Source: Acidobacteriota bacterium (GTDB lineage Bacteria; Acidobacteriota; Terriglobia; Terriglobales; Acidobacteriaceae). Taken from it: a stretch of DNA of 64,000 nt. The notes beneath the pieces are model-generated. The model saw nothing but the letters and a program-made list of their open reading frames with translations. It was not told the origin of the DNA and did not search any database. The translations under genes and the position numbers were made by a program. The stretch covers positions 1-64,000 of the forward strand of contig JARLGJ010000038.1 in assembly GCA_031296105.1 (NCBI GenBank). Reading direction: 5' to 3'. Positions 1 to 64,000 of the stretch are shown piece by piece (positions within the stretch are counted from its first letter, which is position 1; every line of letters begins with the position of its first letter).

Positions 1-80
1 AGCTCCGCCAGCGTCTCCTCGCCTTGATCGTAGGCCAACAGAAACTTACGGCGCAGGTCATCCCCATATGGCTTCGCCAT
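1..80 (-). CDS. Transposase N-terminus, IS630-like (runs off the window)
   Basis: Reading the minus strand from the ATG at 80 gives MAKPYGDDLRRKFLLAYDQG and then EETLAEL before the window edge. This resembles the start of the helix-turn-helix region of IS630-family transposases, which often begin M-x-K-P-Y-x-x-D-L-R. Only about 26 codons are visible, so catalytic residues, intactness and the insertion-sequence ends cannot be judged. The upstream side of the element should lie between 81 and about 176, where short CTAG sites occur at 111 and 138, but I cannot define a terminal repeat. The family is recognised from memory of the motif only. Confidence 0.6.
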   Translation of the reverse strand, partial: MAKPYGDDLRRKFLLAYDQGEETLAE

Positions 81-176
81 CGATTCACTCGCCGCAGAGT
101 CTCGCCAAATCTAGTCTACACCATTAACGAAAATGCTCTAGCCTATGTCGCGCATGGGTTTGGCGGAAGCGGCAAG

Positions 177-207
177 AAAAAAAGGGCGGAACCCGAAGGC
201 TCCGCCC
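177..207 (-). terminator. Rho-independent terminator of the TonB-dependent receptor gene
   Basis: On the minus strand a 10-bp GC-rich stem (184-193 with 198-207, one G-T pair) closes a four-base TTCG loop and is followed by seven T. It starts 18 bases after the receptor stop codon and separates the receptor from the transposase fragment. Confidence 0.9.
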
Positions 208-224
208 AAGATGATACTTTTCCT

Positions 225-3200
225 TTAGAACACGATCTTGGCGCCCAACTGGATGATGCGCTGGGTGGGCGAGCTCATGTTCGGCATGCCGAAGTAAGCC
301 GTCTTGGTCACGGCCTGCGTCTGCGGCGTCAGCACGCCGCCCGAGTACTTCAATTCAGTGGTGCGGACCGACGACACATTAAAGCGGTTGAGCATGTTGA
401 AGCCTTCGGCGAACAGGCTCACCTTCACGCCTTCACAGGGCAGCTTGATGTCGCGCGTGACGCGCGGATCGAACTCCCATGTGGCTGGCATGCGCAGCGA
501 GTTGCGGGCAACGAGCGAATCGCGAACGTTCGCCGTCAGACCGCTCAAGCTGGCGCCGTTGGTGAGCAGGTACAGATTGCTGACCATGGCGGAGTAAGGC
601 AGTCCGCTCTGCGCAATGATGATGCCGCTCGTGCTCCAGCCATCCAGAAGGGCAGATTTCAGGCCCTTGTGGGTGCCGTAATCGAGCGTCCAGACGTAGC
701 CGACGTTCAGGCGGTTGCGGACGTCGGCGCCGGCGTTGCCGCGGTCCAACCATGGCATGGTCGGATACATCGGCTCCTTGGCATCGTCGCCCGAGCCGAT
801 GGTCACCGAGGTAGCGTCGGGATTGTTGTCGATGGCGTGGCTCCAGGTGTAATTCGCGCTGCCCTGGAAGTGATGCGAGAAGCGCTTTTTCAACTCGACC
901 ACCAGAGCGTGGTAGTTCGAATCGGCGTTGCTCTGGAACTCGGAGATGCGGTAGAAGGAACTGGAAATGCGGCCCGGCGAAATGTAGTACGGGTGCGCGA
1001 CTCCGTTCGTGTCCAGGACGTTGGTCAGAACCGGCGTCTTCATGTTTACATCCGCCGTCCGTGCCATGTGGTCGCCCTTCACGCGCAGGCCGCTGACACT
1101 CAGCGTCGTGTCCTTGGCAATCGCGATTTCCAAGCCCAGGTTCATCTGCTGCACCACTGGGTTGCGGAAGTTCGGAGCCACTACCCAGATGGATGGGATG
1201 GCCGCCGAGATGCTGCCCGCCGAGCTCAGGATGCCAGGGTAGGTCGGGACGGCAGATCCGGAGTAGGTGTAGTTGCTGACATTGATGCCGTTGTTGCTCA
1301 TGGCCGTGGCCAGCAGCATCGAGTTCGTGGTGCCGTAGAACAGTCCGTAGCCGCCGCGCAGCAGCACCTTGCCATCGCTGAAGATGTCATAGGCGAAGCC
1401 GAAGCGCGGAGCCACTTCGTCGTTGGCGACCACCTGCTTGGCGGTGTTGTAGCCCAAAGCCAGGGCCGCGGTATTCTGCACGCCCGACTGCTTGGTGCCC
1501 TGATAGTCGTAGCGGAAGCCGAGGTTCAAGACCAGGTTCTTCAGCGGATGATAATCATCCTGCACGAAGATGGACGGTTCGAATGTGTCAGGGTGCGTGG
1601 TGGCGCCGGTGGTGCCTGCGCCGGCAAAGGCCTGCACGTAGGTCGGCGAAGTGCAGGTCATGCCGTTGCTGACTGTGGCCGGCATCTCGCCCAGCAGGCT
1701 GCAGCCGAAGTCGAACAGGCCGTTGCTGCCGTTGAAGGTGTACTGCCCGAAGAAATTGCCCGGGAAGAAATTCTTGATCTTGGCTACCACGGCGTCGCCG
1801 CCGATCTTGAGCGTGTGACGGTTGAACATCCAATTAACGCTGTCGGAATACTGGAATTGGCGGATGGTGGTTTCGCGCGGGCTGTAGTAGTTTTCGCCCA
1901 CTGAAAGCAGCGTGCTGCCGCCGTTGGCAACCGTTGCCATCGGCTTGCTGCTGTTCGCCACGCCCGGCTCACGATCGCGCAGATAGGCAATGCGCGCCAG
2001 ATTGACCACATGCGGGCTCAACGTCGAGGTCAGCGAAACGTTGGCGTTATCGGTGTGGATGTAGCTGTTTCCGGAGTTTTCCAGCGAAACCGTGCTGCCA
2101 GAGTTTTCCTGGTTGCCGGCCGTAAAGCGCTGGCGGTTCCAGCGGGCGCTGATCTGGTGCTTGGAACTGATGTTGCCATCGAGCTTCAGCAGGTAGCTGT
2201 TCTGGTTGTTGGTCTTGCTCCAACTGCCGTCGCGGGCCAACAGGTAGTTATAAGCAGTGGTCTGCTCGGTGTTGAAGCCGGTGGTGGAGGTCACCAGGTT
2301 GGCCAGCGGAGTGATCACGTTAGGCACGGTATTGCGCTGATCGTCCAGGTTGAAGAAGAAGAACACGCGATCCTTCCAGATGGGGCCGCCGAGGCTGCCG
2401 CCGAACTGGTTGTAGTGGTACTTGGATTTTTCCGCGATTTGCTTGCCCGCGTTCGACGGGTTGGCGAAGAAGTTCAGCTTCTGGATGGGATCATAGGCGT
2501 CCAGCGACTGGTCGCGGTAGAACTCGAACAGGTCGCCGTGGAATTTGTTGGTGCCGCTCTTGGTGACGGCGTTGATGACGGCACCGCCGGCGCGGCCGAG
2601 TTCGGCCGAGAAGCCGTTGCTGGCCACCTGAAACTCCTGCACAGCATCCTGGCTGAACTGCGAGGGGGCCTTGAAGCCCACGCGGGCCGCGGCCTGTCCG
2701 TAGAAGCTGTTGTTGTCGTCGTTGCCGTCCACGGTCAGGGAGTTCACCGTGCCGCGCATGCCGGCGAACGAAAGGTCGCCGCCGCGGTTGGGATCCTTCA
2801 CCACGCCCGGAGTCAGCAGCACGAAGTCGATGAAGTTACGTCCGTTGGTGGGCAGGTTTTCAATGGCGCGCTGGTTGACGTTGCTGGCGACGCTGGTGCG
2901 GTCCACGTCCACCGTGGCCGCCTCGGCCGTCACGGTAACCTCTTCCTTGCTGGTTGCCACGCGCATGGTCAGCGTGACGCTCTGCGTGACGCCGACGGAA
3001 ACCACGACCTGCTCCAGCTTGACCGGCGCAAAGCCGCTCTTGGATGCTGTCAGCTCATAGGTGCCGACGCGCACGACCGGGAAGGCATAGCGGCCCGTCT
3101 GATCAGAGGTGGATTCATAGGTCAGGTTGGTGGCGATGTTGCGCGCTGAAACCGCGGTGCCTGGTACAACCGCGCCGCTGGCGTCGGTCACCGTGCCCTG

Positions 3201-3296
3201 GATGGCGCCGCCGCCCAGTGTTTGCGCCCAGCCCGTAAGGGCCAGTGCGCCGCACAGGAGCAGCAACAAAAGTGATGTACATAGAGTTTTACGCAT
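225..3296 (-). CDS. TonB-dependent receptor, Oar-like, with N-terminal carboxypeptidase-regulatory-like domain
   Basis: Large outer-membrane protein of 1023 residues from the ATG at 3296. A GAGGAG ribosome site lies upstream; a longer reading with 12 more residues is possible but lacks support. Residues 1-25 are a signal peptide (MRKTLCTS, leucine run, ALTGWAQ). About 30-115 form a carboxypeptidase-regulatory-like Ig fold, followed by a plug with the NLPTNGRNF motif and a long beta-barrel ending in the aromatic pattern IVF. Receptors of this type are greatly expanded in Acidobacteria and are thought to import large substrates such as glycans or peptides; the substrate here cannot be read. It would be energised by TonB/ExbB/ExbD such as those at 26-28.7 kb. 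No partner gene adjoins it. Confidence 0.93.
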   Translation of the reverse strand: MRKTLCTSLLLLLLCGALALTGWAQTLGGGAIQGTVTDASGAVVPGTAVSARNIATNLTYESTSDQTGRYAFPVVRVGTYELTASKSGFAPVKLEQVVVSVGVTQSVTLTMRVATSKEEVTVTAEAATVDVDRTSVASNVNQRAIENLPTNGRNFIDFVLLTPGVVKDPNRGGDLSFAGMRGTVNSLTVDGNDDNNSFYGQAAARVGFKAPSQFSQDAVQEFQVASNGFSAELGRAGGAVINAVTKSGTNKFHGDLFEFYRDQSLDAYDPIQKLNFFANPSNAGKQIAEKSKYHYNQFGGSLGGPIWKDRVFFFFNLDDQRNTVPNVITPLANLVTSTTGFNTEQTTAYNYLLARDGSWSKTNNQNSYLLKLDGNISSKHQISARWNRQRFTAGNQENSGSTVSLENSGNSYIHTDNANVSLTSTLSPHVVNLARIAYLRDREPGVANSSKPMATVANGGSTLLSVGENYYSPRETTIRQFQYSDSVNWMFNRHTLKIGGDAVVAKIKNFFPGNFFGQYTFNGSNGLFDFGCSLLGEMPATVSNGMTCTSPTYVQAFAGAGTTGATTHPDTFEPSIFVQDDYHPLKNLVLNLGFRYDYQGTKQSGVQNTAALALGYNTAKQVVANDEVAPRFGFAYDIFSDGKVLLRGGYGLFYGTTNSMLLATAMSNNGINVSNYTYSGSAVPTYPGILSSAGSISAAIPSIWVVAPNFRNPVVQQMNLGLEIAIAKDTTLSVSGLRVKGDHMARTADVNMKTPVLTNVLDTNGVAHPYYISPGRISSSFYRISEFQSNADSNYHALVVELKKRFSHHFQGSANYTWSHAIDNNPDATSVTIGSGDDAKEPMYPTMPWLDRGNAGADVRNRLNVGYVWTLDYGTHKGLKSALLDGWSTSGIIIAQSGLPYSAMVSNLYLLTNGASLSGLTANVRDSLVARNSLRMPATWEFDPRVTRDIKLPCEGVKVSLFAEGFNMLNRFNVSSVRTTELKYSGGVLTPQTQAVTKTAYFGMPNMSSPTQRIIQLGAKIVF

Positions 3297-3454
3297 ACTC
3301 TGGAAGTTCTCCTCGAGGAACAAGTCGTACATTTTCCCCGCATTGCGGGAAACAATCTAGTGTTGCAGTACAAAGCTGCTGCGACATCAAACAAGTGTTA
3401 CAGAATGGAAAAAATCAAACCAAGCGGGATGCGCCATGCGTACAATGCGCACGG

Positions 3455-4117
3455 CTAACCGTCGCTGCCGGGCTGTGAGCCCAGCGGCAGGAAGTACTGC
3501 GTGCCTTTAATTGGCTCGCTCAACCGGCGCAGCAGAACCTGAAGATCCTGGCTGCGCTCGACGAAATCGATCTCCGCGGTGTTGACCACCAGCAGGTCGC
3601 TGGCGGAGTAGTGGAAGAAGAAATGTTCGTAGGCCTTTAGAACCTCTTCCATGTATTCATCGCTGATGGCGCGCTCGCTGGCATCGTTTTTTCGGCGCAG
3701 CCGCTTGCGCAGCACGTCCACGGGAGCCTGAAGGTAGATCACCAGGTCGGGCGTGGGCAGCGCGGCCCGGAGCATTTTGTAGTAGCGGTTGTACACCGCC
3801 AGCTCGTCGTCGTTCAGGTTCAGATTGGCGAAGATCTTGTCTTTTTCAAAGAGGAAGTCGGTGATGACGATCTTCTGCCGGTTGCGCTGTTCCAGCGGGA
3901 GCAACTGCTCATACCGCTGGATGAGAAACGACATCTGCGCCTGAAACGCCGCCCCCGGTTCTCCCTTATAAAACGATGGGAGAAAAGGATTTGCGGACGG
4001 TTCCTGGATCAGTTGCCCGTGTAATTGTTCCGCCAAGTAGCTGGAAAGCGTGCTTTTGCCTACGCGAATCGGACCTTCAACAGCAATATAGCGGGATGGT
4101 TCGAAGAAATTTGCCAT
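3455..4117 (-). CDS. Deoxynucleoside kinase
   Basis: Predicted salvage kinase of 220 residues that phosphorylates deoxynucleosides using ATP. The start chosen is the ATG at 4117 (MANFFEPSRY), because the open frame extends far upstream into the divergent deacetylase gene. The P-loop EGPIRVGKST is at residues 14-23. The ITDFLFEKDKIF segment and the arginine-rich lid LRKRLRRKN are typical of the dCK/dGK/dAK family. Substrate preference cannot be deduced. The deacetylase is transcribed divergently, 93 bp away. Confidence 0.88.
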   Translation of the reverse strand: MANFFEPSRYIAVEGPIRVGKSTLSSYLAEQLHGQLIQEPSANPFLPSFYKGEPGAAFQAQMSFLIQRYEQLLPLEQRNRQKIVITDFLFEKDKIFANLNLNDDELAVYNRYYKMLRAALPTPDLVIYLQAPVDVLRKRLRRKNDASERAISDEYMEEVLKAYEHFFFHYSASDLLVVNTAEIDFVERSQDLQVLLRRLSEPIKGTQYFLPLGSQPGSDG

Positions 4118-4210
4118 GATCGGGCTGGAACTGGTGGTGTTGGACTTGTTCAGGATATCGCGCGCACCACCCGGGCGGCAACCGCATCGTTCGATGTTGT
4201 CGGGAAATAC

Positions 4211-4984
4211 ATGAAAGCATATAGAATCAAAGCGATGATTGGTTATCTGGCTTCCGCGCTTGCCGCCGGCGCCGCTACCTTTGCCGGCATGCACACCATG
4301 GTTCCGTGGTCGCAGCTCTACGGAAAGAACTTCAACGGGGTTCGCGAGGGCTTGAAGGTGCTGGCCCTCACCTACGACGATGGTCCCAACGATCCCTGGA
4401 CAATGAAGCTGTTGGAGGTGCTGGATAAGCACCAGGTACAGGCCACGTTCTTTATGCTGGGCAAGCACGTGCGCCAGCGGCCGGAGATTGCCCGCGCCGT
4501 GCACGAGGCTGGGCACGCGATTGGCAACCACAGTTTCAGCCATCCCAACCTGATCTTTTGCAGCCAGGCGCGGGTGCGTCAGGAGATTGAGGACACCTCG
4601 TCGGCCATCTTCGACGCCACCGGCCAGCGGCCGTATCTCTTCCGCCCGCCCTACGGCGGACGCCGCCCGGGCACCTTCAAAATCGTGGAGTCGATGAACA
4701 TGCTGCCCGTCATGTGGCGGGTCACATGCTTCGACTGGAATGCGAAGTCCGCGGATCAGATCATGGGGCACGTCCACCGGCAGGCCGTAGGCGGCGAGGT
4801 GATCTTGCTGCACGACGGTGGAGATTTGCAGATGGGCGCGGATCGCTCCCGCACGGTGGAAGCCACGGACCGCATCCTGACCGAATATAAGGACAAGGGT
4901 TTCCTGTTCGTCTCCGTTCACGAGATGCTGCAAATGCGCCCCGAAGCGGAATTACCCTTCAACGCCCGCAAACTGGGCGACTAG
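4211..4984 (+). CDS. Polysaccharide deacetylase (NodB homology domain)
   Basis: Predicted metal-dependent carbohydrate esterase family 4 deacetylase of 257 residues, removing N-acetyl groups from a polysaccharide such as peptidoglycan or a surface glycan. The NodB motifs are present in order: TYDDGPND, NHSFSHP (His metal ligands), RPPYG, a WNA segment and ILLHDGG. A short hydrophobic N-terminus (about 5-25) suggests export or membrane anchoring. An alternative start is the ATG at 4235. The stop codon falls inside the left arm of an 87-bp inverted-repeat element. Confidence 0.9.
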   Translation: MKAYRIKAMIGYLASALAAGAATFAGMHTMVPWSQLYGKNFNGVREGLKVLALTYDDGPNDPWTMKLLEVLDKHQVQATFFMLGKHVRQRPEIARAVHEAGHAIGNHSFSHPNLIFCSQARVRQEIEDTSSAIFDATGQRPYLFRPPYGGRRPGTFKIVESMNMLPVMWRVTCFDWNAKSADQIMGHVHRQAVGGEVILLHDGGDLQMGADRSRTVEATDRILTEYKDKGFLFVSVHEMLQMRPEAELPFNARKLGD

Positions 4985-5067
4985 AGCGGTTCCCGAGTTG
5001 CTGTATTCCGAAGCCACCGGCCAATGCACGATTTACAGCGGATAGGGTTACTCGGGAGCCGCTCTAG
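4981..5067. repeat. 87-bp inverted-repeat element
   Basis: Left arm 4981-4997 and right arm 5051-5067 pair as 17-bp inverted repeats with one mismatch (T/C), and both outer ends read CTAG. A second nested pair, GCTGTA at 5000-5005 with TACAGC at 5034-5039, extends the fold. The left arm contains the TAG stop of the deacetylase gene. There is no T-run, so this looks more like a small non-autonomous or REP-like repeat than a simple terminator. No second copy is seen in the window. Confidence 0.75.
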
Positions 5068-5128
5068 TCCAAGTATTTCCGGGGCGGTACAATCCTGCGG
5101 TGCGGCGTTGCCGCCGAGGGAGGCTTTT

Positions 5129-5542
5129 ATGCTTGAAGTCAAAGTGCAGCACCTGGGAGCCGTCCAGTTTGAGGCCAAGGCCGGCCGCAACACGGTGGTC
5201 AGCGACCAGCCGGAGTCGAATAACGGCTTTGATGAGGGCATGACGCCGCCGGAATTACTGTTGGCGTCGCTTGGCACCTGCGCCGGTTACTACGCGGTGG
5301 ATTATCTCAAGCGCAATCATCTTTCGCTGGAAGGCGTGCAGGTGCGCGTGACGGCCGAAAAAGCCAAGAATCCCGCGCGTCTGGACGACTTCAAGATCGA
5401 GGTCGAGGCTCCCGCCGGACTCAGCGAAGAGCACATCAAAGGCGTGGAAGAGGCCGTGCATCGCTGCCTGATTCACAACACGCTGCGGCACCCGCCGAAG
5501 ATCGAGACGGTGATCAAGCGCACGCAGGGAGCGGCGAAGTAA
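5129..5542 (+). CDS. OsmC/Ohr family protein
   Basis: 137-residue protein of the OsmC/Ohr superfamily, typically thiol-dependent peroxidases acting on organic hydroperoxides. A GAGGGAGG ribosome site at 5116-5123 fixes the ATG at 5129. The two family cysteines are visible at Cys51 (SLGTCAGYY) and Cys113 (VHRCLIH), with the conserved MTPPELLLAS segment just before the first. It sits alone between an inverted-repeat element and a weak terminator. Whether it is a peroxidase or a redox protein of unknown substrate cannot be decided. Confidence 0.88.
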   Translation: MLEVKVQHLGAVQFEAKAGRNTVVSDQPESNNGFDEGMTPPELLLASLGTCAGYYAVDYLKRNHLSLEGVQVRVTAEKAKNPARLDDFKIEVEAPAGLSEEHIKGVEEAVHRCLIHNTLRHPPKIETVIKRTQGAAK

Positions 5543-5574
5543 AGCAGCCTGCACAGTCCATCAGAAATACGAAA

Positions 5575-5607
5575 GCCCCGCCAGAGGATTCCGCACGGGG
5601 CCTTTCC
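5575..5607 (+). terminator. Weak terminator after the OsmC-like gene
   Basis: GCCCCG at 5575-5580 pairs with CGGGGC at 5596-5601 and is followed by CTTTCC. The T-run is poor, so function is uncertain. Confidence 0.45.
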
Positions 5608-5633
5608 ATTCAGATGTATTTCTTGCGAGATCG

Positions 5634-5674
5634 CCCAGGTTAACCGCGAACAACGCGCGGTGAACCTGGGGCAC
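5634..5674. repeat. Palindromic intergenic repeat, copy 1 (CCCAGGTT...AACCTGGG)
   Basis: Inverted repeat with outer arms CCCAGGTT and AACCTGGG. In reverse complement it matches the element at 12894-12933 in both arms and in flanking bases (TGCCCCAGGTTCAC and GTTAACCTGGG shared), while the loops differ. It looks like a dispersed REP-type element. Confidence 0.65.
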
Positions 5675-5737
5675 AACACGCATTGTGCGCGGTAAAGTTT
5701 GAGATTCCGAAACCTCCGGGCCCAAGAGCACGTCAAC

Positions 5738-5776
5738 CTTGAAACCTTGCAACTCTGAAACTTTGCAACCTGGTCT
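5738..5776. repeat. Degenerate CAACCTG/AAACCTTG tract
   Basis: Low-complexity stretch of loosely repeated 8-9 base units (ttgaaacc, ttgcaact, ctgaaact, ttgcaacc) immediately after the purE stop codon. Similar tracts occur at 12949-12980, 13552-13580 and 21181-21220, always between genes. Confidence 0.55.
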
Positions 5777-6283
5777 TTACTTCCGGCTCTCCTGCAACTT
5801 TTTCGATTTTGCTTCCACGCCGCTGGCCAGCTTCTCCTTGTAGGCCGCAAGCTTCTGGGCCAGGGCGGCGTCGGAGGTGGCCAGGATCTGCGTGGCCAGA
5901 ATGCCGGCGTTGGTTGCACCCGGCTTGCCAATCGCGACGGTGGCCACGGGGATTCCCGCGGGCATTTGCACCATGGCCAGCAGGGCGTCCAGGCCGCCGA
6001 GCGGCGTGGCGGCGATGGGCACGGCGATAACCGGCAGGGTGGTTTCGGCGGCGATGACGCCGGCCAGGTGGGCCGCGCCGCCGGCGCCGGCAATGATTAC
6101 TTTGACGCCGCGCGCGGCTGCTTCGCGGCTGAAGGCGCTGGTGCGGGCCGGCGAACGATGCGCCGAGCAGATGTCAATCTCATAGGGAACGTCAAACGAC
6201 TCCAGCGACTTGGCAGCCTCGTTCATGATCTCGAGGTCGCTGTCACTGCCCATCACGATGGAGACAAGCGGTTTCTTATCCAT
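5777..6283 (-). CDS. purE: N5-carboxyaminoimidazole ribonucleotide mutase
   Basis: 168-residue PurE, which converts N5-CAIR to CAIR in purine synthesis. Family motifs are clear: GSDSD at residues 12-16, ICSAHRSP near 40, and the GAGGAAHLAG loop near 65-75. Length and motifs fit the bacterial class I enzyme that works with PurK; no purK is present here. It lies 33 bp downstream of purD on the same strand, so the two are probably co-transcribed. Confidence 0.96.
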   Translation of the reverse strand: MDKKPLVSIVMGSDSDLEIMNEAAKSLESFDVPYEIDICSAHRSPARTSAFSREAAARGVKVIIAGAGGAAHLAGVIAAETTLPVIAVPIAATPLGGLDALLAMVQMPAGIPVATVAIGKPGATNAGILATQILATSDAALAQKLAAYKEKLASGVEAKSKKLQESRK

Positions 6284-6316
6284 AACTCTATCGATGTCCG
6301 AACGCTCCGGCGCGCG

Positions 6317-7585
6317 TTACTTCTTCAGGCGGCGGTGCGCAATGTCGGTGCGGAACTGCATTCCATCAAACTTGATGAGATGCACGGCTTCATAGGCGCG
6401 AGCCACGGCGGCTTCCAAGGTGGCGGCGCGGGCGGTTACGCCTAGCACGCGGCCTCCGGCGGTCACCAGTTCGCCTCCAGATTCCCCTGTCCCGGCGTGG
6501 AAGACCTTGACGCCCGTGAGTTCGGCGGCGCGTTCCAAGCCGTGGATGGCCTTGCCCGTCTCGGGCGTGCCGGGATAGCCTCCGGCGGCCATCACAACGC
6601 AGACGCTGGGATCGCTGCTCCACTTGAAGACGCCATCGCTGACGCGGCCCTCGATGGAGGCCTCAAAGGCCTCCAACAGATCGCTCTCCAGGCGCATCAG
6701 AATGGGTTGCGTCTCGGGGTCTCCGAAGCGGCAGTTAAACTCCAGCACCTGCGGACCCTTGGCGGTCATCATCAGGCCGCAATACAAAATGCCCTTGTAC
6801 GGCGCGCCTTCTTCGGCCATGCCGGCAATGACCGGGCGCGCAATGTGGCGCAGCAGCCATTCGCGCATGTGTTCGTCAATCAGAGTGGCCGTGGAGTAAG
6901 CGCCCATGCCGCCGGTGTTGGGACCGGTGTCGCCGTCGCCGATGCGCTTGTGGTCCTGAGCGGCCACCAGAGGAGCTACGCGTTCGCCGTCGCTCAGCAC
7001 CAGGAAGCTGATCTCTTCGCCGGTAATGCACTCTTCGAACAGCACATGGCGGCCAGCCTCGCCCAGGGAGCCTTCCAGCATCTCCTTGGCGGTCTTGGCG
7101 GCTTCATCCTTGGACTGTGCGATGACCACGCCCTTGCCCGCGGCCAGGCCGTCGGCCTTCACCACGATGGGGGCGCTGAAGTTGGCCAGCGCCGGGCGAA
7201 TCTCCGCCACCGAATGAATCTGCACATAGAGCGGTGTGGGAATGCGCTGCCGGGTCATGAAGGCCTTGGCGAAGCTCTTGCTCGATTCCAATTGCGCGGC
7301 CGCCTGCGTGGGGCCGAAGCAAGCAATGCCCCGGCGATGCATCTCATCCACCACGCCCAGCATCAGGGGGACTTCCGGGCCAACCACGACCATGTCCGGT
7401 GAAATCTTGATCGCGGCCTCGACAATCGAATCCAACCGCTTCAGGTCGCACGGCACACAGGTGGCTTCCTGCGCGATGCCGGCGTTCCCCGGCGCGCAGA
7501 AGATCTGGGTCACCCTGGGCGATTGCTTCAACTTCCATACCAAAGCGTGTTCGCGGCCACCGCCGCCCAGCACGAGTACTTTCAT
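6317..7585 (-). CDS. purD: Phosphoribosylamine--glycine ligase
   Basis: 422-residue GAR synthetase, the ATP-dependent second step of purine synthesis. The start is the ATG at 7585 (MKVLVLGGGGREHAL), with GGAGA just upstream; the longer reading adds 46 unrelated residues. The N-terminal GGGGREHAL loop, the ATP-grasp segment KADGLAAGKGVV, PNTGGMGAYS and EFNCRFGDPETQ are all typical. It is followed by purE. Confidence 0.97.
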   Translation of the reverse strand: MKVLVLGGGGREHALVWKLKQSPRVTQIFCAPGNAGIAQEATCVPCDLKRLDSIVEAAIKISPDMVVVGPEVPLMLGVVDEMHRRGIACFGPTQAAAQLESSKSFAKAFMTRQRIPTPLYVQIHSVAEIRPALANFSAPIVVKADGLAAGKGVVIAQSKDEAAKTAKEMLEGSLGEAGRHVLFEECITGEEISFLVLSDGERVAPLVAAQDHKRIGDGDTGPNTGGMGAYSTATLIDEHMREWLLRHIARPVIAGMAEEGAPYKGILYCGLMMTAKGPQVLEFNCRFGDPETQPILMRLESDLLEAFEASIEGRVSDGVFKWSSDPSVCVVMAAGGYPGTPETGKAIHGLERAAELTGVKVFHAGTGESGGELVTAGGRVLGVTARAATLEAAVARAYEAVHLIKFDGMQFRTDIAHRRLKK

Positions 7586-7865
7586 AAGGTCTCCAACCCA
7601 AAAAGGGTATGAGGTTGCGCCCGCCGAAGTCAATGCATTTAGGTCGACGGATGGCGAAGCGTGCGGCTTCGGTCCAGGAAAAAGGGGCATGGCGCTGCCG
7701 CCGTGGTCAGTGGCGCGCCGCATGGTGCCGTTCCGGCATCACAAAAGTACCTTGGCCGTTACGGCCAGCGCCGCTGCAACCGCAAGATTCTGGTAGCCTT
7801 GGTTTGTATAGGTTCGGCGGAGCTGGACGCGGCCTGGATATTTGCCGAAAGAAAATAAAAGGGTG
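7586..7865. other. Intergenic region between divergent purD and Nramp transporter
   Basis: This 280-bp spacer must hold both promoters. I see no convincing gene, and no element matching my memory of the yybP-ykoY manganese riboswitch upstream of the transporter. Confidence 0.4.
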
Positions 7866-9197
7866 ATGGGAGCAAGCGTGAGCGGGGAATCCTTGAATCC
7901 CGAATCGCATTTGACGGCTCTGCCGGAGGTGCGCACCCGCGTCCCCTTGCCCTCGGTTGGCGTCTTCCGCAAACTGATGGCGTTTGCCGGACCGGGCTTC
8001 CTGATCGCCGTCGGTTATATGGATCCCGGCAACTGGGCCACCGACCTGGCCGCCGGATCGCGCTACAACTACAGCCTGCTGTACGTCATTGTCCTTTCCA
8101 ACCTGATTGCCATCCTGCTGCAAAGCCTGTCCATCAAGCTGGGCGTGGTAAGCGGCATGGACTTGGCGCAGGCCTGCCGCGAGCGCTTCGGACGCAAGAC
8201 GTCGATTTTCCTGTGGCTGCTGGCCGAGGTGGCTATTGCCGCCTGCGACCTGGCCGAAGTGATCGGTTCGGCCATCGCCCTACAATTGCTCTTCCACATT
8301 CCCCTCGTCATCGGCGTGGTCATCACCGGCTTTGATGTGCTGCTGCTGCTGTTGCTGGAAAATCGCGGCTTCCGCTACATCGAGGCCATCGTCGTCACCC
8401 TGACGGCTACAATTGGATTGTGCTTCGGCCTGGAAATTCTATTCTCCCGCCCCGAGTTTGGACTGGCCCTGAAGTGCATGTTCGTGCCCGACCGGGCCAT
8501 CCTGCACGACCCCATGATGCTCTACATCGCCATCGGCATCCTGGGCGCCACGGTGATGCCGCATAACCTATACCTGCACTCGGCCATTGTGCAGACGCGC
8601 GATTACGCCCGCACACCGGAAGGCCGCCGCGAAGCGCTGCGCTACTGCAACATCGATTCCGCCGTGGCGCTGACGATTGCGCTGCTGGTGAACGCTGCCA
8701 TTCTCATCGTTGCGGCGGCCACGTTCTACCGCGCGGGGCAGCACGACATTGCCGAAATTCAGGATGCCTACAAGCTGATGAGCGGCATCCTGGGCGTCAC
8801 CGGCGCCAGCGCCATCTTTGCCCTTGCGCTGCTCGCCAGCGGGCAGAACTCCACCCTGACCGGCACCCTGGCCGGACAGATCGTGATGGAGGGCTTCCTC
8901 AACTTCAAGACCAAACCCTGGCTGCGCCGCCTGGTGACCCGTCTGGTGGCCATTGTTCCCGCCGTGGCGGTCACGGCCATCGCCGGCGAGAGCGGCACGG
9001 CGCGGCTGCTCATCCTCAGCCAGGTAGTGCTGAGCATGCAGCTCAGCTTTGCCGTGGTGCCGCTGGTGATGTTTACCTGCGACCGGAAATTGATGGGCGA
9101 GTTCGTCAATCCCGGCTGGCTGAAGGCCCTGAGCTGGTTTACCGCCGTGGTCATCGCCGGCTTGAACCTCTGGCTGCTGGTGCAGACCTTCCGCTAA
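7866..9197 (+). CDS. mntH: Nramp family divalent metal transporter (Mn2+/Fe2+:H+ symporter)
   Basis: Integral membrane protein of 443 residues with about 11 hydrophobic helices. The metal-binding DPGN motif of helix 1 is at residues 53-56 and the helix 6 MPHNLYLHS motif is present, as is GQNSTLTGTLAGQ later in the protein. Nramp proteins import Mn2+ or Fe2+ with protons. The start is uncertain: ATG at 7866 is preferred, with GTG at 7863 and TTG at 7842 in frame and no strong ribosome site for any. No metal-regulator site was recognised. Confidence 0.93.
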   Translation: MGASVSGESLNPESHLTALPEVRTRVPLPSVGVFRKLMAFAGPGFLIAVGYMDPGNWATDLAAGSRYNYSLLYVIVLSNLIAILLQSLSIKLGVVSGMDLAQACRERFGRKTSIFLWLLAEVAIAACDLAEVIGSAIALQLLFHIPLVIGVVITGFDVLLLLLLENRGFRYIEAIVVTLTATIGLCFGLEILFSRPEFGLALKCMFVPDRAILHDPMMLYIAIGILGATVMPHNLYLHSAIVQTRDYARTPEGRREALRYCNIDSAVALTIALLVNAAILIVAAATFYRAGQHDIAEIQDAYKLMSGILGVTGASAIFALALLASGQNSTLTGTLAGQIVMEGFLNFKTKPWLRRLVTRLVAIVPAVAVTAIAGESGTARLLILSQVVLSMQLSFAVVPLVMFTCDRKLMGEFVNPGWLKALSWFTAVVIAGLNLWLLVQTFR

Positions 9198-9300
9198 ACG
9201 CTTTTCTGGGAACCATCAGCCCTCGTAGCGAGCCGTTACCGCCAAGCCGCGGCTGCTTTGGCATTTGCCTCCGCGGTGATCCGGCTGTTAGCTTTTTCCT

Positions 9301-10032
9301 GTGGAACATGTCTGCGAACATTGCGGAGCCCCGGTAGAAGACGGCCGGCCTTTCTGTCCTGGCTGTCAAGCGCCGCAGATTCGCGTGCCGGTGCGCCCGC
9401 CAACCGCGCCGGTAACCGAGCCATTGCCTCCCGGCACACCGGAAGAAATGCAGCCGCCGGCCGAGCCGGTGTTGACCGAGCGAAGCTCCGCGAAAGACGA
9501 CTCTGCGTTTTCATCGGGGACGGCGCGGCCATCGCTTGCATGGCGTCCGGCGCTGGGTGCAACGGTTATTGCCGGGCTGCTGGCCGCGCTGGGAACCAGC
9601 CTCGGCGTGGTGCCGCTCACTCTTTTGTGCATGTTCGCCGCCGGCGGACTGGCCGTTACCATTTATCAGCGCCTCTCGCGCCAGCACCTGATTACCACCG
9701 GCATGGGGGCCCGCCTGGGCTTTTTTGCCGGAGGCTGGGGCTTTGGCGTGCTCGCCCTGCTGAGCACCTTTGAGTTGTTCTCCGCCGAAGGCCGCGCCGC
9801 GGTGCAGAAGCTTTTGGAGCAGCAAATTCAGGTTGCGACGGCGGGCACCACCGATCACGATAAATTGCAGGCTTTCGAACAACTGCGCGGCTACGTTGCC
9901 AGCGGCCACGGCATTTTGTTGATCTGCCTGCTGGGAATGCTGATGGTAGGAATCTTTTTTGTGGCCGCCAGCGCCCTCGGCGGAGCGCTTGGAGCCTCGC
10001 TTTTCGGGCGCGACGAAGCTCCCCGCTCCTGA
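9301..10032 (+). CDS. Zinc-ribbon membrane protein of unknown function
   Basis: 243 residues from a GTG start. An N-terminal zinc ribbon (CEHC at residues 5-8 and CPGC near 19-22) is followed by a proline-rich linker (about 28-75) and three or four hydrophobic segments (about 83-125, 138-155 and 208-235). This architecture is common in unannotated bacterial membrane proteins and does not give a function. It stands 58 bp before pyrR on the same strand. Confidence 0.75.
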   Translation: MEHVCEHCGAPVEDGRPFCPGCQAPQIRVPVRPPTAPVTEPLPPGTPEEMQPPAEPVLTERSSAKDDSAFSSGTARPSLAWRPALGATVIAGLLAALGTSLGVVPLTLLCMFAAGGLAVTIYQRLSRQHLITTGMGARLGFFAGGWGFGVLALLSTFELFSAEGRAAVQKLLEQQIQVATAGTTDHDKLQAFEQLRGYVASGHGILLICLLGMLMVGIFFVAASALGGALGASLFGRDEAPRS

Positions 10033-10090
10033 TCTTCCACGCACCTCCGGCTTGCCGCACACTGCTTGGGTCGCATATCATTGGGCTGCT

Positions 10091-10672
10091 ATGAACGTCA
10101 TCTCCCGCCCCCCCCATTTGCGTGAAAAGGGGCAGATTATGTCTGCCTCGGAGATCGAGCGCACACTTGTCCGCCTGGCGCACGAAATCGTGGAAAAGAA
10201 CAACGGCATCGGCGAACTGGGCCTGATCGGCATTCGCCGCCGCGGCATTCCGATTGCCGAGCGTATTGCCCGCCACATCGAGCGCATCGAAAAGGCCAAC
10301 GTGCCGGTGGGCACGCTGGACATCACGCTGTATCGCGACGACCTCTCGACCGTGGGTCCAAAGCCCGTGGTTGAGCCGCATCCGATCGGCTTCAACATCA
10401 CCGCCAAGGACATCATCCTGTGCGATGACGTGCTGTACACCGGCCGCACGGTGCGCGCCGCGCTGGACGCACTCTTCGACCAGGGACGCCCGCGCTCGGT
10501 GCGCCTGTTGACCCTGATCGACCGCGGCCATCGTGAACTGCCCATCGAGGCTTCCTTCGTCGGCCGTCGCGTGCAGACCTCGGACCTGGAAATCATCGAG
10601 GTCAAGCTGACCGAAACCGACCAGATGGAGAAAGTGTTGCTCGTCGAGCGCGTACCCGAGCAGGAAAGCTAG
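10091..10672 (+). CDS. pyrR: PyrR bifunctional regulator / uracil phosphoribosyltransferase
   Basis: 193 residues. The PRPP-binding loop ILCDDVLYTGRTVRAAL is diagnostic of PyrR, as are the LVRLAHEIVEKN and GIRRRGIPIAERI segments. The ATG at 10091 is preferred because REKGQIMSASEIERT matches the usual N-terminus; the ATG at 10139 also has an AAGGGG-like site. PyrR usually controls pyr mRNA by attenuation, but no recognisable binding loop was found upstream, and only 13 bp separate it from pyrB. It heads the pyrR-pyrB-pyrC operon. Confidence 0.94.
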   Translation: MNVISRPPHLREKGQIMSASEIERTLVRLAHEIVEKNNGIGELGLIGIRRRGIPIAERIARHIERIEKANVPVGTLDITLYRDDLSTVGPKPVVEPHPIGFNITAKDIILCDDVLYTGRTVRAALDALFDQGRPRSVRLLTLIDRGHRELPIEASFVGRRVQTSDLEIIEVKLTETDQMEKVLLVERVPEQES

Positions 10673-10685
10673 CAAGAGGACCTAA

Positions 10686-11594
10686 ATGACGGCCAAGCTC
10701 CGGTCGCTGATCGGGATCGAGCCGCTGGACTCGCGGCAGATCCTCGCCATTCTGAAACTGGCGAAACAGATGAATCCGGCCCGCCCGCGAACCATTCTTC
10801 GCGGGCACCGCATCGCCCTTCTTTTTTACGAAAATTCCACCCGCACCCGCACCAGCTTTGAAATTGCGGCCAAGTCGCTGGGCGCCTCCACCGTGGTCAT
10901 TCACGCCACCACCGCCAGCATTGAAAAAGGCGAGTCGCTGAAAGACACCGGGCGGACGCTGCAATCCATCGTGGACGCCATCGTCGTGCGCCATCCCAGC
11001 TCGGGGGCGCCGGTTCTGCTGTCGCGGGTCATCGATATTCCCATCGTCAACGCCGGCGACGGCATGCACGCCCATCCCTCGCAGGCTTTGCTGGATGCGT
11101 TCACCATCCTCAACCACAAAAAAAGCCTGAAGGGCTTGAAGATTGTCACCATCGGCGACATCTTTCACAGCCGCGTGGCGCGCAGTGATGCTCACCTGTT
11201 CAGCAAGCTGGGTGCCAAGGTCGTCTTCTGCGGCCCCGACGTGCTGCTGCCGGAAACCGCTCGCGAGCTGGCTCCCGGCGTGGAGATTGAGCGCGACATG
11301 GAAACCGCCCTGCACGGCGCTGACGTGGTGATGATGCTGCGCGTGCAGCAGGAACGCCTGCACGGCATGCAGATCAACGTGGACGAGTACATCCGCCGCT
11401 ACCAGCTCACGGCCTCGCGGCTGAAGCTGGCCAAGAGGAATGCCATCGTCATGCATCCCGGCCCGATGATCCGCGGCATGGAGATGACCGACGAAGTGGC
11501 CGACTGTCCGCAGTCGGTGGTGCTGGAGCAGGTGTTGAACGGTGTGAAGGTGCGCATGGCTATCCTTGCCACCCTTTTGGGAGGCAAGCGATGA
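10686..11594 (+). CDS. pyrB: Aspartate carbamoyltransferase catalytic subunit
   Basis: 302-residue enzyme forming N-carbamoyl-aspartate from carbamoyl phosphate and aspartate, the committed step of pyrimidine synthesis. The carbamoyl-phosphate loop STRTRTSFE is at residues 51-59, HPSQALLD near 139, and HPGPMIRG in the C-terminal part. An AAGAGGA ribosome site precedes the ATG. No pyrI regulatory subunit is present. It overlaps pyrC by four bases (ATGA). Confidence 0.97.
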   Translation: MTAKLRSLIGIEPLDSRQILAILKLAKQMNPARPRTILRGHRIALLFYENSTRTRTSFEIAAKSLGASTVVIHATTASIEKGESLKDTGRTLQSIVDAIVVRHPSSGAPVLLSRVIDIPIVNAGDGMHAHPSQALLDAFTILNHKKSLKGLKIVTIGDIFHSRVARSDAHLFSKLGAKVVFCGPDVLLPETARELAPGVEIERDMETALHGADVVMMLRVQQERLHGMQINVDEYIRRYQLTASRLKLAKRNAIVMHPGPMIRGMEMTDEVADCPQSVVLEQVLNGVKVRMAILATLLGGKR

Positions 11595-12877
11595 GTTCAA
11601 TTCTGCTGCAAGGCGGCCACCTGATCGATCCCGCGGCGAAGTACGATGCCCCGGCCGACCTGGTGCTGAGCGAAGGCCGCGTGGTGGAGGTTGCCGCTCC
11701 CGGCAAGACCAAGACCACTGCGGACGAAAAATTCAACCTCAAGGGCCTGGTCGTGGCTCCGGGTTTGATCGACCTGCACGTGCACCTGCGCGAGCCGGGC
11801 CAGACACACAAGGAATCCATTGCCACCGGCACGGCCGCGGCGGCCGCGGGCGGATTCACTTCGGTGTGCGCCATGCCCAACACGCGGCCCATCAATGACT
11901 CGCCGGCCGTTACGCGCTGGATGCAGGATTCCGAGCGCGGCGCGGTGGTCAACGTCTTCCCCATTGCCGCCGCCACTTTAGGCAGCCAGGGAGAAAAGCT
12001 GAGCGACTACCGCGAGCTGAAAGAGGCCGGCGCCGTCGCCATAAGCGATGACGGACGCCCGCTGCTGGACGATCACATCATGCGCCAGGCGCTATCCATG
12101 GCCGCGCGCGTGGGGATGCCGGTGATTCAGCATGCGGAAGACACCAAGATCTCGCAAGGCAACTCGATGCATGAGGGCGTGGTCAGCTTCCGCATGGGCT
12201 TGCGCGGCCAGCCAGCGGCCAGCGAGTGGCAGATGGTGGAGCGCGACATACGCCTGGCCAGCCAGGAGGGCGCGCGCCTGCATGTGGCGCACGTCTCCAC
12301 GGCCAAGGCACTGGAGATGATCAAGCTCGGACGGGCCAGCAAGGTGCAGGTGACGGCCGAAGTCGCGCCGCATCACTTCCTGTTCACCGATGAAAACTGC
12401 GCGGACTATGACACGCGCTACAAGATGAATCCGCCGCTGCGTCCGGCGGCCGACCGCGAGGCGCTATTGCTGGCCCTGGTGGACGGCACGGTGGACGCCA
12501 TTGCCACCGATCACGCGCCGCACGCGCTCTTTGAGAAGATGGTGGAGTTCGACAAGGCTGCCTTCGGCATTACCGGCCTGGAGGTTGCGCTGGGCGCGGC
12601 CATCACCGCTTTGCACGTGGGCCGCAAAGCGCCGCTGGCGCGCATCATCGAACTGCTGTCGGCAAACCCCGCGCGCATTGTGAATCTGACGGGGCGCGGC
12701 ACGCTGGCAAAAGGTTCGGTGGCCGACGTGACGATCTTCGATCCGAAGAAGCGCTGGACTTACGACCTGGAGAAAACGCGCTCGCGCTCCAAGAACTCTC
12801 CCTATGACGGGATGCAGTTCCACGGTCAGGTGAAGGCCACGATCGTCGGCGGCAAAGCGGTCTTTAACGAACTGTAA
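11591..12877 (+). CDS. pyrC: Dihydroorotase, class I
   Basis: 428-residue zinc amidohydrolase interconverting carbamoyl-aspartate and dihydroorotate. The metal motif DLHVHLREPG carries His63 and His65, and the catalytic aspartate lies in ATDHAPH. Length and the REPG signature place it in the multifunctional-type class I family, which often assembles with PyrB. Translational coupling to pyrB through the four-base overlap supports joint expression. Confidence 0.97.
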   Translation: MSSILLQGGHLIDPAAKYDAPADLVLSEGRVVEVAAPGKTKTTADEKFNLKGLVVAPGLIDLHVHLREPGQTHKESIATGTAAAAAGGFTSVCAMPNTRPINDSPAVTRWMQDSERGAVVNVFPIAAATLGSQGEKLSDYRELKEAGAVAISDDGRPLLDDHIMRQALSMAARVGMPVIQHAEDTKISQGNSMHEGVVSFRMGLRGQPAASEWQMVERDIRLASQEGARLHVAHVSTAKALEMIKLGRASKVQVTAEVAPHHFLFTDENCADYDTRYKMNPPLRPAADREALLLALVDGTVDAIATDHAPHALFEKMVEFDKAAFGITGLEVALGAAITALHVGRKAPLARIIELLSANPARIVNLTGRGTLAKGSVADVTIFDPKKRWTYDLEKTRSRSKNSPYDGMQFHGQVKATIVGGKAVFNEL

Positions 12878-12893
12878 GCAATCGTTTCCAGTG

Positions 12894-12933
12894 TGCCCCA
12901 GGTTCACGACCGCTGTCTGGCCGTTAACCTGGG
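12894..12933. repeat. Palindromic intergenic repeat, copy 2
   Basis: Shares TGCCCCAGGTTCAC and GTTAACCTGGG with the reverse complement of 5634-5674, with a different loop. It is followed by a degenerate AACCTCCGAAACCT tract (12949-12980), just as copy 1 lies beside one. Confidence 0.65.
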
Positions 12934-13013
12934 AGCCGCGTGTTCTTTCAACCTCCGAAACCTCGTACTTCTGAAACTTTCTTTCGCCTCGCGCCATCTT
13001 TTACACTCAAACC

Positions 13014-13508
13014 ATGCAGGTCTTCCTCGATTGCGACGGTGTGCTGGCCGATTTTGAATCCGCGGCCCGGCGCGTGGCCGGACGCGTGCCTCGCTCTGGA
13101 GGCTCGCGCGACGAGGTGGCTGCGGTATGGGCGAAGATTGGCCGCGCGCCGGATTTCTTTTACCACCTGGAAAAACTCCCTGATGCCGATGTTCTCGTCG
13201 AGGGCGTCATTGCCATGGGCTTTCAGCCGGTGATTCTTACCGGCCTGCCGCGCTTTATGGACGCCGCCGAGCAGAAGGTCCGCTGGGCCGAGCGGCACTA
13301 TCCCGGGGTGAAGATGATCACGTGCAGCGCGCGCCTAAAGAGCCTGCACGGCAAGCCCGGCGACGTGCTCATCGACGACTGGGACCGCTTCCGTCCCGAG
13401 TGGGAGCGGATGGGCGGCGTTTTTATCCACCATTCCTCGGCCGAGGAATCGCTGCATGAGCTGCGCCTGCATGTGAGGCAGAATTCCGGTCCGGCCCACG
13501 GGCGTTGA
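13014..13508 (+). CDS. HAD-superfamily 5'(3')-deoxyribonucleotidase-like protein
   Basis: 164 residues. The nucleophile motif DCDGVLADF at residues 6-14 is the signature of the 5'-nucleotidase C (NT5C) type of HAD phosphatases. Motif II is seen as ILTGLP and motif IV as DVLIDDW. These enzymes dephosphorylate (deoxy)nucleoside monophosphates. This fits the nucleotide-rich neighbourhood, but the substrate is inferred only. No clear ribosome site was found. Confidence 0.75.
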   Translation: MQVFLDCDGVLADFESAARRVAGRVPRSGGSRDEVAAVWAKIGRAPDFFYHLEKLPDADVLVEGVIAMGFQPVILTGLPRFMDAAEQKVRWAERHYPGVKMITCSARLKSLHGKPGDVLIDDWDRFRPEWERMGGVFIHHSSAEESLHELRLHVRQNSGPAHGR

Positions 13509-13551
13509 TGGCCACGGTGCGCGTTTTTCTTTTAAACCTGTGCCATCTGTG

Positions 13552-13580
13552 TAATTTTGCAACCTGTGCAACCTGCCCAT
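13552..13580. repeat. Degenerate CAACCTG tract upstream of recQ
   Basis: Loose repeats of TTGCAACCTGTGCAACCTGCCC in the 100-bp spacer before recQ, similar to those at 5738-5776 and 21181-21220. Confidence 0.5.
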
Positions 13581-13609
13581 CCAAGCTGTTACCCTAACCA
13601 CAGCCGTCC

Positions 13610-15250
13610 ATGCAGAGTATTGATTCCATCCTCAGCGAGATTTTTCATCTCCCCAGCTTCCGTCCCCAGCAGCGCGAAATTGTCAGCGACGTTGTCAACG
13701 GCCGCGACGCGCTGGTAGTGATGCCAACGGGCGCGGGCAAAAGTCTCTGCTACCAGCTTCCGGCAGTGGCGCTGAAGGGGCTAACGGTCATCATTTCACC
13801 GCTGATTTCGCTGATGAGCGACCAGGTTCGCCAGATGCGCGCCTTGCGCATTCCGGCCATCATGCTCTCGAGCGCGCAGTCCTGGGACGAGCAGAAGGCC
13901 GCGATGGGACGCCTGCGCGAAGGCTTTCGCGGCCTGCTCTACGTGGCGCCGGAGCGCTTCAGCGCCCCGGGATTTCTCTCCATCATCACCAGCCGCAAGC
14001 TGTCTCTGCTGGCGGTGGATGAAGCGCACTGCATCAGCCAGTGGGGACACGACTTCCGTCCGGAATACCTTCGCCTGGGCGAGATACGCCAGCAGCTCGG
14101 CAATCCTCTGACGGCGGCCCTGACGGCCACGGCCACGGCTGAGGTGCGCGAAGACATTGTCAAGAGCCTGATGCTGAAAGCGCCGGCCATTCACGTCACG
14201 GGCTTCGACCGGCCCAACCTCAGCTATCAGTGCATCGAGTTCGGCAAGGCGCGCGACAAGCAGCCGGAGTTGTTGCATTACCTGGCGCAGCGCAAGACGG
14301 GCGGCATCGTCTATTGCTCCACGCGCAAGCAGGTGGAAGCGGTCACGACGCTGCTGCACGAGCGCCTGCGCGGACGCACCGTGGTGGCCTACCACGCGGG
14401 TATGGACGGCGAGGCGCGCGACAGCAATCAGCAGCGTTTTGTCGATCATGACGATGCCATCGCCGTGGCCACCAACGCCTTCGGCATGGGCATCAACAAG
14501 CCGAACCTGCGCTGGGTGGTGCACTTCAATATCCCCGGCAGCCTGGAGGCCTACTACCAGGAGGCCGGCCGCGCCGGGCGCGACGGACAGCCCGCCGAAT
14601 GCATTCTGTATTTCGCCACCGCCGACGTGATGACGCAGAAGTTTTTCATCGACAAGATTGGCGAGGGCAATGAGAATCTGACCGCGCGCGAGATCTCTCT
14701 CCTGCAGCGCCGAGCCGGGCAGCAACTGGCGGCCGTGCAGCGCTACGCGCGCGTGCAGCGTTGCCGCCGCCGGCAAATTCTGGAATATTTTGGCGAAGAC
14801 CGCGCGCCGCAGAACTGCCAGTGCGATGTGTGCCGCAGCGGCCCGCGTCACGAGCTGCATTACGAAGCGGTGGATGCGGACGGGCCGCGCGCGAAGAGCT
14901 TGTCCGGCCGCGGCGTGGCCACACGCGCCGCGGTCACGAAAAGTACGACGGGCACCTCCACTTCCAAGGCGGTGAAGAAGAACGCCGACGCCGAGGTGGA
15001 TGCTTCGCAGGTGGGCCGCCTTTACGGTCCGGCCGTCGAGCAGCGCTTCCAACGTCTGCGCGCCCTGCGGCTGCAGATTGCCCAGCGCAAAAAGTGGCGC
15101 GCCTACCAGGTGCTGCATGATGCCACTCTGATTGAACTGGCTCGCCAGCGACCGCGCTCCATGCGTGCTCTGCTGGAGGTCAAGGGCATTGGCGAAAAGA
15201 AGGCCGAAGAGTTCGGTCAGGAACTACTGGCGGAAGTAACGCGGGAATAG
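13610..15250 (+). CDS. recQ: ATP-dependent DNA helicase RecQ with HRDC domain
   Basis: 546-residue superfamily 2 helicase for repair and recombination, unwinding 3' to 5'. Walker A (MPTGAGKS) is at residues 38-45, DEAH at 137-140, and the aromatic-rich loop SQWGHDFRPEY follows. The helicase C domain ends with QEAGRAGRDG. A zinc cluster follows (CRRRQIL...CQCDVC, about 385-408) and a C-terminal HRDC domain (about 465-540). Between these, where canonical RecQ has a winged-helix RQC domain, there is only a Ser/Thr/Lys-rich linker (about 420-455). Confidence 0.93.
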   Translation: MQSIDSILSEIFHLPSFRPQQREIVSDVVNGRDALVVMPTGAGKSLCYQLPAVALKGLTVIISPLISLMSDQVRQMRALRIPAIMLSSAQSWDEQKAAMGRLREGFRGLLYVAPERFSAPGFLSIITSRKLSLLAVDEAHCISQWGHDFRPEYLRLGEIRQQLGNPLTAALTATATAEVREDIVKSLMLKAPAIHVTGFDRPNLSYQCIEFGKARDKQPELLHYLAQRKTGGIVYCSTRKQVEAVTTLLHERLRGRTVVAYHAGMDGEARDSNQQRFVDHDDAIAVATNAFGMGINKPNLRWVVHFNIPGSLEAYYQEAGRAGRDGQPAECILYFATADVMTQKFFIDKIGEGNENLTAREISLLQRRAGQQLAAVQRYARVQRCRRRQILEYFGEDRAPQNCQCDVCRSGPRHELHYEAVDADGPRAKSLSGRGVATRAAVTKSTTGTSTSKAVKKNADAEVDASQVGRLYGPAVEQRFQRLRALRLQIAQRKKWRAYQVLHDATLIELARQRPRSMRALLEVKGIGEKKAEEFGQELLAEVTRE

Positions 15251-15269
15251 CGTAGTCCGGTTGCGCCGC

Positions 15270-15809
15270 TTAAATCTCGAACTCGTGCACCGAGCAGTTG
15301 CCGATGGGCCTGCGGCGTTCGGGCGCCAGCAGAATGTACAGCATCTTGATGATGCCGCCGTGGGTGACGACCGCCATGTCCTTTCCACCACTGTATTCGG
15401 GAGCCTTCTTCAGAAAGGCCTCCACGCGCGCCTTCACGTCGGCCACGCACTCGCCGCCCCAGGGACGGTAATCGTAGGCCAGCAGGTCCAGGTCAATGTG
15501 GCGGATGTCCTGCCCGGTTTCTTCGCGAATCTCGTCCCAGGTTTTGCCGTTTAGCGAGCCGAAGTTGCGCTCGCGAAGATTGGGGTCGAATTGCATCTGG
15601 CCGCCGCGCCGCGCCGCCAGAATTTCCGCCGTGTGCCGGGTGCGCCGCAAAGGTGAAACCACCAGGGCCGCATAGGGCGCGGTCAGTTGCCCGGCCATCT
15701 CCTGCGCTTGCGCAATCCCCTTGGGTGTCAGGTCGTGCTCGCTCCATCCCGTGATCTGTCCCGCGGCGTTGGTGGTGGTTTCTCCATGGCGAATGGCGAT
15801 GATCTTCAT
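15270..15809 (-). CDS. Histidine phosphatase (phosphoglycerate-mutase-like)
   Basis: 179 residues. The phosphohistidine motif RHGE begins at residue 7, the second arginine lies in SPLRRTRHTA, the acid residue in LRERNFG, and the second histidine in VVTHGG. This branch includes cofactor-dependent phosphoglycerate mutases, alpha-ribazole phosphatases and broad-range phosphatases, and the substrate cannot be assigned. It converges with recQ, leaving a 19-bp gap. Confidence 0.85.
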   Translation of the reverse strand: MKIIAIRHGETTTNAAGQITGWSEHDLTPKGIAQAQEMAGQLTAPYAALVVSPLRRTRHTAEILAARRGGQMQFDPNLRERNFGSLNGKTWDEIREETGQDIRHIDLDLLAYDYRPWGGECVADVKARVEAFLKKAPEYSGGKDMAVVTHGGIIKMLYILLAPERRRPIGNCSVHEFEI

Positions 15810-15855
15810 CGGTCCAGCTTAATCGCTTCGACTGCGCCGCGGGAAATTCACTACA

Positions 15856-16902
15856 ATGCCGGATGTGAGCAACGATTTCATACGGAATCTCCCCAAGGCC
15901 GAGTTGCACCTGCATCTGGAAGGCTCGGTCGATCCGCGCACGCTGAGCGAATTGAGCGAGAAGCACCACACGCCATTTCCCTGGGCCAGCAACCGCTACA
16001 AGCCTTTGGAGAATTCGCACCGCCCTCTGACGGTGGCTGAGTGCGAGGCGCTATATAACTACCAGGATTTCACCGGCTTTCTGATGGCCTTCAAGGCCGT
16101 CACCGAGCGCCTGCGCGATCCTGAGGACTACGAGCTGATCACCTATCGCCTGCTGGAAAAGCTGGCTGCCGAAGGCTGCCGCCACGCCGAGTCCTTCGTT
16201 TCCGTCGGCATCGTCTTCTGGCGCGGGCAGGAGTTCGATGCGCTCTTCGAAGGCCTGGAGCGCGGACGCATCCGCGGCGAGCGCGACTTCGGAGTTTCTC
16301 TGCTTTGGATCTTCGATGCCGTGCGCAACTTCGGTCCCGCGGAATGCGCGAAGGTGCTGGCCAAGGCCGTTCATATGCGCGAACGCACGCCAAGCGTGGT
16401 TGGCATCGGCATTGGTGGCGACGAGAGAATGGGGCCACCGGAAAATTTCACGGATGTTTACGCCCAAGCAGCCAAGGCCGGACTGCGCCTGAGCGTGCAC
16501 GCCGGAGAGACCACGGGGCCGTCCTCGATTACAGGCGCGCTCGACTCGCTGAGGGCCGAGCGACTGGGCCATGCGTTGAGCGCCAAGGACGACCCCGCGC
16601 TGCTGGCGCGCCTGGTACGCCAGCAGGTGCCGCTGGAGCTTTGCATCACATCCAATCTCTGCACCGGCTCCTGTCCGGAACTGGCCGCGCATCCGTTGCG
16701 CCGCTACTTTGACGCCGGCGCCCTGGTTACACTCAACACCGACGATCCGGAGATGTTCCACTCCACGCTGGCGGGCGAGTACCGCATTGCGTGTGAACAC
16801 TTCGGCTTCACCGAGGCCGAGCTTACGCAGTTGGCGGCCAACTCCTTCCGCGCCTCATGGTTGCCGGAGGAGCGCAAGCGCGAACTGCTGAATTTATTAT
16901 GA
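15856..16902 (+). CDS. add: Adenosine deaminase family protein
   Basis: 348-residue zinc amidohydrolase. The metal and catalytic motifs are in place: HLHLEG (His18, His20), SVHAGE with the zinc His and catalytic Glu, ERLGHAL, and NTDDPEMF with the zinc Asp. Family members deaminate adenosine to inosine, or aminodeoxyfutalosine in menaquinone synthesis; the sequence alone does not separate these. The racemase-like gene follows 19 bp later on the same strand. Confidence 0.87.
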   Translation: MPDVSNDFIRNLPKAELHLHLEGSVDPRTLSELSEKHHTPFPWASNRYKPLENSHRPLTVAECEALYNYQDFTGFLMAFKAVTERLRDPEDYELITYRLLEKLAAEGCRHAESFVSVGIVFWRGQEFDALFEGLERGRIRGERDFGVSLLWIFDAVRNFGPAECAKVLAKAVHMRERTPSVVGIGIGGDERMGPPENFTDVYAQAAKAGLRLSVHAGETTGPSSITGALDSLRAERLGHALSAKDDPALLARLVRQQVPLELCITSNLCTGSCPELAAHPLRRYFDAGALVTLNTDDPEMFHSTLAGEYRIACEHFGFTEAELTQLAANSFRASWLPEERKRELLNLL

Positions 16903-16921
16903 GGAGCCGCTCCACACTGCG

Positions 16922-17632
16922 ATGACGCAACCGCTGCACATTGGAATTGTTGCCTGCTCGGCCGAGGGAGCCGCGCTCTGCTACCGGACCATCTGCGCCG
17001 AAGGACAGGCTGCAATGGGCCGCCACGCGCACCCGGAGGTCACGATGCACACGCACTCCCTGGCCGAGTACATGAAGGCCATTGAGCGCGACGACTGGGC
17101 GCGGGTGGCCGAACTGATGCTGGCCTCGGCGCGCAAGCTGCAAACCTGCGGCGCGGATTTTCTGATCTCGCCGGATAACACGATTCATCGCGCCTTTGCC
17201 CAGGTGGCGGCCGCGTCACCGCTGCCGTGGCTGCACATCGCGGAAGAAGTCGCGGCCGCAGCGCGCGAGCACGGCTATCGCAAGCTGGCCATCACCGGCA
17301 CGCGCTACACCATGGAAGGGCCGGTATATCCCGAAGTGCTGGGAAAGTGCGGCATTGCATGGCAGGCGCCTTCGCCGCTTGACCGCGGACGAATCCACCA
17401 GATCATCTTCGACGAACTGACTTACGGCATTCTTCGTTCGGAGTCACTGGGCGTATTGCTCACCATCGTCAGCCGCATGAAGGCCGAAGGCTGTGACGCG
17501 GTGGCGCTGGGCTGCACGGAGTTGCCGCTGATCCTGACCAACGAAAACTCGCCGCTGCCGGTGTTGGACTCCACGCGACTGCTGGCGCGCGCCGCACTGC
17601 GCAAGGCCACGCAAGGCCTGCCCGCGCTCTGA
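16922..17632 (+). CDS. Aspartate/glutamate racemase family protein with altered first catalytic residue
   Basis: 236 residues, Asp/Glu/hydantoin racemase fold with two pseudo-symmetric halves. The C-terminal catalytic motif LGCTELPLI (Cys198) is intact. The N-terminal counterpart, normally CNTxH, reads SPDNTIH, so Asp85 sits where the first catalytic Cys is expected. Cofactor-independent racemases use two acid/base residues, so this protein may be a one-sided enzyme (decarboxylase-like or isomerase) or a racemase with a changed mechanism. It ends before a strong terminator. Confidence 0.82.
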   Translation: MTQPLHIGIVACSAEGAALCYRTICAEGQAAMGRHAHPEVTMHTHSLAEYMKAIERDDWARVAELMLASARKLQTCGADFLISPDNTIHRAFAQVAAASPLPWLHIAEEVAAAAREHGYRKLAITGTRYTMEGPVYPEVLGKCGIAWQAPSPLDRGRIHQIIFDELTYGILRSESLGVLLTIVSRMKAEGCDAVALGCTELPLILTNENSPLPVLDSTRLLARAALRKATQGLPAL

Positions 17633-17654
17633 GCGGGGCATTGGCGTAAACAAC

Positions 17655-17679
17655 AAAGGCTCCCTGCGGGGAGCCTTTT
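17655..17679. terminator. Bidirectional terminator
   Basis: GGCTCCC (17658-17664) and GGGAGCC (17669-17675) close a TGCG loop, with AAA before and TTTT after. It serves the racemase gene on the plus strand and the convergent YIP1-like gene on the minus strand. Confidence 0.92.
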
Positions 17680-17697
17680 GCATAGGCGTAATTGCGC

Positions 17698-18441
17698 TTA
17701 CGAGTTCAGCGAGCCGAGGCCCGCGCCGATCAACTTGACGATGAAATAAAGGCTGAAAATAGTGGCGAAGGCCGGCCCCTTCTTGACCTTGCTGAGCACG
17801 GAGATGCCAATGGCGATCACCGCAATCTGCCAAATGGTGATCACGTCGAAGGCGCCCAGCACGCTCTTGAGAAACGTCGAAGTGGCGGGAACGAAGTAGC
17901 CCAGGTTGGTGGCCACGGGATTCTGAATGTCGAACTGATCGGGTTGTACGACGAACATCAGGATCAGGGATAGCGCTGATTGCACGATGCTGATCAGCCA
18001 ACTGTAGAAAGTGACGGCCATCAACTCGGCAAAGCGCAGCTTGGCGCCAAAGCCGAAGTTGAACGTTCCCGCCAGCACGCCAGACACGATACATGCAAGG
18101 ATGAGCAGCACCACGGGCACTCCATAGGCGATGCCCTTGGTGATGTTGACCTGCATCGTCATGATCTTGTCGAGTTGCGCGGGCGGAAGTTTCTCCAGCT
18201 TTTCAGCGGCCTTGGGATTCTTCTGGATCTGGTTCTCCACGACCTGCTCCCAGCCGATGCGCTTATCCACGGCGAAACAAAAGCCAAGGGAAATGACCGA
18301 CAGGATCAGCCACGGCACCCACCAGCTCGCGTTGCGCCGCAGGTCCTGCATGGTCTGCGAGGGCGCGGTAAAGGTGTACAGCAGACGCTGGCCTTCGTTC
18401 AACGCCGGCGCGGGTTCCCCGGTGACAGCGGGTGTGCTCAT
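17698..18441 (-). CDS. YIP1-like integral membrane protein
   Basis: 247 residues with five hydrophobic segments (about 42-60, 103-125, 137-165, 200-218 and 222-243). An N-terminal cytoplasmic part carries the LLYTFTAPSQTMQDLRRN segment seen in bacterial YIP1-domain proteins. A long soluble stretch (about 60-100) lies between helices 1 and 2. A GGAGGG site sits right before the ATG. No biochemical role is known for the bacterial members. Confidence 0.7.
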   Translation of the reverse strand: MSTPAVTGEPAPALNEGQRLLYTFTAPSQTMQDLRRNASWWVPWLILSVISLGFCFAVDKRIGWEQVVENQIQKNPKAAEKLEKLPPAQLDKIMTMQVNITKGIAYGVPVVLLILACIVSGVLAGTFNFGFGAKLRFAELMAVTFYSWLISIVQSALSLILMFVVQPDQFDIQNPVATNLGYFVPATSTFLKSVLGAFDVITIWQIAVIAIGISVLSKVKKGPAFATIFSLYFIVKLIGAGLGSLNS

Positions 18442-18563
18442 GGTCCCTCCCTATTCCGTCTTGCGGGGATTGTAGCAAAGCCGGGAAGATTCTTGAATCG
18501 CGAATACTTGTTGCAACATCAATCTACACATGGCGGCCGCGAAAGGCCGCGCAAGGAGATGGA

Positions 18564-19163
18564 ATGTCCAAGATCGTAATCGCCTATCATTCCGGCTACG
18601 GCCACACCGCCCGCATTGCCGAAACCATTGCCAAGGGCGCGCGCAAGACCGCGGCGTCCGTGGAACTCGTCCGGGTGGATGCCCTCGACGATGCTGCCTG
18701 GCAGAAGCTCGATGAGTCCGATGCCATTATTTTTGGCGCCCCAACGTACATGGGCAGTGCCAGCGCGCCGTTCACGGCTTTTCAGGATCTGACGGCGCAG
18801 CGCTGGATGAATCGCGCCTGGGCCGGTAAGTTGGCCGCCGGCTTTACCACCTCGGCCTCGCCCAGCGGAGACAAGCTCAACACGATCTTCCAGCTCTTCA
18901 TCTTTGCGCAGCAACATGGCATGTTGTGGCAGGGGCTGAATCTTTTGAACAGCGAGCAGCCCAAGGGCAACGACTTTGCCAGCAAAGAGGCGCTCAACCG
19001 CCTGGGCGGTTTTGCCGGACTGTTGTCGCAGGCGAACAATGACGCGCCGGAGAAGACCTTTACGCCGGGAGATTTGAAGACGGCGGAGATCTTCGGCGAA
19101 CAGGTGGCCACCACGGCGGAAAAACTAGCGGCGGTTAACTCATTGACGGTCACAAGGGCCTAG
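18564..19163 (+). CDS. Flavodoxin-fold NAD(P)H:quinone oxidoreductase, WrbA-like
   Basis: 199 residues from the ATG at 18564, fixed by AAGGAGAT. The FMN phosphate loop is HSGYGHTA (near residues 8-15), GAPTYMGSASAPF matches the second FMN loop, and TTSASPSGDK corresponds to the third. WrbA-type proteins reduce quinones by two electrons and protect against redox stress. Generic flavodoxin reductase activity is the safe statement. Confidence 0.85.
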   Translation: MSKIVIAYHSGYGHTARIAETIAKGARKTAASVELVRVDALDDAAWQKLDESDAIIFGAPTYMGSASAPFTAFQDLTAQRWMNRAWAGKLAAGFTTSASPSGDKLNTIFQLFIFAQQHGMLWQGLNLLNSEQPKGNDFASKEALNRLGGFAGLLSQANNDAPEKTFTPGDLKTAEIFGEQVATTAEKLAAVNSLTVTRA

Positions 19164-19197
19164 CCGTTCCGAGGGCGGGGCCGGAAGGCTCTCGCCC

Positions 19198-19638
19198 TCA
19201 GGATGAGTGATCGTGCACAATGCGCCAGTCGCCGTCGATGCGGCGCAGGATCAGGGTGAACAACCCGCGCCGCTGGCTTCCATCCCGGGCCGTCAACTGC
19301 CAGGTGCCGCGTGCAAAGGCCGCATCCGGGCCCAGCATTGCCACCCGCACATTGGAAAAGTTGAGCCTTCCCATCTCGCGTCCCTTGCCGGTGTAGGCCG
19401 TGCGGTAACGCTGGTAGGCGGCCTCCCAGCCGGAGCTTTCCTTGTCCGCGGCGAAAAAAGTCAGATCCTGGGAGTGCCAGTAGCCGGCCATGTAACCCTT
19501 CAGGTCGCCCCGGTTCCAGGCCGCCGTCTGCTGGTCCAGCAGAGCGTGGATGGCCTTTTCAGGCTCCGCCTGGGCCGCTGCGAGTGTCGCGCAGAGCAGC
19601 AAAATCACCGGCAAAACCGCAATTCGTATCCGCTTCAT
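19198..19638 (-). CDS. Exported NTF2-like (DUF4440/SnoaL-type) protein
   Basis: 146 residues from the ATG at 19638; the longer open frame is an artefact. Residues 1-22 form a signal peptide (MKRIRIAVLPVILLL...AAAQA). The rest matches the cone-shaped NTF2-like fold: helix ALLDQQTAAWNRGDLKGYM, then FSNVRVAMLGPDAAF and the C-terminal IDGDWRIVHDHSS. Such proteins often bind small ligands, with or without catalysis. Function is unknown. Confidence 0.8.
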   Translation of the reverse strand: MKRIRIAVLPVILLLCATLAAAQAEPEKAIHALLDQQTAAWNRGDLKGYMAGYWHSQDLTFFAADKESSGWEAAYQRYRTAYTGKGREMGRLNFSNVRVAMLGPDAAFARGTWQLTARDGSQRRGLFTLILRRIDGDWRIVHDHSS

Positions 19639-19797
19639 GCCCCCGAGTAGAGCACGGACCGCCCGCGGCGGCAAGGCGCGGGGGCCTGCGGACGGGGCGC
19701 GAATTCCCGATCGAGTCCGCCGCAGATTACTTCCCGGTGCAAAACCGCAAAGCAAACACTTGCTCGCGGGCCAACTCTCCGATACAGTTCTGGCGCT

Positions 19798-20193
19798 ATG
19801 GCTAAACAGGTTCCAATCGGCGCCAAGGGTGCGGCAGAGGAACGTGTGCAGTTCGAGCACACCTTGACCGCGCATCAACATCAACTGCCCCCGGTGTATT
19901 CCACGCCGGACATGATCCGCCTCATGGAGACCGCGGGCTTCTATGCCCTGCAACCCTTCTGCGAGCCGGGAGAGATCTCGGTGGGCACGGCCATTCATGT
20001 CGATCACCGCGCCCCGGTGGGGATGAACGCCGTGGTGCGCGCCACTGCCGAGGTTGAGGCCGTCGAGGGCCGCTTCATCAAAATCAAGGTGGCGGCCTTC
20101 GAGGGCAAACGCGAACTCGGCTCGGGACAAATCACCCGCGCCATCATCAAGGTCGATGACTTTCTCAAGAAGAACGACATCCCCAAGCCCTAG
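19798..20193 (+). CDS. Thioesterase-like hotdog-fold protein
   Basis: 131 residues, single hotdog domain of the fluoroacetyl-CoA-thioesterase (FlK)-like group. VYSTPDMIRLMETAG is the helix with the usual Thr and Glu catalytic positions, and IHVDHRAPVG carries the histidine. These proteins hydrolyse acyl-CoA or related thioesters; the acyl group is unknown. It converges with the HAD gene across a palindromic terminator. Confidence 0.82.
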   Translation: MAKQVPIGAKGAAEERVQFEHTLTAHQHQLPPVYSTPDMIRLMETAGFYALQPFCEPGEISVGTAIHVDHRAPVGMNAVVRATAEVEAVEGRFIKIKVAAFEGKRELGSGQITRAIIKVDDFLKKNDIPKP

Positions 20194-20215
20194 CGGGCGC
20201 GGGGCGACTGCAGAA

Positions 20216-20248
20216 GCAAAAATCCCCGGCGCGCCGGGGATTTTCTTT
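20216..20248. terminator. Bidirectional palindromic terminator
   Basis: The 22-bp perfect palindrome at 20221-20242 (AATCCCCGGCG and its complement) is flanked by A-rich and T-rich sequence, serving the convergent thioesterase and HAD genes. Confidence 0.9.
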
Positions 20249-20264
20249 GCCAAGGAATATATTT

Positions 20265-20912
20265 TTAGGCCGGCAACAGGCGCCGCCTCAGCTTGGCCAC
20301 GCTGATCTCCTGGCGGCCGGTCAGCATCACCGCGTCGGGCGCGGAGTGGAAGACGTAGCTCTCTAGCCCAAATTTGCGCGCGCCTTCGACGTTTACCAGC
20401 TTGTCGTCCAGAAAGAGCACCTCCCCGGGGTCGCAGCCCAGGCGGCGGCAAAGGTACTGGTAGATCGCGGACTCGGGCTTGACCATGCCGATTTCGCAGG
20501 AATAGATCTGCACGTCAAACTCATCCAGCCACGTCAGCTTGCCGCGCATAAAGCGCAACATGCGGCGCTCCATGTTGCTGAGGATGGCCGTGCGGTAGCC
20601 GTGGGCGTGCAGGTCGCGCGCCAGGCTCAGCGTTTCGTCGCAGACGTTCGTCCACTGGTCGTTGTCGAGGTCAATAAGCCGGTCGGCCTCTTCGTCCGTC
20701 ACCTGAAAGCCGCAATCCTTCCCGACGGCCTTCCAGTATTCGGGATTGTCCAGAGTGCCGCGATCTAGCTCTTCGCGGTGGTGCCAGTAAATCTTCTGGA
20801 ACTCCTGCACCGGCTTGGCAAAACGCTGGCTGAATCGCTCCCATTGCGCCTCGGTGGGAGGCAGTGACAAAACTTTTCCGTAGTCAAAGGCGACAGCCTT
20901 CAAGGTACCCAT
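20265..20912 (-). CDS. HAD-superfamily hydrolase (subfamily IA)
   Basis: 215 residues. The nucleophile motif FDYGKVL near residues 9-15 is of the variant type in which the second acid is replaced by glycine, as in many HAD-IA proteins. AILSNM is motif II, the lysine of MVKPESAIY motif III, and VLFLDDKLVNVEGA motif IV. Members dephosphorylate small metabolites; the substrate is unknown. Confidence 0.82.
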   Translation of the reverse strand: MGTLKAVAFDYGKVLSLPPTEAQWERFSQRFAKPVQEFQKIYWHHREELDRGTLDNPEYWKAVGKDCGFQVTDEEADRLIDLDNDQWTNVCDETLSLARDLHAHGYRTAILSNMERRMLRFMRGKLTWLDEFDVQIYSCEIGMVKPESAIYQYLCRRLGCDPGEVLFLDDKLVNVEGARKFGLESYVFHSAPDAVMLTGRQEISVAKLRRRLLPA

Positions 20913-21071
20913 GGAAAAATCCTACACTGCGGCGGAGGTGCGGGCGATTGCGGGAGGATGAAATTGTCTCGGAGCTTCTTTGGCCGTGGCCAGGCTTGTT
21001 GCAAAGTCCCTTGTAAGGTGTTCGCCGAAGTGACCTTCAATCGCTTGCGCCTATTTGATCCGAGTAGGGAT

Positions 21072-21128
21072 TCTGAACTGCGTGCTCGATGAGCCAAAAG
21101 CAGGCTCATCGAGCACGCAGTGAAGAAT
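21072..21128. repeat. Perfect 19-bp inverted repeat with 7-nt loop
   Basis: Arms 21077-21095 and 21103-21121 are exact inverted repeats (ACTGCGTGCTCGATGAGCC) around AAAAGCA. Outside, a GA/GA mismatch pair is followed by five further pairs (ATTCT/AGAAT). There is no T-run, so a REP-like or mobile hairpin is more likely than a terminator. Confidence 0.9.
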
Positions 21129-21180
21129 GACACTTCGAGGAAGTTTAGGTTTTGCCTCCGAAACGTCCAGTCCTTGCTCT

Positions 21181-21220
21181 TCGCAACTTGCGCAACCTGC
21201 GTAACTCTCGCAACCTGCCT
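21181..21220. repeat. Degenerate CAACCTG tract upstream of tgt
   Basis: Loose repeats of CGCAACTTG, CGCAACCTG, CGTAACTCT and CGCAACCTG. Read in the tgt frame they give RNLRNLRNSRNL, a spurious N-terminal extension if the upstream start were used. Confidence 0.6.
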
Positions 21221-21235
21221 TACAATCGTATGTGC

Positions 21236-22375
21236 ATGTCTTTTTCTTTTCAGGTTGAAGCCACCTGTGGCCGCGCCCGTGCCGGGCGCATCATCACTCC
21301 GCACGGCGAGATTGAAACGCCGGTCTTTATGCCCGTGGGCACCGTGGGCTCGGTCAAGGGGCTGTCGCAGGACGTCCTCGACAAGCTTGGCGTACAGATT
21401 CTTTTGAACAACACCTACCACCTCTACCTGCGTCCCGGGGTGGAGACCGTTCGCGCCCTGGGCGGCGCGCAGAAGTTCATGAGCTGGAACAAGCCGATTC
21501 TGACGGATTCCGGCGGCTTCCAGGTCTTCAGCCTCGGCGATTTGACCAAGAAGTCCGAGGACGGAGTGCAGTTCCGCTCGCATTTGGACGGCTCGTCGCA
21601 TTTTTTCTCGCCGGAGACCTCTCTGGCGGCCGAGATCGGCATTGGCGCCGACATTGTGATGGCCTTTGACGAGTGCACCGAGTATCCCGCCACGCGCGAG
21701 CGCGCACGCCAGTCGATGGAAATGACCGCACGTTGGGCTCGCCGCAGCCGGGACTACTTCGAGGCCCACAAGCACGAGGTGCCCTGGTTCAAGGAAAAAT
21801 CTCTGGAGAAGGGCAGCGACCAGACGCAGGCGCTATTTGGCATTGTGCAGGGCGGCATGTACAACGACCTGCGCCGCGAGTCGGCCGAGCGCACGGTGGA
21901 ACTCGACTTCCCCGGCTACGCCCTGGGCGGTCTTTCCGTGGGTGAGCCGCGTCCGGAAACCTGGAAGGTGGTCAATGAGGCTATCCCCCTGCTGCCGGCC
22001 AACAAGCCGCGCTATGTGATGGGCGTGGGCACACCGGAAGAAATTGTGGAGTACGTGCGCCACGGCGTGGACATGATGGACTGCGTGCTGCCCACGCGCG
22101 CCGCCCGCCACGGGTTGCTTTTCACCAGTGAAGGTAAAATTAACATTAAAAATGCGCGCTTTGCCCGCGACGAGTCGCCGCTGGATCCGCGCTGTCCCTG
22201 TACGGTATGTGCCCGGTATTCGCGGGCCTATCTTCGCCATCTGTATGCCTCGCAGGAGATTTTGGCGCAGGTTTTGAACACCCAGCACAATCTTGCCTAT
22301 TATCTCGGCTTGATGCGGCGCGTCCGGCAAAGTATCATTTCAGGGGAGTTTGCAGATGCCCCTTCCGCAGTTTAG
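21236..22375 (+). CDS. tgt: tRNA-guanine transglycosylase (queuine synthesis)
   Basis: 379 residues from the ATG at 21236 (an ATG at 21230 is equally possible; the longer open frame is repeat sequence). It exchanges guanine-34 for preQ1 in tRNAs with GUN anticodons. Seen: LTDSGGFQVFSL, AFDECTEYPA, VQGGMYNDLR, MGVGTPEEIVE, the nucleophile region DMMDCVLPTRAARHG, and the zinc site CPCTVCARYSRAYLRH. Residues and length are standard. It precedes yajC-secD-secF, a conserved bacterial neighbourhood. Confidence 0.96.
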   Translation: MSFSFQVEATCGRARAGRIITPHGEIETPVFMPVGTVGSVKGLSQDVLDKLGVQILLNNTYHLYLRPGVETVRALGGAQKFMSWNKPILTDSGGFQVFSLGDLTKKSEDGVQFRSHLDGSSHFFSPETSLAAEIGIGADIVMAFDECTEYPATRERARQSMEMTARWARRSRDYFEAHKHEVPWFKEKSLEKGSDQTQALFGIVQGGMYNDLRRESAERTVELDFPGYALGGLSVGEPRPETWKVVNEAIPLLPANKPRYVMGVGTPEEIVEYVRHGVDMMDCVLPTRAARHGLLFTSEGKINIKNARFARDESPLDPRCPCTVCARYSRAYLRHLYASQEILAQVLNTQHNLAYYLGLMRRVRQSIISGEFADAPSAV

Positions 22376-22383
22376 GATGAGGT

Positions 22384-22426
22384 GCCGGCAGAAATAATGG
22401 TCATTCGTTCCATTTCTGCCCCGGCG
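22384..22426 (+). other. Hairpin after tgt, possible terminator
   Basis: GCCGGCAGAAAT pairs imperfectly with ATTTCTGCCCCGGC around a 15-20-nt loop, just after the tgt stop. No T-run follows, so read-through into yajC is possible. The remaining spacer up to 22622 shows nothing recognisable. Confidence 0.35.
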
Positions 22427-22622
22427 TGCTGTTTTGAGATCGACTTCTAATTCGTGGTGATCTGAACTCCCCGGACCAAGAAGACGCTTAGGAGCGGTTT
22501 TCCGTGTACCTTTTGGTGATACCGAGGTGCGCTGCTCTTCTCTGTGCCGGTGTAAATGGCAATAGTAAATTTCTAGCCGCAAGGCGCCGGTGCGAGCCTG
22601 GCGGGCGGCGGGAGCCTTAAGA

Positions 22623-22961
22623 ATGATGGATCGAATCGCGTTCCTCCTGTGGCAGCAACAAGGCGGCGGAGGAAGCTACATGCTGATGATGGTGGTATTT
22701 TTCGCCGTCATGTTCTTTCTCCTGATCATGCCCCAGCAACGGCGGCAGAAGAAGTGGCAGGAGATGCTGGCCGGGTTGAAGGCGGGCGACCGCGTCACCA
22801 CCAACGGCGGCATCGTCGGCATCATCGTTTCCATCAAGCAGGGCGAGGGCAGCGATCCGGGGAGCATTATTCTCCGCGTCAATCCCGACAATCTCAAAAT
22901 CGAAGTTGCTCGCAACGCTATCGCATCCGTTACCGTGGACGATAGCGCCAAGAAATCTTAG
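22623..22961 (+). CDS. yajC: Preprotein translocase subunit YajC
   Basis: 112-residue single-span inner-membrane protein that associates with SecDF. The transmembrane segment is about residues 18-40 (YMLMMVVFFAVMFFLLIMPQ), followed by the PQQRRQKKWQEML cytoplasmic start and GDRVTTNGGIVGII, typical of YajC. The start is ATG at 22623, with an adjacent ATG at 22626. secD begins 15 bp after its stop. Confidence 0.94.
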   Translation: MMDRIAFLLWQQQGGGGSYMLMMVVFFAVMFFLLIMPQQRRQKKWQEMLAGLKAGDRVTTNGGIVGIIVSIKQGEGSDPGSIILRVNPDNLKIEVARNAIASVTVDDSAKKS

Positions 22962-22976
22962 GCGGTCGCGGTTTCC

Positions 22977-24617
22977 ATGAAGAAAAACCTGCTCTGGAAA
23001 GTTGTTCTCATTCTCGCCACCCTGATCGTGTTTGTCTGGGGAGTCTTCCTCGGAACCGATCCAGCCAAGAGTATCGAGGCCATTAAGGCCCACGGACTCC
23101 TTGCCGGTATTCAGGAGAACATTCATCTCGGCCTCGACCTCCGCGGAGGCACCCACCTGATTCTTCAGGTGCAGGTGAACGACGCCGTTAACGCGGAAAC
23201 CGATCAGACAGTGGAGCGGCTCAAGGACGCGATGAAGAAGAAAAACATCGTGTACGGCGACGTCGCCAAGGTCGATCCCGCCGGTGCTCCCGGAAAAATT
23301 GCCATCCGTGGCGTCGATGCCAATTCGGCCGGCGACCTGCGCACGATCCTGACCGAGCAGTTCGGCGAATACGACTTCACCACCGGCAGCGACAGTTGGA
23401 CGGTTTCTCTGAAGTCGCAGGTGGAAGCCACCATCAAGCAGCGCGCCGTCGAGCAGGCCATCGAGACCATCCGCAACCGCATTGACCAGCTTGGCGTGAG
23501 CGAGCCGCAGATTGCCGAACACAGCCTGGGCGCCTACCAGATTCTGGTGCAGTTGCCCGGCGTGGACGATCCGGCTCGCGTGAAGGAAGTCATGCAGTCC
23601 ACGGCCATGCTGGAGATTCGACAGGCCTTGGACAATGGCCGCCTCTATAGCAGCGAGCAGGAAGCACTGGCGGCGCACAACGGAATTCTGCCATCGGACG
23701 CGATTGTGATGAAGGGCGTGAATGCCCATCGTAGCTCCGGCGACGCAGGCGGCGACGTGTATTACCTGATCAGCCGCGTGGCGGCCGTCAGCGGACGCGA
23801 CCTGCGCTCGGCGGAATCCGGCCACGAAGAAAACGGCCGTCCCGACGTCATGTTTACCCTGACGCGCGACGGCGGCGACCGCTTCTACAACTTCACCTCG
23901 GCGCACGTGGGCGACTACCTGGCCATCGTGCTGGACGGCAAGGTGCAGGAAGTGGCCACCATCAAGGAGCCGATCCGCGACTCCGGCCGCATCTCGGGCT
24001 CCTATACCGAGCAGCGCACCAAGGACGTGGCCATGGTGCTGCGTTCGGGCGCACTGCCGGCATCCATCAAGTACTTGGAAGAGCGCACCGTGGGCCCGTC
24101 GCTGGGCGCGGATTCGATCCGCCAGGGCGTGCGCGCCGCAATGGTTGGCATGGCGGCCGTCATGGTCTTCATGCTGATCTACTACCGCTTCGCCGGCATC
24201 AATGCCGACCTGGCGCTGGTGCTGAACCTGGTGATCCTGCTGGGTTTCCTCGGGTTTACCGGGGCAACGCTCACCCTGCCCGGCATCGCCGGCTTGATCC
24301 TCACCGTCGGTATGGGCGTGGACTCCAATGTGCTGATCTTCGAGCGTATTCGCGAAGAGCTGCGCGCTGGCAAAACGCCGCCCTCGGCCGTGGAGCAGGG
24401 CTTTGGCCACGCCTGGGTCACCATTATCGATACGCACGTTACGACGATCGTTTCGGCCGCCATTTTGTTCCTGTTCGGCACCGGCCCGGTCAAGGGCTTC
24501 GCCGTCACGCTGACCTTTGGTCTGCTGGCGAACCTGTTCACCGCGGTCTTCGTTTCGCGCACGATTTTCGACAGCATCCTCAACCGCCACAAGCGCGGTG
24601 AGGCGCTTTCGATCTAG
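22977..24617 (+). CDS. secD: Protein translocase subunit SecD
   Basis: 546 residues. SecD with SecF uses the proton gradient to pull secreted proteins across the inner membrane. The N-terminal helix (8-26) precedes the LGLDLRGGTHLILQV signature, a large periplasmic P1 region, and five C-terminal helices (about 385-535) containing GMGVDSNVLIFERIREE. Order and spacing with yajC and secF confirm the identity. Confidence 0.97.
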   Translation: MKKNLLWKVVLILATLIVFVWGVFLGTDPAKSIEAIKAHGLLAGIQENIHLGLDLRGGTHLILQVQVNDAVNAETDQTVERLKDAMKKKNIVYGDVAKVDPAGAPGKIAIRGVDANSAGDLRTILTEQFGEYDFTTGSDSWTVSLKSQVEATIKQRAVEQAIETIRNRIDQLGVSEPQIAEHSLGAYQILVQLPGVDDPARVKEVMQSTAMLEIRQALDNGRLYSSEQEALAAHNGILPSDAIVMKGVNAHRSSGDAGGDVYYLISRVAAVSGRDLRSAESGHEENGRPDVMFTLTRDGGDRFYNFTSAHVGDYLAIVLDGKVQEVATIKEPIRDSGRISGSYTEQRTKDVAMVLRSGALPASIKYLEERTVGPSLGADSIRQGVRAAMVGMAAVMVFMLIYYRFAGINADLALVLNLVILLGFLGFTGATLTLPGIAGLILTVGMGVDSNVLIFERIREELRAGKTPPSAVEQGFGHAWVTIIDTHVTTIVSAAILFLFGTGPVKGFAVTLTFGLLANLFTAVFVSRTIFDSILNRHKRGEALSI

Positions 24618-24622
24618 GGATT

Positions 24623-24654
24623 TGCGGCGGGCCCGAACCGGGTCCGCCGCTTTG
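24623..24654. other. Strong hairpin between secD and secF
   Basis: GCGGCGGGCCCG (from 24624) pairs with CGGGTCCGCCGC (to 24650) around AAC with one mismatch, followed by only TTTGGG. It may attenuate transcription or protect the secD mRNA end. Confidence 0.5.
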
Positions 24655-24733
24655 GGTTCGGCAGCACCGGCTGCAATCGCAGCCCGAAAGAAATTCAGAG
24701 AAGCAGGCGCTTCTCGGGTAGAAGGCTCCTACA

Positions 24734-25906
24734 GTGGAACTGTTTCGTGATACTAAGATCGACTTCCTCAGCAAGAAGTGGTATTTCCTCGCCTTCTCGC
24801 TGATCTTCTCTGTTTCCGGCATCCTCAGCATGGCGTTCTGGCACCACATTCCGCTCGGCATCGATTTCCGCGGCGGCACCGTGGTGGACGTCAAGTTCGT
24901 CCAGTCGCCGAACGTGGACGCCATTCGTGGCGAGCTGGACCGCGCCGGCCTGAAGGACTTTACGCTGCAGGCCGATACCCGCTCGGGCAGCAATGAACTG
25001 CTCATCAAGCTGGACATTCAGGAAACCAGCGAGCAGGCCCTCGACAAGGGCAAGGAAATCATCGTCAAGGCCCTGCAAGGCGCTGGCGAGCCGGGTAAGG
25101 CTGATCTGAACAACGTGGGTTACAGCACGTTGCAGGACTACCTGGTCAAAGCCGATCCCCTGCACTTGGGCAGCGATGCGCCGGTGCAGTACGCCAAGAT
25201 CGCGCACGACATCGTAGATTATCGCGACAAGGTGCGTCAGGGCGTACTGGGGTCGGTCGCGGATATCTCCGCCGTGGCGCCGCCGGCCGTGGTCAGCGCC
25301 ATCGGCCAGGACTACTACACCGCGAACTTTGGCGTGCGCAATGTGGACATTGTGGGGCCGCAGGTGGGCGCGCAGTTGCGCCGCCAGGCTATTCTGGCCA
25401 CTCTGTACTCGCTGGCCGGAATGCTGGTTTACCTCTGGTTGCGCTTCGAGCTGATCTACGGCGTGGCCGCCGTGGTGGCCTGCTTCCACGACACTCTGAT
25501 CACCGTGGGCGCCTTCTCGCTGCTGAACACGGAAATTTCGCTGACGGTCATCGCAGCCATCCTTACGCTCGTCGGTTACTCGATGAACGACACCATTGTC
25601 GTCTTCGACCGTATTCGCGAGAACATCAAGCTGCTGCGTAAAGATTCGCTGACCGACATCGTCAACAAGAGCATCAACCAGACGCTGAGCCGGACCGTGC
25701 TGACCTCGGGACTGACGTTCCTGACCGTGCTGGCCTTGTTCGTCTTCGGCGGTGAAGTGCTGCATGGCTTCTCGCTGGCGTTGGTGATTGGCATCATCAT
25801 TGGCACGTATTCTTCGATTTTTGTCGCGGCTCCGATGCTGGTTGCCTACCAGGAATGGCGTGGCAATCAGTCTGCGGCAGTGGCGTCGCGCAAGTCGAAG
25901 GCGTAA
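24734..25906 (+). CDS. secF: Protein translocase subunit SecF
   Basis: 390 residues from a GTG at 24734, with AGAAGG 9-10 bases upstream. The N-terminal helix (about 18-38) leads into the IPLGIDFRGGTVVDV signature, and five helices (about 220-375) hold the SMNDTIVVFDRIREN motif. The periplasmic region is longer than in short SecF versions, with an insertion around residues 100-170. It works as a complex with SecD and YajC. Confidence 0.96.
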   Translation: MELFRDTKIDFLSKKWYFLAFSLIFSVSGILSMAFWHHIPLGIDFRGGTVVDVKFVQSPNVDAIRGELDRAGLKDFTLQADTRSGSNELLIKLDIQETSEQALDKGKEIIVKALQGAGEPGKADLNNVGYSTLQDYLVKADPLHLGSDAPVQYAKIAHDIVDYRDKVRQGVLGSVADISAVAPPAVVSAIGQDYYTANFGVRNVDIVGPQVGAQLRRQAILATLYSLAGMLVYLWLRFELIYGVAAVVACFHDTLITVGAFSLLNTEISLTVIAAILTLVGYSMNDTIVVFDRIRENIKLLRKDSLTDIVNKSINQTLSRTVLTSGLTFLTVLALFVFGGEVLHGFSLALVIGIIIGTYSSIFVAAPMLVAYQEWRGNQSAAVASRKSKA

Positions 25907-26028
25907 GCTGGCGCATAATTCAGGCAGCGGCGGGTTTTCTGGGCGGCCCGCCGTTCGCGTATCGTTCCATTTTGGTATTTCGTTGTATAGCCGTTTTCTC
26001 CCGTTTTTTATGGGTTTCTTCCGGCCTT

Positions 26029-26034
26029 TATACT
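26029..26034 (+). promoter_or_regulatory. Possible -10 element of the tonB promoter
   Basis: TATACT lies in an AT-rich stretch (25965-26070) that is unusual for this GC-rich window, about 90 bp before tonB. The -35 region (TTTTTA-like) is poor. Confidence 0.3.
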
Positions 26035-26125
26035 GTTCCGTGATTTTTGTGTTTTGTAACCACTTTTCGGGAGCAAAAGCATCGCCCCCGGTGTCTAAGA
26101 AAGTAGTAAGACGGAGAACTGGCTT

Positions 26126-26881
26126 ATGTTTGAAGACAGCCTTCTGGAATCGGGCGGCAGGAACTCAAAGCTGAAGCGGCGCGGCCCCTGGGCGACGTTG
26201 CTGTCCTTCGTGCTGCAGATTCTGCTAATCGGTGTCCTCGTGCTGATTCCGCTCATCTACACCGATGCGCTCCCCAAGCAGCAGTTGATGGGGTATCTTG
26301 TAGCTCCCCCGCCTCCGCCGCCTCCGCCCCCGCCGCCGGCCGCTGCACCGGTCGTTAAGGTGGCCAAGGTGGTTTCGGAGATTGATAACAACCAGTTAAA
26401 GGCCCCGACCGCCATTCCGAAAAAGATTCAGATGGTAAAGGAAGATGAAGCGCCCCCCAGCAATGGCGGCGTTCCGGGCGGTGTTGTGGGTGGAATTCCG
26501 GGAGGCAGCTCGGGTGGTGTTGTGGGTGGCGTGCTGGGTGGCATCATCAGCTCGGCTCCCTCGGCAGCTCCCAAGATTGCCACTCCGAAGCGCATTGCGG
26601 TTTCGCAGGGCGTGACCCAGGGTCTGCTGATCCGCAAAGTCAGCCCGACCTATCCGCCGTTGGCGCGGCAGGCGCGCGTGCAGGGTACGGTAATGCTGCA
26701 AGCCGTGATCGGCAAGGACGGATCGATTCTGAACCTCCATGCCGTCAGTGGTCCGCCGCTGTTGATTCCCTCCGCGCTGGATGCCGTGCGCCAGTGGAAG
26801 TACAGGCCGTACTTCCTGAATGGTGAACCGGTGGAGGTTGACACGCAGGTGCAGGTCAACTTCAGTCTGGGTGGCGGTTAA
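26126..26881 (+). CDS. tonB: TonB family energy transducer
   Basis: 251 residues. Cytoplasmic N-terminus, one transmembrane segment (22-45), an 11-proline run (61-71), a glycine/valine-rich stretch (115-145), and a C-terminal TonB domain with SPTYPPLARQARVQGTVML and the helix ALDAVRQWKYRPYFLNGEPVEV. It spans the periplasm and passes ExbB/ExbD proton-motive energy to outer-membrane receptors such as the one at 225-3296. GGAG precedes the ATG. It opens the tonB-exbB-exbD-exbD group. Confidence 0.95.
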   Translation: MFEDSLLESGGRNSKLKRRGPWATLLSFVLQILLIGVLVLIPLIYTDALPKQQLMGYLVAPPPPPPPPPPPAAAPVVKVAKVVSEIDNNQLKAPTAIPKKIQMVKEDEAPPSNGGVPGGVVGGIPGGSSGGVVGGVLGGIISSAPSAAPKIATPKRIAVSQGVTQGLLIRKVSPTYPPLARQARVQGTVMLQAVIGKDGSILNLHAVSGPPLLIPSALDAVRQWKYRPYFLNGEPVEVDTQVQVNFSLGGG

Positions 26882-26907
26882 CCCAGCGCTAGTAAGCTTT
26901 CGCGCCT

Positions 26908-26932
26908 CGTGGAATCCGGCTCGCCGGATTTC
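26908..26932. other. Hairpin between tonB and exbB
   Basis: AATCCGG and CCGGATT flank a CTCG loop at about 26911-26928 in the 167-bp spacer. Only TTCGTGT follows, so it is a weak terminator or an mRNA-processing site. Confidence 0.4.
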
Positions 26933-27048
26933 GTGTGGCCCGGCCCTGTGGTTTCCGCCCGGGGAACGAAATTGACACGTGCCAGCCCCCGGCTGCGCCC
27001 TAACAAGAATCAGAAGTCTGAAAGAGTTCTGAGGAGGAAAATCAACTC

Positions 27049-27801
27049 ATGGTTCTCGCAAACATCGCAACCCTGGTTCTGTGCAACCTGCAGCATGCCG
27101 CCGTACTGCTCCTTCAGGAGCCCGAGGGTGGCATCGGCTGGGATCCGATCTCCCTGTGGAAGCAGATGGGCATCCTGGCCAAGATCGTGGTCGTCATCCT
27201 CTTCCTCATGTCCGGCTGGTCGATTGGCATCATGATCGATCGCGCGTTGGCCTTCTCAGCCGCCCGCAGCCAGTCGCGTGCCTTCGCCCCGGCCGTTGCC
27301 GGCGCGCTGAAGAACGGCAACATTGATGAAGCCATCAAGGTCGCCGACCGCAACAAGAAGAGCCATCTGGCGAAGGTCGTTGTCGCCGGTCTGCAGGAAT
27401 TCAAGACCCAGGCCTCGGAAGTTCCGGGCGAAGAGCTGGAAGCCAGCCGTCGCGCCCTGGAGCGGGCCGAAGCCATTGTGCACGCCGAGTTGAAGCGCGG
27501 CCTGTCGGGTCTGGCCACCATCGGTTCCACTGCCCCGTTCGTCGGTCTGTTTGGTACCGTCGTCGGCATTCTGAACGCCTTCAAGGGCATCTCTAGCGCC
27601 AAGGCCACCGGTCTGGCCGCCGTCGCCGGCGGTATTTCGGAAGCCCTGGTTACCACGGCTATCGGCCTGTTCGTCGCCATCCCGGCTGTCTGGATGTTCA
27701 ACTATTTCACCGGCCGCGTGGAAGCGTTTGACGTGGAAATGGACAACAGCTCCAGCGAACTGATCGACTATTTCCTGAAGCGTCGCAGCGCAAAGAAGTA
27801 A
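27049..27801 (+). CDS. exbB: MotA/TolQ/ExbB proton channel protein
   Basis: 250 residues with three membrane helices: about 40-62, then 158-180 and 195-220 after a large cytoplasmic loop. The family region LATIGSTAPFVGLFGTVVGI and the following GLAAVAGGISEALVTTAIGL are textbook ExbB. GAGGAGG precedes the ATG. It forms the stator-like channel with ExbD and powers TonB. The two exbD genes follow at once. Confidence 0.96.
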   Translation: MVLANIATLVLCNLQHAAVLLLQEPEGGIGWDPISLWKQMGILAKIVVVILFLMSGWSIGIMIDRALAFSAARSQSRAFAPAVAGALKNGNIDEAIKVADRNKKSHLAKVVVAGLQEFKTQASEVPGEELEASRRALERAEAIVHAELKRGLSGLATIGSTAPFVGLFGTVVGILNAFKGISSAKATGLAAVAGGISEALVTTAIGLFVAIPAVWMFNYFTGRVEAFDVEMDNSSSELIDYFLKRRSAKK

Positions 27802-27831
27802 GTCAACGTCAGGCATTGGAGAGGCCTAGCT

Positions 27832-28272
27832 ATGGGAAAAGCTGAAAAGAGAATGGCAGCCGTCAACTCGGACATCAACGTGACGCCGATGGTTGACGTT
27901 ATGCTTGTGCTGCTCATCATCTTCATGGTGATCACGCCGATGCTGCAGAAGGGCGTCAGCGTGAACCTGGCGAAGACTGATAACCCGGTCAAGATGCCTG
28001 AGGCGGACAAGGAAGACTCGCTCATCGTGGCGGTCATGCGCGACGGAAAAGTGTACTTCAATTCCAACGCCGTGGACGCCGCTTCCCTGACCGACAAGGT
28101 AAAAGACAGTTTGGCGAACAAAACTGACAAGCGAATCTTTGTGAAAGCCGATGCCGGCGCCAAGTATGGCACCGTGGTGGACGTGGTGGACGATGTGCGT
28201 GCCGCCGGCGTTGACCAGCTCGGCCTGCTGACCGATCAGCGCAAAGCCGGTTCGCTCGAACAGTCGAAGTAG
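27832..28272 (+). CDS. exbD: Biopolymer transport protein ExbD (first copy)
   Basis: 146 residues: short cytoplasmic N-terminus, one transmembrane helix (about 24-43) starting INVTPMVDVMLVLLIIFMV, with the proton-relay aspartate in PMVDV, then a periplasmic domain. A GGAGAGG site precedes the ATG. It differs from the next gene in its periplasmic part (KADAGAKYGTVVDVVDDVRA), so the two are paralogues rather than exact duplicates. Confidence 0.95.
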   Translation: MGKAEKRMAAVNSDINVTPMVDVMLVLLIIFMVITPMLQKGVSVNLAKTDNPVKMPEADKEDSLIVAVMRDGKVYFNSNAVDAASLTDKVKDSLANKTDKRIFVKADAGAKYGTVVDVVDDVRAAGVDQLGLLTDQRKAGSLEQSK

Positions 28273-28282
28273 GAGAACCACT

Positions 28283-28711
28283 ATGTCAATGGCAGTTGGT
28301 GGTGGACAAGGCGGACCGCAGGCGAACATCAACGTTACGCCCCTCATCGACGTGCTGCTGGTGCTGCTGATCATTTTCATGGTCATCACGCCGCTCACGC
28401 CCAAGGGACTTGACGCTCTTGTGCCGCAGCCGCCCAAGAACCCGCAGCAGCAGACCCCGAACAACGATCGCACGATCGTGGTACAGGTTCTGAAGGGCGG
28501 GTCCATCAAAATCAACCAGGACGATGTGACGTTGGACAAGCTTCAGGGCCGGCTGGAAGACATCTTCAAGCTGCGCGCCGAGAAGGTTGCCTTCGTGAAA
28601 GGTGACGAAGATCTCACCTTTAGCGATGTCGCCCAGGTAATCGACAAGGTCCACGCTTCGGGCGTGGACAAAGTGGGCTTGATTACGGCCAAGATCGAAG
28701 CTGGCCAGTAA
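28283..28711 (+). CDS. exbD: Biopolymer transport protein ExbD (second copy)
   Basis: 142 residues with the same layout: transmembrane helix INVTPLIDVLLVLLIIFMV (about 13-32) holding the conserved Asp, then the periplasmic domain ending FSDVAQVIDKVHASGVDKVGLIT. It starts 10 bp after the first exbD stop with a TAGGAGA site. The linker after the helix is rich in Pro and Gln (PQPPKNPQQQTP). Paired exbD genes are common in this phylum and may form mixed dimers. Confidence 0.95.
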   Translation: MSMAVGGGQGGPQANINVTPLIDVLLVLLIIFMVITPLTPKGLDALVPQPPKNPQQQTPNNDRTIVVQVLKGGSIKINQDDVTLDKLQGRLEDIFKLRAEKVAFVKGDEDLTFSDVAQVIDKVHASGVDKVGLITAKIEAGQ

Positions 28712-28844
28712 TCGGCACGCGGGAACCGGGTGTATCGGGGGCGCCGCACCGAGCGGCGCTCCCGCCTCCTCAACAAACACGATTCACCCGGCACGCGCAT
28801 TTAGCTCCAGCCCGGCCAAGATTGGCAACGGAAGGTGACAACAA

Positions 28845-29663
28845 ATGAACAGAATCGTACGTGTGCTGGCCGGTATCATCCTCGCTGCCGCCGTACTGGC
28901 TACCACCGGCTGCACCAAGCTCCAGGCGCGCGACCAGCTTAACAAGGGTGTCCAGTCCTACAAGAACGCCCGCTACGAAGAGGCCATCGAGCACTTCAAG
29001 AACGCCTGCAACCTCGATCCGACTCTTATCAATGCCCGCATCTATCTCGCTACGGCTTATGCCCAGCAGTATGTTCCCGGCGCCGAAACACCGGACAACA
29101 AGCGCTACGCAGGTCAGGCGATCGATGAGTACAAGAAGGTGCTCGCCGCCGATCCGGCGAACATCAACTCGATCAAAGGCATTGCTTACCTCTTCTTGCA
29201 GGAAAAGCAGTTCGATCAGGCCAAGGATTATTACGTAAAGGCCACCCAGATCGATCCTAACGATCCCGAGTCCTATTACTCAGTTGCCTTTATCGACTGG
29301 ACCGAAGCCTATAAGTACCGTCAGGATGAGCGCAACAAGCTGGGCATGAAGGCCACCGACATGCTCAAGGACAAGAAGGTCTGCGACGACGTTAAGACTC
29401 ACAATTCCGCTCACGTGGAAGAGGGTATCAACCTGCTGAGCAAGGCCCTGCAGCTTCGTCCGGATTATGACGACGCCATGGCCTACCTTAACCTGATGTA
29501 CCGCGAACGCGCCGACTACGAATGCGACAGCCTCGACGCCCGCAACGCCGACATCAAGACGGCCGATGGCTGGGTGGATAAGAACCTGGCAACCAAGAAG
29601 GAAAAGGCTAACAAGCAGGGTCCGGGCGGCATCGTCCTCGACCAGAAAGATCAGGGCAAGTAG
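28845..29663 (+). CDS. TPR-containing lipoprotein
   Basis: 272 residues. Lipoprotein signal with cleavage before Cys23 (VLATTGC), then tetratricopeptide repeats, e.g. ARYEEAIEHFKNACNLDP, AGQAIDEYKKVLAADP, KQFDQAKDYYVKATQIDP and a C-terminal GINLLSKALQLRPDYDDA. Predicted to be anchored in the envelope and to scaffold protein contacts. Its position after tonB-exbB-exbD-exbD suggests a role with that system, but this is only contextual. Confidence 0.87.
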   Translation: MNRIVRVLAGIILAAAVLATTGCTKLQARDQLNKGVQSYKNARYEEAIEHFKNACNLDPTLINARIYLATAYAQQYVPGAETPDNKRYAGQAIDEYKKVLAADPANINSIKGIAYLFLQEKQFDQAKDYYVKATQIDPNDPESYYSVAFIDWTEAYKYRQDERNKLGMKATDMLKDKKVCDDVKTHNSAHVEEGINLLSKALQLRPDYDDAMAYLNLMYRERADYECDSLDARNADIKTADGWVDKNLATKKEKANKQGPGGIVLDQKDQGK

Positions 29664-29688
29664 TTCTTTCCCGCGATCTGTTTCCCGC

Positions 29689-29716
29689 GGCCTCTCCCTA
29701 ACGGAGAGGCCGTTTT
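29689..29716 (+). terminator. Terminator after the TPR lipoprotein gene
   Basis: GGCCTCTCC (29689-29697) and GGAGAGGCC (29703-29711) form a perfect 9-bp stem with a CTAAC loop, then GTTTTC. The rest of the spacer to 29937 contains no clear gene and should hold the next promoter. Confidence 0.9.
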
Positions 29717-29937
29717 CTGTTTGCCGAAGAAATGGCGCACATGAGAACCATTCAGCCCCCCTGCTACAAGGCGGAAATACCCAAGGGTACACACGCTCCG
29801 GGTAACAAACGTAACGTAATGCGGAATAAGTTTCGACTTGTGTCGCAAAACCTGGGCTATGCTACGGCCAGCCTTGAAAGAGACTTCAGCTTTCCGGCGA
29901 GCAGCACTCCAATCCAAAACGTAAAAGGACTTACTCC

Positions 29938-30762
29938 ATGAGTACAGGAAATATCCGTGCAGTAATATTCGCAATCGCACTCGTGGCACTCTCTGCGCTG
30001 CCGGTGTTTGCCGCCGATCCGAGCACGCAGAAGTTGACGCCAAGCAGCCAGAAGCTGGGTGTCAATCAGGACGTGAAGCCCTTTTCAAGCGTTGCAGTCG
30101 GAGTGATTGTTGGCACGCTCGGACCCGGAGTCGAAGTGGCAACGCCGCTCTCCCGCCGCCTGAATTTGCGCGGAGACGCAGGGTTCTTCAATTACAACAC
30201 CAGTGTTTCCGACAGCGGCATCAACTACAACGGCGGACTGAAGCTGCGCAACGGCCGCATCTCGCTCGATTACTTCCCTTGGGCCAAGGGATTCCATATC
30301 AGCCCTGGAGTCTTGATCTACAACCAACTCGATATCAATGCCACGGCTATATTCAGCTCCACCAGCAGCTTCACCCTCAATGACGTGGATTACTACAGCA
30401 GCGTGGACAAGCCGCTGACTGGCGCGGCAACCGTGGAATTCGGCCACAAGGTAGCGCCCGCCCTCACCGTCGGTTGGGGCAACGCAATACCGCGTACGGG
30501 CCGTCACCTGTCGTTTGGCGCGGAAATCGGCGTTGCCTACACGGGGACGCCCAACTTCAATCTCAATGTGACTGGATATGCTTGCAACCAGGCTGGCCAG
30601 GCTTCCAGCAGCGCCTATTGCTACAACGTGGCAGACACAACCAATGCGAATGCCACGGACTTCAATACCAACCTCAACGCACAGAAGAAAAAGATCACGG
30701 ACGATCTCAACTACGTGAAGGCCTACCCGATCCTGAACCTCGCTGTCACGTATCGTTTCTAG
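29938..30762 (+). CDS. Outer-membrane beta-barrel-like exported protein
   Basis: 274 residues. Signal peptide of about 25 residues (AVIFAIALVALSALPVFAAD). The mature part alternates polar and hydrophobic residues in short strands, e.g. SRRLNLRGDAGFFNY and AATVEFGHKVAPALTVGW, and ends in the outer-membrane pattern AVTYRF. This suggests a small beta-barrel, but no family can be named. A loop with two Cys (ACNQAGQASSSAYCY) may form a disulfide. It is followed by a strong terminator. Confidence 0.72.
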   Translation: MSTGNIRAVIFAIALVALSALPVFAADPSTQKLTPSSQKLGVNQDVKPFSSVAVGVIVGTLGPGVEVATPLSRRLNLRGDAGFFNYNTSVSDSGINYNGGLKLRNGRISLDYFPWAKGFHISPGVLIYNQLDINATAIFSSTSSFTLNDVDYYSSVDKPLTGAATVEFGHKVAPALTVGWGNAIPRTGRHLSFGAEIGVAYTGTPNFNLNVTGYACNQAGQASSSAYCYNVADTTNANATDFNTNLNAQKKKITDDLNYVKAYPILNLAVTYRF

Positions 30763-30779
30763 CCACCCACTCTCCCTTG

Positions 30780-30808
30780 GCCCCGCGGCCGCGCCGCGGG
30801 GCATTTTC
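30780..30808 (+). terminator. Terminator after the beta-barrel gene
   Basis: GCCCCGCGGC (30780-30789) pairs perfectly with GCCGCGGGGC (30793-30802) around CGC, then ATTTTCTTT. Confidence 0.92.
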
Positions 30809-30910
30809 TTTCCCCGCCTCTGCTGCATCTATTTGTTTCGCTTCCCGGCGGACTTTGATACTATTCCGCAATTCGACAAAATCTGTCTTTGCAAGAGGGT
30901 GGTACCTTAC

Positions 30911-32470
30911 ATGTTTAAGCGAATTATGGTCGCCAACCGCGGCGAGATCGCGGTGCGTGTGATCCGGGCCTGCCGCGAAATGGGCATTGAATCCGTCGCC
31001 GTATATTCCGATGTGGATCGGCGTGCGTTGCACGTACGCAAGGCCGATTTCGCGGAATATCTCGGACCGGCGCAGGCCTCCGAATCCTATCTCAATATTC
31101 CTAAAATCCTTGAAGCTGCCCGCCGCAGCGGCGCAGAAGCAATTCATCCTGGCTATGGCTTTCTTTCGGAGAATGCCGGCTTTGCCCGGGCCTGCCGGGA
31201 TGCGGGCATCGTCTTTATTGGTCCCTCGCCGGAGTCGATGGAAATGATGGGCTCCAAGACCAAGGCGCGCCAGAACATGAAGAAGGCCGGCATTCCCTTT
31301 GTGCCGGGCACGGAAAGCGGCCTGAAGAGCGCGGAGGAGGCGCTTACGGTCGCGGAGACGATCGGTTATCCCATCATGCTGAAAGCCGCTGCCGGCGGTG
31401 GCGGCAAAGGTATGCGCATGGTCACAAATGCCAAGGATTTGGCCTCCGGATTTGAGGCCGCAAAGAGCGAGGCCCAGCGCTCCTTCGGCGACAGCGAAGT
31501 CTATATCGAGAAGTACATTGAAAACCCCCGCCATGTCGAAATGCAGATCTTCGGCGACACGCATGGCAACGTGATTTACCTGGCCGAGCGCGAGTGCAGC
31601 GTGCAGCGCCGCCATCAAAAAGTCTTGGAAGAAGCGCCCTGTTCGTTTGTCAATCCCGATATGCGCCGCCGCATGGGAGAAGTCGCGGTACGCGTGGGCA
31701 AAGCCGCGAACTACTGCAACGCCGGTACCGTAGAATTCCTGGTCGATGCGCACAAGAACTTCTACTTTCTGGAGATGAACACGCGACTGCAGGTGGAGCA
31801 TCCGGTCACCGAGATGGTAACCGGCATCGATCTGGTGCAACTGCAATTCAAAGTTGCCTCCGGTGAGCCGCTGCCCATCAAGCAGGAAGACATCATCCTG
31901 CGCGGGCACGCCATTGAACTGCGCGTCTATGCCGAAGATCCGGACAACAACTTCTTCCCTTCGCCGGGACGCATCACGCGCCTCATCTCGCCCTCGGGGC
32001 CGGGCATCCGGCGCGACAGCGGTATGTATGAGGGATGGGTGGTTCCGCTCGATTACGATCCTCTGCTCGCCAAGCTCATCGCCTACGGAGAAAATCGCCC
32101 ACAGGTCATCAACCGCCTGCGCCGCGCTCTGGCGGAGTACTTTATCGGCGGCATCAAGACGAATATCTCGCTCTTCCGCCGCATTCTGCTGCATCCGGAA
32201 TTCCAGGAGGGCCGCGTCGATACAGGCTTCCTGGATCGTCTGCTGAAAACTCCCTTGCAGGGCGACGAGCGTACCGCGCGCCGGTTGCCCATTGTTGCCC
32301 TCGCCGCGGCCATCTTCGCGCAGCAGCCGCCTCCGGGAACGCAGCCGGCCCGCAATACCGATGGCCTGCACGCCGGGACCGGTGCGCAGAAGACAGCAAC
32401 CAATGGAGAGAACGGCAAGTCCAAGGCTGGCGGCTGGAAGGCGGCCGCGCGCATGGAGGGAGTCCGATGA
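30911..32470 (+). CDS. Biotin carboxylase subunit of an acyl-CoA/acetyl-CoA carboxylase
   Basis: 519 residues from the ATG at 30911 (MFKRIMVANRGEIAVR). ATP-grasp biotin carboxylase with AAAGGGGKGMR, HVEMQIFGD, ERECSVQRRHQK and EMNTRLQVEHPVTE. The catalytic domain ends near 445. A further 70 residues, the last part low in complexity (PPPGTQPARNTDG...), have no match in the short AccC enzymes. It carboxylates biotin on the partner encoded next, with a four-base ATGA overlap. No carboxyltransferase gene is nearby, so the final substrate is open. Confidence 0.92.
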   Translation: MFKRIMVANRGEIAVRVIRACREMGIESVAVYSDVDRRALHVRKADFAEYLGPAQASESYLNIPKILEAARRSGAEAIHPGYGFLSENAGFARACRDAGIVFIGPSPESMEMMGSKTKARQNMKKAGIPFVPGTESGLKSAEEALTVAETIGYPIMLKAAAGGGGKGMRMVTNAKDLASGFEAAKSEAQRSFGDSEVYIEKYIENPRHVEMQIFGDTHGNVIYLAERECSVQRRHQKVLEEAPCSFVNPDMRRRMGEVAVRVGKAANYCNAGTVEFLVDAHKNFYFLEMNTRLQVEHPVTEMVTGIDLVQLQFKVASGEPLPIKQEDIILRGHAIELRVYAEDPDNNFFPSPGRITRLISPSGPGIRRDSGMYEGWVVPLDYDPLLAKLIAYGENRPQVINRLRRALAEYFIGGIKTNISLFRRILLHPEFQEGRVDTGFLDRLLKTPLQGDERTARRLPIVALAAAIFAQQPPPGTQPARNTDGLHAGTGAQKTATNGENGKSKAGGWKAAARMEGVR

Positions 32471-32967
32471 AATACGAAGTGCTGGTTGATGGACATGTAC
32501 ACCAGATCGACATCGAGCGCGCCGACAAGGGCTATCAGTCCACGGTGGACGGCGAGGCCTTTGCCTTGAACGTGGCCATGACCGCCCGCGACGTGCTCTC
32601 CATCATTCACGACGGACGCCATTACGAGGCCAAGCGCGAATACTCCCTGCTTGGGGAAACGCACATCATCGTGGGTAGCGAACGCTTCATAACCGAGGTA
32701 CGCGACCCGCGCTCGCTGCGCAGCCGCCGTGCCGCCGCCGGGCAGGAAGCCGGCCCCGCCAAGGTCACTGCGCCAATGCCTGGCAAAGTGGTGCGCACAC
32801 TGGTTGCCGTGGGCGATGAAATTGAAGCGGGACAGGGCGTCATCGTTGTGGAAGCCATGAAAATGCAGAACGAAATCAAGTCGCCGAAGAAGGGCAAGGT
32901 GACCAAGATTACGGCCACCGAGTCGGCACTGGTGAATGCCGGAGATTTGCTCCTCATCATCGAGTAG
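32467..32967 (+). CDS. Biotin carboxyl carrier protein (biotinyl domain)
   Basis: 166 residues. The C-terminal 75 residues are a biotinyl domain with the EAMKM motif around the biotin-accepting lysine. The N-terminal 90 (MKYEVLVDGHVHQIDIER...) resemble the region that links carboxylase and carrier domains in fused alpha-subunits. Together with the preceding gene this looks like an alpha-subunit split into two coupled genes. Start and overlap with the carboxylase are unambiguous. Confidence 0.9.
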   Translation: MKYEVLVDGHVHQIDIERADKGYQSTVDGEAFALNVAMTARDVLSIIHDGRHYEAKREYSLLGETHIIVGSERFITEVRDPRSLRSRRAAAGQEAGPAKVTAPMPGKVVRTLVAVGDEIEAGQGVIVVEAMKMQNEIKSPKKGKVTKITATESALVNAGDLLLIIE

Positions 32968-32986
32968 CAGGTAATCAGCTCCAAAC

Positions 32987-33021
32987 GTAAGATGCCCGGC
33001 CAATGCGACCGGGCATCTTAC
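32987..33021. terminator. Bidirectional hairpin terminator
   Basis: Perfect 13-bp stem (GTAAGATGCCCGG, 32987-32999, with 33009-33021) and a 9-nt loop lie between the convergent carrier-protein and SurA-like genes. No long T-run. Confidence 0.75.
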
Positions 33022-33040
33022 TCATAAGCGTGATCGGAGA

Positions 33041-34099
33041 CTATTGCGCGGTGCCTTTTAGCACCTGATCGGCCAGGTAGTTCTCCACCGAGGCGCTGTT
33101 GTGCAGCGACTCGTAGTAGGCGCTCTTCAGCAGTTGCTCGCGGCGGTCGCGCAGTTGCTCGCGAATGGCCTGCTGCACGCGCGGGTCATTCAACTCGCGC
33201 TGGCCGGCGGGTTCCTTCGAGATCAGCTTGATGATGCGATAGCCAAACAACTGGTGAGTGCCGGAATCGGCAGCGGGCAGCGGAGGCGTGATCTGTCCGG
33301 GCTTCAGCTTGCCAATGGCGTCGAAGGCCTGTCTGTCGCTTTGCAGTGAATTTTCCGGAATGAAACCTAAATCACCGCCCGTTGCCGCCGTGTCGGGATC
33401 TTCGCTGTAGTTCATGGCCACGGTGGCAAAGTCGTCGCCGCTCTCCAAACGATTCTGCAGTGAGGAGACCTTCTTCTTGGCCTCGGCCTCATTCTGCGCC
33501 TTATCGTTCTTCAGGTTGCGCACCTGCGGGCTGGGCTGCGTGGTTACCAGAATTTGCGCCAGGTGGTACTGCGGCACAATCAGATTGAACTCCGCCTTGT
33601 GCTGGTTGTAGTAGCTGGAGATGTCTGAGTCGCCGATGTTGATCTTGGAGGTAATTTCCTTGTTCAGCACCTTGTCCACGGTAATGGAGCGGCGCAGGTC
33701 GCGCTTGAAGTCGTCCAAGGTGATGCCGCGCTCTTTCATGCGGGCATCGAACTCTTCCTTGGTAAAGGGAGCGCGAATCTCGCTCAGCTTGGTGTCCACT
33801 TCCTCATCGGTGGCCAGCAAGCCTAGTTTTTCGGCGCGCTGCGACAGAATCTCGTTGTCAATCAGCTCGCGCAGAATCTGCAGCTTCAGGGCCAGCGCCT
33901 GCTCGTTGGATGTAGGCGCCTGTTTTTCCGTCTGGTTGCGGTAATACTTCTCGACCTCGGCGCGCATGATCTTGCGGCCGTTCACGCGGGCCATCACTTC
34001 GTCGCCGCCGCGCGAGCTTTTGCAGCCGGCGCCGGTCATTGCGGACAGCGCGCCCAAGGCCAGCAGCACCACGCCCCATGATTTCCAGGTTCGATTCAA
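33041..34099 (-). CDS. SurA-like peptidyl-prolyl isomerase lipoprotein
   Basis: 352 residues. The start is set at TTG 34099 because GGAGGG lies six bases upstream; the open frame from 34114 would put that site inside the gene. Lipoprotein signal ending MTGAGC, an N-terminal SurA-like helical chaperone region (about 30-165) and a parvulin domain (about 180-300: QYHLAQILVTT, SGDDFATVAMNYSEDPDTAATGGDLGF). Predicted periplasmic chaperone/isomerase for outer-membrane proteins. It lies 45 bp after the DsbA-like gene on the same strand. Confidence 0.9.
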   Translation of the reverse strand: MNRTWKSWGVVLLALGALSAMTGAGCKSSRGGDEVMARVNGRKIMRAEVEKYYRNQTEKQAPTSNEQALALKLQILRELIDNEILSQRAEKLGLLATDEEVDTKLSEIRAPFTKEEFDARMKERGITLDDFKRDLRRSITVDKVLNKEITSKINIGDSDISSYYNQHKAEFNLIVPQYHLAQILVTTQPSPQVRNLKNDKAQNEAEAKKKVSSLQNRLESGDDFATVAMNYSEDPDTAATGGDLGFIPENSLQSDRQAFDAIGKLKPGQITPPLPAADSGTHQLFGYRIIKLISKEPAGQRELNDPRVQQAIREQLRDRREQLLKSAYYESLHNSASVENYLADQVLKGTAQ

Positions 34100-34144
34100 A
34101 ATGATTCCCTCCAAACTCTGCGAAAAAACACTAACCAGGAAGCG

Positions 34145-35041
34145 CTACTGCGCCGCACCCAGGTTCTTCAGTTCTCGATCCAAAATCAATTTCAATTCCT
34201 CTATGGGAAGAGCGCCATCCAACTTGACGCCGTCAATAATAACGGCCGGAGTGGCCTCCACGCCGAGCGTCTCGGCTTCCTTCACACTGGCGCCTATCTC
34301 GTCCCGCGTTGCCTGGGTGTCAATGCACTTCCGCAGCGCACCTTCATCGGCGGAGTGCTTCTTGCCAATCTCCACGGCCATGCGGTCCAGCTCGGCCAAC
34401 TGGCCTTCCAGGGGCCGTTTGTCGCCCCTGATCTGCTGTGGGTTGCCATGCACAAGGTCGGCAAAATCCCAGTAAGCACCTTCGCTCTGGCGCGCCAGGC
34501 AATCGGAGTCCAGGGCAGCGCGCTCCGCCCAGGGGTGAATCTCAAAGAGCGGGTAATCCTTGTAAATGACCCTGACGCGATCGCCATAAGTCTTCAGTAC
34601 CTCGGTAATCGACTGGTGCATGCGCGAGCAATAAGGGCACTGGAAGTCGTCATAAACCACCATTGTCACCTTCGCCAGCTTGTTGCCGCGCACCGGGCGC
34701 CCTGTCAGGTCGATCTTGGCCATCATCTCGGCCTGTGGGTCGCGCGTCAGATCCATCTTGGTAGCTGCCACCAGCGTCTTGTTGTCCTTGCTGAGGAGCA
34801 TTGTCTTTACGCTGCTCTGGCCCTTGTAGCTGGCAGTAACCGTGACTTCGTCGAAGCCGGCGAATTCGTGGCTCGGCTTGCGCGCGCCCACGGCGATGTC
34901 CACATATGGCGGATAGCTGAAAGTGGCACGCACCTGACGCACGATCTTTTGCTGCAAATCGGCCGGCACAGCTTCCGTCGCCGGACCCTGAGCCCGGCAG
35001 CCGGCCACCAGCAATAGCAAACACACAAAAATACGGCGCAT
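34145..35041 (-). CDS. DsbA-like thioredoxin-fold lipoprotein with CPYC motif
   Basis: 298 residues from the ATG at 35041 (AGGGAG seven bases upstream). Lipobox LVAGC (Cys15). Residues 20-115 form an extra N-terminal domain. The DsbA-type domain follows with active site CPYC (Cys135, Cys138) and the cis-proline region GVEATPAV. A disulfide oxidase or isomerase acting at the membrane is likely. Paired with the SurA-like gene it suggests a periplasmic folding unit. Confidence 0.87.
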   Translation of the reverse strand: MRRIFVCLLLLVAGCRAQGPATEAVPADLQQKIVRQVRATFSYPPYVDIAVGARKPSHEFAGFDEVTVTASYKGQSSVKTMLLSKDNKTLVAATKMDLTRDPQAEMMAKIDLTGRPVRGNKLAKVTMVVYDDFQCPYCSRMHQSITEVLKTYGDRVRVIYKDYPLFEIHPWAERAALDSDCLARQSEGAYWDFADLVHGNPQQIRGDKRPLEGQLAELDRMAVEIGKKHSADEGALRKCIDTQATRDEIGASVKEAETLGVEATPAVIIDGVKLDGALPIEELKLILDRELKNLGAAQ

Positions 35042-35135
35042 CAGCCACTCCCTAATCCGCTGAGGATTCCAATTCATAAACCATTGAATTATCTCATGCG
35101 GGCCTCATTGGAGCATCTGTTTCCGGCCGTGGGAG

Positions 35136-35168
35136 CGCAAAGAGAAGGGCCGCGCTATAACGCGGCCC
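35136..35168 (-). terminator. Terminator of the larE-like gene
   Basis: On the minus strand GGGCCGCG, a six-base loop and CGCGGCCC are followed by TTCTCTTTG. Confidence 0.85.
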
Positions 35169-35189
35169 AGCCGAGCTTTTAGTCGCCAG

Positions 35190-36044
35190 TTACGCGCGCA
35201 TAAGGCTCTCTACGGGCAGCATCGCATTCATCGAGCCGGAGCGGAAGCCCTCCACGTCCAGCGCCACATACTTGAAGCCGGCGGCCTTGATGGCCTCGCC
35301 GAGTTGGGCGAACATCTCCAGCGAGAGCGCCTGCGGCAGCTCCTCGCGCGCGATCTCCACCCGGGCCACGTCACCGTGGTGGCGTACGCGGAACTGGCGG
35401 AAGCCCAGGGCGCGGACGGCATCCTCGGCGCGCTCCACCTGCTCCAAAGCCTCGCGCGTAACCGGGCGGCCGTATTCGATGCGCGATGACAGGCAGGCTG
35501 AAGCCGGTTTGTCCCACACGCGCAGACCGTCCGCGGCGGCCAGGGCGCGAATGTCAGCCTTGGTCAGCCCGGCCTCCAGAAGGGGCGCGGCGACGCCGTG
35601 CTGGCTTGCGGCCTTCTGACCGGGACGCCAGTCGCCCTGATCGTCGGCGTTGACGCCGTAGACCACCTGCCGCCAGCCTTTGGCCGAGGCGAATTCTTCC
35701 ATCACGTCGAACAGCTCGTCCTTGCAGTGAAAGCAGCGCATGGCGTCGTTGCGCGCGTAATCGGGGTTGGCCAACTCCTCGGTGCGCACGGTCTCCAGAG
35801 GAATGCCGCACTCCTGGGTAAAGGCCATGGCATCGCGCATCTGTGCCCGCGCCAGGGAAGGCGAGTCGGCCATGACGGCCAGCATCTGCCCGCCGAGCAC
35901 ATGATGCGCCGCCCATGCCAGGTACGCGGAATCCACTCCGCCGGAATACGCCACCAGCACCTGCCCAAGCTCGCGCAGGCGGCTGTACAGCACCTCGCGC
36001 TTGGCGGCCAGTTCGGTAGAAACCTCAATCTGCATACTATCCAT
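35190..36044 (-). CDS. larE: ATP-dependent sacrificial sulfur transferase, LarE family
   Basis: 284 residues. PP-loop SGGVDS at 34-39; the family RCFHCK motif (Cys104, Cys107); and KPASACLSSRIEYG with Cys184, the cysteine that donates sulfur in the Lactobacillus LarE mechanism. LarE thiolates pyridinium dicarboxylate to make the nickel-pincer cofactor of lactate racemase. LarB, LarC and LarA are not in the window, so the role here is inferred. Starts at 36044 or 36035 are both possible. Confidence 0.88.
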   Translation of the reverse strand: MDSMQIEVSTELAAKREVLYSRLRELGQVLVAYSGGVDSAYLAWAAHHVLGGQMLAVMADSPSLARAQMRDAMAFTQECGIPLETVRTEELANPDYARNDAMRCFHCKDELFDVMEEFASAKGWRQVVYGVNADDQGDWRPGQKAASQHGVAAPLLEAGLTKADIRALAAADGLRVWDKPASACLSSRIEYGRPVTREALEQVERAEDAVRALGFRQFRVRHHGDVARVEIAREELPQALSLEMFAQLGEAIKAAGFKYVALDVEGFRSGSMNAMLPVESLMRA

Positions 36045-36197
36045 TCTACGGGGTTGGACGCAGCGTGCAAAGGCGGGGCGCGACAAAGGGGGAGGCACCT
36101 CAACACTGGCTGATGCTACCCGTTACCAGAGAGAGACTTACGCGTCGAACTTCGATGGGGCATGATCTGTATCGAATAGACGATTTGTGAGGGGCTC

Positions 36198-36809
36198 GTG
36201 AATTTTCAGGAGCAGTACGCAAAACTGAGCGATGAAGAGCTTTTGCATATTGCCGGAGATCGCCGGGATTTGCTAGAAGAAGCCAGGTTTGCCCTCGGCG
36301 GAGAGATGGCGCAACGCGGATTGACCCTGGAGCAGGCACACCGGCAAAAGCGGCACATTGAAAGGATGACCGCTTTCGAGGATGCAAAACACCATCCGCA
36401 GCCCAAGGACACAAAGTACTTTGTTGCACGAAACAAAAGCTGGTTGCCCATGATTGTAGCTTTCGCTGTGCCGATCTTAGGCATGGCTTTGCTGGCTGTT
36501 TCGCGGGTGCCCGATGTTTGGTGGTTGCCTACCCTGGCATCATTATTTGGGCTGGCATGGGCGTTACTGTACTTACAGCCATGGGTGAAGAAGACCATTA
36601 GCTTTTGGTTTTGCATCGCCATTTCCTGCGCCATTCAATTTATCTCGATTCACTGGTTGGATGTTCACTATCCAGCGTTATCAAATGCAAGTGGCAAAGG
36701 GCAATTTTTTCTTGGCATTCTTGCCGGATGGGCAGTGGGCGGGGCGTTGTTCCTGATCTTACAAAGGTTCAAACCGAAGCAAGAGACTGAATCAACGGGC
36801 TGGCAATAA
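36198..36809 (+). CDS. Hypothetical membrane protein
   Basis: 203 residues from GTG 36198, with GAGGGG upstream. A charged cytoplasmic N-terminus (1-75, with DEELLHIAGDRRDLLEEAR, similar in style to helical repeats of unknown function) is followed by four hydrophobic segments (about 80-100, 104-124, 130-152, 170-190). It matches no family I know. Base composition appears lower in GC than its neighbours, which could mean recent acquisition; this was judged by eye. Confidence 0.6.
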   Translation: MNFQEQYAKLSDEELLHIAGDRRDLLEEARFALGGEMAQRGLTLEQAHRQKRHIERMTAFEDAKHHPQPKDTKYFVARNKSWLPMIVAFAVPILGMALLAVSRVPDVWWLPTLASLFGLAWALLYLQPWVKKTISFWFCIAISCAIQFISIHWLDVHYPALSNASGKGQFFLGILAGWAVGGALFLILQRFKPKQETESTGWQ

Positions 36810-36810
36810 A

Positions 36811-36841
36811 AATGGCGCTGCTCATAAAGAGCAACGCCATT
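36811..36841. terminator. Bidirectional hairpin terminator
   Basis: AATGGCGCTGCTC and GAGCAACGCCATT pair over 13 bases with one mismatch around ATAAA, between the membrane-protein gene and the hslU tail copy. A short A-rich side serves the minus strand. Confidence 0.75.
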
Positions 36842-36857
36842 GCAATTCTGGACCGAG

Positions 36858-36926
36858 CTACCAAATGTACCCGCTCAAGTCTTGGTCCTTCACGATGCCG
36901 GCCAGCGTAGTGCTCACGCACTTGCG
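36858..36926 (-). pseudogene. Duplicated 3' end of hslU (degenerate fragment)
   Basis: On the minus strand these 69 bases encode [22 protein letters not shown] and a stop, matching the HslU C-terminus ([22 protein letters not shown]) at the same positions relative to the stop. By eye 57 of 69 bases equal 37495-37563. The frame differs from that of the small secreted-protein gene just upstream, so it is not its C-terminus. With the true hslU end it brackets the small gene in direct orientation. Confidence 0.85.
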
Positions 36927-36939
36927 GCCGAGCCAGGTG

Positions 36940-37251
36940 TTACCTTCTCCAGTCGCGATGGTCGCCGTCCGGATGGTGCTCGTCATGATGGTTGCCATCG
37001 CGGTGGGCGCGATCATGCTTCCAGTCGCGGTGCTCGCCGTATGCGCGGTCGTAGTGACGGTATCCCCGGCTGTCTCTCTGATAGCGATAGCCATCTTCGT
37101 AGTAGTAGCCATCGTGGTAGCCGCTAGTGAACACAACGGCCGGTCCACCCATCTGCACGCCAACGGATATCTGGGCCTGTGCCGCTGACGGCAAAGCCAC
37201 GCCGGTGGCGATAAGCAGGCCGAATACTGCAACTGCAATTGTCTTTTTCAT
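36940..37251 (-). CDS. Small secreted Tyr/His/Asp-rich protein
   Basis: 103 residues from the ATG at 37251. A signal peptide with AQA-type cleavage near residues 22-26 (MKKTIAVAVFGLLIATG...SAAQA) is followed by a short hydrophobic stretch and a low-complexity part rich in Tyr, His, Asp and Arg (YYEDGYRYQRDSRGYRHY, HRDGNHHDEHH). Such tails may bind metals, but this is inference. The gene lies between hslU and its degenerate tail copy. Confidence 0.72.
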   Translation of the reverse strand: MKKTIAVAVFGLLIATGVALPSAAQAQISVGVQMGGPAVVFTSGYHDGYYYEDGYRYQRDSRGYRHYDRAYGEHRDWKHDRAHRDGNHHDEHHPDGDHRDWRR

Positions 37252-37433
37252 ATCTTCATTCTCCTGTGCTGCCCTGTGCCCACCAGTTGGCGGCACGTTG
37301 CTTTCTGCACTCTTCGAAACCAATCCTATCCGTCGCAAAGCGGGGCGTCTGAGCAAATACGCTCATGTTTCCTGTTCAGGAGGGCCGTGGTGCGAGGAAG
37401 CACTGAGAAGTAAGCGGCAATAAGCGGCCACGC

Positions 37434-37462
37434 AAAAGCGCCGCCCGGTATCGAGCGGCGCT
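37434..37462 (-). terminator. Terminator of hslVU
   Basis: On the minus strand AGCGCCGC and GCGGCGCT pair around a 10-nt loop, followed by TTTTGCG, downstream of the hslU stop. Confidence 0.85.
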
Positions 37463-37494
37463 AGACACAACAATTTCAAAGCAGCGAATCCAAA

Positions 37495-38952
37495 CTACAA
37501 GATGTACCGGCTCAAGTCCTGATCCTTCACGATGTCGGCCAGCATCTTGCCCACGTACTCGCGATCAATATTCACTTCCTTGTCCTTCATGTCCGGAGCT
37601 TCGAAGCTGATCTTGTCCAGCACCCGCTCCATGATGGTGTGCAGGCGACGGGCACCAATGTTCTCGGTGCTTTCGTTCACCTTGGCGGCGAAGGTGGCAA
37701 TCTCCTCCAGGGCGTCGGGGGTGAACTCCAGCTTGAGACCTTCGGTCTCCAATAGCGCCACGTACTGCTTGGTCAGCGACGACTTCGGCTCGGTGAGGAT
37801 CTTGACGAAGTCTTCCACCGTCAGCGACTTCAACTCCACGCGGATGGGGAAGCGGCCCTGCAATTCGGGAATCAGGTCGCTGGGCTTCGATACGTGGAAG
37901 GCGCCGGCGGCAATGAACAGGATGTGGTCCGTGCGCAACATGCCGTAGCGCGTGTTGATCGTGGTGCCTTCGACGATGGGCAGAATGTCGCGCTGCACGC
38001 CTTCGCGTGAAACATCGGGACCGTGCCCGCCCTCGCGTCCGGCGATTTTGTCGATCTCATCCAGGAAGATGATGCCGCTCTGTTCGACGCGGTCCAGGGC
38101 TGTTTTCGTCACCTGGTCCATGTCGATCAGGCGCTGTTCCTCTTCGCCGATCAGGTAGTCGAAGGCCTCGCTGACCTTCATCTTCCGCTTCTTGGTGCGC
38201 TGGCCAAAGATATTGGGCAACATGTCCTTGAAGCTGATGTCCATGTCTTCAATGCCCTGGTTGCTGATGATCTCAAAGGCCGGCATGTTCTTTTCGCGGA
38301 TGTCGAGTTCCACGGTGCGGTCGTCGAGCTTGCCTTCGCGCAGTTGGGTGCGCAGCTTTTCGCGGCTGCGCGTGGCGCTCTCACTGGGCGCGGGCAGCAG
38401 CACGGGGCTGTCTTCCGCGCTCGGGGCAGCGCTATCGCCACCAACGGCCACGGAGGAGTCGCCCGCGGGCGGCTGCGGCGTGGCGGACGGAGTAGGCGGC
38501 AGCAACAAATCCAGCAGCCGCTCTTCGGCGTTGAGTTCGGCCTTGTCGGCCACGTCTTCCAGTTTTTCCTCGCGCACCATGTCGATGGCGATCTCAATCA
38601 GGTCGCGGATCATCGACTCCACGTCGCGCCCCACATAACCGACCTCGGTGAACTTTGAGGCCTCTACCTTGAGGAACGGCGAGTTGGCCAGCTTGGCCAG
38701 GCGGCGCGCAATTTCGGTTTTGCCCACGCCGGTGGGGCCGATCATGATGATGTTTTTCGGCATCACCTCTTCGGCCATCTCGGGCGAGAGCTTCTGCCGG
38801 CGCATACGGTTGCGCAGGGCAATGGCCACCGCGCGTTTGGCGTCATGCTGCCCGACAACGTGCTTGTCCAGCTCGGCCACAATCTCGCGCGGAGTCAGTT
38901 CGTCCAGCGCGATCATTTCCTCTTCCACGGTTTGTGGCAGGTAAATCGCCAT
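37495..38952 (-). CDS. hslU: ATP-dependent protease ATPase subunit HslU
   Basis: 485-residue AAA+ unfoldase that feeds substrates to HslV. Walker [10 protein letters not shown] near residue 73, the pore motif [11 protein letters not shown], Walker [13 protein letters not shown] and the sensor-2 region [13 protein letters not shown] are present. The I-domain is longer than in E. coli (443 residues overall), with a Pro/Ser/Ala insertion at about 150-195 ([13 protein letters not shown]...). The C-terminal DLSRYIL is the tail that docks on HslV. AAAGGA precedes the ATG. Encoded 20 bp after hslV. Confidence 0.97.
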
Positions 38953-38972
38953 CGAAAATCCTTTCGGCCCGT

Positions 38973-39554
38973 TTACAGCTCTTCCACGGTAAACGTCTCG
39001 TTGGTGTAGATGCAGGTCTGTCCGGCAATGGTCATGGCGGCCTGCACAATGGCGGCGGCATCCATTTCGGTGTGCTGCATCAGGGCGCGGGCGGCGCTCA
39101 GCGCGTAAGGTCCGCCGCTGCCAATGGCGGCAATGTTGTCGTCGGGCTCAATCACGTCGCCGTTGCCGCTCAGCAAGTAGGTCTGTTCCTTGTCGGCCAC
39201 CAGCAGAAGGGCCTCAAGCTGGCGCAGACTTTTGTCGGTGCGCCAGTCCTTGGCCAGTTCCACCGCGGCGCGTCCCAGGTTGCCAGCGTATTGCTCCAGC
39301 TTTGTCTCAAAGCGTGCAAACAGGCTGAAGGCATCGGCCGTCGATCCGGCGAAGCCCGCCAGAATCTTGTTCTGGTACAGGCGGCGAATCTTGCGTGCGC
39401 TGTGCTTGATGACGTGGTCGCCCAGCGTGACCTGTCCGTCGCTGGCCATGACAACCTTGCCATTGCGGCGCACACACAGGACCGTTGTGGAGCGGATTTT
39501 TTGTTTTGACGCCGACACGCTGGCGTGCGTGTCACGGTTCGTATTTGTAGGCAT
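38973..39554 (-). CDS. hslV: ATP-dependent protease subunit HslV with N-terminal prosegment
   Basis: 193-residue threonine peptidase of the HslUV complex. The catalytic Thr is Thr23 in [14 protein letters not shown]; in E. coli HslV only Met precedes it, whereas here up to 22 residues must be removed (a GTG at codon 13 could shorten this to 10). [23 protein letters not shown] and [12 protein letters not shown] match HslV. It is first in the hslV-hslU operon. Confidence 0.96.
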
Positions 39555-39860
39555 AAGCAGTCTTTGATTATAGCAGCGGGCTCCGGGGCGAGGGAGAAGA
39601 TGATTCGCCGTTTATTCGCTTTTGTGCGAAACCAGGCCTGCAAAGTTACTGGCTTCAGTACTTTTGGGGCTTTTTAATCTGCTTTTCATTGACTGCCGGA
39701 TTTCCAGCTTGGTACCCTTTTACTCGTAGCTCTATAGTATTAGCAGCCTGGACGGGAGGGGGAGTTTTCTTCCCGTGGCGCCAACATGCGGCGCGCGTGC
39801 TGCTGGCCCTTCGAAATCTGCCGATGGGCTGCAAATCTTCACGAATGACAGGAGTTCTTC
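39555..39860. other. Intergenic region between divergent hslV and M23 peptidase gene
   Basis: No gene is seen in these 306 bp; both promoters should lie here. The candidate for the plus strand is given separately. Confidence 0.5.
39709..39738 (+). promoter_or_regulatory. Candidate promoter of the M23 peptidase gene
   Basis: TTGGTA (39709-39714), 18 bases, then TATAGT (39733-39738), about 120 bp before the start codon. TTGACT at 39689-39694 with TACCCT 18 bases later is an alternative. Confidence 0.35.
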
Positions 39861-40769
39861 TTGCGGAAGCGCTGGTACATCCTTTTCGTGGCGCGTGACG
39901 GCGAGGGACAACTCCGCAAAATTCCCATCCCTGTTCATTACCTATATGTTTTTCTGGCCGGTGCGCTCATCGGCATGTTCACCATTACAGGCATGGCTGG
40001 CTCTTACGCCCGCATGTTGTGGAAGGTGGAACGTTTCAATCAGCTCCGCGCGGAAAAAGATCAGATCAAAAAGAACTACTCGCAGCTTGAGCAGGCCACG
40101 CACGAGAAGGATGTGCAGGTTGCCTCGCTCGGCTCAATCGCCGGCGAAGTCTCCGCGATTTACGGCCTCAAGAACGATTCCAGGCTGCTGCCGACCAACG
40201 AGGACGTGCGCCCCGAGCAGGTGAAGGCTTCGCTCGACACGCTCTATGCGCTGCGCGGCTCGGCCCTTACCGGAGCGGCCCACGCTGGCTTGCAGCAGGA
40301 TTCGACAAGCCGCGTGGCTTCGCTCTCCGACTGGGTGCGCGCCGCCGATGCTCCGTCGCTATGGCCGGTTCAAGGCCGCCTGACCAGTTCCTTCGGAGAG
40401 CGTGTCGATCCCTTCAACGGGGAAGGCGCGTTCCATAGCGGAATTGATATTTCCGTGCCCTACGGCACGCCGGTTCATGCCGCGGCCGATGGCGTAGTAA
40501 CCTTCGCCGAATTTATGAGCGGGTATGGACGGCTGATCAATATCGATCACGGGCATGGCGTGGCTACGCGCTATGGACACCTCTCCGGCTTCGCCGTCGC
40601 CGCCGGACAGCACGTGCGCCGCGGACAGGTGATTGGTTACGTGGGCACCACGGGCCGCGTTACCTCGCCGCACCTGCATTACGAGGTCCGCATCCAAAGC
40701 GTTCCGGTGAATCCGCACAAGTATCTGCGCACCACCCTGGCGGAGCTTGGTGGAAAATCGCGCAGCTAA
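39861..40769 (+). CDS. M23 family metallopeptidase (peptidoglycan endopeptidase type)
   Basis: 302 residues from TTG 39861 (AGGAG six bases upstream). One transmembrane helix (about 27-48), a coiled coil (about 52-90, QLRAEKDQIKKNYSQLEQATHEKD) and a C-terminal LytM domain. Zinc motifs HSGIDI (H-x3-D) and HLHYEV are both intact, so activity is plausible. Expected to cleave peptidoglycan cross-links or act as an activator of amidases. Orientation fits the periplasm. Confidence 0.92.
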   Translation: MRKRWYILFVARDGEGQLRKIPIPVHYLYVFLAGALIGMFTITGMAGSYARMLWKVERFNQLRAEKDQIKKNYSQLEQATHEKDVQVASLGSIAGEVSAIYGLKNDSRLLPTNEDVRPEQVKASLDTLYALRGSALTGAAHAGLQQDSTSRVASLSDWVRAADAPSLWPVQGRLTSSFGERVDPFNGEGAFHSGIDISVPYGTPVHAAADGVVTFAEFMSGYGRLINIDHGHGVATRYGHLSGFAVAAGQHVRRGQVIGYVGTTGRVTSPHLHYEVRIQSVPVNPHKYLRTTLAELGGKSRS

Positions 40770-40890
40770 TCCGATTCAGTTCCTCGCTTCCTTTTCATTC
40801 CCGGATACATGGCAAATCCTGCCATTCCGCAAAGAATTCTTCCCGCTGCAATGTTTTTTCACCCAACCGCCTCGTCTTTGGAGTTAACCT

Positions 40891-41340
40891 TTGAACTCAA
40901 TCGCTAATCACGCGAGTGTGTTGGCCATGAGTATTCTTGATTACTGTGCCGCCAATCCCGCCGTCGTTCCGCTGACCGCCACCGTGGCTGACGCCATTGA
41001 CGCCATGATGCTTCGCCGTATGGGCGCCGCGGCGGTGATCGATGAGCACGGTATTGTCGCAGGTGTGTTTACCGAACGTGACGTGATGACGCGCGTGGCC
41101 CACAGCGGCCGCGACCCGCGCCAGGTTCCCATCATCGATGTGATGACCACTCCGGTGCTGATGGCCACCAAGTCCACCAGTATTGCCGAAGCCACGCAGG
41201 TGATGATCAACCACCAGAAGCGCCATTTGCCGGTGGTGGAAGACGATGGCCGGCTGATCGGCATCCTCTCCATACGCCATGTGTTGGAGCGCAAGGTGGA
41301 TGAACTGACGGCGCAAATCAGCGAATCCGCAACGGTATAA
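40891..41340 (+). CDS. CBS-domain pair protein
   Basis: 149 residues from TTG 40891 (GGAG seven bases upstream; ATG 40927 is an alternative). Two tandem CBS domains (about 25-75 and 85-140: AVIDEHGIVAGVFTERDVM and LPVVEDDGRLIGILSIRHVL). Such stand-alone pairs bind adenine nucleotides and regulate partners. The partner is unknown. Confidence 0.87.
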   Translation: MNSIANHASVLAMSILDYCAANPAVVPLTATVADAIDAMMLRRMGAAAVIDEHGIVAGVFTERDVMTRVAHSGRDPRQVPIIDVMTTPVLMATKSTSIAEATQVMINHQKRHLPVVEDDGRLIGILSIRHVLERKVDELTAQISESATV

Positions 41341-41434
41341 TCTCCGCGCGCGTGTTCCGTCCCGGTCCCGCGCCTAAGCCATCCGCGCGTTGTGCGCTTG
41401 GACTTCCCGCCGCTTTGGGTTACGCTGTCCCGTT

Positions 41435-42442
41435 ATGCCTTATCCCGAGTTACGCCTTATAGAACGCATTGCCCAGGCCAGCCGGGCCGCACAGCCCGCG
41501 CAGCGCCGTTCGGCTCCCGGTCGCGTAGTGGAGTCCATCGGCGACGACTGTGCCATTCTCTCTTCCGCCGCCGGCACCGAGACGCTGGTTACCACCGACT
41601 TCACGCTCGAAGGGGTGCACTTCCGCCGCGAGTGGCATCCGGCGGATTCCGTGGGGCATCGCTGCCTCACCCGCGGGCTAAGCGACATTGCCGCCATGGG
41701 AGGCACGCCCTACGCGGCGTTTCTCTCGCTGGCCCTGCCGCCGGAGTTGCCGCAGCGTTGGGTAGATCAGTTTTTTGAAGGACTCCTGAGCTTGGCGCAT
41801 CACGCGGGCGTCACTCTGGCTGGCGGCGACGTTTCGCAATCGCCTGCCGGCGTGTTGGCGGACATCACGGTGATGGGCGCGGTAGCCGCGGGCAAGGCGA
41901 TTCGCCGCAACACGGCCAAACCTGGCGATCGCCTGTATGTCAGCGGAGAACTGGGCGCCCCGGCGGCGCTTTTGGAGCAGCTCTACGCCAATCCCTCGCG
42001 CCGTCTGCGCGCCAGTTCGTTCCCGGCGCACTTCTACCCGCAGGCGCAGCTCAAGCTGGCGCGCTACCTGGCGGACAAGCAAGTGCCTTCGGCGATGATC
42101 GACATCAGCGACGGCCTGTCCATCGACCTGCAGCGCCTCTGCCGAGCCTCGGGCTGCGGCGCCGTGTTGCAGGAGAACGCGATTCCCATCGCCTCTCTGG
42201 GCCGCCACGAGGTGGAACTGCGTCACGCCGTGCACGGAGGCGATGAATATCAGTTGCTCTTCACCGTGGCGCCGGGCCATCGCGTGCCCGCCGAATACAA
42301 GGGCATTTCGCTCTCGCTCATCGGCTACCTCACGGACGGCGAGGAGATATCCATGGAGCACGAGAACGGCTACATCACGGAATTGGAGCCGCACGGCTGG
42401 CAGCACTTTTCGCCGCATGCTCCGGACAAGAAGCGGCGCTGA
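41435..42442 (+). CDS. thiL: Thiamine-monophosphate kinase
   Basis: 335 residues from the ATG at 41435 (MPYPELRLIERI). AIR-synthase-like fold, forming thiamine diphosphate from the monophosphate and ATP. Seen: SIGDDCAIL, TTDFTLEGVHF, GLSDIAAMGGTP, TLAGGDVSQSP, MIDISDGLSIDLQRL and the later HGGDEYQLLFT. No TPP riboswitch or other thi genes adjoin it. Confidence 0.95.
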   Translation: MPYPELRLIERIAQASRAAQPAQRRSAPGRVVESIGDDCAILSSAAGTETLVTTDFTLEGVHFRREWHPADSVGHRCLTRGLSDIAAMGGTPYAAFLSLALPPELPQRWVDQFFEGLLSLAHHAGVTLAGGDVSQSPAGVLADITVMGAVAAGKAIRRNTAKPGDRLYVSGELGAPAALLEQLYANPSRRLRASSFPAHFYPQAQLKLARYLADKQVPSAMIDISDGLSIDLQRLCRASGCGAVLQENAIPIASLGRHEVELRHAVHGGDEYQLLFTVAPGHRVPAEYKGISLSLIGYLTDGEEISMEHENGYITELEPHGWQHFSPHAPDKKRR

Positions 42443-42458
42443 TTTTTTCGGCGCACGG

Positions 42459-42489
42459 GAAAAGCGCGGCCGCAGCCGCGCTTTTTTGC
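42459..42489. terminator. Bidirectional terminator
   Basis: AGCGCGGC and GCCGCGCT close CGCA, with AAA before and TTTTTT after, between convergent thiL and the DUF3224-like gene. Confidence 0.93.
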
Positions 42490-42501
42490 TGCCGCCAAGA
42501 A

Positions 42502-42975
42502 TTACGGCAGCGTGTAGGTGAGGTCGTAGGAGTGTTTGCCGCCTTCAATGATGATCTCGAAGGTACCGGCGATGCCCGCCAATTCTCCCGTGCCCGAACC
42601 GGGCACAATGAGGACCGTCATCTTGCGGCCGCTGGCGTCCATGGTGGCCGAGTGTTGCAAGGCAAAGCTGCCCTGCCTGCCATTCAGAGTGCCGGTGACC
42701 ATCTCCATGGCGACGTAGCCTGCGGTCCCCTGCTTCGGATCGCCGGCAGAAAACATCTCTCCCTTGGTGGTGGCCTTCAGGTCGCCGTCGATCACCTTGT
42801 CAATGGAATACCGCGCAATGCCTTCAGCGGGTGTTGGCGTGAGCGGGCGCACGTTCACCGTGAACGTGCCGCGCGCGTGGTGAGGCATGGCTTTGTCTCC
42901 TGTTTGCGCGGAAAGCAGCGAGGCCCCGGCCGGAATCGCGGCCAAGAGCAGAAGCGTGAAGATTCCTCGGCGCAT
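42502..42975 (-). CDS. Exported DUF3224-like protein
   Basis: 157 residues from the ATG at 42975 (CGGAGA eight bases upstream). Signal peptide of about 24 residues. The mature domain is beta-rich, with GTFTVNVRPL, YVAMEMVTGTLNGRQGSFALQHSATMD and VPGSGTGELAGIAGTFEI, which fits the DUF3224 (allene-oxide-cyclase-like barrel) family. Function unknown. Confidence 0.78.
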   Translation of the reverse strand: MRRGIFTLLLLAAIPAGASLLSAQTGDKAMPHHARGTFTVNVRPLTPTPAEGIARYSIDKVIDGDLKATTKGEMFSAGDPKQGTAGYVAMEMVTGTLNGRQGSFALQHSATMDASGRKMTVLIVPGSGTGELAGIAGTFEIIIEGGKHSYDLTYTLP

Positions 42976-43070
42976 GGAAATATCTCCGAAAAGCAAGGCG
43001 CGGCCCGTGCCACGCCTTGCTGCTTTGAATGCCGGTGCGGCGGCCACTGATGCCTGCCGCCGCGTGTTGC

Positions 43071-44255
43071 CTACACCAGCGCCGTGGCCGCGCATACGCC
43101 CGCCAGCCGCGCAATGCCGGTGCGGATCTTTTCCGGCGAGGAGTTGGAGAAGTTCAGGCGCATGTAGCGTGTGCCGCTGCCGTCGGGAAAGAAGTCGCGT
43201 CCGGGCACAAACAGCACCTTTTCCTGCAGCGCGCGCGGCATCAGTTCAGAGGAGTTGACGGACTCCGGACAGGTGACCCAGAGGAACATGCCGCCCTCCG
43301 GATGTGTCCAGGAAAATTCCGGGGGCATTGCGTCGCGCAGACACTGGTCCATTTGCGCATAGCGCTCGCCGTAAGCCTGGCGGATGCGGTTTACGTGCGC
43401 CTGATTATCGAAGTCGCGGAAGTAAGCGTGTAGAATCCGCTGGTCCAGACTGGAGGAATGCAAGTCCGCAGCCTGCTTGCAGATGACAATCTTGTGCGCG
43501 ATCTCCTCCGGAGCCACCACCCAGCCCGTGCGCAGTCCTGGCGCCACGGTTTTGGAGACGGTGCTCATGTAAATCACCAGCCCTTGCGTGTCCAGGGCTT
43601 TAACCGGAGGAATGTCCTCTCCGGTATAGCGCAGCTTGCCGTAGGGATCGTCCTCCAGAATCAGCAGGCCGTAGCGTGCGGCGATTTCGTAGAGGGCCTG
43701 GCGGCGCTCGCGGCGCAGGGTCACGCCCGTGGGATTCTGGAAGTTCGGGATCGTGTAGAGCAGCTTGGGATGCTCGCGCTCGATCAACTCCGGCAGCGCC
43801 TCGGGAATCAGTCCGCCCTCATCGGTGGGCACGGCGGCAAAGCGCACTTCGCAGCTCTGGAAGGCTTGCAGCGCGGCCAGGTAGGTGGGGTTCTCGGTCA
43901 GGATGCAGTCGCCCGGATCGAGCAGCACGCGGGCCGTCAGGTCCAGCGATTGCTGCGAGCCGGTGGTGATCAGCACATCCTCGGCGGCGCAGGAGATGCC
44001 GCGGGAACGGGTCTCGGCGGCAAAGGTCTCGCGCAGGGGAAGGTAGCCCTCGGTCTGTCCATATTGCAGCGCCTGTGGGCCGTTATCGGTAAGCACGCGC
44101 TCGGCGGCCACCTTGATTTCCGAGACCGGGAAAAGCTCGGGCGCAGGAAGGCCTCCCGCGAAGGAAATAATGTCGGGTTGCTGTGTCACCTTCAGAATCT
44201 CGCGGATTGTGGACGGCCGGACGCTGGCCATGCGCCGCGCAAATCGTATGTTCAT
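43071..44255 (-). CDS. PLP-dependent aminotransferase (class I/II, 2-aminoadipate-transaminase-like)
   Basis: 394 residues. The pyridoxal-phosphate lysine is in STVSKTVAPGLRTGW; TTGSQQSLDL, NPTYLAALQ and IPNFQNPTGVTL are typical of the LysN/MocR aminotransferase branch, here without an N-terminal DNA-binding domain. AAGGAG lies six bases before the ATG. Substrate is probably an aromatic, branched or 2-aminoadipate-type amino acid, but this cannot be fixed. Confidence 0.87.
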   Translation of the reverse strand: MNIRFARRMASVRPSTIREILKVTQQPDIISFAGGLPAPELFPVSEIKVAAERVLTDNGPQALQYGQTEGYLPLRETFAAETRSRGISCAAEDVLITTGSQQSLDLTARVLLDPGDCILTENPTYLAALQAFQSCEVRFAAVPTDEGGLIPEALPELIEREHPKLLYTIPNFQNPTGVTLRRERRQALYEIAARYGLLILEDDPYGKLRYTGEDIPPVKALDTQGLVIYMSTVSKTVAPGLRTGWVVAPEEIAHKIVICKQAADLHSSSLDQRILHAYFRDFDNQAHVNRIRQAYGERYAQMDQCLRDAMPPEFSWTHPEGGMFLWVTCPESVNSSELMPRALQEKVLFVPGRDFFPDGSGTRYMRLNFSNSSPEKIRTGIARLAGVCAATALV

Positions 44256-44343
44256 AAGGACTCCTTGCAGGTCGTGCCTATTTAGTCTAGCGCTGGCAGC
44301 CGGGCGAGGCTCGTACGGTTGTCACGGCGCTTCCCAAGTTGGA

Positions 44344-44384
44344 AAAATGAAAAAGGCGGAGTCGCCTCCGCCATTTGAAAAAAA
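44344..44384 (-). terminator. Terminator of the thioredoxin-fold gene pair
   Basis: On the minus strand GGCGGAG, a four-base loop and CTCCGCC are followed by TTTTTCATTTTTCC. Confidence 0.92.
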
Positions 44385-44398
44385 ATGTCCTCGGGCGG

Positions 44399-45028
44399 TT
44401 ATTTCCGGTGAGTCTTCTTCTCCGCGGAGGCCTTTTCGGCCGGGAGCTGTGCCTTTACATGTTCGATGGTCTCGAACAGCTTGGCGCGCTCGGTGATTTC
44501 CACCGGAGGCACCTGGGGCGAGTTTGTAACCACCCAGATGGTCGGCGTAAGGTGCACGTTCAAGTTGCGCCCCACCACGGTATCGGCCTCTACTTTGGCG
44601 CGCAGAGAGCCGTCGGGATCGTAGAACGCTGGCAGCGCCGTGCGGTGCGCACCGGCAAAGCGGTCGGCCCACTGGCGAAGGTTGGCTTTGAAGATCTGCT
44701 GCTGGTTGGCAAAGATGTACTGGCGGAACTCCTCGCCCAACTGCGGATTGACCTTGTCAAAGTAGCGCGCCATGATGTGCGCTTCCTTGCTCCAGGGATG
44801 GTTGGGAATGACGAAGTCGTGGCGTACCAGTGCCACGCCGTAATCGCGCACGGCCTGTACCAGCGTTGGGTCGGCCGTGGCGCAGGCCGGACATTCCAGA
44901 TCTTCAAACACCACCAGCGCCATGCGGTGGCCTGCCGGAGGTTGCAGCGCGCTCGACGGGCCGGCCGCCCAGGCCGTGCCCAAGGACATCGCCAGCACTG
45001 CAATCAACGTCAATAACTTGATCTTCAT
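44399..45028 (-). CDS. Exported thioredoxin-fold (DsbA-like) protein, CPAC motif
   Basis: 209 residues. Signal peptide of about 21 (MKIKLLTLIAVLAMSLG...). DsbA-type domain with active site ECPACAT near residues 45-50, then a helical insert and the cis-Pro segment VHLTPTIWV. It is shorter than the 34-kb DsbA-like lipoprotein and closely similar in layout to the next gene upstream (CPDC), which overlaps it by four bases. Likely a periplasmic disulfide oxidoreductase; the redox role is inferred. Confidence 0.82.
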   Translation of the reverse strand: MKIKLLTLIAVLAMSLGTAWAAGPSSALQPPAGHRMALVVFEDLECPACATADPTLVQAVRDYGVALVRHDFVIPNHPWSKEAHIMARYFDKVNPQLGEEFRQYIFANQQQIFKANLRQWADRFAGAHRTALPAFYDPDGSLRAKVEADTVVGRNLNVHLTPTIWVVTNSPQVPPVEITERAKLFETIEHVKAQLPAEKASAEKKTHRK

Positions 45029-45690
45029 CGCTTTGTCTCCCCCTTGGCCGGCGTCTCCGCCGCCTTCAACTGTTCGATCATGGAAAATAACTTGTCGCGG
45101 TCGAGCGTCTCAATGAAAGGAGCTCCACGCTGACTGGTACTGACTACAAACACGGTAGGCGTGTGAATGATGCCCGCCTTCTGACCAAGGACAAAATCCG
45201 CCTGCACCAGCTTGGCCAGTTCGCCCCGCGGATCGATCTTTTCCGGAAGTTCCAGGCCGTGCTGATCGGCAAAGCGTTCGGCCATGCCGCGCAGGTTCTG
45301 TTTGTTGATGGAGCTTTGATTGGCGAACACCCAGCGACGGAATTCCTCGCCGAGAGGGAGCTTTTTGGCCCCGTCCTTTACCGCCGCGTCCTGCGTGTCA
45401 AAGTAACGTGCCAGCACGTGAGCTTCAAAGCTCCAGTTGTGCATGGGCAGCGAAAAATCAAAGCGCACCAGAGGGATGTTGTACTTGGCGCAGGCCTCTT
45501 CCAACAGCGGCTCCGCGTCGGCGCAGTCGGGGCATTGCAGATCCTCAAAGGTAAGGATGGCCACCTGCGCTCCCCTTGGCGGGCGCAGCGCGCTAGTGTC
45601 TCCCGTGGGCTTAACCGCTCCGGCAAACAGCAGCACGGGTGTAATCAGCAGTGCCAGCAGCGCTAGGCTACGCAGCATCATCGGCCGCAT
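45025..45690 (-). CDS. Exported thioredoxin-fold (DsbA-like) protein, CPDC motif
   Basis: 221 residues if started at the ATG at 45690 (alternatives 45681 and 45678). Signal peptide of about 27, then DLQCPDCADAEPLL with the CPDC active site. The following SLPMHNWSFEAHVLARYFD matches the paralogue's IPNHPWSKEAHIMARYFD, showing an ancient tandem duplication. GIIHTPTVFVV is the cis-Pro loop. Stop and downstream start overlap as ATGA, so translation is probably coupled. Confidence 0.82.
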   Translation of the reverse strand: MRPMMLRSLALLALLITPVLLFAGAVKPTGDTSALRPPRGAQVAILTFEDLQCPDCADAEPLLEEACAKYNIPLVRFDFSLPMHNWSFEAHVLARYFDTQDAAVKDGAKKLPLGEEFRRWVFANQSSINKQNLRGMAERFADQHGLELPEKIDPRGELAKLVQADFVLGQKAGIIHTPTVFVVSTSQRGAPFIETLDRDKLFSMIEQLKAAETPAKGETKR

Positions 45691-45899
45691 CCTTTCCCTG
45701 GCCCCCCGGCAGCCTTGCGGCGCCACAAGGGTGAGAACCTTTTCCTGCTTCATCATAGACGATGCCCGCGGCATCACGCATCCGGAGGATTGCTATTCCG
45801 AATGCGTTCTGGAGGGCAGCGAATCTTCCGCCGCGTCTCAAAATCGGGCGCCGCCCAATAAAAAAAGGCGCCGGGCTTTCGCTCAACGCCAAAATAATT

Positions 45900-45943
45900 A
45901 GGAGGTTATGCCCGATAGACGGACCTGCGGGAAAAGGGTTAGC
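45900..45943 (+). repeat. Intergenic motif copy A
   Basis: AGGAGGTT at 45900, GATAGACG at 45914, then CCTGCGGGAAAAGGGTTAGC to 45943. The same order with similar spacing occurs in copy B. A GC hairpin lies about 25 bases upstream. Confidence 0.7.
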
Positions 45944-46058
45944 AAAGGACGGGGAATCGCTAGCTGAAAATAATCGGACTGGGAGGCAGGGATGCGGCTG
46001 GAGCGCAAAACTACTTCCCCCCAAAAAATAGAGCGCGAGTTAGGCTCGCGCTTCTGAA

Positions 46059-46107
46059 AGGAGGTTCGTTACACACTGATAGACGTGCCTGGCGTAAAAG
46101 GGTAAGC
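46059..46107 (+). repeat. Intergenic motif copy B
   Basis: AGGAGGTT at 46059, GATAGACG at 46078, then CCTGGCGTAAAAGGGTAAGC to 46107. The hairpin 46032-46050 lies just before it. It may be a structured leader RNA of ispE or a small RNA. Confidence 0.7.
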
Positions 46108-46180
46108 GGCGGGCAGAATAAATTTTCGTGTTCCCTCCCGCGCACCGGGTGCGGTTGCCGCTCTAGTAGAATGAAGCGGT

Positions 46181-47203
46181 ATGGCCGTCACCGTCCGATC
46201 CTTCGCCAAAATCAACCTGGGCCTGTCGATTGGCCCGGCGCGCCCTGATCGCTTTCACGCCTTGGAGACGGTGTACCAGACCGTTTCCGTGCATGACCTG
46301 ATTCACGTGGAAGCCGCCTCCGGCGATGGAATCGAGATACGCTGCCAGAATCCCGCGGTGCCCTGTGGCGCGACCAATACCTGCTACCGCGTGGCCGAGC
46401 GCATGATGCGCTTTTTGGGGCGCAAGGCGGAGCTGACGATCACCATTGATAAGCACCTGCCGGTGCAGGGCGGACTGGGGGCTGGTTCGGCCAACGCCGT
46501 GGCCACCATCTTTGCCCTGGAGCGCGAGTTAGGCCAGCCTCTGCCGGCCGCCGAGCGCCTGCGCATCGCCGCCGAGGTCGGGTCGGACCTTCCACTGTTC
46601 CTGCTGGGAGGTACGGTTCTGGGCGTGGGGCGCGGCGAGGAAGTCTATCCTTTGCAAGATCTTCCGGCAATTCCCTGCCTGCTGATAACGCCTCCGGTGG
46701 CGGTCAGCACGCCGCAGGCGTTTCGCGATTGGGACGCACTGGTGGCGCGCGAGGCAGAAGTTTCCGCGTGCGCTGCTCAGGCAGGGGCTGACGCGACGCA
46801 AGAGGGGCATTTGACGGCCCCAGCGGCCTCCGTTAAACTAAATAAGTTCAGCCTCTCGGCATTTGAGTGGCTGAGCCACCTGAATAAATCCGGTGTTCCC
46901 GTTGAGACAGACGGGGACCGGGCCGAGACTCCGCTTCTCGACCTCGTCCGTGCCGGGATAGAGAACGATTTCGAAAGAGTCGTCTTTCCTCAGTATCCCG
47001 AATTGCGTGACGTGAAGCGAAGACTCGAGCGTGAAGGCGCGGATTATGCCTCGCTCTCGGGATCGGGCTCAACGATGTACGGTTTGTTCCGTACCCGTGA
47101 GTGTGCCGTACAGGCTGCTGAAAAGCTCAGCGCGGAAGGCTTGTCCGTCACGATTGCCGAGACGCTTACGCGTTGCGAGTATCGCGCGCAGAGGTTTGTG
47201 TAG
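46181..47203 (+). CDS. ispE: 4-(cytidine 5'-diphospho)-2-C-methyl-D-erythritol kinase
   Basis: 340-residue GHMP kinase of the methylerythritol-phosphate isoprenoid pathway. AKINLGL at the N-terminus, the phosphate loop PVQGGLGAGSANAVA near 95-108, and the late LSGSGSTMYGLF are standard. It is longer than the E. coli enzyme (283) because of an insertion near 180-235 (EVSACAAQAGADATQ...). It begins the ispE-tRNA-prs-rplY-pth group. Confidence 0.94.
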   Translation: MAVTVRSFAKINLGLSIGPARPDRFHALETVYQTVSVHDLIHVEAASGDGIEIRCQNPAVPCGATNTCYRVAERMMRFLGRKAELTITIDKHLPVQGGLGAGSANAVATIFALERELGQPLPAAERLRIAAEVGSDLPLFLLGGTVLGVGRGEEVYPLQDLPAIPCLLITPPVAVSTPQAFRDWDALVAREAEVSACAAQAGADATQEGHLTAPAASVKLNKFSLSAFEWLSHLNKSGVPVETDGDRAETPLLDLVRAGIENDFERVVFPQYPELRDVKRRLEREGADYASLSGSGSTMYGLFRTRECAVQAAEKLSAEGLSVTIAETLTRCEYRAQRFV

Positions 47204-47221
47204 CGGTTGGGGTTGCAGCAC

Positions 47222-47295
47222 TGGGCGGTAGACTAATGGTAGGTCAAGTGCCTTTGGAGCACTTCGTCCAGGTTCGAATCCTGGCCGCCCAGCCA
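47222..47295 (+). tRNA. tRNA-Gln (TTG anticodon)
   Basis: Cloverleaf is complete: acceptor TGGGCGG/CCGCCCA, D-arm, anticodon stem AGTGC/GCACT with loop CTTTGGA (anticodon TTG), T-arm CCAGG-TTCGAAT-CCTGG, discriminator G, and an encoded CCA. It sits between ispE and prs and is the only tRNA seen in the window. Confidence 0.97.
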
Positions 47296-47411
47296 ACATC
47301 TCAGGTCGCAGAATTCGGTTAGGGTTGGTATTCGGCCGCGGTAGTTTTCCGTGTGCCGGTGTTTGACGCGAACAATGCCGGGATCAACCAGTCCCGGAGC
47401 GGAGATAGCGT

Positions 47412-48491
47412 ATGGATACAGCAGTAAAACCGAGCGAAACACCCCTCGCCACCGAAGCCGCCGCCCAGCCGGCCGCCGAGGCGGGCACTGCCGCCGTGGC
47501 CAAGCCCGGTGAGCAGCCCAAGAGCGATAAGAAACCGGTTCCCGCGCGCCGCGACGACAAGCTGCGGATTTTCTGCGGTACCTCAAACCCGGCATTGGCC
47601 AAAGAGGTTTGTGATTTTCTCGGGCTTCCCCTGGGGCAGACCTTTCTGACCCAGTTCTCCGACGGTGAAATTTACGTGCAGATTCTGGAGAACGTGCGTG
47701 GCGCGGATGTTTTTGTCATCCAGCCCACCTGCGATCCGGTTTCGCACAACCTGATGCAGTTGCTGCTGATCATCGACGCGCTGAAGCGCGCCTCGGCGCG
47801 CCGCATCACGGTGGTAATGCCTTATTTCGGCTACGCCCGGCAGGACCGCAAGGACAAGCCGCGTGTGCCGATCAGCTCCAAGCTGGTGGCCGACATTCTG
47901 ACTACGGCCGGCGCCAACCGCGCGCTGGTGGTCGATCTGCACGCGCCCCAGATTCAGGGCTTCTTTAATATTCCGGTGGACCATCTGTTTGCTTCGCCGG
48001 TGCTGGTGGATCACTTCCGCAAGCGCCAGTTGCCGAACCTGACGGTGGTTTCGCCCGATGCCGGCGGCGTGGAGCGCGCCCGCTTCTTTGCCAAGAAAAT
48101 GGACGCCCCGATCGCGATCGTGGACAAGCGCCGCACTGAAATCAATGTCACCGAGGTGATGCACGTAATCGGCGATGTGCGCGACCGCACCTGCGTGATT
48201 TTGGACGACATTGTGGACACGGCGGGCACGCTGGTGAAGACCGTGCAGGCGCTGCTGGATAACGGTGCCCGTGACGTGTATGCCTGCGCCTCGCATCCCG
48301 TGCTCTCCGGCCCGGCGCTGGAGCGCATCTCGAAATCCAACCTGAAGGAACTGGTGGTGACCAACACCATTCCTTTGACCGAGGCTGGGCAGAAGGAACC
48401 GAAGATCAAGGTGCTCACCATTGCCGGATTGATCGGCCGTGCGATTCAGTCGATCCACGACGAAACCTCGGTGAGCAAGCTGTTTAACTAG
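47412..48491 (+). CDS. prs: Ribose-phosphate pyrophosphokinase
   Basis: 359 residues. It makes PRPP for nucleotide, His and Trp synthesis and so supplies purD, purE and pyrB products of this window. Core motifs are FSDGEIYVQI, PYFGYARQDRKDKPR, DLHAPQIQGFF and the PRPP loop CVILDDIVDTAGT. The first 45 residues (MDTAVKPSETPLATEAAAQ...) are an Ala/Pro-rich extension absent from E. coli Prs. Confidence 0.96.
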   Translation: MDTAVKPSETPLATEAAAQPAAEAGTAAVAKPGEQPKSDKKPVPARRDDKLRIFCGTSNPALAKEVCDFLGLPLGQTFLTQFSDGEIYVQILENVRGADVFVIQPTCDPVSHNLMQLLLIIDALKRASARRITVVMPYFGYARQDRKDKPRVPISSKLVADILTTAGANRALVVDLHAPQIQGFFNIPVDHLFASPVLVDHFRKRQLPNLTVVSPDAGGVERARFFAKKMDAPIAIVDKRRTEINVTEVMHVIGDVRDRTCVILDDIVDTAGTLVKTVQALLDNGARDVYACASHPVLSGPALERISKSNLKELVVTNTIPLTEAGQKEPKIKVLTIAGLIGRAIQSIHDETSVSKLFN

Positions 48492-48557
48492 TGAACCAGG
48501 CTCCGCGCCGCAGGGCGCGCCGGGCCGCAGACGTGAACCCAGACGTAGAAGGAACGG

Positions 48558-49253
48558 ATGATGGCAACCGCAACAGCAGCAAACAGCGTGGAAGCAAAGC
48601 TGCGTGAAGCTTCCGACAAGAATGCCGCGCGCCGCCTGCGCACCACGGGGCTTATCCCCGGCGTGCTCTACGGCGCCAAGAAGGATTCGCGCGCAATCGC
48701 CGTGGATCCCAAACAGATCCTGAAGATCCTTAACTCGGCCTCCGGCCACAACACCATCTTCGACGTCAATCTCGAAGGCGAGCAGGACAAGGCCATGGTG
48801 GTCGATTGGCAGTACGAGCCCCTGAAGGGCGCGCTGCTGCACGTCGATCTGAAGCGCATTGCCATGGACCAGAAGATGAAGGTCTCGGTGCCGATTATTG
48901 TTACCGGCATTGCCAAGGGCGTTCTGGAAGAGGGCGGCTTGCTCGACCTCGTGCTGCGCGAAATCCAGATCGAGTGCCTGCCTGGCGATATTCCGTCCGC
49001 CATCACGGTGGATGTTACGGCCCTGGGTATGGGCGACTCCATCCGCGTGGCCGATCTGCCGAAGAGTGCCTCGATCGAATACCTGAACGAGGAAGATGTC
49101 ACCGTGGTGCACGTCACCTACATCCGCGAAGAAGCTGCTCCGGCAGCCGAGGCGGATGCGGCGGCGGCTCCGGCCGAGCCTGAAGTCATCAAGAAGGGCA
49201 AGACCGAGGTGGAAGCCGACGCGGCTCCGGCCAAGGACGCAAAGAAGAAGTAA
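48558..49253 (+). CDS. rplY: 50S ribosomal protein L25, general stress (Ctc/TL5) type
   Basis: 231 residues. The N-terminal L25 domain binds 5S rRNA (KNAARRLRTTGLIPGVLYG), followed by a TL5-type beta domain (MKVSVPIIVTGIAKGVLEEGG, ITVDVTALGMGDSIRV) and an Ala/Glu/Lys tail. AGAAGGA precedes the ATG. The usual neighbour pth follows. Confidence 0.96.
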   Translation: MMATATAANSVEAKLREASDKNAARRLRTTGLIPGVLYGAKKDSRAIAVDPKQILKILNSASGHNTIFDVNLEGEQDKAMVVDWQYEPLKGALLHVDLKRIAMDQKMKVSVPIIVTGIAKGVLEEGGLLDLVLREIQIECLPGDIPSAITVDVTALGMGDSIRVADLPKSASIEYLNEEDVTVVHVTYIREEAAPAAEADAAAAPAEPEVIKKGKTEVEADAAPAKDAKKK

Positions 49254-49309
49254 CTGCCGTGACGGATTCGGGCTAAACCCGGGTCCGCGGCGATGGGAAG
49301 GGCAAAACG

Positions 49310-49903
49310 GTGAAGCTGATTGTCGGGCTCGGAAACCCGGGCGTCGAATACCAGTTCACACCGCACAACATGGGGTTTCTGGCGATCGACCGGATCGCGG
49401 AGCAATGCGGGGCCCGGGTGAACAACCGGCACTGCAAGGCGCTCACGGCGAGAACGGAGCTGGAGGGACAAACGGTCCTTCTGGTGAAGCCGGAAACCTA
49501 CATGAACCACAGCGGCGAGTCGGTTGGGGAATTGCTGGATCGCTACGAAGCCGATCCAGAAAAGGACCTGATCGTGATGTACGACGACTTGGCTTTGCCT
49601 TTCGGCTCCATACGGGTGCGCGAGCGCGGTAGCGCCGGCGGGCACAACGGGATGAAGTCCATCATCGCCAGCCTGGGAGGATCGCAGGAGTTTCTGCGAA
49701 TCCGGCTGGGGATTGCGCCAGAGCATGAATTGACGAGCGGACGCGATTACGTTCTCTCGCCAATACGCAAGGCGCAGTTGGCCCTGGCCGACGAGGCCCT
49801 GGACATGTGCAGTGAAGCGGTACGAATGATTTTGACGCAGGGTGCGTCAGCCGCCATGAACCGGTTTAACCAGAAGAATCACGAAACCGGCGGGGCGGAG
49901 TAA
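49310..49903 (+). CDS. pth: Peptidyl-tRNA hydrolase
   Basis: 197 residues from GTG 49310, with GGGAAGGG upstream. It recycles peptidyl-tRNA. The N-terminal LIVGLGNPG, catalytic histidine in FTPHNMGF, KPETYMNHSGESV, and the C-terminal GSAGGHNGMKSII are the family signatures. It is followed by rpsF at 38 bp. Confidence 0.97.
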   Translation: MKLIVGLGNPGVEYQFTPHNMGFLAIDRIAEQCGARVNNRHCKALTARTELEGQTVLLVKPETYMNHSGESVGELLDRYEADPEKDLIVMYDDLALPFGSIRVRERGSAGGHNGMKSIIASLGGSQEFLRIRLGIAPEHELTSGRDYVLSPIRKAQLALADEALDMCSEAVRMILTQGASAAMNRFNQKNHETGGAE

Positions 49904-49941
49904 GAATTGAGGGCTGGCGCAAGCGGCCCGGGAGAAAACTG

Positions 49942-50418
49942 ATGGATCGCAAATACGAAGTGATGTTCATCCTGCGCCCCGATGCGGCCGACGAGGATGT
50001 AGACCGCCTTCTGCAAACCATGGAGACCAACGTGGCCGCCACCGGTGGCAAGGTGACGGGCTTTGAGCGCATGGGCAAGCGCCGCCTCGCTTACACGGTC
50101 AAGAAGTTCGTGGAAGGCCTGTACATTCTGGCCTTCGTGGAAGGCCCCGGCTCGGTGCTGAAAGAGCTGGAGCGCCGCCTGCGTGTGCAGGAACTGGTGA
50201 TCAAGTTCATTACCGTCCGTACGGATGAGGAAGAGAAGCGCCTGGCGAAGGTCAAGAAGCTGCGCGACTCGAAGGTTCGCGGCCAGGGTACGCAGGGTGC
50301 TGCCGCGGCAGCGGCTGCTGCTGCTACCGCCGCCACCGCTGCTGCCGCCACCGCCGCCGCTGCCGAGAGCGCGGAAGCGGCCCCGGCTCCGGCCGAAGTT
50401 CCTCCGGCTACGGTCTAA
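49942..50418 (+). CDS. rpsF: 30S ribosomal protein S6 with long Ala-rich tail
   Basis: 158 residues; the S6 domain (1-100: MDRKYEVMFILRPDAADEDV, MGKRRLAYTVKKFVEGLY) is normal. Residues about 113-158 are a tail of repeated Ala with Thr, Pro and Glu encoded by GCN-rich codons. S6 binds S18 and the 30S platform. Next comes rpsR. Confidence 0.97.
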   Translation: MDRKYEVMFILRPDAADEDVDRLLQTMETNVAATGGKVTGFERMGKRRLAYTVKKFVEGLYILAFVEGPGSVLKELERRLRVQELVIKFITVRTDEEEKRLAKVKKLRDSKVRGQGTQGAAAAAAAAATAATAAAATAAAAESAEAAPAPAEVPPATV

Positions 50419-50496
50419 TTCTTAATCGCGCCAGCCTCGCAGGAGGCGCGCGCAATGCAAAGTTCCCCGGCGCTCATGGCGCCATGAAGGAGAGTT

Positions 50497-50850
50497 ATGG
50501 CAGACGAGATCACCAAACCCGCAGCTCCGGAGCAGGCAGCGGCCCCCGAGGCCGGTGCGCGTCCCAGCGGTCCCCGCCCCGGCGGCCGTCCCGGCCAGCG
50601 TCCTGGCGGCTCTGGCCGCGATGGCGGCCGCAAGTTCTTCCGGCGCAAGAAGGTCTGCAAGTTCTGCACCGAGAAGATCGACAACATCAACTACAAGGAC
50701 GTGCGTCTGCTTTCGGGTTTTGTGGCCGAAAGCGGCAAGATCGTTCCGCGCCGCCTCACCGGAGTTTGCACTCCGCACCAGCGCCGCGTCACCGAGGCCA
50801 TCAAGCAGGCGCGCAATATTGCCCTGCTGCCGTTCGCGGCCGGCCACTAA
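50497..50850 (+). CDS. rpsR: 30S ribosomal protein S18
   Basis: 117 residues. An N-terminal Pro/Ala/Gly/Arg extension (about 1-45) precedes the S18 domain ([43 protein letters not shown]). The domain carries three Cys (two in the CKFC pair, one in GVC), suggesting a zinc-binding-type S18. A GGAGAG-like site precedes the ATG. Confidence 0.96.
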
Positions 50851-50872
50851 ACTCACGGAGAGGGATACAGTC

Positions 50873-51343
50873 ATGGAAGTCATTCTGAAAGAGGATGTGG
50901 CCAAGCTGGGCGCCCGCGGCGAAGTTGTTACCGTGGCCGAAGGCTATGGTCGCAACTACCTGCTGCCGAAGAAGCTGGCGGTAAAGGCCACTGCGGCCAA
51001 CAAGGCCGTCATCGAGCAGATGAAGGCCGCCGCGGCGCGCAAGACCACCAAGGAAAAGGCGGACGCCGAATTGCTCGCAAAGCAGTTCGAAGGTGTCAGC
51101 CTGCTGTTTACCCGTAAGGCCGGTGAGAACGACGCGCTGTTCGGTTCGGTTACTTCGGCCGACATCACGCACGAGCTGGAAGGCCGTGGGTTCAATGTGG
51201 ATCGCCGCAAGATCGAACTGGAGCAGCCCCTCAAGGCGCTGGGCGAGTTCGAAGTGCCGCTCAAGCTCCACAAGGACGTCATCGTCCACATCAAAGTTGC
51301 CGTGACCAAAGAAGCCTCGGAAGAAACGCCCGCGGCGGAGTAA
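50873..51343 (+). CDS. rplI: 50S ribosomal protein L9
   Basis: 156 residues from the ATG at 50873 (GGAGAGGG upstream). N-terminal RNA-binding domain MEVILKEDVAKLGARGEVVTVAEGYGRNYLLPKKLA, then the long connecting helix and the C-terminal domain with LFGSVTSADI. Last gene of the ribosomal group. Confidence 0.97.
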   Translation: MEVILKEDVAKLGARGEVVTVAEGYGRNYLLPKKLAVKATAANKAVIEQMKAAAARKTTKEKADAELLAKQFEGVSLLFTRKAGENDALFGSVTSADITHELEGRGFNVDRRKIELEQPLKALGEFEVPLKLHKDVIVHIKVAVTKEASEETPAAE

Positions 51344-51370
51344 TCTTGATCCAGCAATCGGTTTATCCGG

Positions 51371-51405
51371 AAGGCCGGCGCCGCGTGCGCTGGCCTTTCT
51401 TTTCT
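51371..51405 (+). terminator. Terminator of the ribosomal-protein operon
   Basis: AAGGCCGGCG and CGCTGGCCTT pair (one G-T) around CCGCGTG, followed by TCTTTTCTTTATTTT. Confidence 0.9.
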
Positions 51406-51527
51406 TTATTTTGAACTGCAAAATAGATTGCTAACGGACGCGCTTCTTTTCCGTCCAACTCCGTGTAAGGCGAGCCCTGCCAAGGGGCAGGCGGAGCGGA
51501 CAGAGGAGCGGTCCCCGGGAGAGAACG

Positions 51528-52121
51528 GTGGGGCAAGGCTCCAGTCAGGTGAATGACGCCGAACTGATCCGCGCGGCGCAGCAGGGTGACAAGGCTGCGT
51601 TCGAGGAACTGGTGCGGCAGTACGATCAGCCGGTGCTCCGGCTGGCGCTTCACCTGACCGGCAATGAGGCAGAGGCGCAGGACATCTATCAGGAAGCATT
51701 CCTCAAGGTGTACCGCAACCTCACCGGTTTCCGCTTCGAGTGTTCTTTCTATACTTGGATTTACCGCATCGTCAGCAACCTGTGCATGGATCATCTGCGG
51801 CGCAGGCAGGTGCGCAAGGAGGATTCTCCGGTACGCACTGACGAAGACGGCACGGAGGTCAATCTGCTGGACCAGGTTGCCGACGACCGCGCCGGCGCCA
51901 GTCCGGAACAGGATCTGATGCGGCGCGAGCTGGGCAAGCGGATTGCGAAGGCCCTTACGGTGCTCAATCCGCGGGAACGCATGGTTTTTGAGATGAAGCA
52001 CTACCAGGGTCTTAAGCTGCGCACCATTGGCGAGGCCCTGAACACAACGGAAGAGACGGCCAAGAACACTCTCTTCCGCGCCACGCAGAAGTTACGGGCG
52101 GCGCTGGCCGATTTGAAGTAG
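51528..52121 (+). CDS. RNA polymerase ECF-type sigma factor
   Basis: 197 residues from GTG 51528 (GGGAGAG upstream). Sigma-70 region 2 (about 22-92: AAFEELVRQYDQPVLRLALHLTGN..., FYTWIYRIVSNLCMDHLRRR) and region 4 (about 135-190: NPRERMVFEMKHYQGLKLRTIGEALNTTEETAKNTLFRA). No known group is assigned. The zinc-finger anti-sigma-like gene follows 53 bp later and is probably its regulator. Confidence 0.95.
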   Translation: MGQGSSQVNDAELIRAAQQGDKAAFEELVRQYDQPVLRLALHLTGNEAEAQDIYQEAFLKVYRNLTGFRFECSFYTWIYRIVSNLCMDHLRRRQVRKEDSPVRTDEDGTEVNLLDQVADDRAGASPEQDLMRRELGKRIAKALTVLNPRERMVFEMKHYQGLKLRTIGEALNTTEETAKNTLFRATQKLRAALADLK

Positions 52122-52174
52122 CGGCGAGTCCGCGGCAGGCAGCAACGGCGAACCTTCGCCGGCAGGTGAGCGTT

Positions 52175-53086
52175 ATGAATTGCGATTGGGTGCGGGACAA
52201 TATCGCGCTGTATCTCTACCAGGAACTGGGCGACGACGCGCGTCATGAACTGGAGGGCCATGTGGCCCGCTGTGCTGAATGCGCCGCCGAGTTGGATGAG
52301 CTGCGCCGCCTGCATGCGGCCATGAATGCCGCTCCGCAGTTTGAGGTCACACCCAATCTGCTGGCCTCTTCGCGTCTGCGCCTTTCGGCTGCCCTGGCGG
52401 AAGAACCCGCGCGCCGCGCGTGGCGCTGGGCGCTCGACCCCTTGGCGCTGATGCGTCAATTGCGTTTCTCTCCTGCCCTGGCGGCCGTGCTCCTGATGGT
52501 GGGCTTCGGCGGCGGCGCAGGCATTACCTACCGCATGATGGCCGCGCGCGGCGAGGTGGCCAACACGCAGGAGGCCTCCATCGCCGGCATTCGCAACATT
52601 GTGCAGGAGCCTGGCACGAATCGCGTCCGCATCGATTACGAGCGCGCCCTGCCGGAGACGGTGCAAGGTTCCGTCAGCGATCCTCAAATTCAAGCGCTGC
52701 TGGTGATGGCCTCGCGCAGCACCGCCAATTCCGGCCTGCGCATGGACTCCGTGGCTCTGTTGCGGCAGCAGCCGGATGATCCCGCGGTACGCGAGAGCCT
52801 GGTGTTTTCGCTGCGTTCGGACAGCAATCCCGGTGTGCGCCTGAAGGCCGAAGAAGCGCTGGCGCCGATGGTGAAGGATGACCTGCGCGTGCGCAATGCC
52901 ATGGTGGAGGCGCTCCTGAACGACAGCAATCCCGGTGTGCGTTCCGGGGCGCTGAAAGCCTTGTCCAGCGTCCCCGGCGATACCGGCGTGCAGCAGGCGC
53001 TGCAGCAACTGGCCAAGGAAGATCCCAACGAGTACATTCGTCAAGAATCGTCGCACATCCTGGCCATGGAGAAGAGCTCCCGCTAA
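52175..53086 (+). CDS. Anti-sigma-factor-like membrane protein with HEAT-like repeats
   Basis: 303 residues. The ATG at 52175 is preferred because AGGTGAG ends just upstream; the GTG at 52166 is also open. N-terminal zinc-finger anti-sigma motif (Cys3, His29, Cys33, Cys36), a transmembrane segment (about 98-119), and a periplasmic part with 34-residue HEAT-like repeats (SDSNPGVRLKAEEAL and NDSNPGVRSGALKAL, sharing an exact 20-bp DNA repeat at 52820-52839 and 52922-52941). Presumably holds the ECF sigma factor and senses the envelope through the repeats. Confidence 0.85.
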   Translation: MNCDWVRDNIALYLYQELGDDARHELEGHVARCAECAAELDELRRLHAAMNAAPQFEVTPNLLASSRLRLSAALAEEPARRAWRWALDPLALMRQLRFSPALAAVLLMVGFGGGAGITYRMMAARGEVANTQEASIAGIRNIVQEPGTNRVRIDYERALPETVQGSVSDPQIQALLVMASRSTANSGLRMDSVALLRQQPDDPAVRESLVFSLRSDSNPGVRLKAEEALAPMVKDDLRVRNAMVEALLNDSNPGVRSGALKALSSVPGDTGVQQALQQLAKEDPNEYIRQESSHILAMEKSSR

Positions 53087-54292
53087 ATGAATCCCAGCGT
53101 GAAGCACATTCGAGGTGCGGTGGCAGCGGTGCTGCTGTTGGCGGCGCTGGCCCTGCCGTGCCTGGCGGGCGTAAAGCGTGAGATGAATGTAACGCGCGAA
53201 GGCTCGGGCTGGGTGCAGGAAACCGCCGGCCCGCTGGCCGGACGCAAGGCCCTGCAAGTCAATCACTTCATCGGCAGCGTGCAGATCGTCACCGGGGCCA
53301 AGTCTGCCGGATACCGCCTGCGCCTGCATTCGCCGGAAACGGACGAACAGGCGGCGCGGCGCGATTTTGCGGACTATCGCTTCAACATTGCACGCACCCG
53401 CGAAGCGGATACTCTGCAGCCGAACAATGCACTCGATCTCAAACTGCGCGCCGAACTCATCGTGCAGATTCCCGCGTCGGTCGAGCAGGTGCATGTGGAT
53501 ACTCTCGGCGGCAAGGTTACCGTGCACGGCCATGTCCGGCATCTCGACCTTCGGGCGCATGGCGGCGACATCGAGCTGGATGAGGCTGACCTGCTACATG
53601 CCATCGCCGTCGGCGGCTCCGTCACGGTAAACCGCAGTCTGGGAGATTCCTACATCCGCAGCGAGGGCGGAGAGATTCGCGTGGAAGCCTCCATGGGCGA
53701 GCTGCAGATTGCCTCGCTCGGCGGCAATATTCATCTGAACACCATCGCCAATGGGCGAGTGGAATCCGGCGGCGGCAACATCGACATCACACACTGTGAC
53801 GGCGCGCTGCTCGTACGCAACCGTGGGGGCGGCAACATCAACCTCGGCGAGATGGACGGCGACGTTCAGGCGGAGACCGGCGGTGGCAGCATTCGCATCG
53901 GCGTGGCCCACGGCATGGTGGCCGTCAGCACCGCCATGGGAGACATCGAGATCTGGAAGCTGTCGCAGGGCGCCATCGCCCACACCGGCATGGGCAGCAT
54001 CACCGCGGAGTTCATCGCTCCCCGGGCCGCCATGCGCAAGTCGGAGCTGGTCACCTCGATGGGCAACATCGTGGTGTACTTCAACGCCAACAGTGGGGCG
54101 AATGTCCGGGCCATCACCGGCGCCAGTCCCAGCAAGCGCATCGTCAACGAATTTCCCGAACTGCGTCTGGCCAATGGAATGGCGCAGTACGGACCGCGCA
54201 GCATTTTTGCCGAGGGCACCATTCACGGCGGCGGAGCGGACCTGTTCCTGCGCACCATGGTGGGGCAAATCGAATTGCGCAACGCGCGTTAA
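53087..54292 (+). CDS. Exported DUF4097-like (beta-helix repeat) protein
   Basis: 401 residues; the ATG directly follows the anti-sigma stop codon with no gap, so translation is coupled. Signal peptide of about 27 (AVAAVLLLAALALPCLAG). Short repeats of the form GG.I.V....G.I run through the C-terminal half (GGNIHLNTI, GGGNIDITH, GGGNINLGEM, GGGSIRIGV), typical of DUF4097 beta-helix proteins seen beside ECF sigma factors. Role unknown; adhesin-like or sensing. Confidence 0.8.
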   Translation: MNPSVKHIRGAVAAVLLLAALALPCLAGVKREMNVTREGSGWVQETAGPLAGRKALQVNHFIGSVQIVTGAKSAGYRLRLHSPETDEQAARRDFADYRFNIARTREADTLQPNNALDLKLRAELIVQIPASVEQVHVDTLGGKVTVHGHVRHLDLRAHGGDIELDEADLLHAIAVGGSVTVNRSLGDSYIRSEGGEIRVEASMGELQIASLGGNIHLNTIANGRVESGGGNIDITHCDGALLVRNRGGGNINLGEMDGDVQAETGGGSIRIGVAHGMVAVSTAMGDIEIWKLSQGAIAHTGMGSITAEFIAPRAAMRKSELVTSMGNIVVYFNANSGANVRAITGASPSKRIVNEFPELRLANGMAQYGPRSIFAEGTIHGGGADLFLRTMVGQIELRNAR

Positions 54293-54313
54293 CCGCGTCG
54301 CGGCACCGTCCTG

Positions 54314-54763
54314 TTAGTCGTCATCCTCGCGCGGGCTACCTCCCCGCGCAGGCTCAGATACATTCAATTCAAACTTCGTGTGCTGCCGCCAGCTTCCTTT
54401 TTCTCCAATCAACTCCACCTGCCAATGTCCGGTGGGCGCCAACCAGGTTTCCGCCTCGTAGCGTCCGGGCGATTTTTCCTGCAGCACCATGGCGCGATCC
54501 GGATGGTCCGGCGACGAACAATGCGCGGTCAGCCGCAATCCCTCCACCGGTTGATTTTCGCCGCGCACCACGGCGGCCTGCATTGTGAAAGGTTCGAATG
54601 CAGCAGGGGTTTCCGGAATGGTGTGAAAGTAAAAGGTGGCCGGCTGCACCTGCTGGCGCAGGTCGCGGAAAAATGCCTGGCCGTCGGGCAGGGCGCCGCG
54701 ATAGAACCATGCAGCGGAAAGTACAACTCCCAGCGCCACGAGCGCCGGAAAACGAGTGCGCAT
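54314..54763 (-). CDS. Small membrane-anchored protein with YtkA/FixH-like domain
   Basis: 149 residues from the ATG at 54763 (AAGAGA about seven bases upstream); a longer reading to 54802 would overlap the gene before. One N-terminal hydrophobic segment (about 7-22). The exported part (EPFTMQAAVVRGENQPVEGLRLTAH, GRYEAETWLAPTGHWQVEL) resembles the Ig-like YtkA/FixH domain. Third gene of a CDF-efflux operon on the minus strand. Confidence 0.7.
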   Translation of the reverse strand: MRTRFPALVALGVVLSAAWFYRGALPDGQAFFRDLRQQVQPATFYFHTIPETPAAFEPFTMQAAVVRGENQPVEGLRLTAHCSSPDHPDRAMVLQEKSPGRYEAETWLAPTGHWQVELIGEKGSWRQHTKFELNVSEPARGGSPREDDD

Positions 54764-54782
54764 CAAGTGTCTCTTAAAGTGG

Positions 54783-55205
54783 CTAGTTGCCGACTTCGAC
54801 AATCAACCGCAACTGCTTGATCTTATCTCCCTTGCTGGCCGTCAGGCTGGCGTCCCACACGCCAGGCATCTCCAGCGTTACGGGGGCTTCATAATCGCCA
54901 TTGCCACGCTCATCAAAGGTGACCTCTGTCGTCTGGCTCATGCCGTTCATGGAGAGACTTCCCTTTAGATTAACGCCCGTGGCCGGCTCGCCCGCGGCGT
55001 CCACCACGTGAACTTTCAGGATGAAGCTGCCATTGGCCTTGGGCCACTGCGGATCGGTGGTCATCGTCATGCGGAAGGGATTCAAACGGTCGCGCGTGCC
55101 CACGATCAGCGATGTCGGGTTGGGCGGCAGGTCACTGGATTTACAGGCAGGCATGAAGGCCAGCAGAGCTAGTATGGTGGCAACGGCAATGCGACGCAGG
55201 CGCAT
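54783..55205 (-). CDS. Lipoprotein with YtkA-like domain
   Basis: 140 residues, GAGGAGG five bases upstream, overlapping the end of the CDF gene region by spacing only (9 bp between them). Signal with lipobox FMPAC. Mature part: MTMTTDPQWPKANGSFILKVHVVDAAGEPATGVNLKGSLSM... ending DGASL-type strands (GVWDASLTASKGDKIKQL), an Ig-like fold related to YtkA. Such proteins often accompany metal-homeostasis genes; binding is not shown. Confidence 0.75.
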   Translation of the reverse strand: MRLRRIAVATILALLAFMPACKSSDLPPNPTSLIVGTRDRLNPFRMTMTTDPQWPKANGSFILKVHVVDAAGEPATGVNLKGSLSMNGMSQTTEVTFDERGNGDYEAPVTLEMPGVWDASLTASKGDKIKQLRLIVEVGN

Positions 55206-55214
55206 GGGGCCTCC

Positions 55215-56177
55215 TCAGTGCGGCAACTCTTCCGGATGATGATGGTAGTGCTCGTTCGCAGGTTGCGCGCAGGTGCAGCCATTCGACAATTCGCAGTTCT
55301 CCGCGCTTTCAAACTGAATTGTTGTGTGGCGAATGCCGTGCCGCTCCGCCAGCATGGCGCGCAGGGCCTCCAGAATGGCCGCGCTCGCCGAGGGCGGAAT
55401 GTCGTCGATCGTTACGTGCGAGCTGAGCGCGTGGGTGTCGCTGCCGATGCTCCAGATGTGCAGATCGTGCAGGTCCAGTACGCCCGGCACGCGGCGCAGG
55501 TCGGCGTCCACCGTTGCCAGATCCATACCCTCGGGCAGGCCCTCCAGAAGAATGTTCAGGCTCTCGCGTACGATGCTGACGGAGGACCACAGCACGAGGG
55601 CGGAAATCAGCACGGAAAGCGCGGGATCGATCCACTGCTGCCCGGTGCGCAGAATCAGCCATCCGCCCACGATCACCATGGCCGTGGAGAGCGTGTCGCC
55701 GATTTCATGCACCAGCACCGAGCGCACGTTCAAGTCGTGCGAGCCCTTCAGCAGCATCAGCGTGATGGCGCCATTCAGCACCACCCCCGCGGCCGACACC
55801 CACATCATCAGCCCGGCTTCAACCGCCTCAGGATGGCGGAAGCGCACGAAGGCCGAGTAGAAGATGGCGAGGGCAACCAGGATCAGCCCGGCGGCGTTCA
55901 TAAATGCTGTCAACACACCGGCCCGCCGCCAGCCGTAGGTCTTGGTAGCGGTCGCCGGACGCTCGCTGAGATAAGCCGCCACCCAGGAGAGCAGCAGGGC
56001 AAGGAAGTCCGAGGCGTTGTGCCCGGCCTCGGAGAGCAGCGCCAGACTGTGCGCCTTGGCTCCGGCTACCACCAGCAGCACAATGTAGGCGAGCGTAAGC
56101 AGCAGCGCCACCCGCAGCCTGCTGGCGGTCATGGCTCCGTGTGAATGTTCGTGGTCGTGCCCGGCGTGCAGGTGCAT
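55215..56177 (-). CDS. Cation diffusion facilitator (CDF) metal efflux protein
   Basis: 320 residues. An N-terminal His-rich tail (HAGHDHEHSHG) precedes six transmembrane helices. The metal site motifs SEAGHNASD (helix 2) and VHEIGDTLS (helix 5) are the H-x3-D pairs of the zinc-type CDF group. A C-terminal domain (VPGVLDLHDLHIWSIG...) and a His/Cys-rich end (CTCAQPANEHYHHH) follow. It exports Zn2+ or similar by proton exchange. Heads a three-gene operon. Confidence 0.92.
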   Translation of the reverse strand: MHLHAGHDHEHSHGAMTASRLRVALLLTLAYIVLLVVAGAKAHSLALLSEAGHNASDFLALLLSWVAAYLSERPATATKTYGWRRAGVLTAFMNAAGLILVALAIFYSAFVRFRHPEAVEAGLMMWVSAAGVVLNGAITLMLLKGSHDLNVRSVLVHEIGDTLSTAMVIVGGWLILRTGQQWIDPALSVLISALVLWSSVSIVRESLNILLEGLPEGMDLATVDADLRRVPGVLDLHDLHIWSIGSDTHALSSHVTIDDIPPSASAAILEALRAMLAERHGIRHTTIQFESAENCELSNGCTCAQPANEHYHHHPEELPH

Positions 56178-56258
56178 ACAGCGAGTTTAAAGCGGCGCAG
56201 GAATGGCAGCAAGGCATTGGCCTCGGGGTGGCCACCATTGGTAATCGTGGGGGAACTT

Positions 56259-56816
56259 CTACCCGGCCAGCTCGCCGAAAAGGGAGGGCTGTAGCGGCGG
56301 AGCCTGGCGGAAGCGTGCGCCCTCCAGCGTCAGCAGGAATTGCTTGGCCGGCAGCCCGCCGCCAAAGCCGGCCAGCGTGCCATTGGAGGCGATGACGCGG
56401 TGGCAAGGCACAACAATGGCCACCGGGTTGTGATGGTTGGCCTGGCCCACGGCGCGCGAAGCCTGTGGCGAGCCCACTTCGGCGGCCATTTGTGCGTAGC
56501 TCCAGGTCTCTCCGTAGGGAATGTGCAACAGGGCCTGCCAGCATTTGCGGTGGAACTCCGGGCCGCGCAGGTCCAGCGTCAGGTCGAAATGCTTCCGTTC
56601 GCCGGCAAAGTACTCGTCAAGCTGCGTGGTAACCACGCGCAGCCGCCGCGGATCTTCAATCCAGCGGGCATCCTTGCTGCCGTGGGGAGCCATCCAGCGC
56701 CCCTCAAAGGCCAGCACGGCTAGCGCGCCCGCCTCGTTGACGGCGAGATCCAGCCGCCCAATGGGAGAGTTATACCCCGCGGTGAAAAAGAATTCGGATG
56801 GTTCCGGAAATAACAT
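56259..56816 (-). CDS. ogt: Methylated-DNA--protein-cysteine methyltransferase
   Basis: 185 residues from the ATG at 56816 (GTG 56837 is the alternative). O6-alkylguanine repair suicide enzyme; the acceptor Cys is in IVVPCHRVIA. YGETWSYAQMA and the DNA-intercalating region RAVGQANHHNP (His-His where NxN is common) are recognisable. An N-terminal domain fills residues 1-85. It stands alone. Confidence 0.92.
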   Translation of the reverse strand: MLFPEPSEFFFTAGYNSPIGRLDLAVNEAGALAVLAFEGRWMAPHGSKDARWIEDPRRLRVVTTQLDEYFAGERKHFDLTLDLRGPEFHRKCWQALLHIPYGETWSYAQMAAEVGSPQASRAVGQANHHNPVAIVVPCHRVIASNGTLAGFGGGLPAKQFLLTLEGARFRQAPPLQPSLFGELAG

Positions 56817-57131
56817 CGCCAGCGCCCAACATATCACGAATCCGAGCCGGAAGCGCCTTTCCAGTGGCCGTCAGGGCGGGGGCAAAAAGGGACCGGCACG
56901 TTCCGCGCGGATGCCACACGGGGGCGCACCGGGGGAAAGAAAAGCCAGCCAAACGCAGGAAACACCCTTCCGCGGATCGTCTGGATTCTAGAACGAGGAC
57001 GGCGAGCGGTGCGTCAAGTGGAGTGCCACGCACATTTTTCAATGACCTCCAGTTGGCCGCGTACGTGCAACCAACCGCAGTACTCATGGCGCGAGACCAG
57101 GTTGACGGATGACAGAGTCCGTAAATTCATT
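56817..57131. other. Intergenic region upstream of the glycosyltransferase cluster
   Basis: 315 bp between divergent ogt and the glycosyltransferase. I see no gene, convincing hairpin or known motif; promoters are expected here. Confidence 0.4.
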
Positions 57132-58286
57132 ATGATGACCCCACGGATTGCCCACATTTTGCCGTTTCCGGACATCGCAGGCACCGAGATAGCGGCCCTC
57201 CGGCTGGCCCAAGCCGCCCGGCAGCGCGGCTGGGAGAGCATGGCGTTCTGCGTTGGCCCGCGCGTTTGTGAAATGTTCGAATCGGAAGGTTTCCGCGCCC
57301 TGACATATCCGGAAATTCAGCCCAGTTATCGTCATCCCCGTCAGTATTGGAGCGAGTCTTTCAATCTGGCGCGGCGCTTCCGGCAGGAAGGCGTCTCGCT
57401 GATTCACTGCGCCGATTTGCTGGCAGCCGAGCATGTATCGCTGGCGGCGCTGCTGGCGCGCAAGCGGCTCGTCTCCCATGTGCGCAACCGGGCGGAATTC
57501 ATGAGCCGCCGGGAGCAAAGTTTTCTCTGGCCAGTGGAGCGCTTCGTCTTCGTCTCAGAAAACACCTGGCAGACCTTTGCTTGCCGCGTCTCCGCCCGCC
57601 GGGGCACGGTGCTTTACGATGGCATTGCTCCACGGCCGGAGTTGGAGCCTGCGCAGCGAGCAGTGGTCCGCGAAGCAGTCCGCCGCGAATTTCAAATCCC
57701 CCAGGGGCGGAAAATCATTGGCATGGTGGGGCGTATCTCCTCGCAAAAGGATTACGCCACCCTGGTGCGCGCCGCGGCCCAAGTCGTGCGAAAGCATGAC
57801 GTCTGTTTTGCCCTGGTCGGCGATTACATGGCCCCTTTTCACCGGGAGGTTTACCAGGCAACGCGGCAGCTTATCGCATCGCTTGATATGGAAGGACGTT
57901 TTATATTCACGGGATTCCGCACGGACACCGAGCGCCTGGTCGCGGCCTTTGACATTTTTGTACTCAGCACGCACCACGAAGGTTTCCCCCTGGTGATTCT
58001 GGAGGCCATGGCCGGCGCGCGTCCGGTGGCGGCCACGGCCGTGGACGGAATACCGGAGATTGTGCAGCATGGCGTTACCGGGATGCTGCACGGCAAACAG
58101 GATCACAACCAACTCGCGGCGAATCTGACGAAACTATTGGAAGATCCGGCAATGGCCACCCGCCTGGGCCGCGCCGCCAGGGAGCAGGTCGCCGGAAAGT
58201 TCAGCGAGGCGGCGTTTACGGAACGTGTGGCCGGGTTCTACTCGTCATTGCGATTGCCCGCGGTGGCTCCGGAAGGCGGCCGTTGA
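57132..58286 (+). CDS. Glycosyltransferase family 4 protein
   Basis: 384 residues from ATG 57132 (57135 also possible; upstream extension unlikely). Two Rossmann-like halves: PDIAGTEIAALRLAQAARQRG at the N-terminus, and the GT4 C-terminal donor site IGMVGRISSQKDYATLVRA ... STHHEGFPLVILEAMAGARPV, with the second EXXXXXXXE-type Glu. It transfers a sugar from a nucleotide sugar in surface polysaccharide synthesis. First gene of the cluster. Confidence 0.88.
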   Translation: MMTPRIAHILPFPDIAGTEIAALRLAQAARQRGWESMAFCVGPRVCEMFESEGFRALTYPEIQPSYRHPRQYWSESFNLARRFRQEGVSLIHCADLLAAEHVSLAALLARKRLVSHVRNRAEFMSRREQSFLWPVERFVFVSENTWQTFACRVSARRGTVLYDGIAPRPELEPAQRAVVREAVRREFQIPQGRKIIGMVGRISSQKDYATLVRAAAQVVRKHDVCFALVGDYMAPFHREVYQATRQLIASLDMEGRFIFTGFRTDTERLVAAFDIFVLSTHHEGFPLVILEAMAGARPVAATAVDGIPEIVQHGVTGMLHGKQDHNQLAANLTKLLEDPAMATRLGRAAREQVAGKFSEAAFTERVAGFYSSLRLPAVAPEGGR

Positions 58287-58294
58287 GGGGATTT

Positions 58295-59632
58295 ATGCAG
58301 AAAATTCTGGTGGACAACCTGGGTTCCTGGAACATTGGCGACCTTGCCATGCTTGAGGCAAGCGTGGAGGAATTCCTGAGCCTGGCTCCCACGGTGGAAC
58401 TGCACCTGGTGGACCGCGTTCCGCTTCCCACGAAGATATGGGAACTGCCGCGTGTCCGGCGTACACCCAATGTCGAGGTCAAGACGCGCGATCTGAACCG
58501 CCTGGCCATCCTGGACAACAGTCCCCTGCTGTGGCGGCTCGCCGCCTATTATCGGAATCATTTGCTGGCGTCGTTGTTCGAACGGCTTGGACGTCAGATC
58601 GCTCCCGGGAAACTGATGGTGGACACGGCCGCGGGGCGGGTCTCTCTGGAACGGTATTGCGAAGACTACGACGCCTTCTATATCTTCGGCGGCGGCAACA
58701 TCAACGACGTCTTCCCCGCGGAGCTTCTCCGCAAGTGTGCGCTGATGCTCTGCTTTGCCGCGCAAGGCAAGCCGGTCATCCTTACGGGTCAACAAATTGG
58801 TCCCTTCCAATCCCAGGCCGGCCGCGAGGTGGCGGCGCGCGCGCTGCGTGAAACGGCTTTCGCCGGCGTGCGTGAGCCGCTCGATTCGGCGCGCTATTGC
58901 CGCGAGGCAGGACTTTCCGAAGAGCGTTACGCGGTGATGGGCGACGATTCGTTTGGCCTGCCGCAGGCGAGTGAAGAAGATGTTTCCCGCTTGCTAGCCC
59001 GCTATGGCGTGGAGGAGAACAAGTTCATCGCCCTCAACGTGCGAGTCACCAGCTACCTGCCGGAGACGCAGCGTCACCTCCAGCAGATAGCCGCCTTCGT
59101 CTCGGCGCTGCTCGATGAGTTTCAGCTTCCCGCGCTGGTCGTTCCCGTGGTCATGGACGGCCCGGAGAGCGACATTCTTGGCGGGCGCAAACTGGCTTCG
59201 CTCATTGGCGCCGGCAGAGTTCGTGTGATGGACGCGGAAGGCGTTACGCCGGTGAGCGCTCGTGGCGTGTTAGGGCGCGCCTTTGCCGCGCTAGGTACTT
59301 CGTATCACTTCTGCACGTTCTCCTGCGCGGAGGGCGTGCCCGCGGTCTGCCTGTATGATGGCAGCTACTACAGTCAGAAAGCCCTGGGTTTGGCGGCTTT
59401 TTGGCGAGTTGAGCGCCTGTTGCTGCCGATGGGTGAGTTGAACGATCCGGAGGCAGTCCGCCGCGTCAGCGGTGTGTTCCGCGATGCAGCGTTGCGCGAA
59501 AAACTCAAGCGGCGGGCACTGGAGTCCTTGCAGGATTGGCACGCGGCCTTTCGCCAGGCATTGCAGGCAGCACGGCTTCCGCTTGCTGCCGTGCAGGTGC
59601 GGGTAATTGCAGGCGAACATGACAGGGACTAA
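58295..59632 (+). CDS. Polysaccharide pyruvyl transferase family protein
   Basis: 445 residues; the ATG at 58295 has GAGGGG four to nine bases upstream (TTG 58283 also open). DNLGSWNIGDLAMLEA at the N-terminus and FYIFGGGNINDVFPAELLRK, GQQIGPFQSQAGREVA, GVREPLDSARYCREAG and GTSYHFCTFSCAEGVP are the family's order of motifs. Transfers pyruvyl groups as ketals or related moieties to polysaccharides; could be a relative with another donor. It overlaps the next gene by 14 bp. Confidence 0.87.
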   Translation: MQKILVDNLGSWNIGDLAMLEASVEEFLSLAPTVELHLVDRVPLPTKIWELPRVRRTPNVEVKTRDLNRLAILDNSPLLWRLAAYYRNHLLASLFERLGRQIAPGKLMVDTAAGRVSLERYCEDYDAFYIFGGGNINDVFPAELLRKCALMLCFAAQGKPVILTGQQIGPFQSQAGREVAARALRETAFAGVREPLDSARYCREAGLSEERYAVMGDDSFGLPQASEEDVSRLLARYGVEENKFIALNVRVTSYLPETQRHLQQIAAFVSALLDEFQLPALVVPVVMDGPESDILGGRKLASLIGAGRVRVMDAEGVTPVSARGVLGRAFAALGTSYHFCTFSCAEGVPAVCLYDGSYYSQKALGLAAFWRVERLLLPMGELNDPEAVRRVSGVFRDAALREKLKRRALESLQDWHAAFRQALQAARLPLAAVQVRVIAGEHDRD

Positions 59633-60761
59633 CTCTTCGGAGATTCTTTTCTTCATCGCGATTTCACCGACCAAGCTCGGCGGCATTGAGCTGTTTGCGC
59701 ACGAGCTAGCTCTAGCTCTGGGCCGGGCGGGACGGCGGATTACCTTCTGCTTTTCCACGCCTGCCAGTGAGGAAGTGGCGCGGCTATTTGATATGCCCAA
59801 CGCCCGTCTGACGCACCTCAAGGAGCAAAGCCGGTTCTCTCGCGGCGCGGTGCGTGAGCTGCGCGATCTTCTGCGTCGTGAGCGCCCGGCGGCGGTGGTG
59901 TACTCCTTTGGCAGCATCGTGCGCCCTCTGCCGTGGCTGTGCCGCGCGGCCGGAGTGAAGCACGTTGTGTACAACGACCATGCCTCGCGCGTGCCCGGTG
60001 ACGCCACGGACGCGCCGCCAAAGCGCTGGTTGAAGCGCCTGCTGACCGCGCCGGTGGAAGAGGTGATTGCCGTCAGTGAGTTTGTGGCCGCGTGCAGCCG
60101 GCGGGAGAAACTCCACGGCGCGCGCGTCCTCACCATTCCCAACGGAATCGATTTGAGCCGCCGTGCGCAATCCGCCACGCGCGAAGAGTTTCTGACGCGC
60201 TTTGGCATTCCGTCCGGGCGCAAGATCGTAACTCAACTGAGCTGGCTGGTGAAGGAAAAGGGCGTTGATCTGTTTCTAACGGCGGCGGCTGAGGTTCTGC
60301 GACAGGATGCGAACGTCCATTTCGTCGTAGGCGGAGAAGGCGCCGGGCGGCAGGAGCTGGAGCATTTGGCCGGGGAGCTAGGGCTTGGCGGCCACGTGAC
60401 GTTTACCGGAAAGTTGGCCGATCCCATCACCTCGGGGTTGTATGCCGCGTCGGATGTTTTCTGTCTAGCGTCGCGCTGGCAGGAGGCCTGCGGGCTGGTT
60501 CTGCTGGAGGCCATGTCGTTCGGCGTGCCCGTGGTGGCTACGCGGACCGGAGGCATCCCGGAGTTCGTCCGCGATGGCGTGGATGGATTGTTGGTGGAAG
60601 GCGATGCCGCTGACTATGCCTCGGCAATGCTTGCGCTGGTGAAGGACGATGACCGGCGGCGAACGATGGGCGGCAGCGCCCGGCGGCGAGTGGAAGAGGA
60701 GTTCGATGTGCGCCGGATGGCCGCGCGTTACGCCGAAGATTTAATTACCATGGATCATTAG
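59619..60761 (+). CDS. Glycosyltransferase family 4 protein
   Basis: 380 residues from ATG 59619 (the TTG at 59607 is in frame). KLGGIELFAHELALALGRAGRRI and the donor-site segment EACGLVLLEAMSFGVPVVATRTGGIPE show GT4. A middle part reads NDHASRVPGDATD, the C-terminal half TQLSWLVKEKGVDLFLTAAAE. It is the last gene of the cluster, with translational overlap from the pyruvyl transferase. Confidence 0.88.
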   Translation: MTGTNSSEILFFIAISPTKLGGIELFAHELALALGRAGRRITFCFSTPASEEVARLFDMPNARLTHLKEQSRFSRGAVRELRDLLRRERPAAVVYSFGSIVRPLPWLCRAAGVKHVVYNDHASRVPGDATDAPPKRWLKRLLTAPVEEVIAVSEFVAACSRREKLHGARVLTIPNGIDLSRRAQSATREEFLTRFGIPSGRKIVTQLSWLVKEKGVDLFLTAAAEVLRQDANVHFVVGGEGAGRQELEHLAGELGLGGHVTFTGKLADPITSGLYAASDVFCLASRWQEACGLVLLEAMSFGVPVVATRTGGIPEFVRDGVDGLLVEGDAADYASAMLALVKDDDRRRTMGGSARRRVEEEFDVRRMAARYAEDLITMDH

Positions 60762-60781
60762 AACTTCACGCTGGCGGCAAT

Positions 60782-60816
60782 AAAAAAGAGGTGCGGCCTT
60801 CCCTTAGCCGCACCTC
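60782..60816. terminator. Bidirectional terminator
   Basis: GAGGTGCGGC and GCCGCACCTC close a nine-base loop, with six A before. The minus strand thus has a T-run after the OmpA-like gene. Confidence 0.9.
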
Positions 60817-60836
60817 GTCCCCATTGCAGGTGAGCG

Positions 60837-61676
60837 TTACTGTGCGATGGAGCCCTGTCCCTGGGCCAATTCGTTCACGCCATTGCGCAGCAGAGTGATC
60901 TCTACGCGGCTCGTGTGCGCAGGCCGCGCATCCGCGCTGCTGTTCTCCACGCTGGCGTTACCCAGGCCCAATTCGTAAATGCGATACACCGGAATCTGGT
61001 GGTTGATAACCAGGTAGCGCACCACGGCGTCAGCCAGGCGCTGCGATTGCTGGATCGACGCCGTGCCGTGACCCGGGGCAAAGCCCTGTATCTCAACCAC
61101 GTAACCTTTCTGATCCTTCATCGCCTCGGCCAGTTTATCCAGCGCGTCCTTGGCGTTGGTGCTTAGCGTGATGGCGCCGGGACGGAATCGGATTTCAATC
61201 TGGCTCTCGCTCTTGTACTGATCCAGGTTGTCCACTACCTGTGAGACGTTTTGCAAGCGCGTGTCGGCCTGCTGTGCCAGCTGGTTGGCGGCCTGGGCGC
61301 GGTTCTGCGCGTCCAACGCGTGCTGGTCGGCCAGGGAGGCGTGCTCATCCGCCCGGCGGATGCCGGCCGTGGCGCGCGCGTCCACGTCCTTCAACATGCG
61401 GGAGTTGTTGGCCGTCAGCTCATCCAGTTCGTTGGCGCGGTCGCGCAGCGGCGTCAACTGGCGCTGCACATACTTTTTGCGGGCAAAAGGATTCATGCGT
61501 CCCCAGAAGCCCTCACGATTTGCCGGCTTCAGCGGCTCCAAATCGCGATCATTGCTGGCCTGCGCCGTGGCTTCAGCGGCAGGCGGTTGCGAATCGGGCG
61601 TCGCCGACTGCTGGGCGGTCATGGGTAAGGCCATCGTGGCCATCAACGGCAGGGCAAGCAAAAAACGAGTCTTCAT
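60837..61676 (-). CDS. OmpA-family peptidoglycan-associated protein
   Basis: 279 residues, GGAGG about five bases upstream. Signal peptide of about 21, a coiled-coil/helical region (about 70-145, LRDRANELDELTANNSRMLKDV..., ADQHALDAQNRAQAANQLAQQADT) and a C-terminal OmpA domain (about 155-270) with IEIRFRPGAITLS, VEIQGFAPGHGTA and SQRLADAVVRYLV. It ties the outer membrane to peptidoglycan. Similar proteins occur singly in many phyla. Confidence 0.88.
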   Translation of the reverse strand: MKTRFLLALPLMATMALPMTAQQSATPDSQPPAAEATAQASNDRDLEPLKPANREGFWGRMNPFARKKYVQRQLTPLRDRANELDELTANNSRMLKDVDARATAGIRRADEHASLADQHALDAQNRAQAANQLAQQADTRLQNVSQVVDNLDQYKSESQIEIRFRPGAITLSTNAKDALDKLAEAMKDQKGYVVEIQGFAPGHGTASIQQSQRLADAVVRYLVINHQIPVYRIYELGLGNASVENSSADARPAHTSRVEITLLRNGVNELAQGQGSIAQ

Positions 61677-61838
61677 GGCATCCTCCGGAAACGGTAAAAC
61701 TTTTGCCTAACCCTTTTACTGGGCGGGCACACCATTCCTATTACAGTTCGAATGCCAAACTCGATATGCAGTCTAAGCTGTTTGTTTTCAATGAATATTG
61801 CGGACAGTCACCCGCGGTGCGGGCGGTAGCATTGGCTT

Positions 61839-61863
61839 GCGGAAGGTAAGAATTACCTTCCGC
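61839..61863. other. Perfect 11-bp hairpin
   Basis: GCGGAAGGTAA and TTACCTTCCGC surround GAA between the dgt end and the OmpA-like gene's upstream region. There is no T-run; it may end dgt transcription weakly. Confidence 0.6.
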
Positions 61864-61877
61864 CGCAGTGCGGGGAA

Positions 61878-63005
61878 CTATCGCGGAGCAATCTTTCCCG
61901 CCAGCCGCCGGTACTGGTCGAGGATGTAGTTGTCGGTCATTCCGGCCATGTAGTCGCACACCACCCGCGCCGGACTCTCCGAGAGCATTTGCCGCTGGTA
62001 GCTGGCGGGCAGCGACCCCGGCGTGCTCATCCAGTAGCGGAAGAGTTCGCCGACAATCTTTTCGCCGTCTGCCTTCTGCGGGCGCAGAGATTCGCTGTGG
62101 TAAAGGTTCTCGTAGAGGAACGCCTTGGCCTCGCCGCGTTCGGCGTCCGTGGCGGGACTGAACGCCGCCAGCCGTTCGGGGTAGCGGCGAATGTCTTCGA
62201 CCGTTGCAATGCCTGCCTGCTCCAGGCGGAAGCGCGTATTCACAATCAGGTCGGTCACCAGGTGATTCAACATGCGCTTCAGCGCTTCGTTGAACTTCAG
62301 CTTCTCTCGCGCCGCAACATATTGCTGATCCACCTCGCGGTAGAAGCGGTCGAAGATGCCGACGTTCTGGCGGATCTGCTCCAGACGCAACAGCTTCGCC
62401 TCGTACCCATCATCGAGGTCGGCGGTGTTGTAGGCGATCTCGTCGGTGTGGTCGATGAGCTGCGCTTCCAAAGGCGGCTTCAGGTCAAGCATGTATTCGG
62501 CCAGTTCGGGATGCTCGTCCAGCAGGTAGTCGTGCGAGTGCTTGATGATCCCTTCGCGCACCTCGAAGGTCAGGTTGAGCCCGGGGTGCGAGGCGTAGCG
62601 CTCCTCGAACTGCTCCACAATGCGCAGCCCGTGCAGATTGTGGTCAAAGCGCTCGCCGAACTTCCGCATGGCTTCGTCCAGCGCGTGCTCGCCGGAGTGC
62701 CCGAAGGGCGGATGCCCAATGTCGTGCACCAGCGCCAGGGTCTCCACCAGGCTTTCGTTCAGCTGCAAAACGGCGGCAATGGTACGCGAGATCTGCGCCA
62801 CCTCGATGGTGTGCGTCAGACGGGTGCGGAAGTGGTCGCTGAGGCGTCGGGTAAAGACCTGCGTCTTGTTTTCCAGACGGCGGAAGGCGCGCGCGTGAAT
62901 GATGCGGTCGCGGTCGCGCTGAAAATCGTCGCGGTAAGGATGTGGCGCCTCGGGAAAGCGGCGCCCGCGGGTGTCCTCCACTCGCACTGCATAGGGAGCG
63001 AGCAT
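61878..63005 (-). CDS. dgt: Deoxyguanosinetriphosphate triphosphohydrolase-like HD protein
   Basis: 375 residues from the ATG at 63005; a longer reading is unlikely. HD-domain motifs: HTIEVAQISR, LVHDIGHPPFGHSGE and a later Asp in HTDEIAYNTADLDDG. Members hydrolyse dNTPs to deoxynucleosides and PPPi. It complements dNK, add and the deoxyribonucleotidase as the salvage/turnover side of deoxynucleotide metabolism. Confidence 0.9.
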   Translation of the reverse strand: MLAPYAVRVEDTRGRRFPEAPHPYRDDFQRDRDRIIHARAFRRLENKTQVFTRRLSDHFRTRLTHTIEVAQISRTIAAVLQLNESLVETLALVHDIGHPPFGHSGEHALDEAMRKFGERFDHNLHGLRIVEQFEERYASHPGLNLTFEVREGIIKHSHDYLLDEHPELAEYMLDLKPPLEAQLIDHTDEIAYNTADLDDGYEAKLLRLEQIRQNVGIFDRFYREVDQQYVAAREKLKFNEALKRMLNHLVTDLIVNTRFRLEQAGIATVEDIRRYPERLAAFSPATDAERGEAKAFLYENLYHSESLRPQKADGEKIVGELFRYWMSTPGSLPASYQRQMLSESPARVVCDYMAGMTDNYILDQYRRLAGKIAPR

Positions 63006-63046
63006 GGGCAAAGTGTAGCACCATGGCACACGCGCCGCGCACTTTG

Positions 63047-63084
63047 CCGCACAAAAGCAAAAGCCGCCGGATTGTCCGGCGGCC
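63047..63084 (-). terminator. Terminator of the TPR gene
   Basis: On the minus strand GCCGCCGGA, CAA and TCCGGCGGC are followed by TTTTGCTTTTG, before dgt. Confidence 0.92.
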
Positions 63085-63106
63085 ATGCGATTGTTTTGCG
63101 CGATAC

Positions 63107-64000
63107 TTATTTGGCCGAACCTTCCTTGGCCAGCTTCACCCGCGCGCCGTCCAGCTTCTTTTGCACCTTGGCCACATCGTCGGGCTCCATTTCCGCGGGG
63201 ATGGTTTTCTTCCACTCTTCCAGGGAGCGCTCCCACTGCGCCGCGGCCTGCTTCAGCCGGTTCGTCTTCTGATACACATCGCCCAGGTGCTCGTGCAGCG
63301 TGGGATCGTTGTCGATGCGCTCTACGGCCTTGCGCAGCTCGGTCTCGGCCTGGTCGTACTTGCCCATCTTGAAGTACACCCAGCCCAGCGAGTCGAGATA
63401 TGCGCCGTTCTGCGGCTCCAGGGCCACGGCGCGCTTAATCAACTCCAGCGCCTCGTTCAAACGAGTGCCGCGGTCGGCCAGCATGTAGCCCAGGTAGTTC
63501 AGCGCACCGGCGTTCTTCGCGTCGGAGGCCAGCACCTTGCGGAAGACGTTCTCCGCCAGCTCATATTTCTTCTCGCGCTCGTACACCGAGCCGGCGATGA
63601 AGTTCACAAAGTCTTTCTCTTCCTGCTTTGTGCTCAACTCCAGAGCCTTGTCCAGCGCCTGTTCGGCCTCGGGATAGCGCTTCACGCGGCTGTACATCTG
63701 CCCCAGCGCAATCCACACCTCGCGGTCATTGCCGGCCTGCCCGTTCAGTAAAGACTTGACCTTTGCCAGAGCCGCGTCAGGCTCGCCGTTGTCGGCCAAC
63801 TGGCTGGCCAGCACCATCTGCAGGCCGTGGTCGTTGGGAACCTTCTCCACCGCTTCCTTGGCCACGGCCGTTGCGGCGGGCCAGTCCTTGGCGTCGCGGT
63901 AGGTTTCAATCAACTGTTGATAGCCGCGCACGGTGGCATCGTCGCCCAATTCCACCAGCTTGCGGAAGGCATCGACCGCCGGCTGCGTCTTGTTCTGCTC
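63107..64000 (-). CDS. TPR repeat protein (C-terminal part; 5' end outside the window)
   Basis: At least 297 codons; the frame stays open to the window edge (codons for EQNKTQPAVDAFRKL before the first visible GTG), so the start lies beyond. It contains repeats of tetratricopeptide type, e.g. ALAKVKSLLNGQAGN, RYPEAEQALDKALELS, YELAENVFRKVLASD, RLNEALELIKRAVALEP and KYDQAETELRKAVERI. The C-terminus is charged (EDVAKVQKKL...). Probably an exported or cytoplasmic scaffold; nothing more can be said. Confidence 0.85.
   Translation of the reverse strand, partial: EQNKTQPAVDAFRKLVELGDDATVRGYQQLIETYRDAKDWPAATAVAKEAVEKVPNDHGLQMVLASQLADNGEPDAALAKVKSLLNGQAGNDREVWIALGQMYSRVKRYPEAEQALDKALELSTKQEEKDFVNFIAGSVYEREKKYELAENVFRKVLASDAKNAGALNYLGYMLADRGTRLNEALELIKRAVALEPQNGAYLDSLGWVYFKMGKYDQAETELRKAVERIDNDPTLHEHLGDVYQKTNRLKQAAAQWERSLEEWKKTIPAEMEPDDVAKVQKKLDGARVKLAKEGSAK

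What the first reader, a model, noticed from the sequence alone, without database searches (positions are those of the whole stretch)
45691..46180. Two copies of an unexplained 50-nt motif with hairpins in a divergent promoter region
AGGAGGTT - GATAGACG - CCTG(C/G)... - AAAAGGGT(T/A)AGC occurs at 45900-45943 and 46059-46107, each preceded by a GC-rich hairpin. Order and near-constant spacing suggest a structured RNA or tandem regulatory unit upstream of ispE. I recognise no known riboswitch in it.
Basis: seen in the sequence. Interest (0 to 1): 0.55.

Follow-up and report, generated by a model that had tools for sequence, protein, structure and literature searches.

The report
Tandem small RNAs under stress sigma

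Summary
On the minus strand each copy reads GCT(A/T)ACC-N15-CGTCTA, 10 or 15 nt, CCTCCT, hairpin, T6-7: an ECF-sigma-type promoter, an anti-Shine-Dalgarno stretch and an intrinsic terminator, i.e. two tandem genes for ~55-nt RNAs. A third copy follows a tolC-family gene elsewhere in the genome; two same-genus genomes have one copy at each site (seven in all). A model built without window sequence finds both window copies (E 5.9e-7, 1.7e-4) and nothing else in the window. The same motif precedes an ECF sigma/anti-sigma operon in the window (motif 51430, sigma 51528-52121); it lies upstream of that sigma at 23 of 29 testable loci (own included; background 1 in 197,396 bases), and of none of the other 15 sigma70-region-2 genes of this genome. 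The fourth same-genus genome lacks sigma and RNA. Hfq is present. Best reading: an ECF-sigma-dependent sRNA family, working like RybB/MicA or FoxI/FoxJ, repressing mRNAs at ribosome-binding sites. Transcription, sigma dependence and targets are inferred. No Rfam family matches; found in 3 of 398 family genomes. New member of a known kind, apparently in a new lineage.

The parts
45916..45943 (-). Promoter of sRNA copy 1: GCTAACC (45943-45937), N15, CGTCTA (45921-45916); ECF-sigma type
45860..45912 (-). sRNA copy 1 (predicted, ~53 nt; start inferred from promoter, end from terminator)
45900..45905 (-). CCTCCT anti-Shine-Dalgarno stretch of copy 1
45860..45890 (-). Intrinsic terminator of copy 1: GGCGTTGAGCGAAAGCCCGGCGCC then T7
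   Evidence: one A-C mismatch; not listed by the simple scan
46080..46107 (-). Promoter of sRNA copy 2: GCTTACC, N15, CGTCTA
46023..46077 (-). sRNA copy 2 (predicted, ~55 nt)
46059..46064 (-). CCTCCT anti-Shine-Dalgarno stretch of copy 2
46023..46052 (-). Intrinsic terminator of copy 2: AGCGCGAG/CTCGCGCT stem, then CTATTTTTT
45025..45681 (-). Thioredoxin_4 (DsbA-like) gene with signal-peptide-like N-terminus, downstream of both sRNAs on the same strand
44399..45028 (-). Second Thioredoxin_4 gene, overlapping the first by 4 nt
46181..47203 (+). ispE, divergent neighbour
51430..51457 (+). Same promoter motif (GCTAAC, N16, CGTCCA) upstream of the ECF sigma gene
51528..52121 (+). ECF sigma factor (Sigma70_r2 and r4), likely the one that drives the sRNAs
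52166..53086 (+). Putative anti-sigma factor: zf-HC2 domain plus HEAT repeats
53087..54292 (+). DUF4097 protein, third gene of the sigma operon

Best explanation
Each copy is a complete minus-strand gene for a ~55-nt non-coding RNA: an ECF-sigma promoter (GCTnACc-N15/16-CGTCyA), a short 5' segment carrying a mostly unpaired CCUCCU, and an intrinsic terminator. Tandem copies c1 and c2 sit between ispE and a dsb-like gene pair; a third paralogue sits right after a tolC-family gene. The ECF sigma factor at 51528-52121, whose own promoter has the same motif, most likely transcribes them when its zf-HC2 anti-sigma lets it go (envelope or redox stress would fit the Dsb-like and TolC neighbours). The RNAs then probably act, with Hfq, by pairing CCUCC plus neighbouring bases with ribosome-binding sites, repressing envelope or other mRNAs while the sigma activates genes. 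Shown by sequence: layout, conservation, paralogues, shared promoter motif, terminator potential, presence of Hfq. Inferred: transcription, sigma dependence, the stress signal, Hfq binding and targets.
For: Seven copies with the same order of parts: c1, c2 and a tolC-side copy in this genome, two each in G001 and G002. All seven have a strong hairpin with unlike stem sequences; six of seven are followed by T6-7 (the G002 tolC copy has only T4), against 60 of 1000 random 80-nt stretches with a terminator by my lax rule. R3, built without window sequence, finds c1 and c2. R1 and R2 give full-length matches only in G000, G001, G002. Strict motif GCT[ATC]AC-N15..17-CGTC[CT] lies within 400 nt upstream of the sigma gene at 23 of 30 loci, the window's own included (29 testable: L264 has no upstream flank), with 1 background hit in 197,396 bases. 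In this genome only 1 of 16 sigma70_r2 genes has it upstream, the window's. Genome-wide, pattern GCTNACN16CGTCY has 9 matches; four are the three sRNA promoters and the sigma promoter. AAC/CGT is the general ECF promoter signature (PMC8103513, passages). G003, the fourth same-genus genome, lacks the sigma (E<=1e-40) and the RNA. Hfq is in all four.
Against: No transcript data. The sigma is widespread in the relatives (28 of 41 genomes), the RNA is not (3 of 398), so the RNA is at best a recent addition to its regulon. R3 missed the tolC-side copy of this genome at E<=10, so that copy rests on a pattern match, on R2 (which includes it) and on synteny. The CCUCC is only moderately free in some folds (0.55-0.98 unpaired). 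The window-only target scan gave no convincing target; c2 paired no better than shuffles. All copies are followed by a same-strand gene, so a leader or attenuator role is not excluded. The independent evidence for the RNA comes from only two other genomes.
Confidence: 0.78

Rival explanations
1. The units are promoter-plus-attenuator leaders: the ECF promoter makes a short RNA that usually stops at the terminator, and regulated read-through feeds the downstream same-strand genes (dsb pair here; methylmalonyl-CoA mutase or a glycosyltransferase after the tolC copies).
For: Every copy has a same-strand gene downstream; the dsb genes are plausible members of an envelope-stress regulon, and a Thioredoxin_4/DSBA gene in G142 has the same promoter type directly upstream.
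Against: Downstream genes differ between copies while the RNA unit is kept; two complete units with two terminators in tandem are hard to explain as one attenuator; dsb1 has its own conserved CGTCTATnAT element downstream of c1's terminator; no antiterminator fold was seen, though only minimum-energy and centroid folds were looked at.
Confidence: 0.13
2. One reading: a structured RNA or riboswitch-like leader of ispE on the + strand.
For: Position upstream of ispE, hairpins, ordered blocks.
Against: A-runs precede the hairpins and no T-run follows on the + strand; the blocks are ECF promoter elements in reverse; tolC-side copies have no ispE; no Rfam family.
Confidence: 0.03
3. A short + strand peptide gene: AGGAGG as Shine-Dalgarno, ATG a few bases on.
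For: 4 of 7 copies have an ATG 2-9 nt after the AGGAGG block on the + strand, e.g. MPDRRTCGKRVSKGRGIAS in c1 (sequence).
Against: c2 and two of the three tolC-side copies have no ATG there, and the third stops after six codons; the residue likeness follows from the conserved promoter letters.
Confidence: 0.02
4. Only promoters are real: ECF promoters for the dsb genes, with incidental hairpins.
For: The promoter motif is the best supported part.
Against: CCTCCT is invariant in 7 of 7 copies and a hairpin follows in 7 of 7; the tolC-side copies have no dsb gene directly next to them.
Confidence: 0.04

Closest known systems
RybB / MicA, sigmaE-dependent sRNAs of enterobacteria (PMC1804206, abstract read)
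   Same: Short sRNA genes under an ECF sigma in an envelope-stress regulon; repressor arm of the sigma (for ours: inferred).
   Different: No sequence relation found (no Rfam match); ours look shorter, carry CCUCCU near the 5' end, occur as tandem and dispersed paralogues, and targets are unknown.
FoxI / FoxJ, sigmaE-dependent sRNAs of Fusobacterium nucleatum (PMC11005410, passages read)
   Same: Non-coding arm of an ECF sigma outside Proteobacteria, recognised there too by common -10/-35 motifs of the sRNA genes and rpoE; C-rich seed.
   Different: FoxJ is ~156 nt; other phylum; theirs are experimentally proven.
alpha-r14 / NfeR1 sRNAs of rhizobia (PMC10746234, passages read)
   Same: Conserved CCUCC-type anti-SD motifs in unpaired regions that silence mRNAs at the translation initiation region; stems vary in sequence.
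   Different: NfeR1 has three hairpins with three motifs and is controlled by LsrB and NtrC, not by an ECF sigma.
suhB / mmgR (Rfam RF00519)
   Same: Weak minus-strand match to c1 (17.7 bits), including the terminator and T-run.
   Different: Far below the 41-bit gathering score; not a member.

Membership tests
ECF-sigma-dependent sRNA (functional class) | Own promoter with the -35/-10 motif of an ECF sigma of the same genome | tested here: met
   same motif at c1, c2, tolC copy and the sigma's own promoter; 1 of 16 sigma70_r2 genes has it
ECF-sigma-dependent sRNA (functional class) | Short non-coding unit ending in an intrinsic terminator | tested here: met
   (prediction); no conserved ORF
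ECF-sigma-dependent sRNA (functional class) | Discrete transcript whose level depends on the sigma | not testable with these tools
   needs RNA-seq or northern blot with sigma deletion or induction
ECF-sigma-dependent sRNA (functional class) | Base-pairing repression of mRNAs, usually with Hfq | tested here: inconclusive
   Hfq genes present in 4 of 4 genomes; no convincing target in the window
suhB/mmgR (RF00519) | Score at or above the Rfam gathering score (41 bits) | tested here: not met
   17.7 bits, E 0.43
any Rfam 15 family, riboswitches included | Gathering-score match in the region | tested here: not met
   only a tRNA at 47222-47292 in the whole window
alpha-r14 / NfeR1 | Three hairpins each with an unpaired CCUCCUCCC | tested here: not met
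   one CCUCCU and one strong hairpin per copy

The most novel reading that the evidence does not exclude
A non-coding arm of an ECF stress regulon in Acidobacteria made of three ultra-short paralogous RNAs that act as mobile antisense copies of a ribosome-binding site: CCUCCU against the Shine-Dalgarno and, in 4 of 7 copies, CAU placed against the start codon. One sigma would thereby put a broad translational brake on genes with strong Shine-Dalgarno sequences during envelope stress.
Probability: 0.25. Interest if true: 0.65.

Novelty: new member of a known kind. Interest (0 to 1): 0.5.

Why it matters
If true, the arrangement in which an activator sigma gains a repressor arm through small RNAs, described in Proteobacteria and Fusobacteria, also exists in Acidobacteria, where few sRNAs are annotated (4 in the table of PMC9029176, passage seen). 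The sigma is widespread among the relatives while the RNAs were found in one genus only, with tandem and dispersed copies, so this would be a case for studying how sRNAs are recruited into a sigma regulon. It also gives a usable promoter definition (GCTnAC-N15..17-CGTCy) for that sigma in the family.

Tried and rejected
Rfam at gathering and at E<=10: nothing useful. Exact motif in 200 genomes of the class: chance level outside the own genome. A loose two-mismatch pattern in 61 relatives: fewer matches than controls, dropped. The one-mismatch promoter at C47:115664 is followed by a small ORF and a PilZ-like gene, no CCTCC-plus-terminator. Plasmid BLAST: no match. Pattern with CCTCC in 398 family genomes: 114 genomes with matches, and at least as many control matches. 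I fetched 20 of the listed places, chosen mainly for a T(A/G)GACG -10 and not GTCAGC, plus a few by eye. A T5 run follows in 2 of 20 (L338, the own-genome tolC copy, and L342, where by eye it does not follow a hairpin), so no member outside the genus was found this way; the other listed places were not looked at. Weak R1 and R2 hits in other genera look, by eye, like promoter-only matches; L351 has a T5 run downstream but no CCTCC. Peptide reading rejected (see rivals). The target search was limited to the window and weak. Literature: no paper with acidobacteri + small RNA + extracytoplasmic function; acidobacteri + sRNA + Hfq gave 9 papers, none on this subject by its title; the ten papers listed do not mention Acidobacteria.

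Full report
The observation. The sequence confirms both copies at 45900-45943 and 46059-46107. The combination AGGAGGTT...GATAGACG occurs exactly twice in the 3.45-Mb assembly, both here. The window shows no Rfam match except a tRNA, and in the region itself nothing near a gathering score.

The strand. On the + strand each hairpin is preceded by a run of A and not followed by T; on the minus strand each is a terminator. Read on the minus strand the blocks become GCT(A/T)ACC, 15 nt, CGTCTA, 10 or 15 nt, CCTCCT, hairpin, T6-7. AAC at -35 and CGT at -10 is the general signature of ECF sigma promoters (passages of PMC8103513). So each copy looks like a whole gene for an RNA of about 53-55 nt, transcribed away from ispE towards a pair of Thioredoxin_4 (DsbA-like) genes.

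Relatives. Two of three other genomes assigned to the genus, G001 and G002 (apparently CAINND01 and CAILAZ01, uncultured Acidobacteria bins), have one copy at the same ispE/dsb place and one directly 3' of a TolC-family gene (the G002 protein matches Pfam OEP; in G001 only the C-terminal end was on the contig and I read it by eye). The own genome also has the tolC-side copy, starting 3 nt after the tolC stop, found by pattern. That makes seven copies; GCT, a C three bases after it, CGTC and CCTCCT are among the invariant columns. Stems differ but all seven fold (-13.1 to -27.3 kcal/mol); six have a T6-7 tail, the G002 tolC copy only T4. As control, 60 of 1000 random 80-nt stretches of the window have a terminator by my lax rule.

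Model tests. R1 (five copies) searched in 120 relatives gave full-length matches only in G000, G001 and G002; one of them, the G002 tolC copy (E 0.0026), had not been used to build it. R2 (all seven) in 398 family genomes gave the seven known copies and no other full-length match; five weaker matches in other genera (E 0.002-0.05) cover the promoter columns and, in two, part of what follows. R3, built from G001 and G002 only, finds c1 (E 5.9e-7) and c2 (E 1.7e-4) and nothing else in the window at E<=10; it misses the own-genome tolC copy. Of 80 named IspE loci only L141 and L150, the same two genomes, hold the RNA. The dsb pair next to ispE is also confined to them: 4 of 95 IspE loci examined, from 2 genomes.

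The sigma factor. A promoter scan of the own genome hit window 51430-51457, upstream of an ECF sigma gene (51528-52121) followed by a zf-HC2/HEAT protein and a DUF4097 protein. Matches at E<=1e-40 are in 28 of 41 genomes searched, the own included. Of 31 matches 30 were available as loci; one (L264) ends at a contig end and cannot be tested. In 23 of the 30 the strict motif GCT[ATC]AC-N15..17-CGTC[CT] lies within 400 nt upstream, against one hit in the other 197,396 bases of the same loci and four, two of them the sRNAs, in 1,285,380 bases of IspE loci. In the own genome the motif stands within 700 nt upstream of 1 of 16 sigma70_r2 matches, the window's. Genome-wide there are nine matches to GCTNACN16CGTCY, four of which are the three RNA promoters and the sigma promoter. 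In the window itself the strict motif occurs four times: c1, c2, sigma, and one at 59257 minus that I did not follow. G003, the remaining same-genus genome, lacks the sigma and the RNA. That the sigma autoregulates and drives the RNAs is therefore well supported but inferred.

How it may work. Hfq genes are present in all four same-genus genomes. CCUCC is 0.55-0.98 unpaired in predicted folds. NfeR1-type RNAs silence mRNAs with such motifs (PMC10746234, passages); RybB and MicA (PMC1804206, abstract) and FoxI/FoxJ (PMC11005410, passages) are repressor arms of ECF sigmas. By analogy the RNAs here should repress translation of mRNAs during stress. In four of seven copies a CAU also lies where it could face a start codon; three have UGU there. 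A scan against 59 predicted initiation regions of the window gave no convincing target: c1 and c3 paired somewhat better than shuffled versions (means -11.0 v -9.3 and -12.9 v -11.1), c2 did not (-12.0 v -12.4).

What stays open. Each copy has a same-strand gene downstream (dsb, methylmalonyl-CoA mutase, glycosyltransferase), so read-through or attenuation is possible. The names mutase and glycosyltransferase are my reading of the translations, not from a family search. No transcript has been seen. Distribution is narrow (3 of 398) although the sigma is common, so the RNAs look like a recent addition to an older regulon.

Noticed in passing
window 45752-45761 (minus strand), and L046, L047: CGTCTATnAT is conserved just upstream of the first dsb-like gene in all three genomes, without a clear GCTnAC at the right distance; it may be a further promoter (ECF or housekeeping).
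   Followed up: partly
L139 1182-1229: In genome G142, another genus, the same promoter type (AACC, N15, CGTCCA) lies directly upstream of a Thioredoxin_4/DSBA protein: a candidate protein-coding member of the same regulon.
   Followed up: partly
L113, L116, L121, L353-L355: Further GCTnACC...CGTCTA promoter-like sites in other genera, apparently in front of protein genes; could define the sigma regulon across the family.
   Followed up: no
L337, L345, L346: ACTAAT-nn-ATTAGT-like palindrome shortly upstream of what looks like a BlaI/MecI-type repressor gene (label recalled from the translation); probably its operator, unrelated to the finding.
   Followed up: no
G000:C71:1469-1657 and G000:C39:28481-28669: The genome has two strong Hfq matches plus a weaker third.
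   Followed up: no
L080 1501-1528: One-mismatch copy of the promoter motif in the own genome, followed by a small ORF with a Shine-Dalgarno and then a PilZ-like gene (label recalled).
   Followed up: partly
window 59257 (minus strand): A fourth strict match to the promoter motif in the window (GCTCACC...CGTCC, N16-17 class); context not examined.
   Followed up: no
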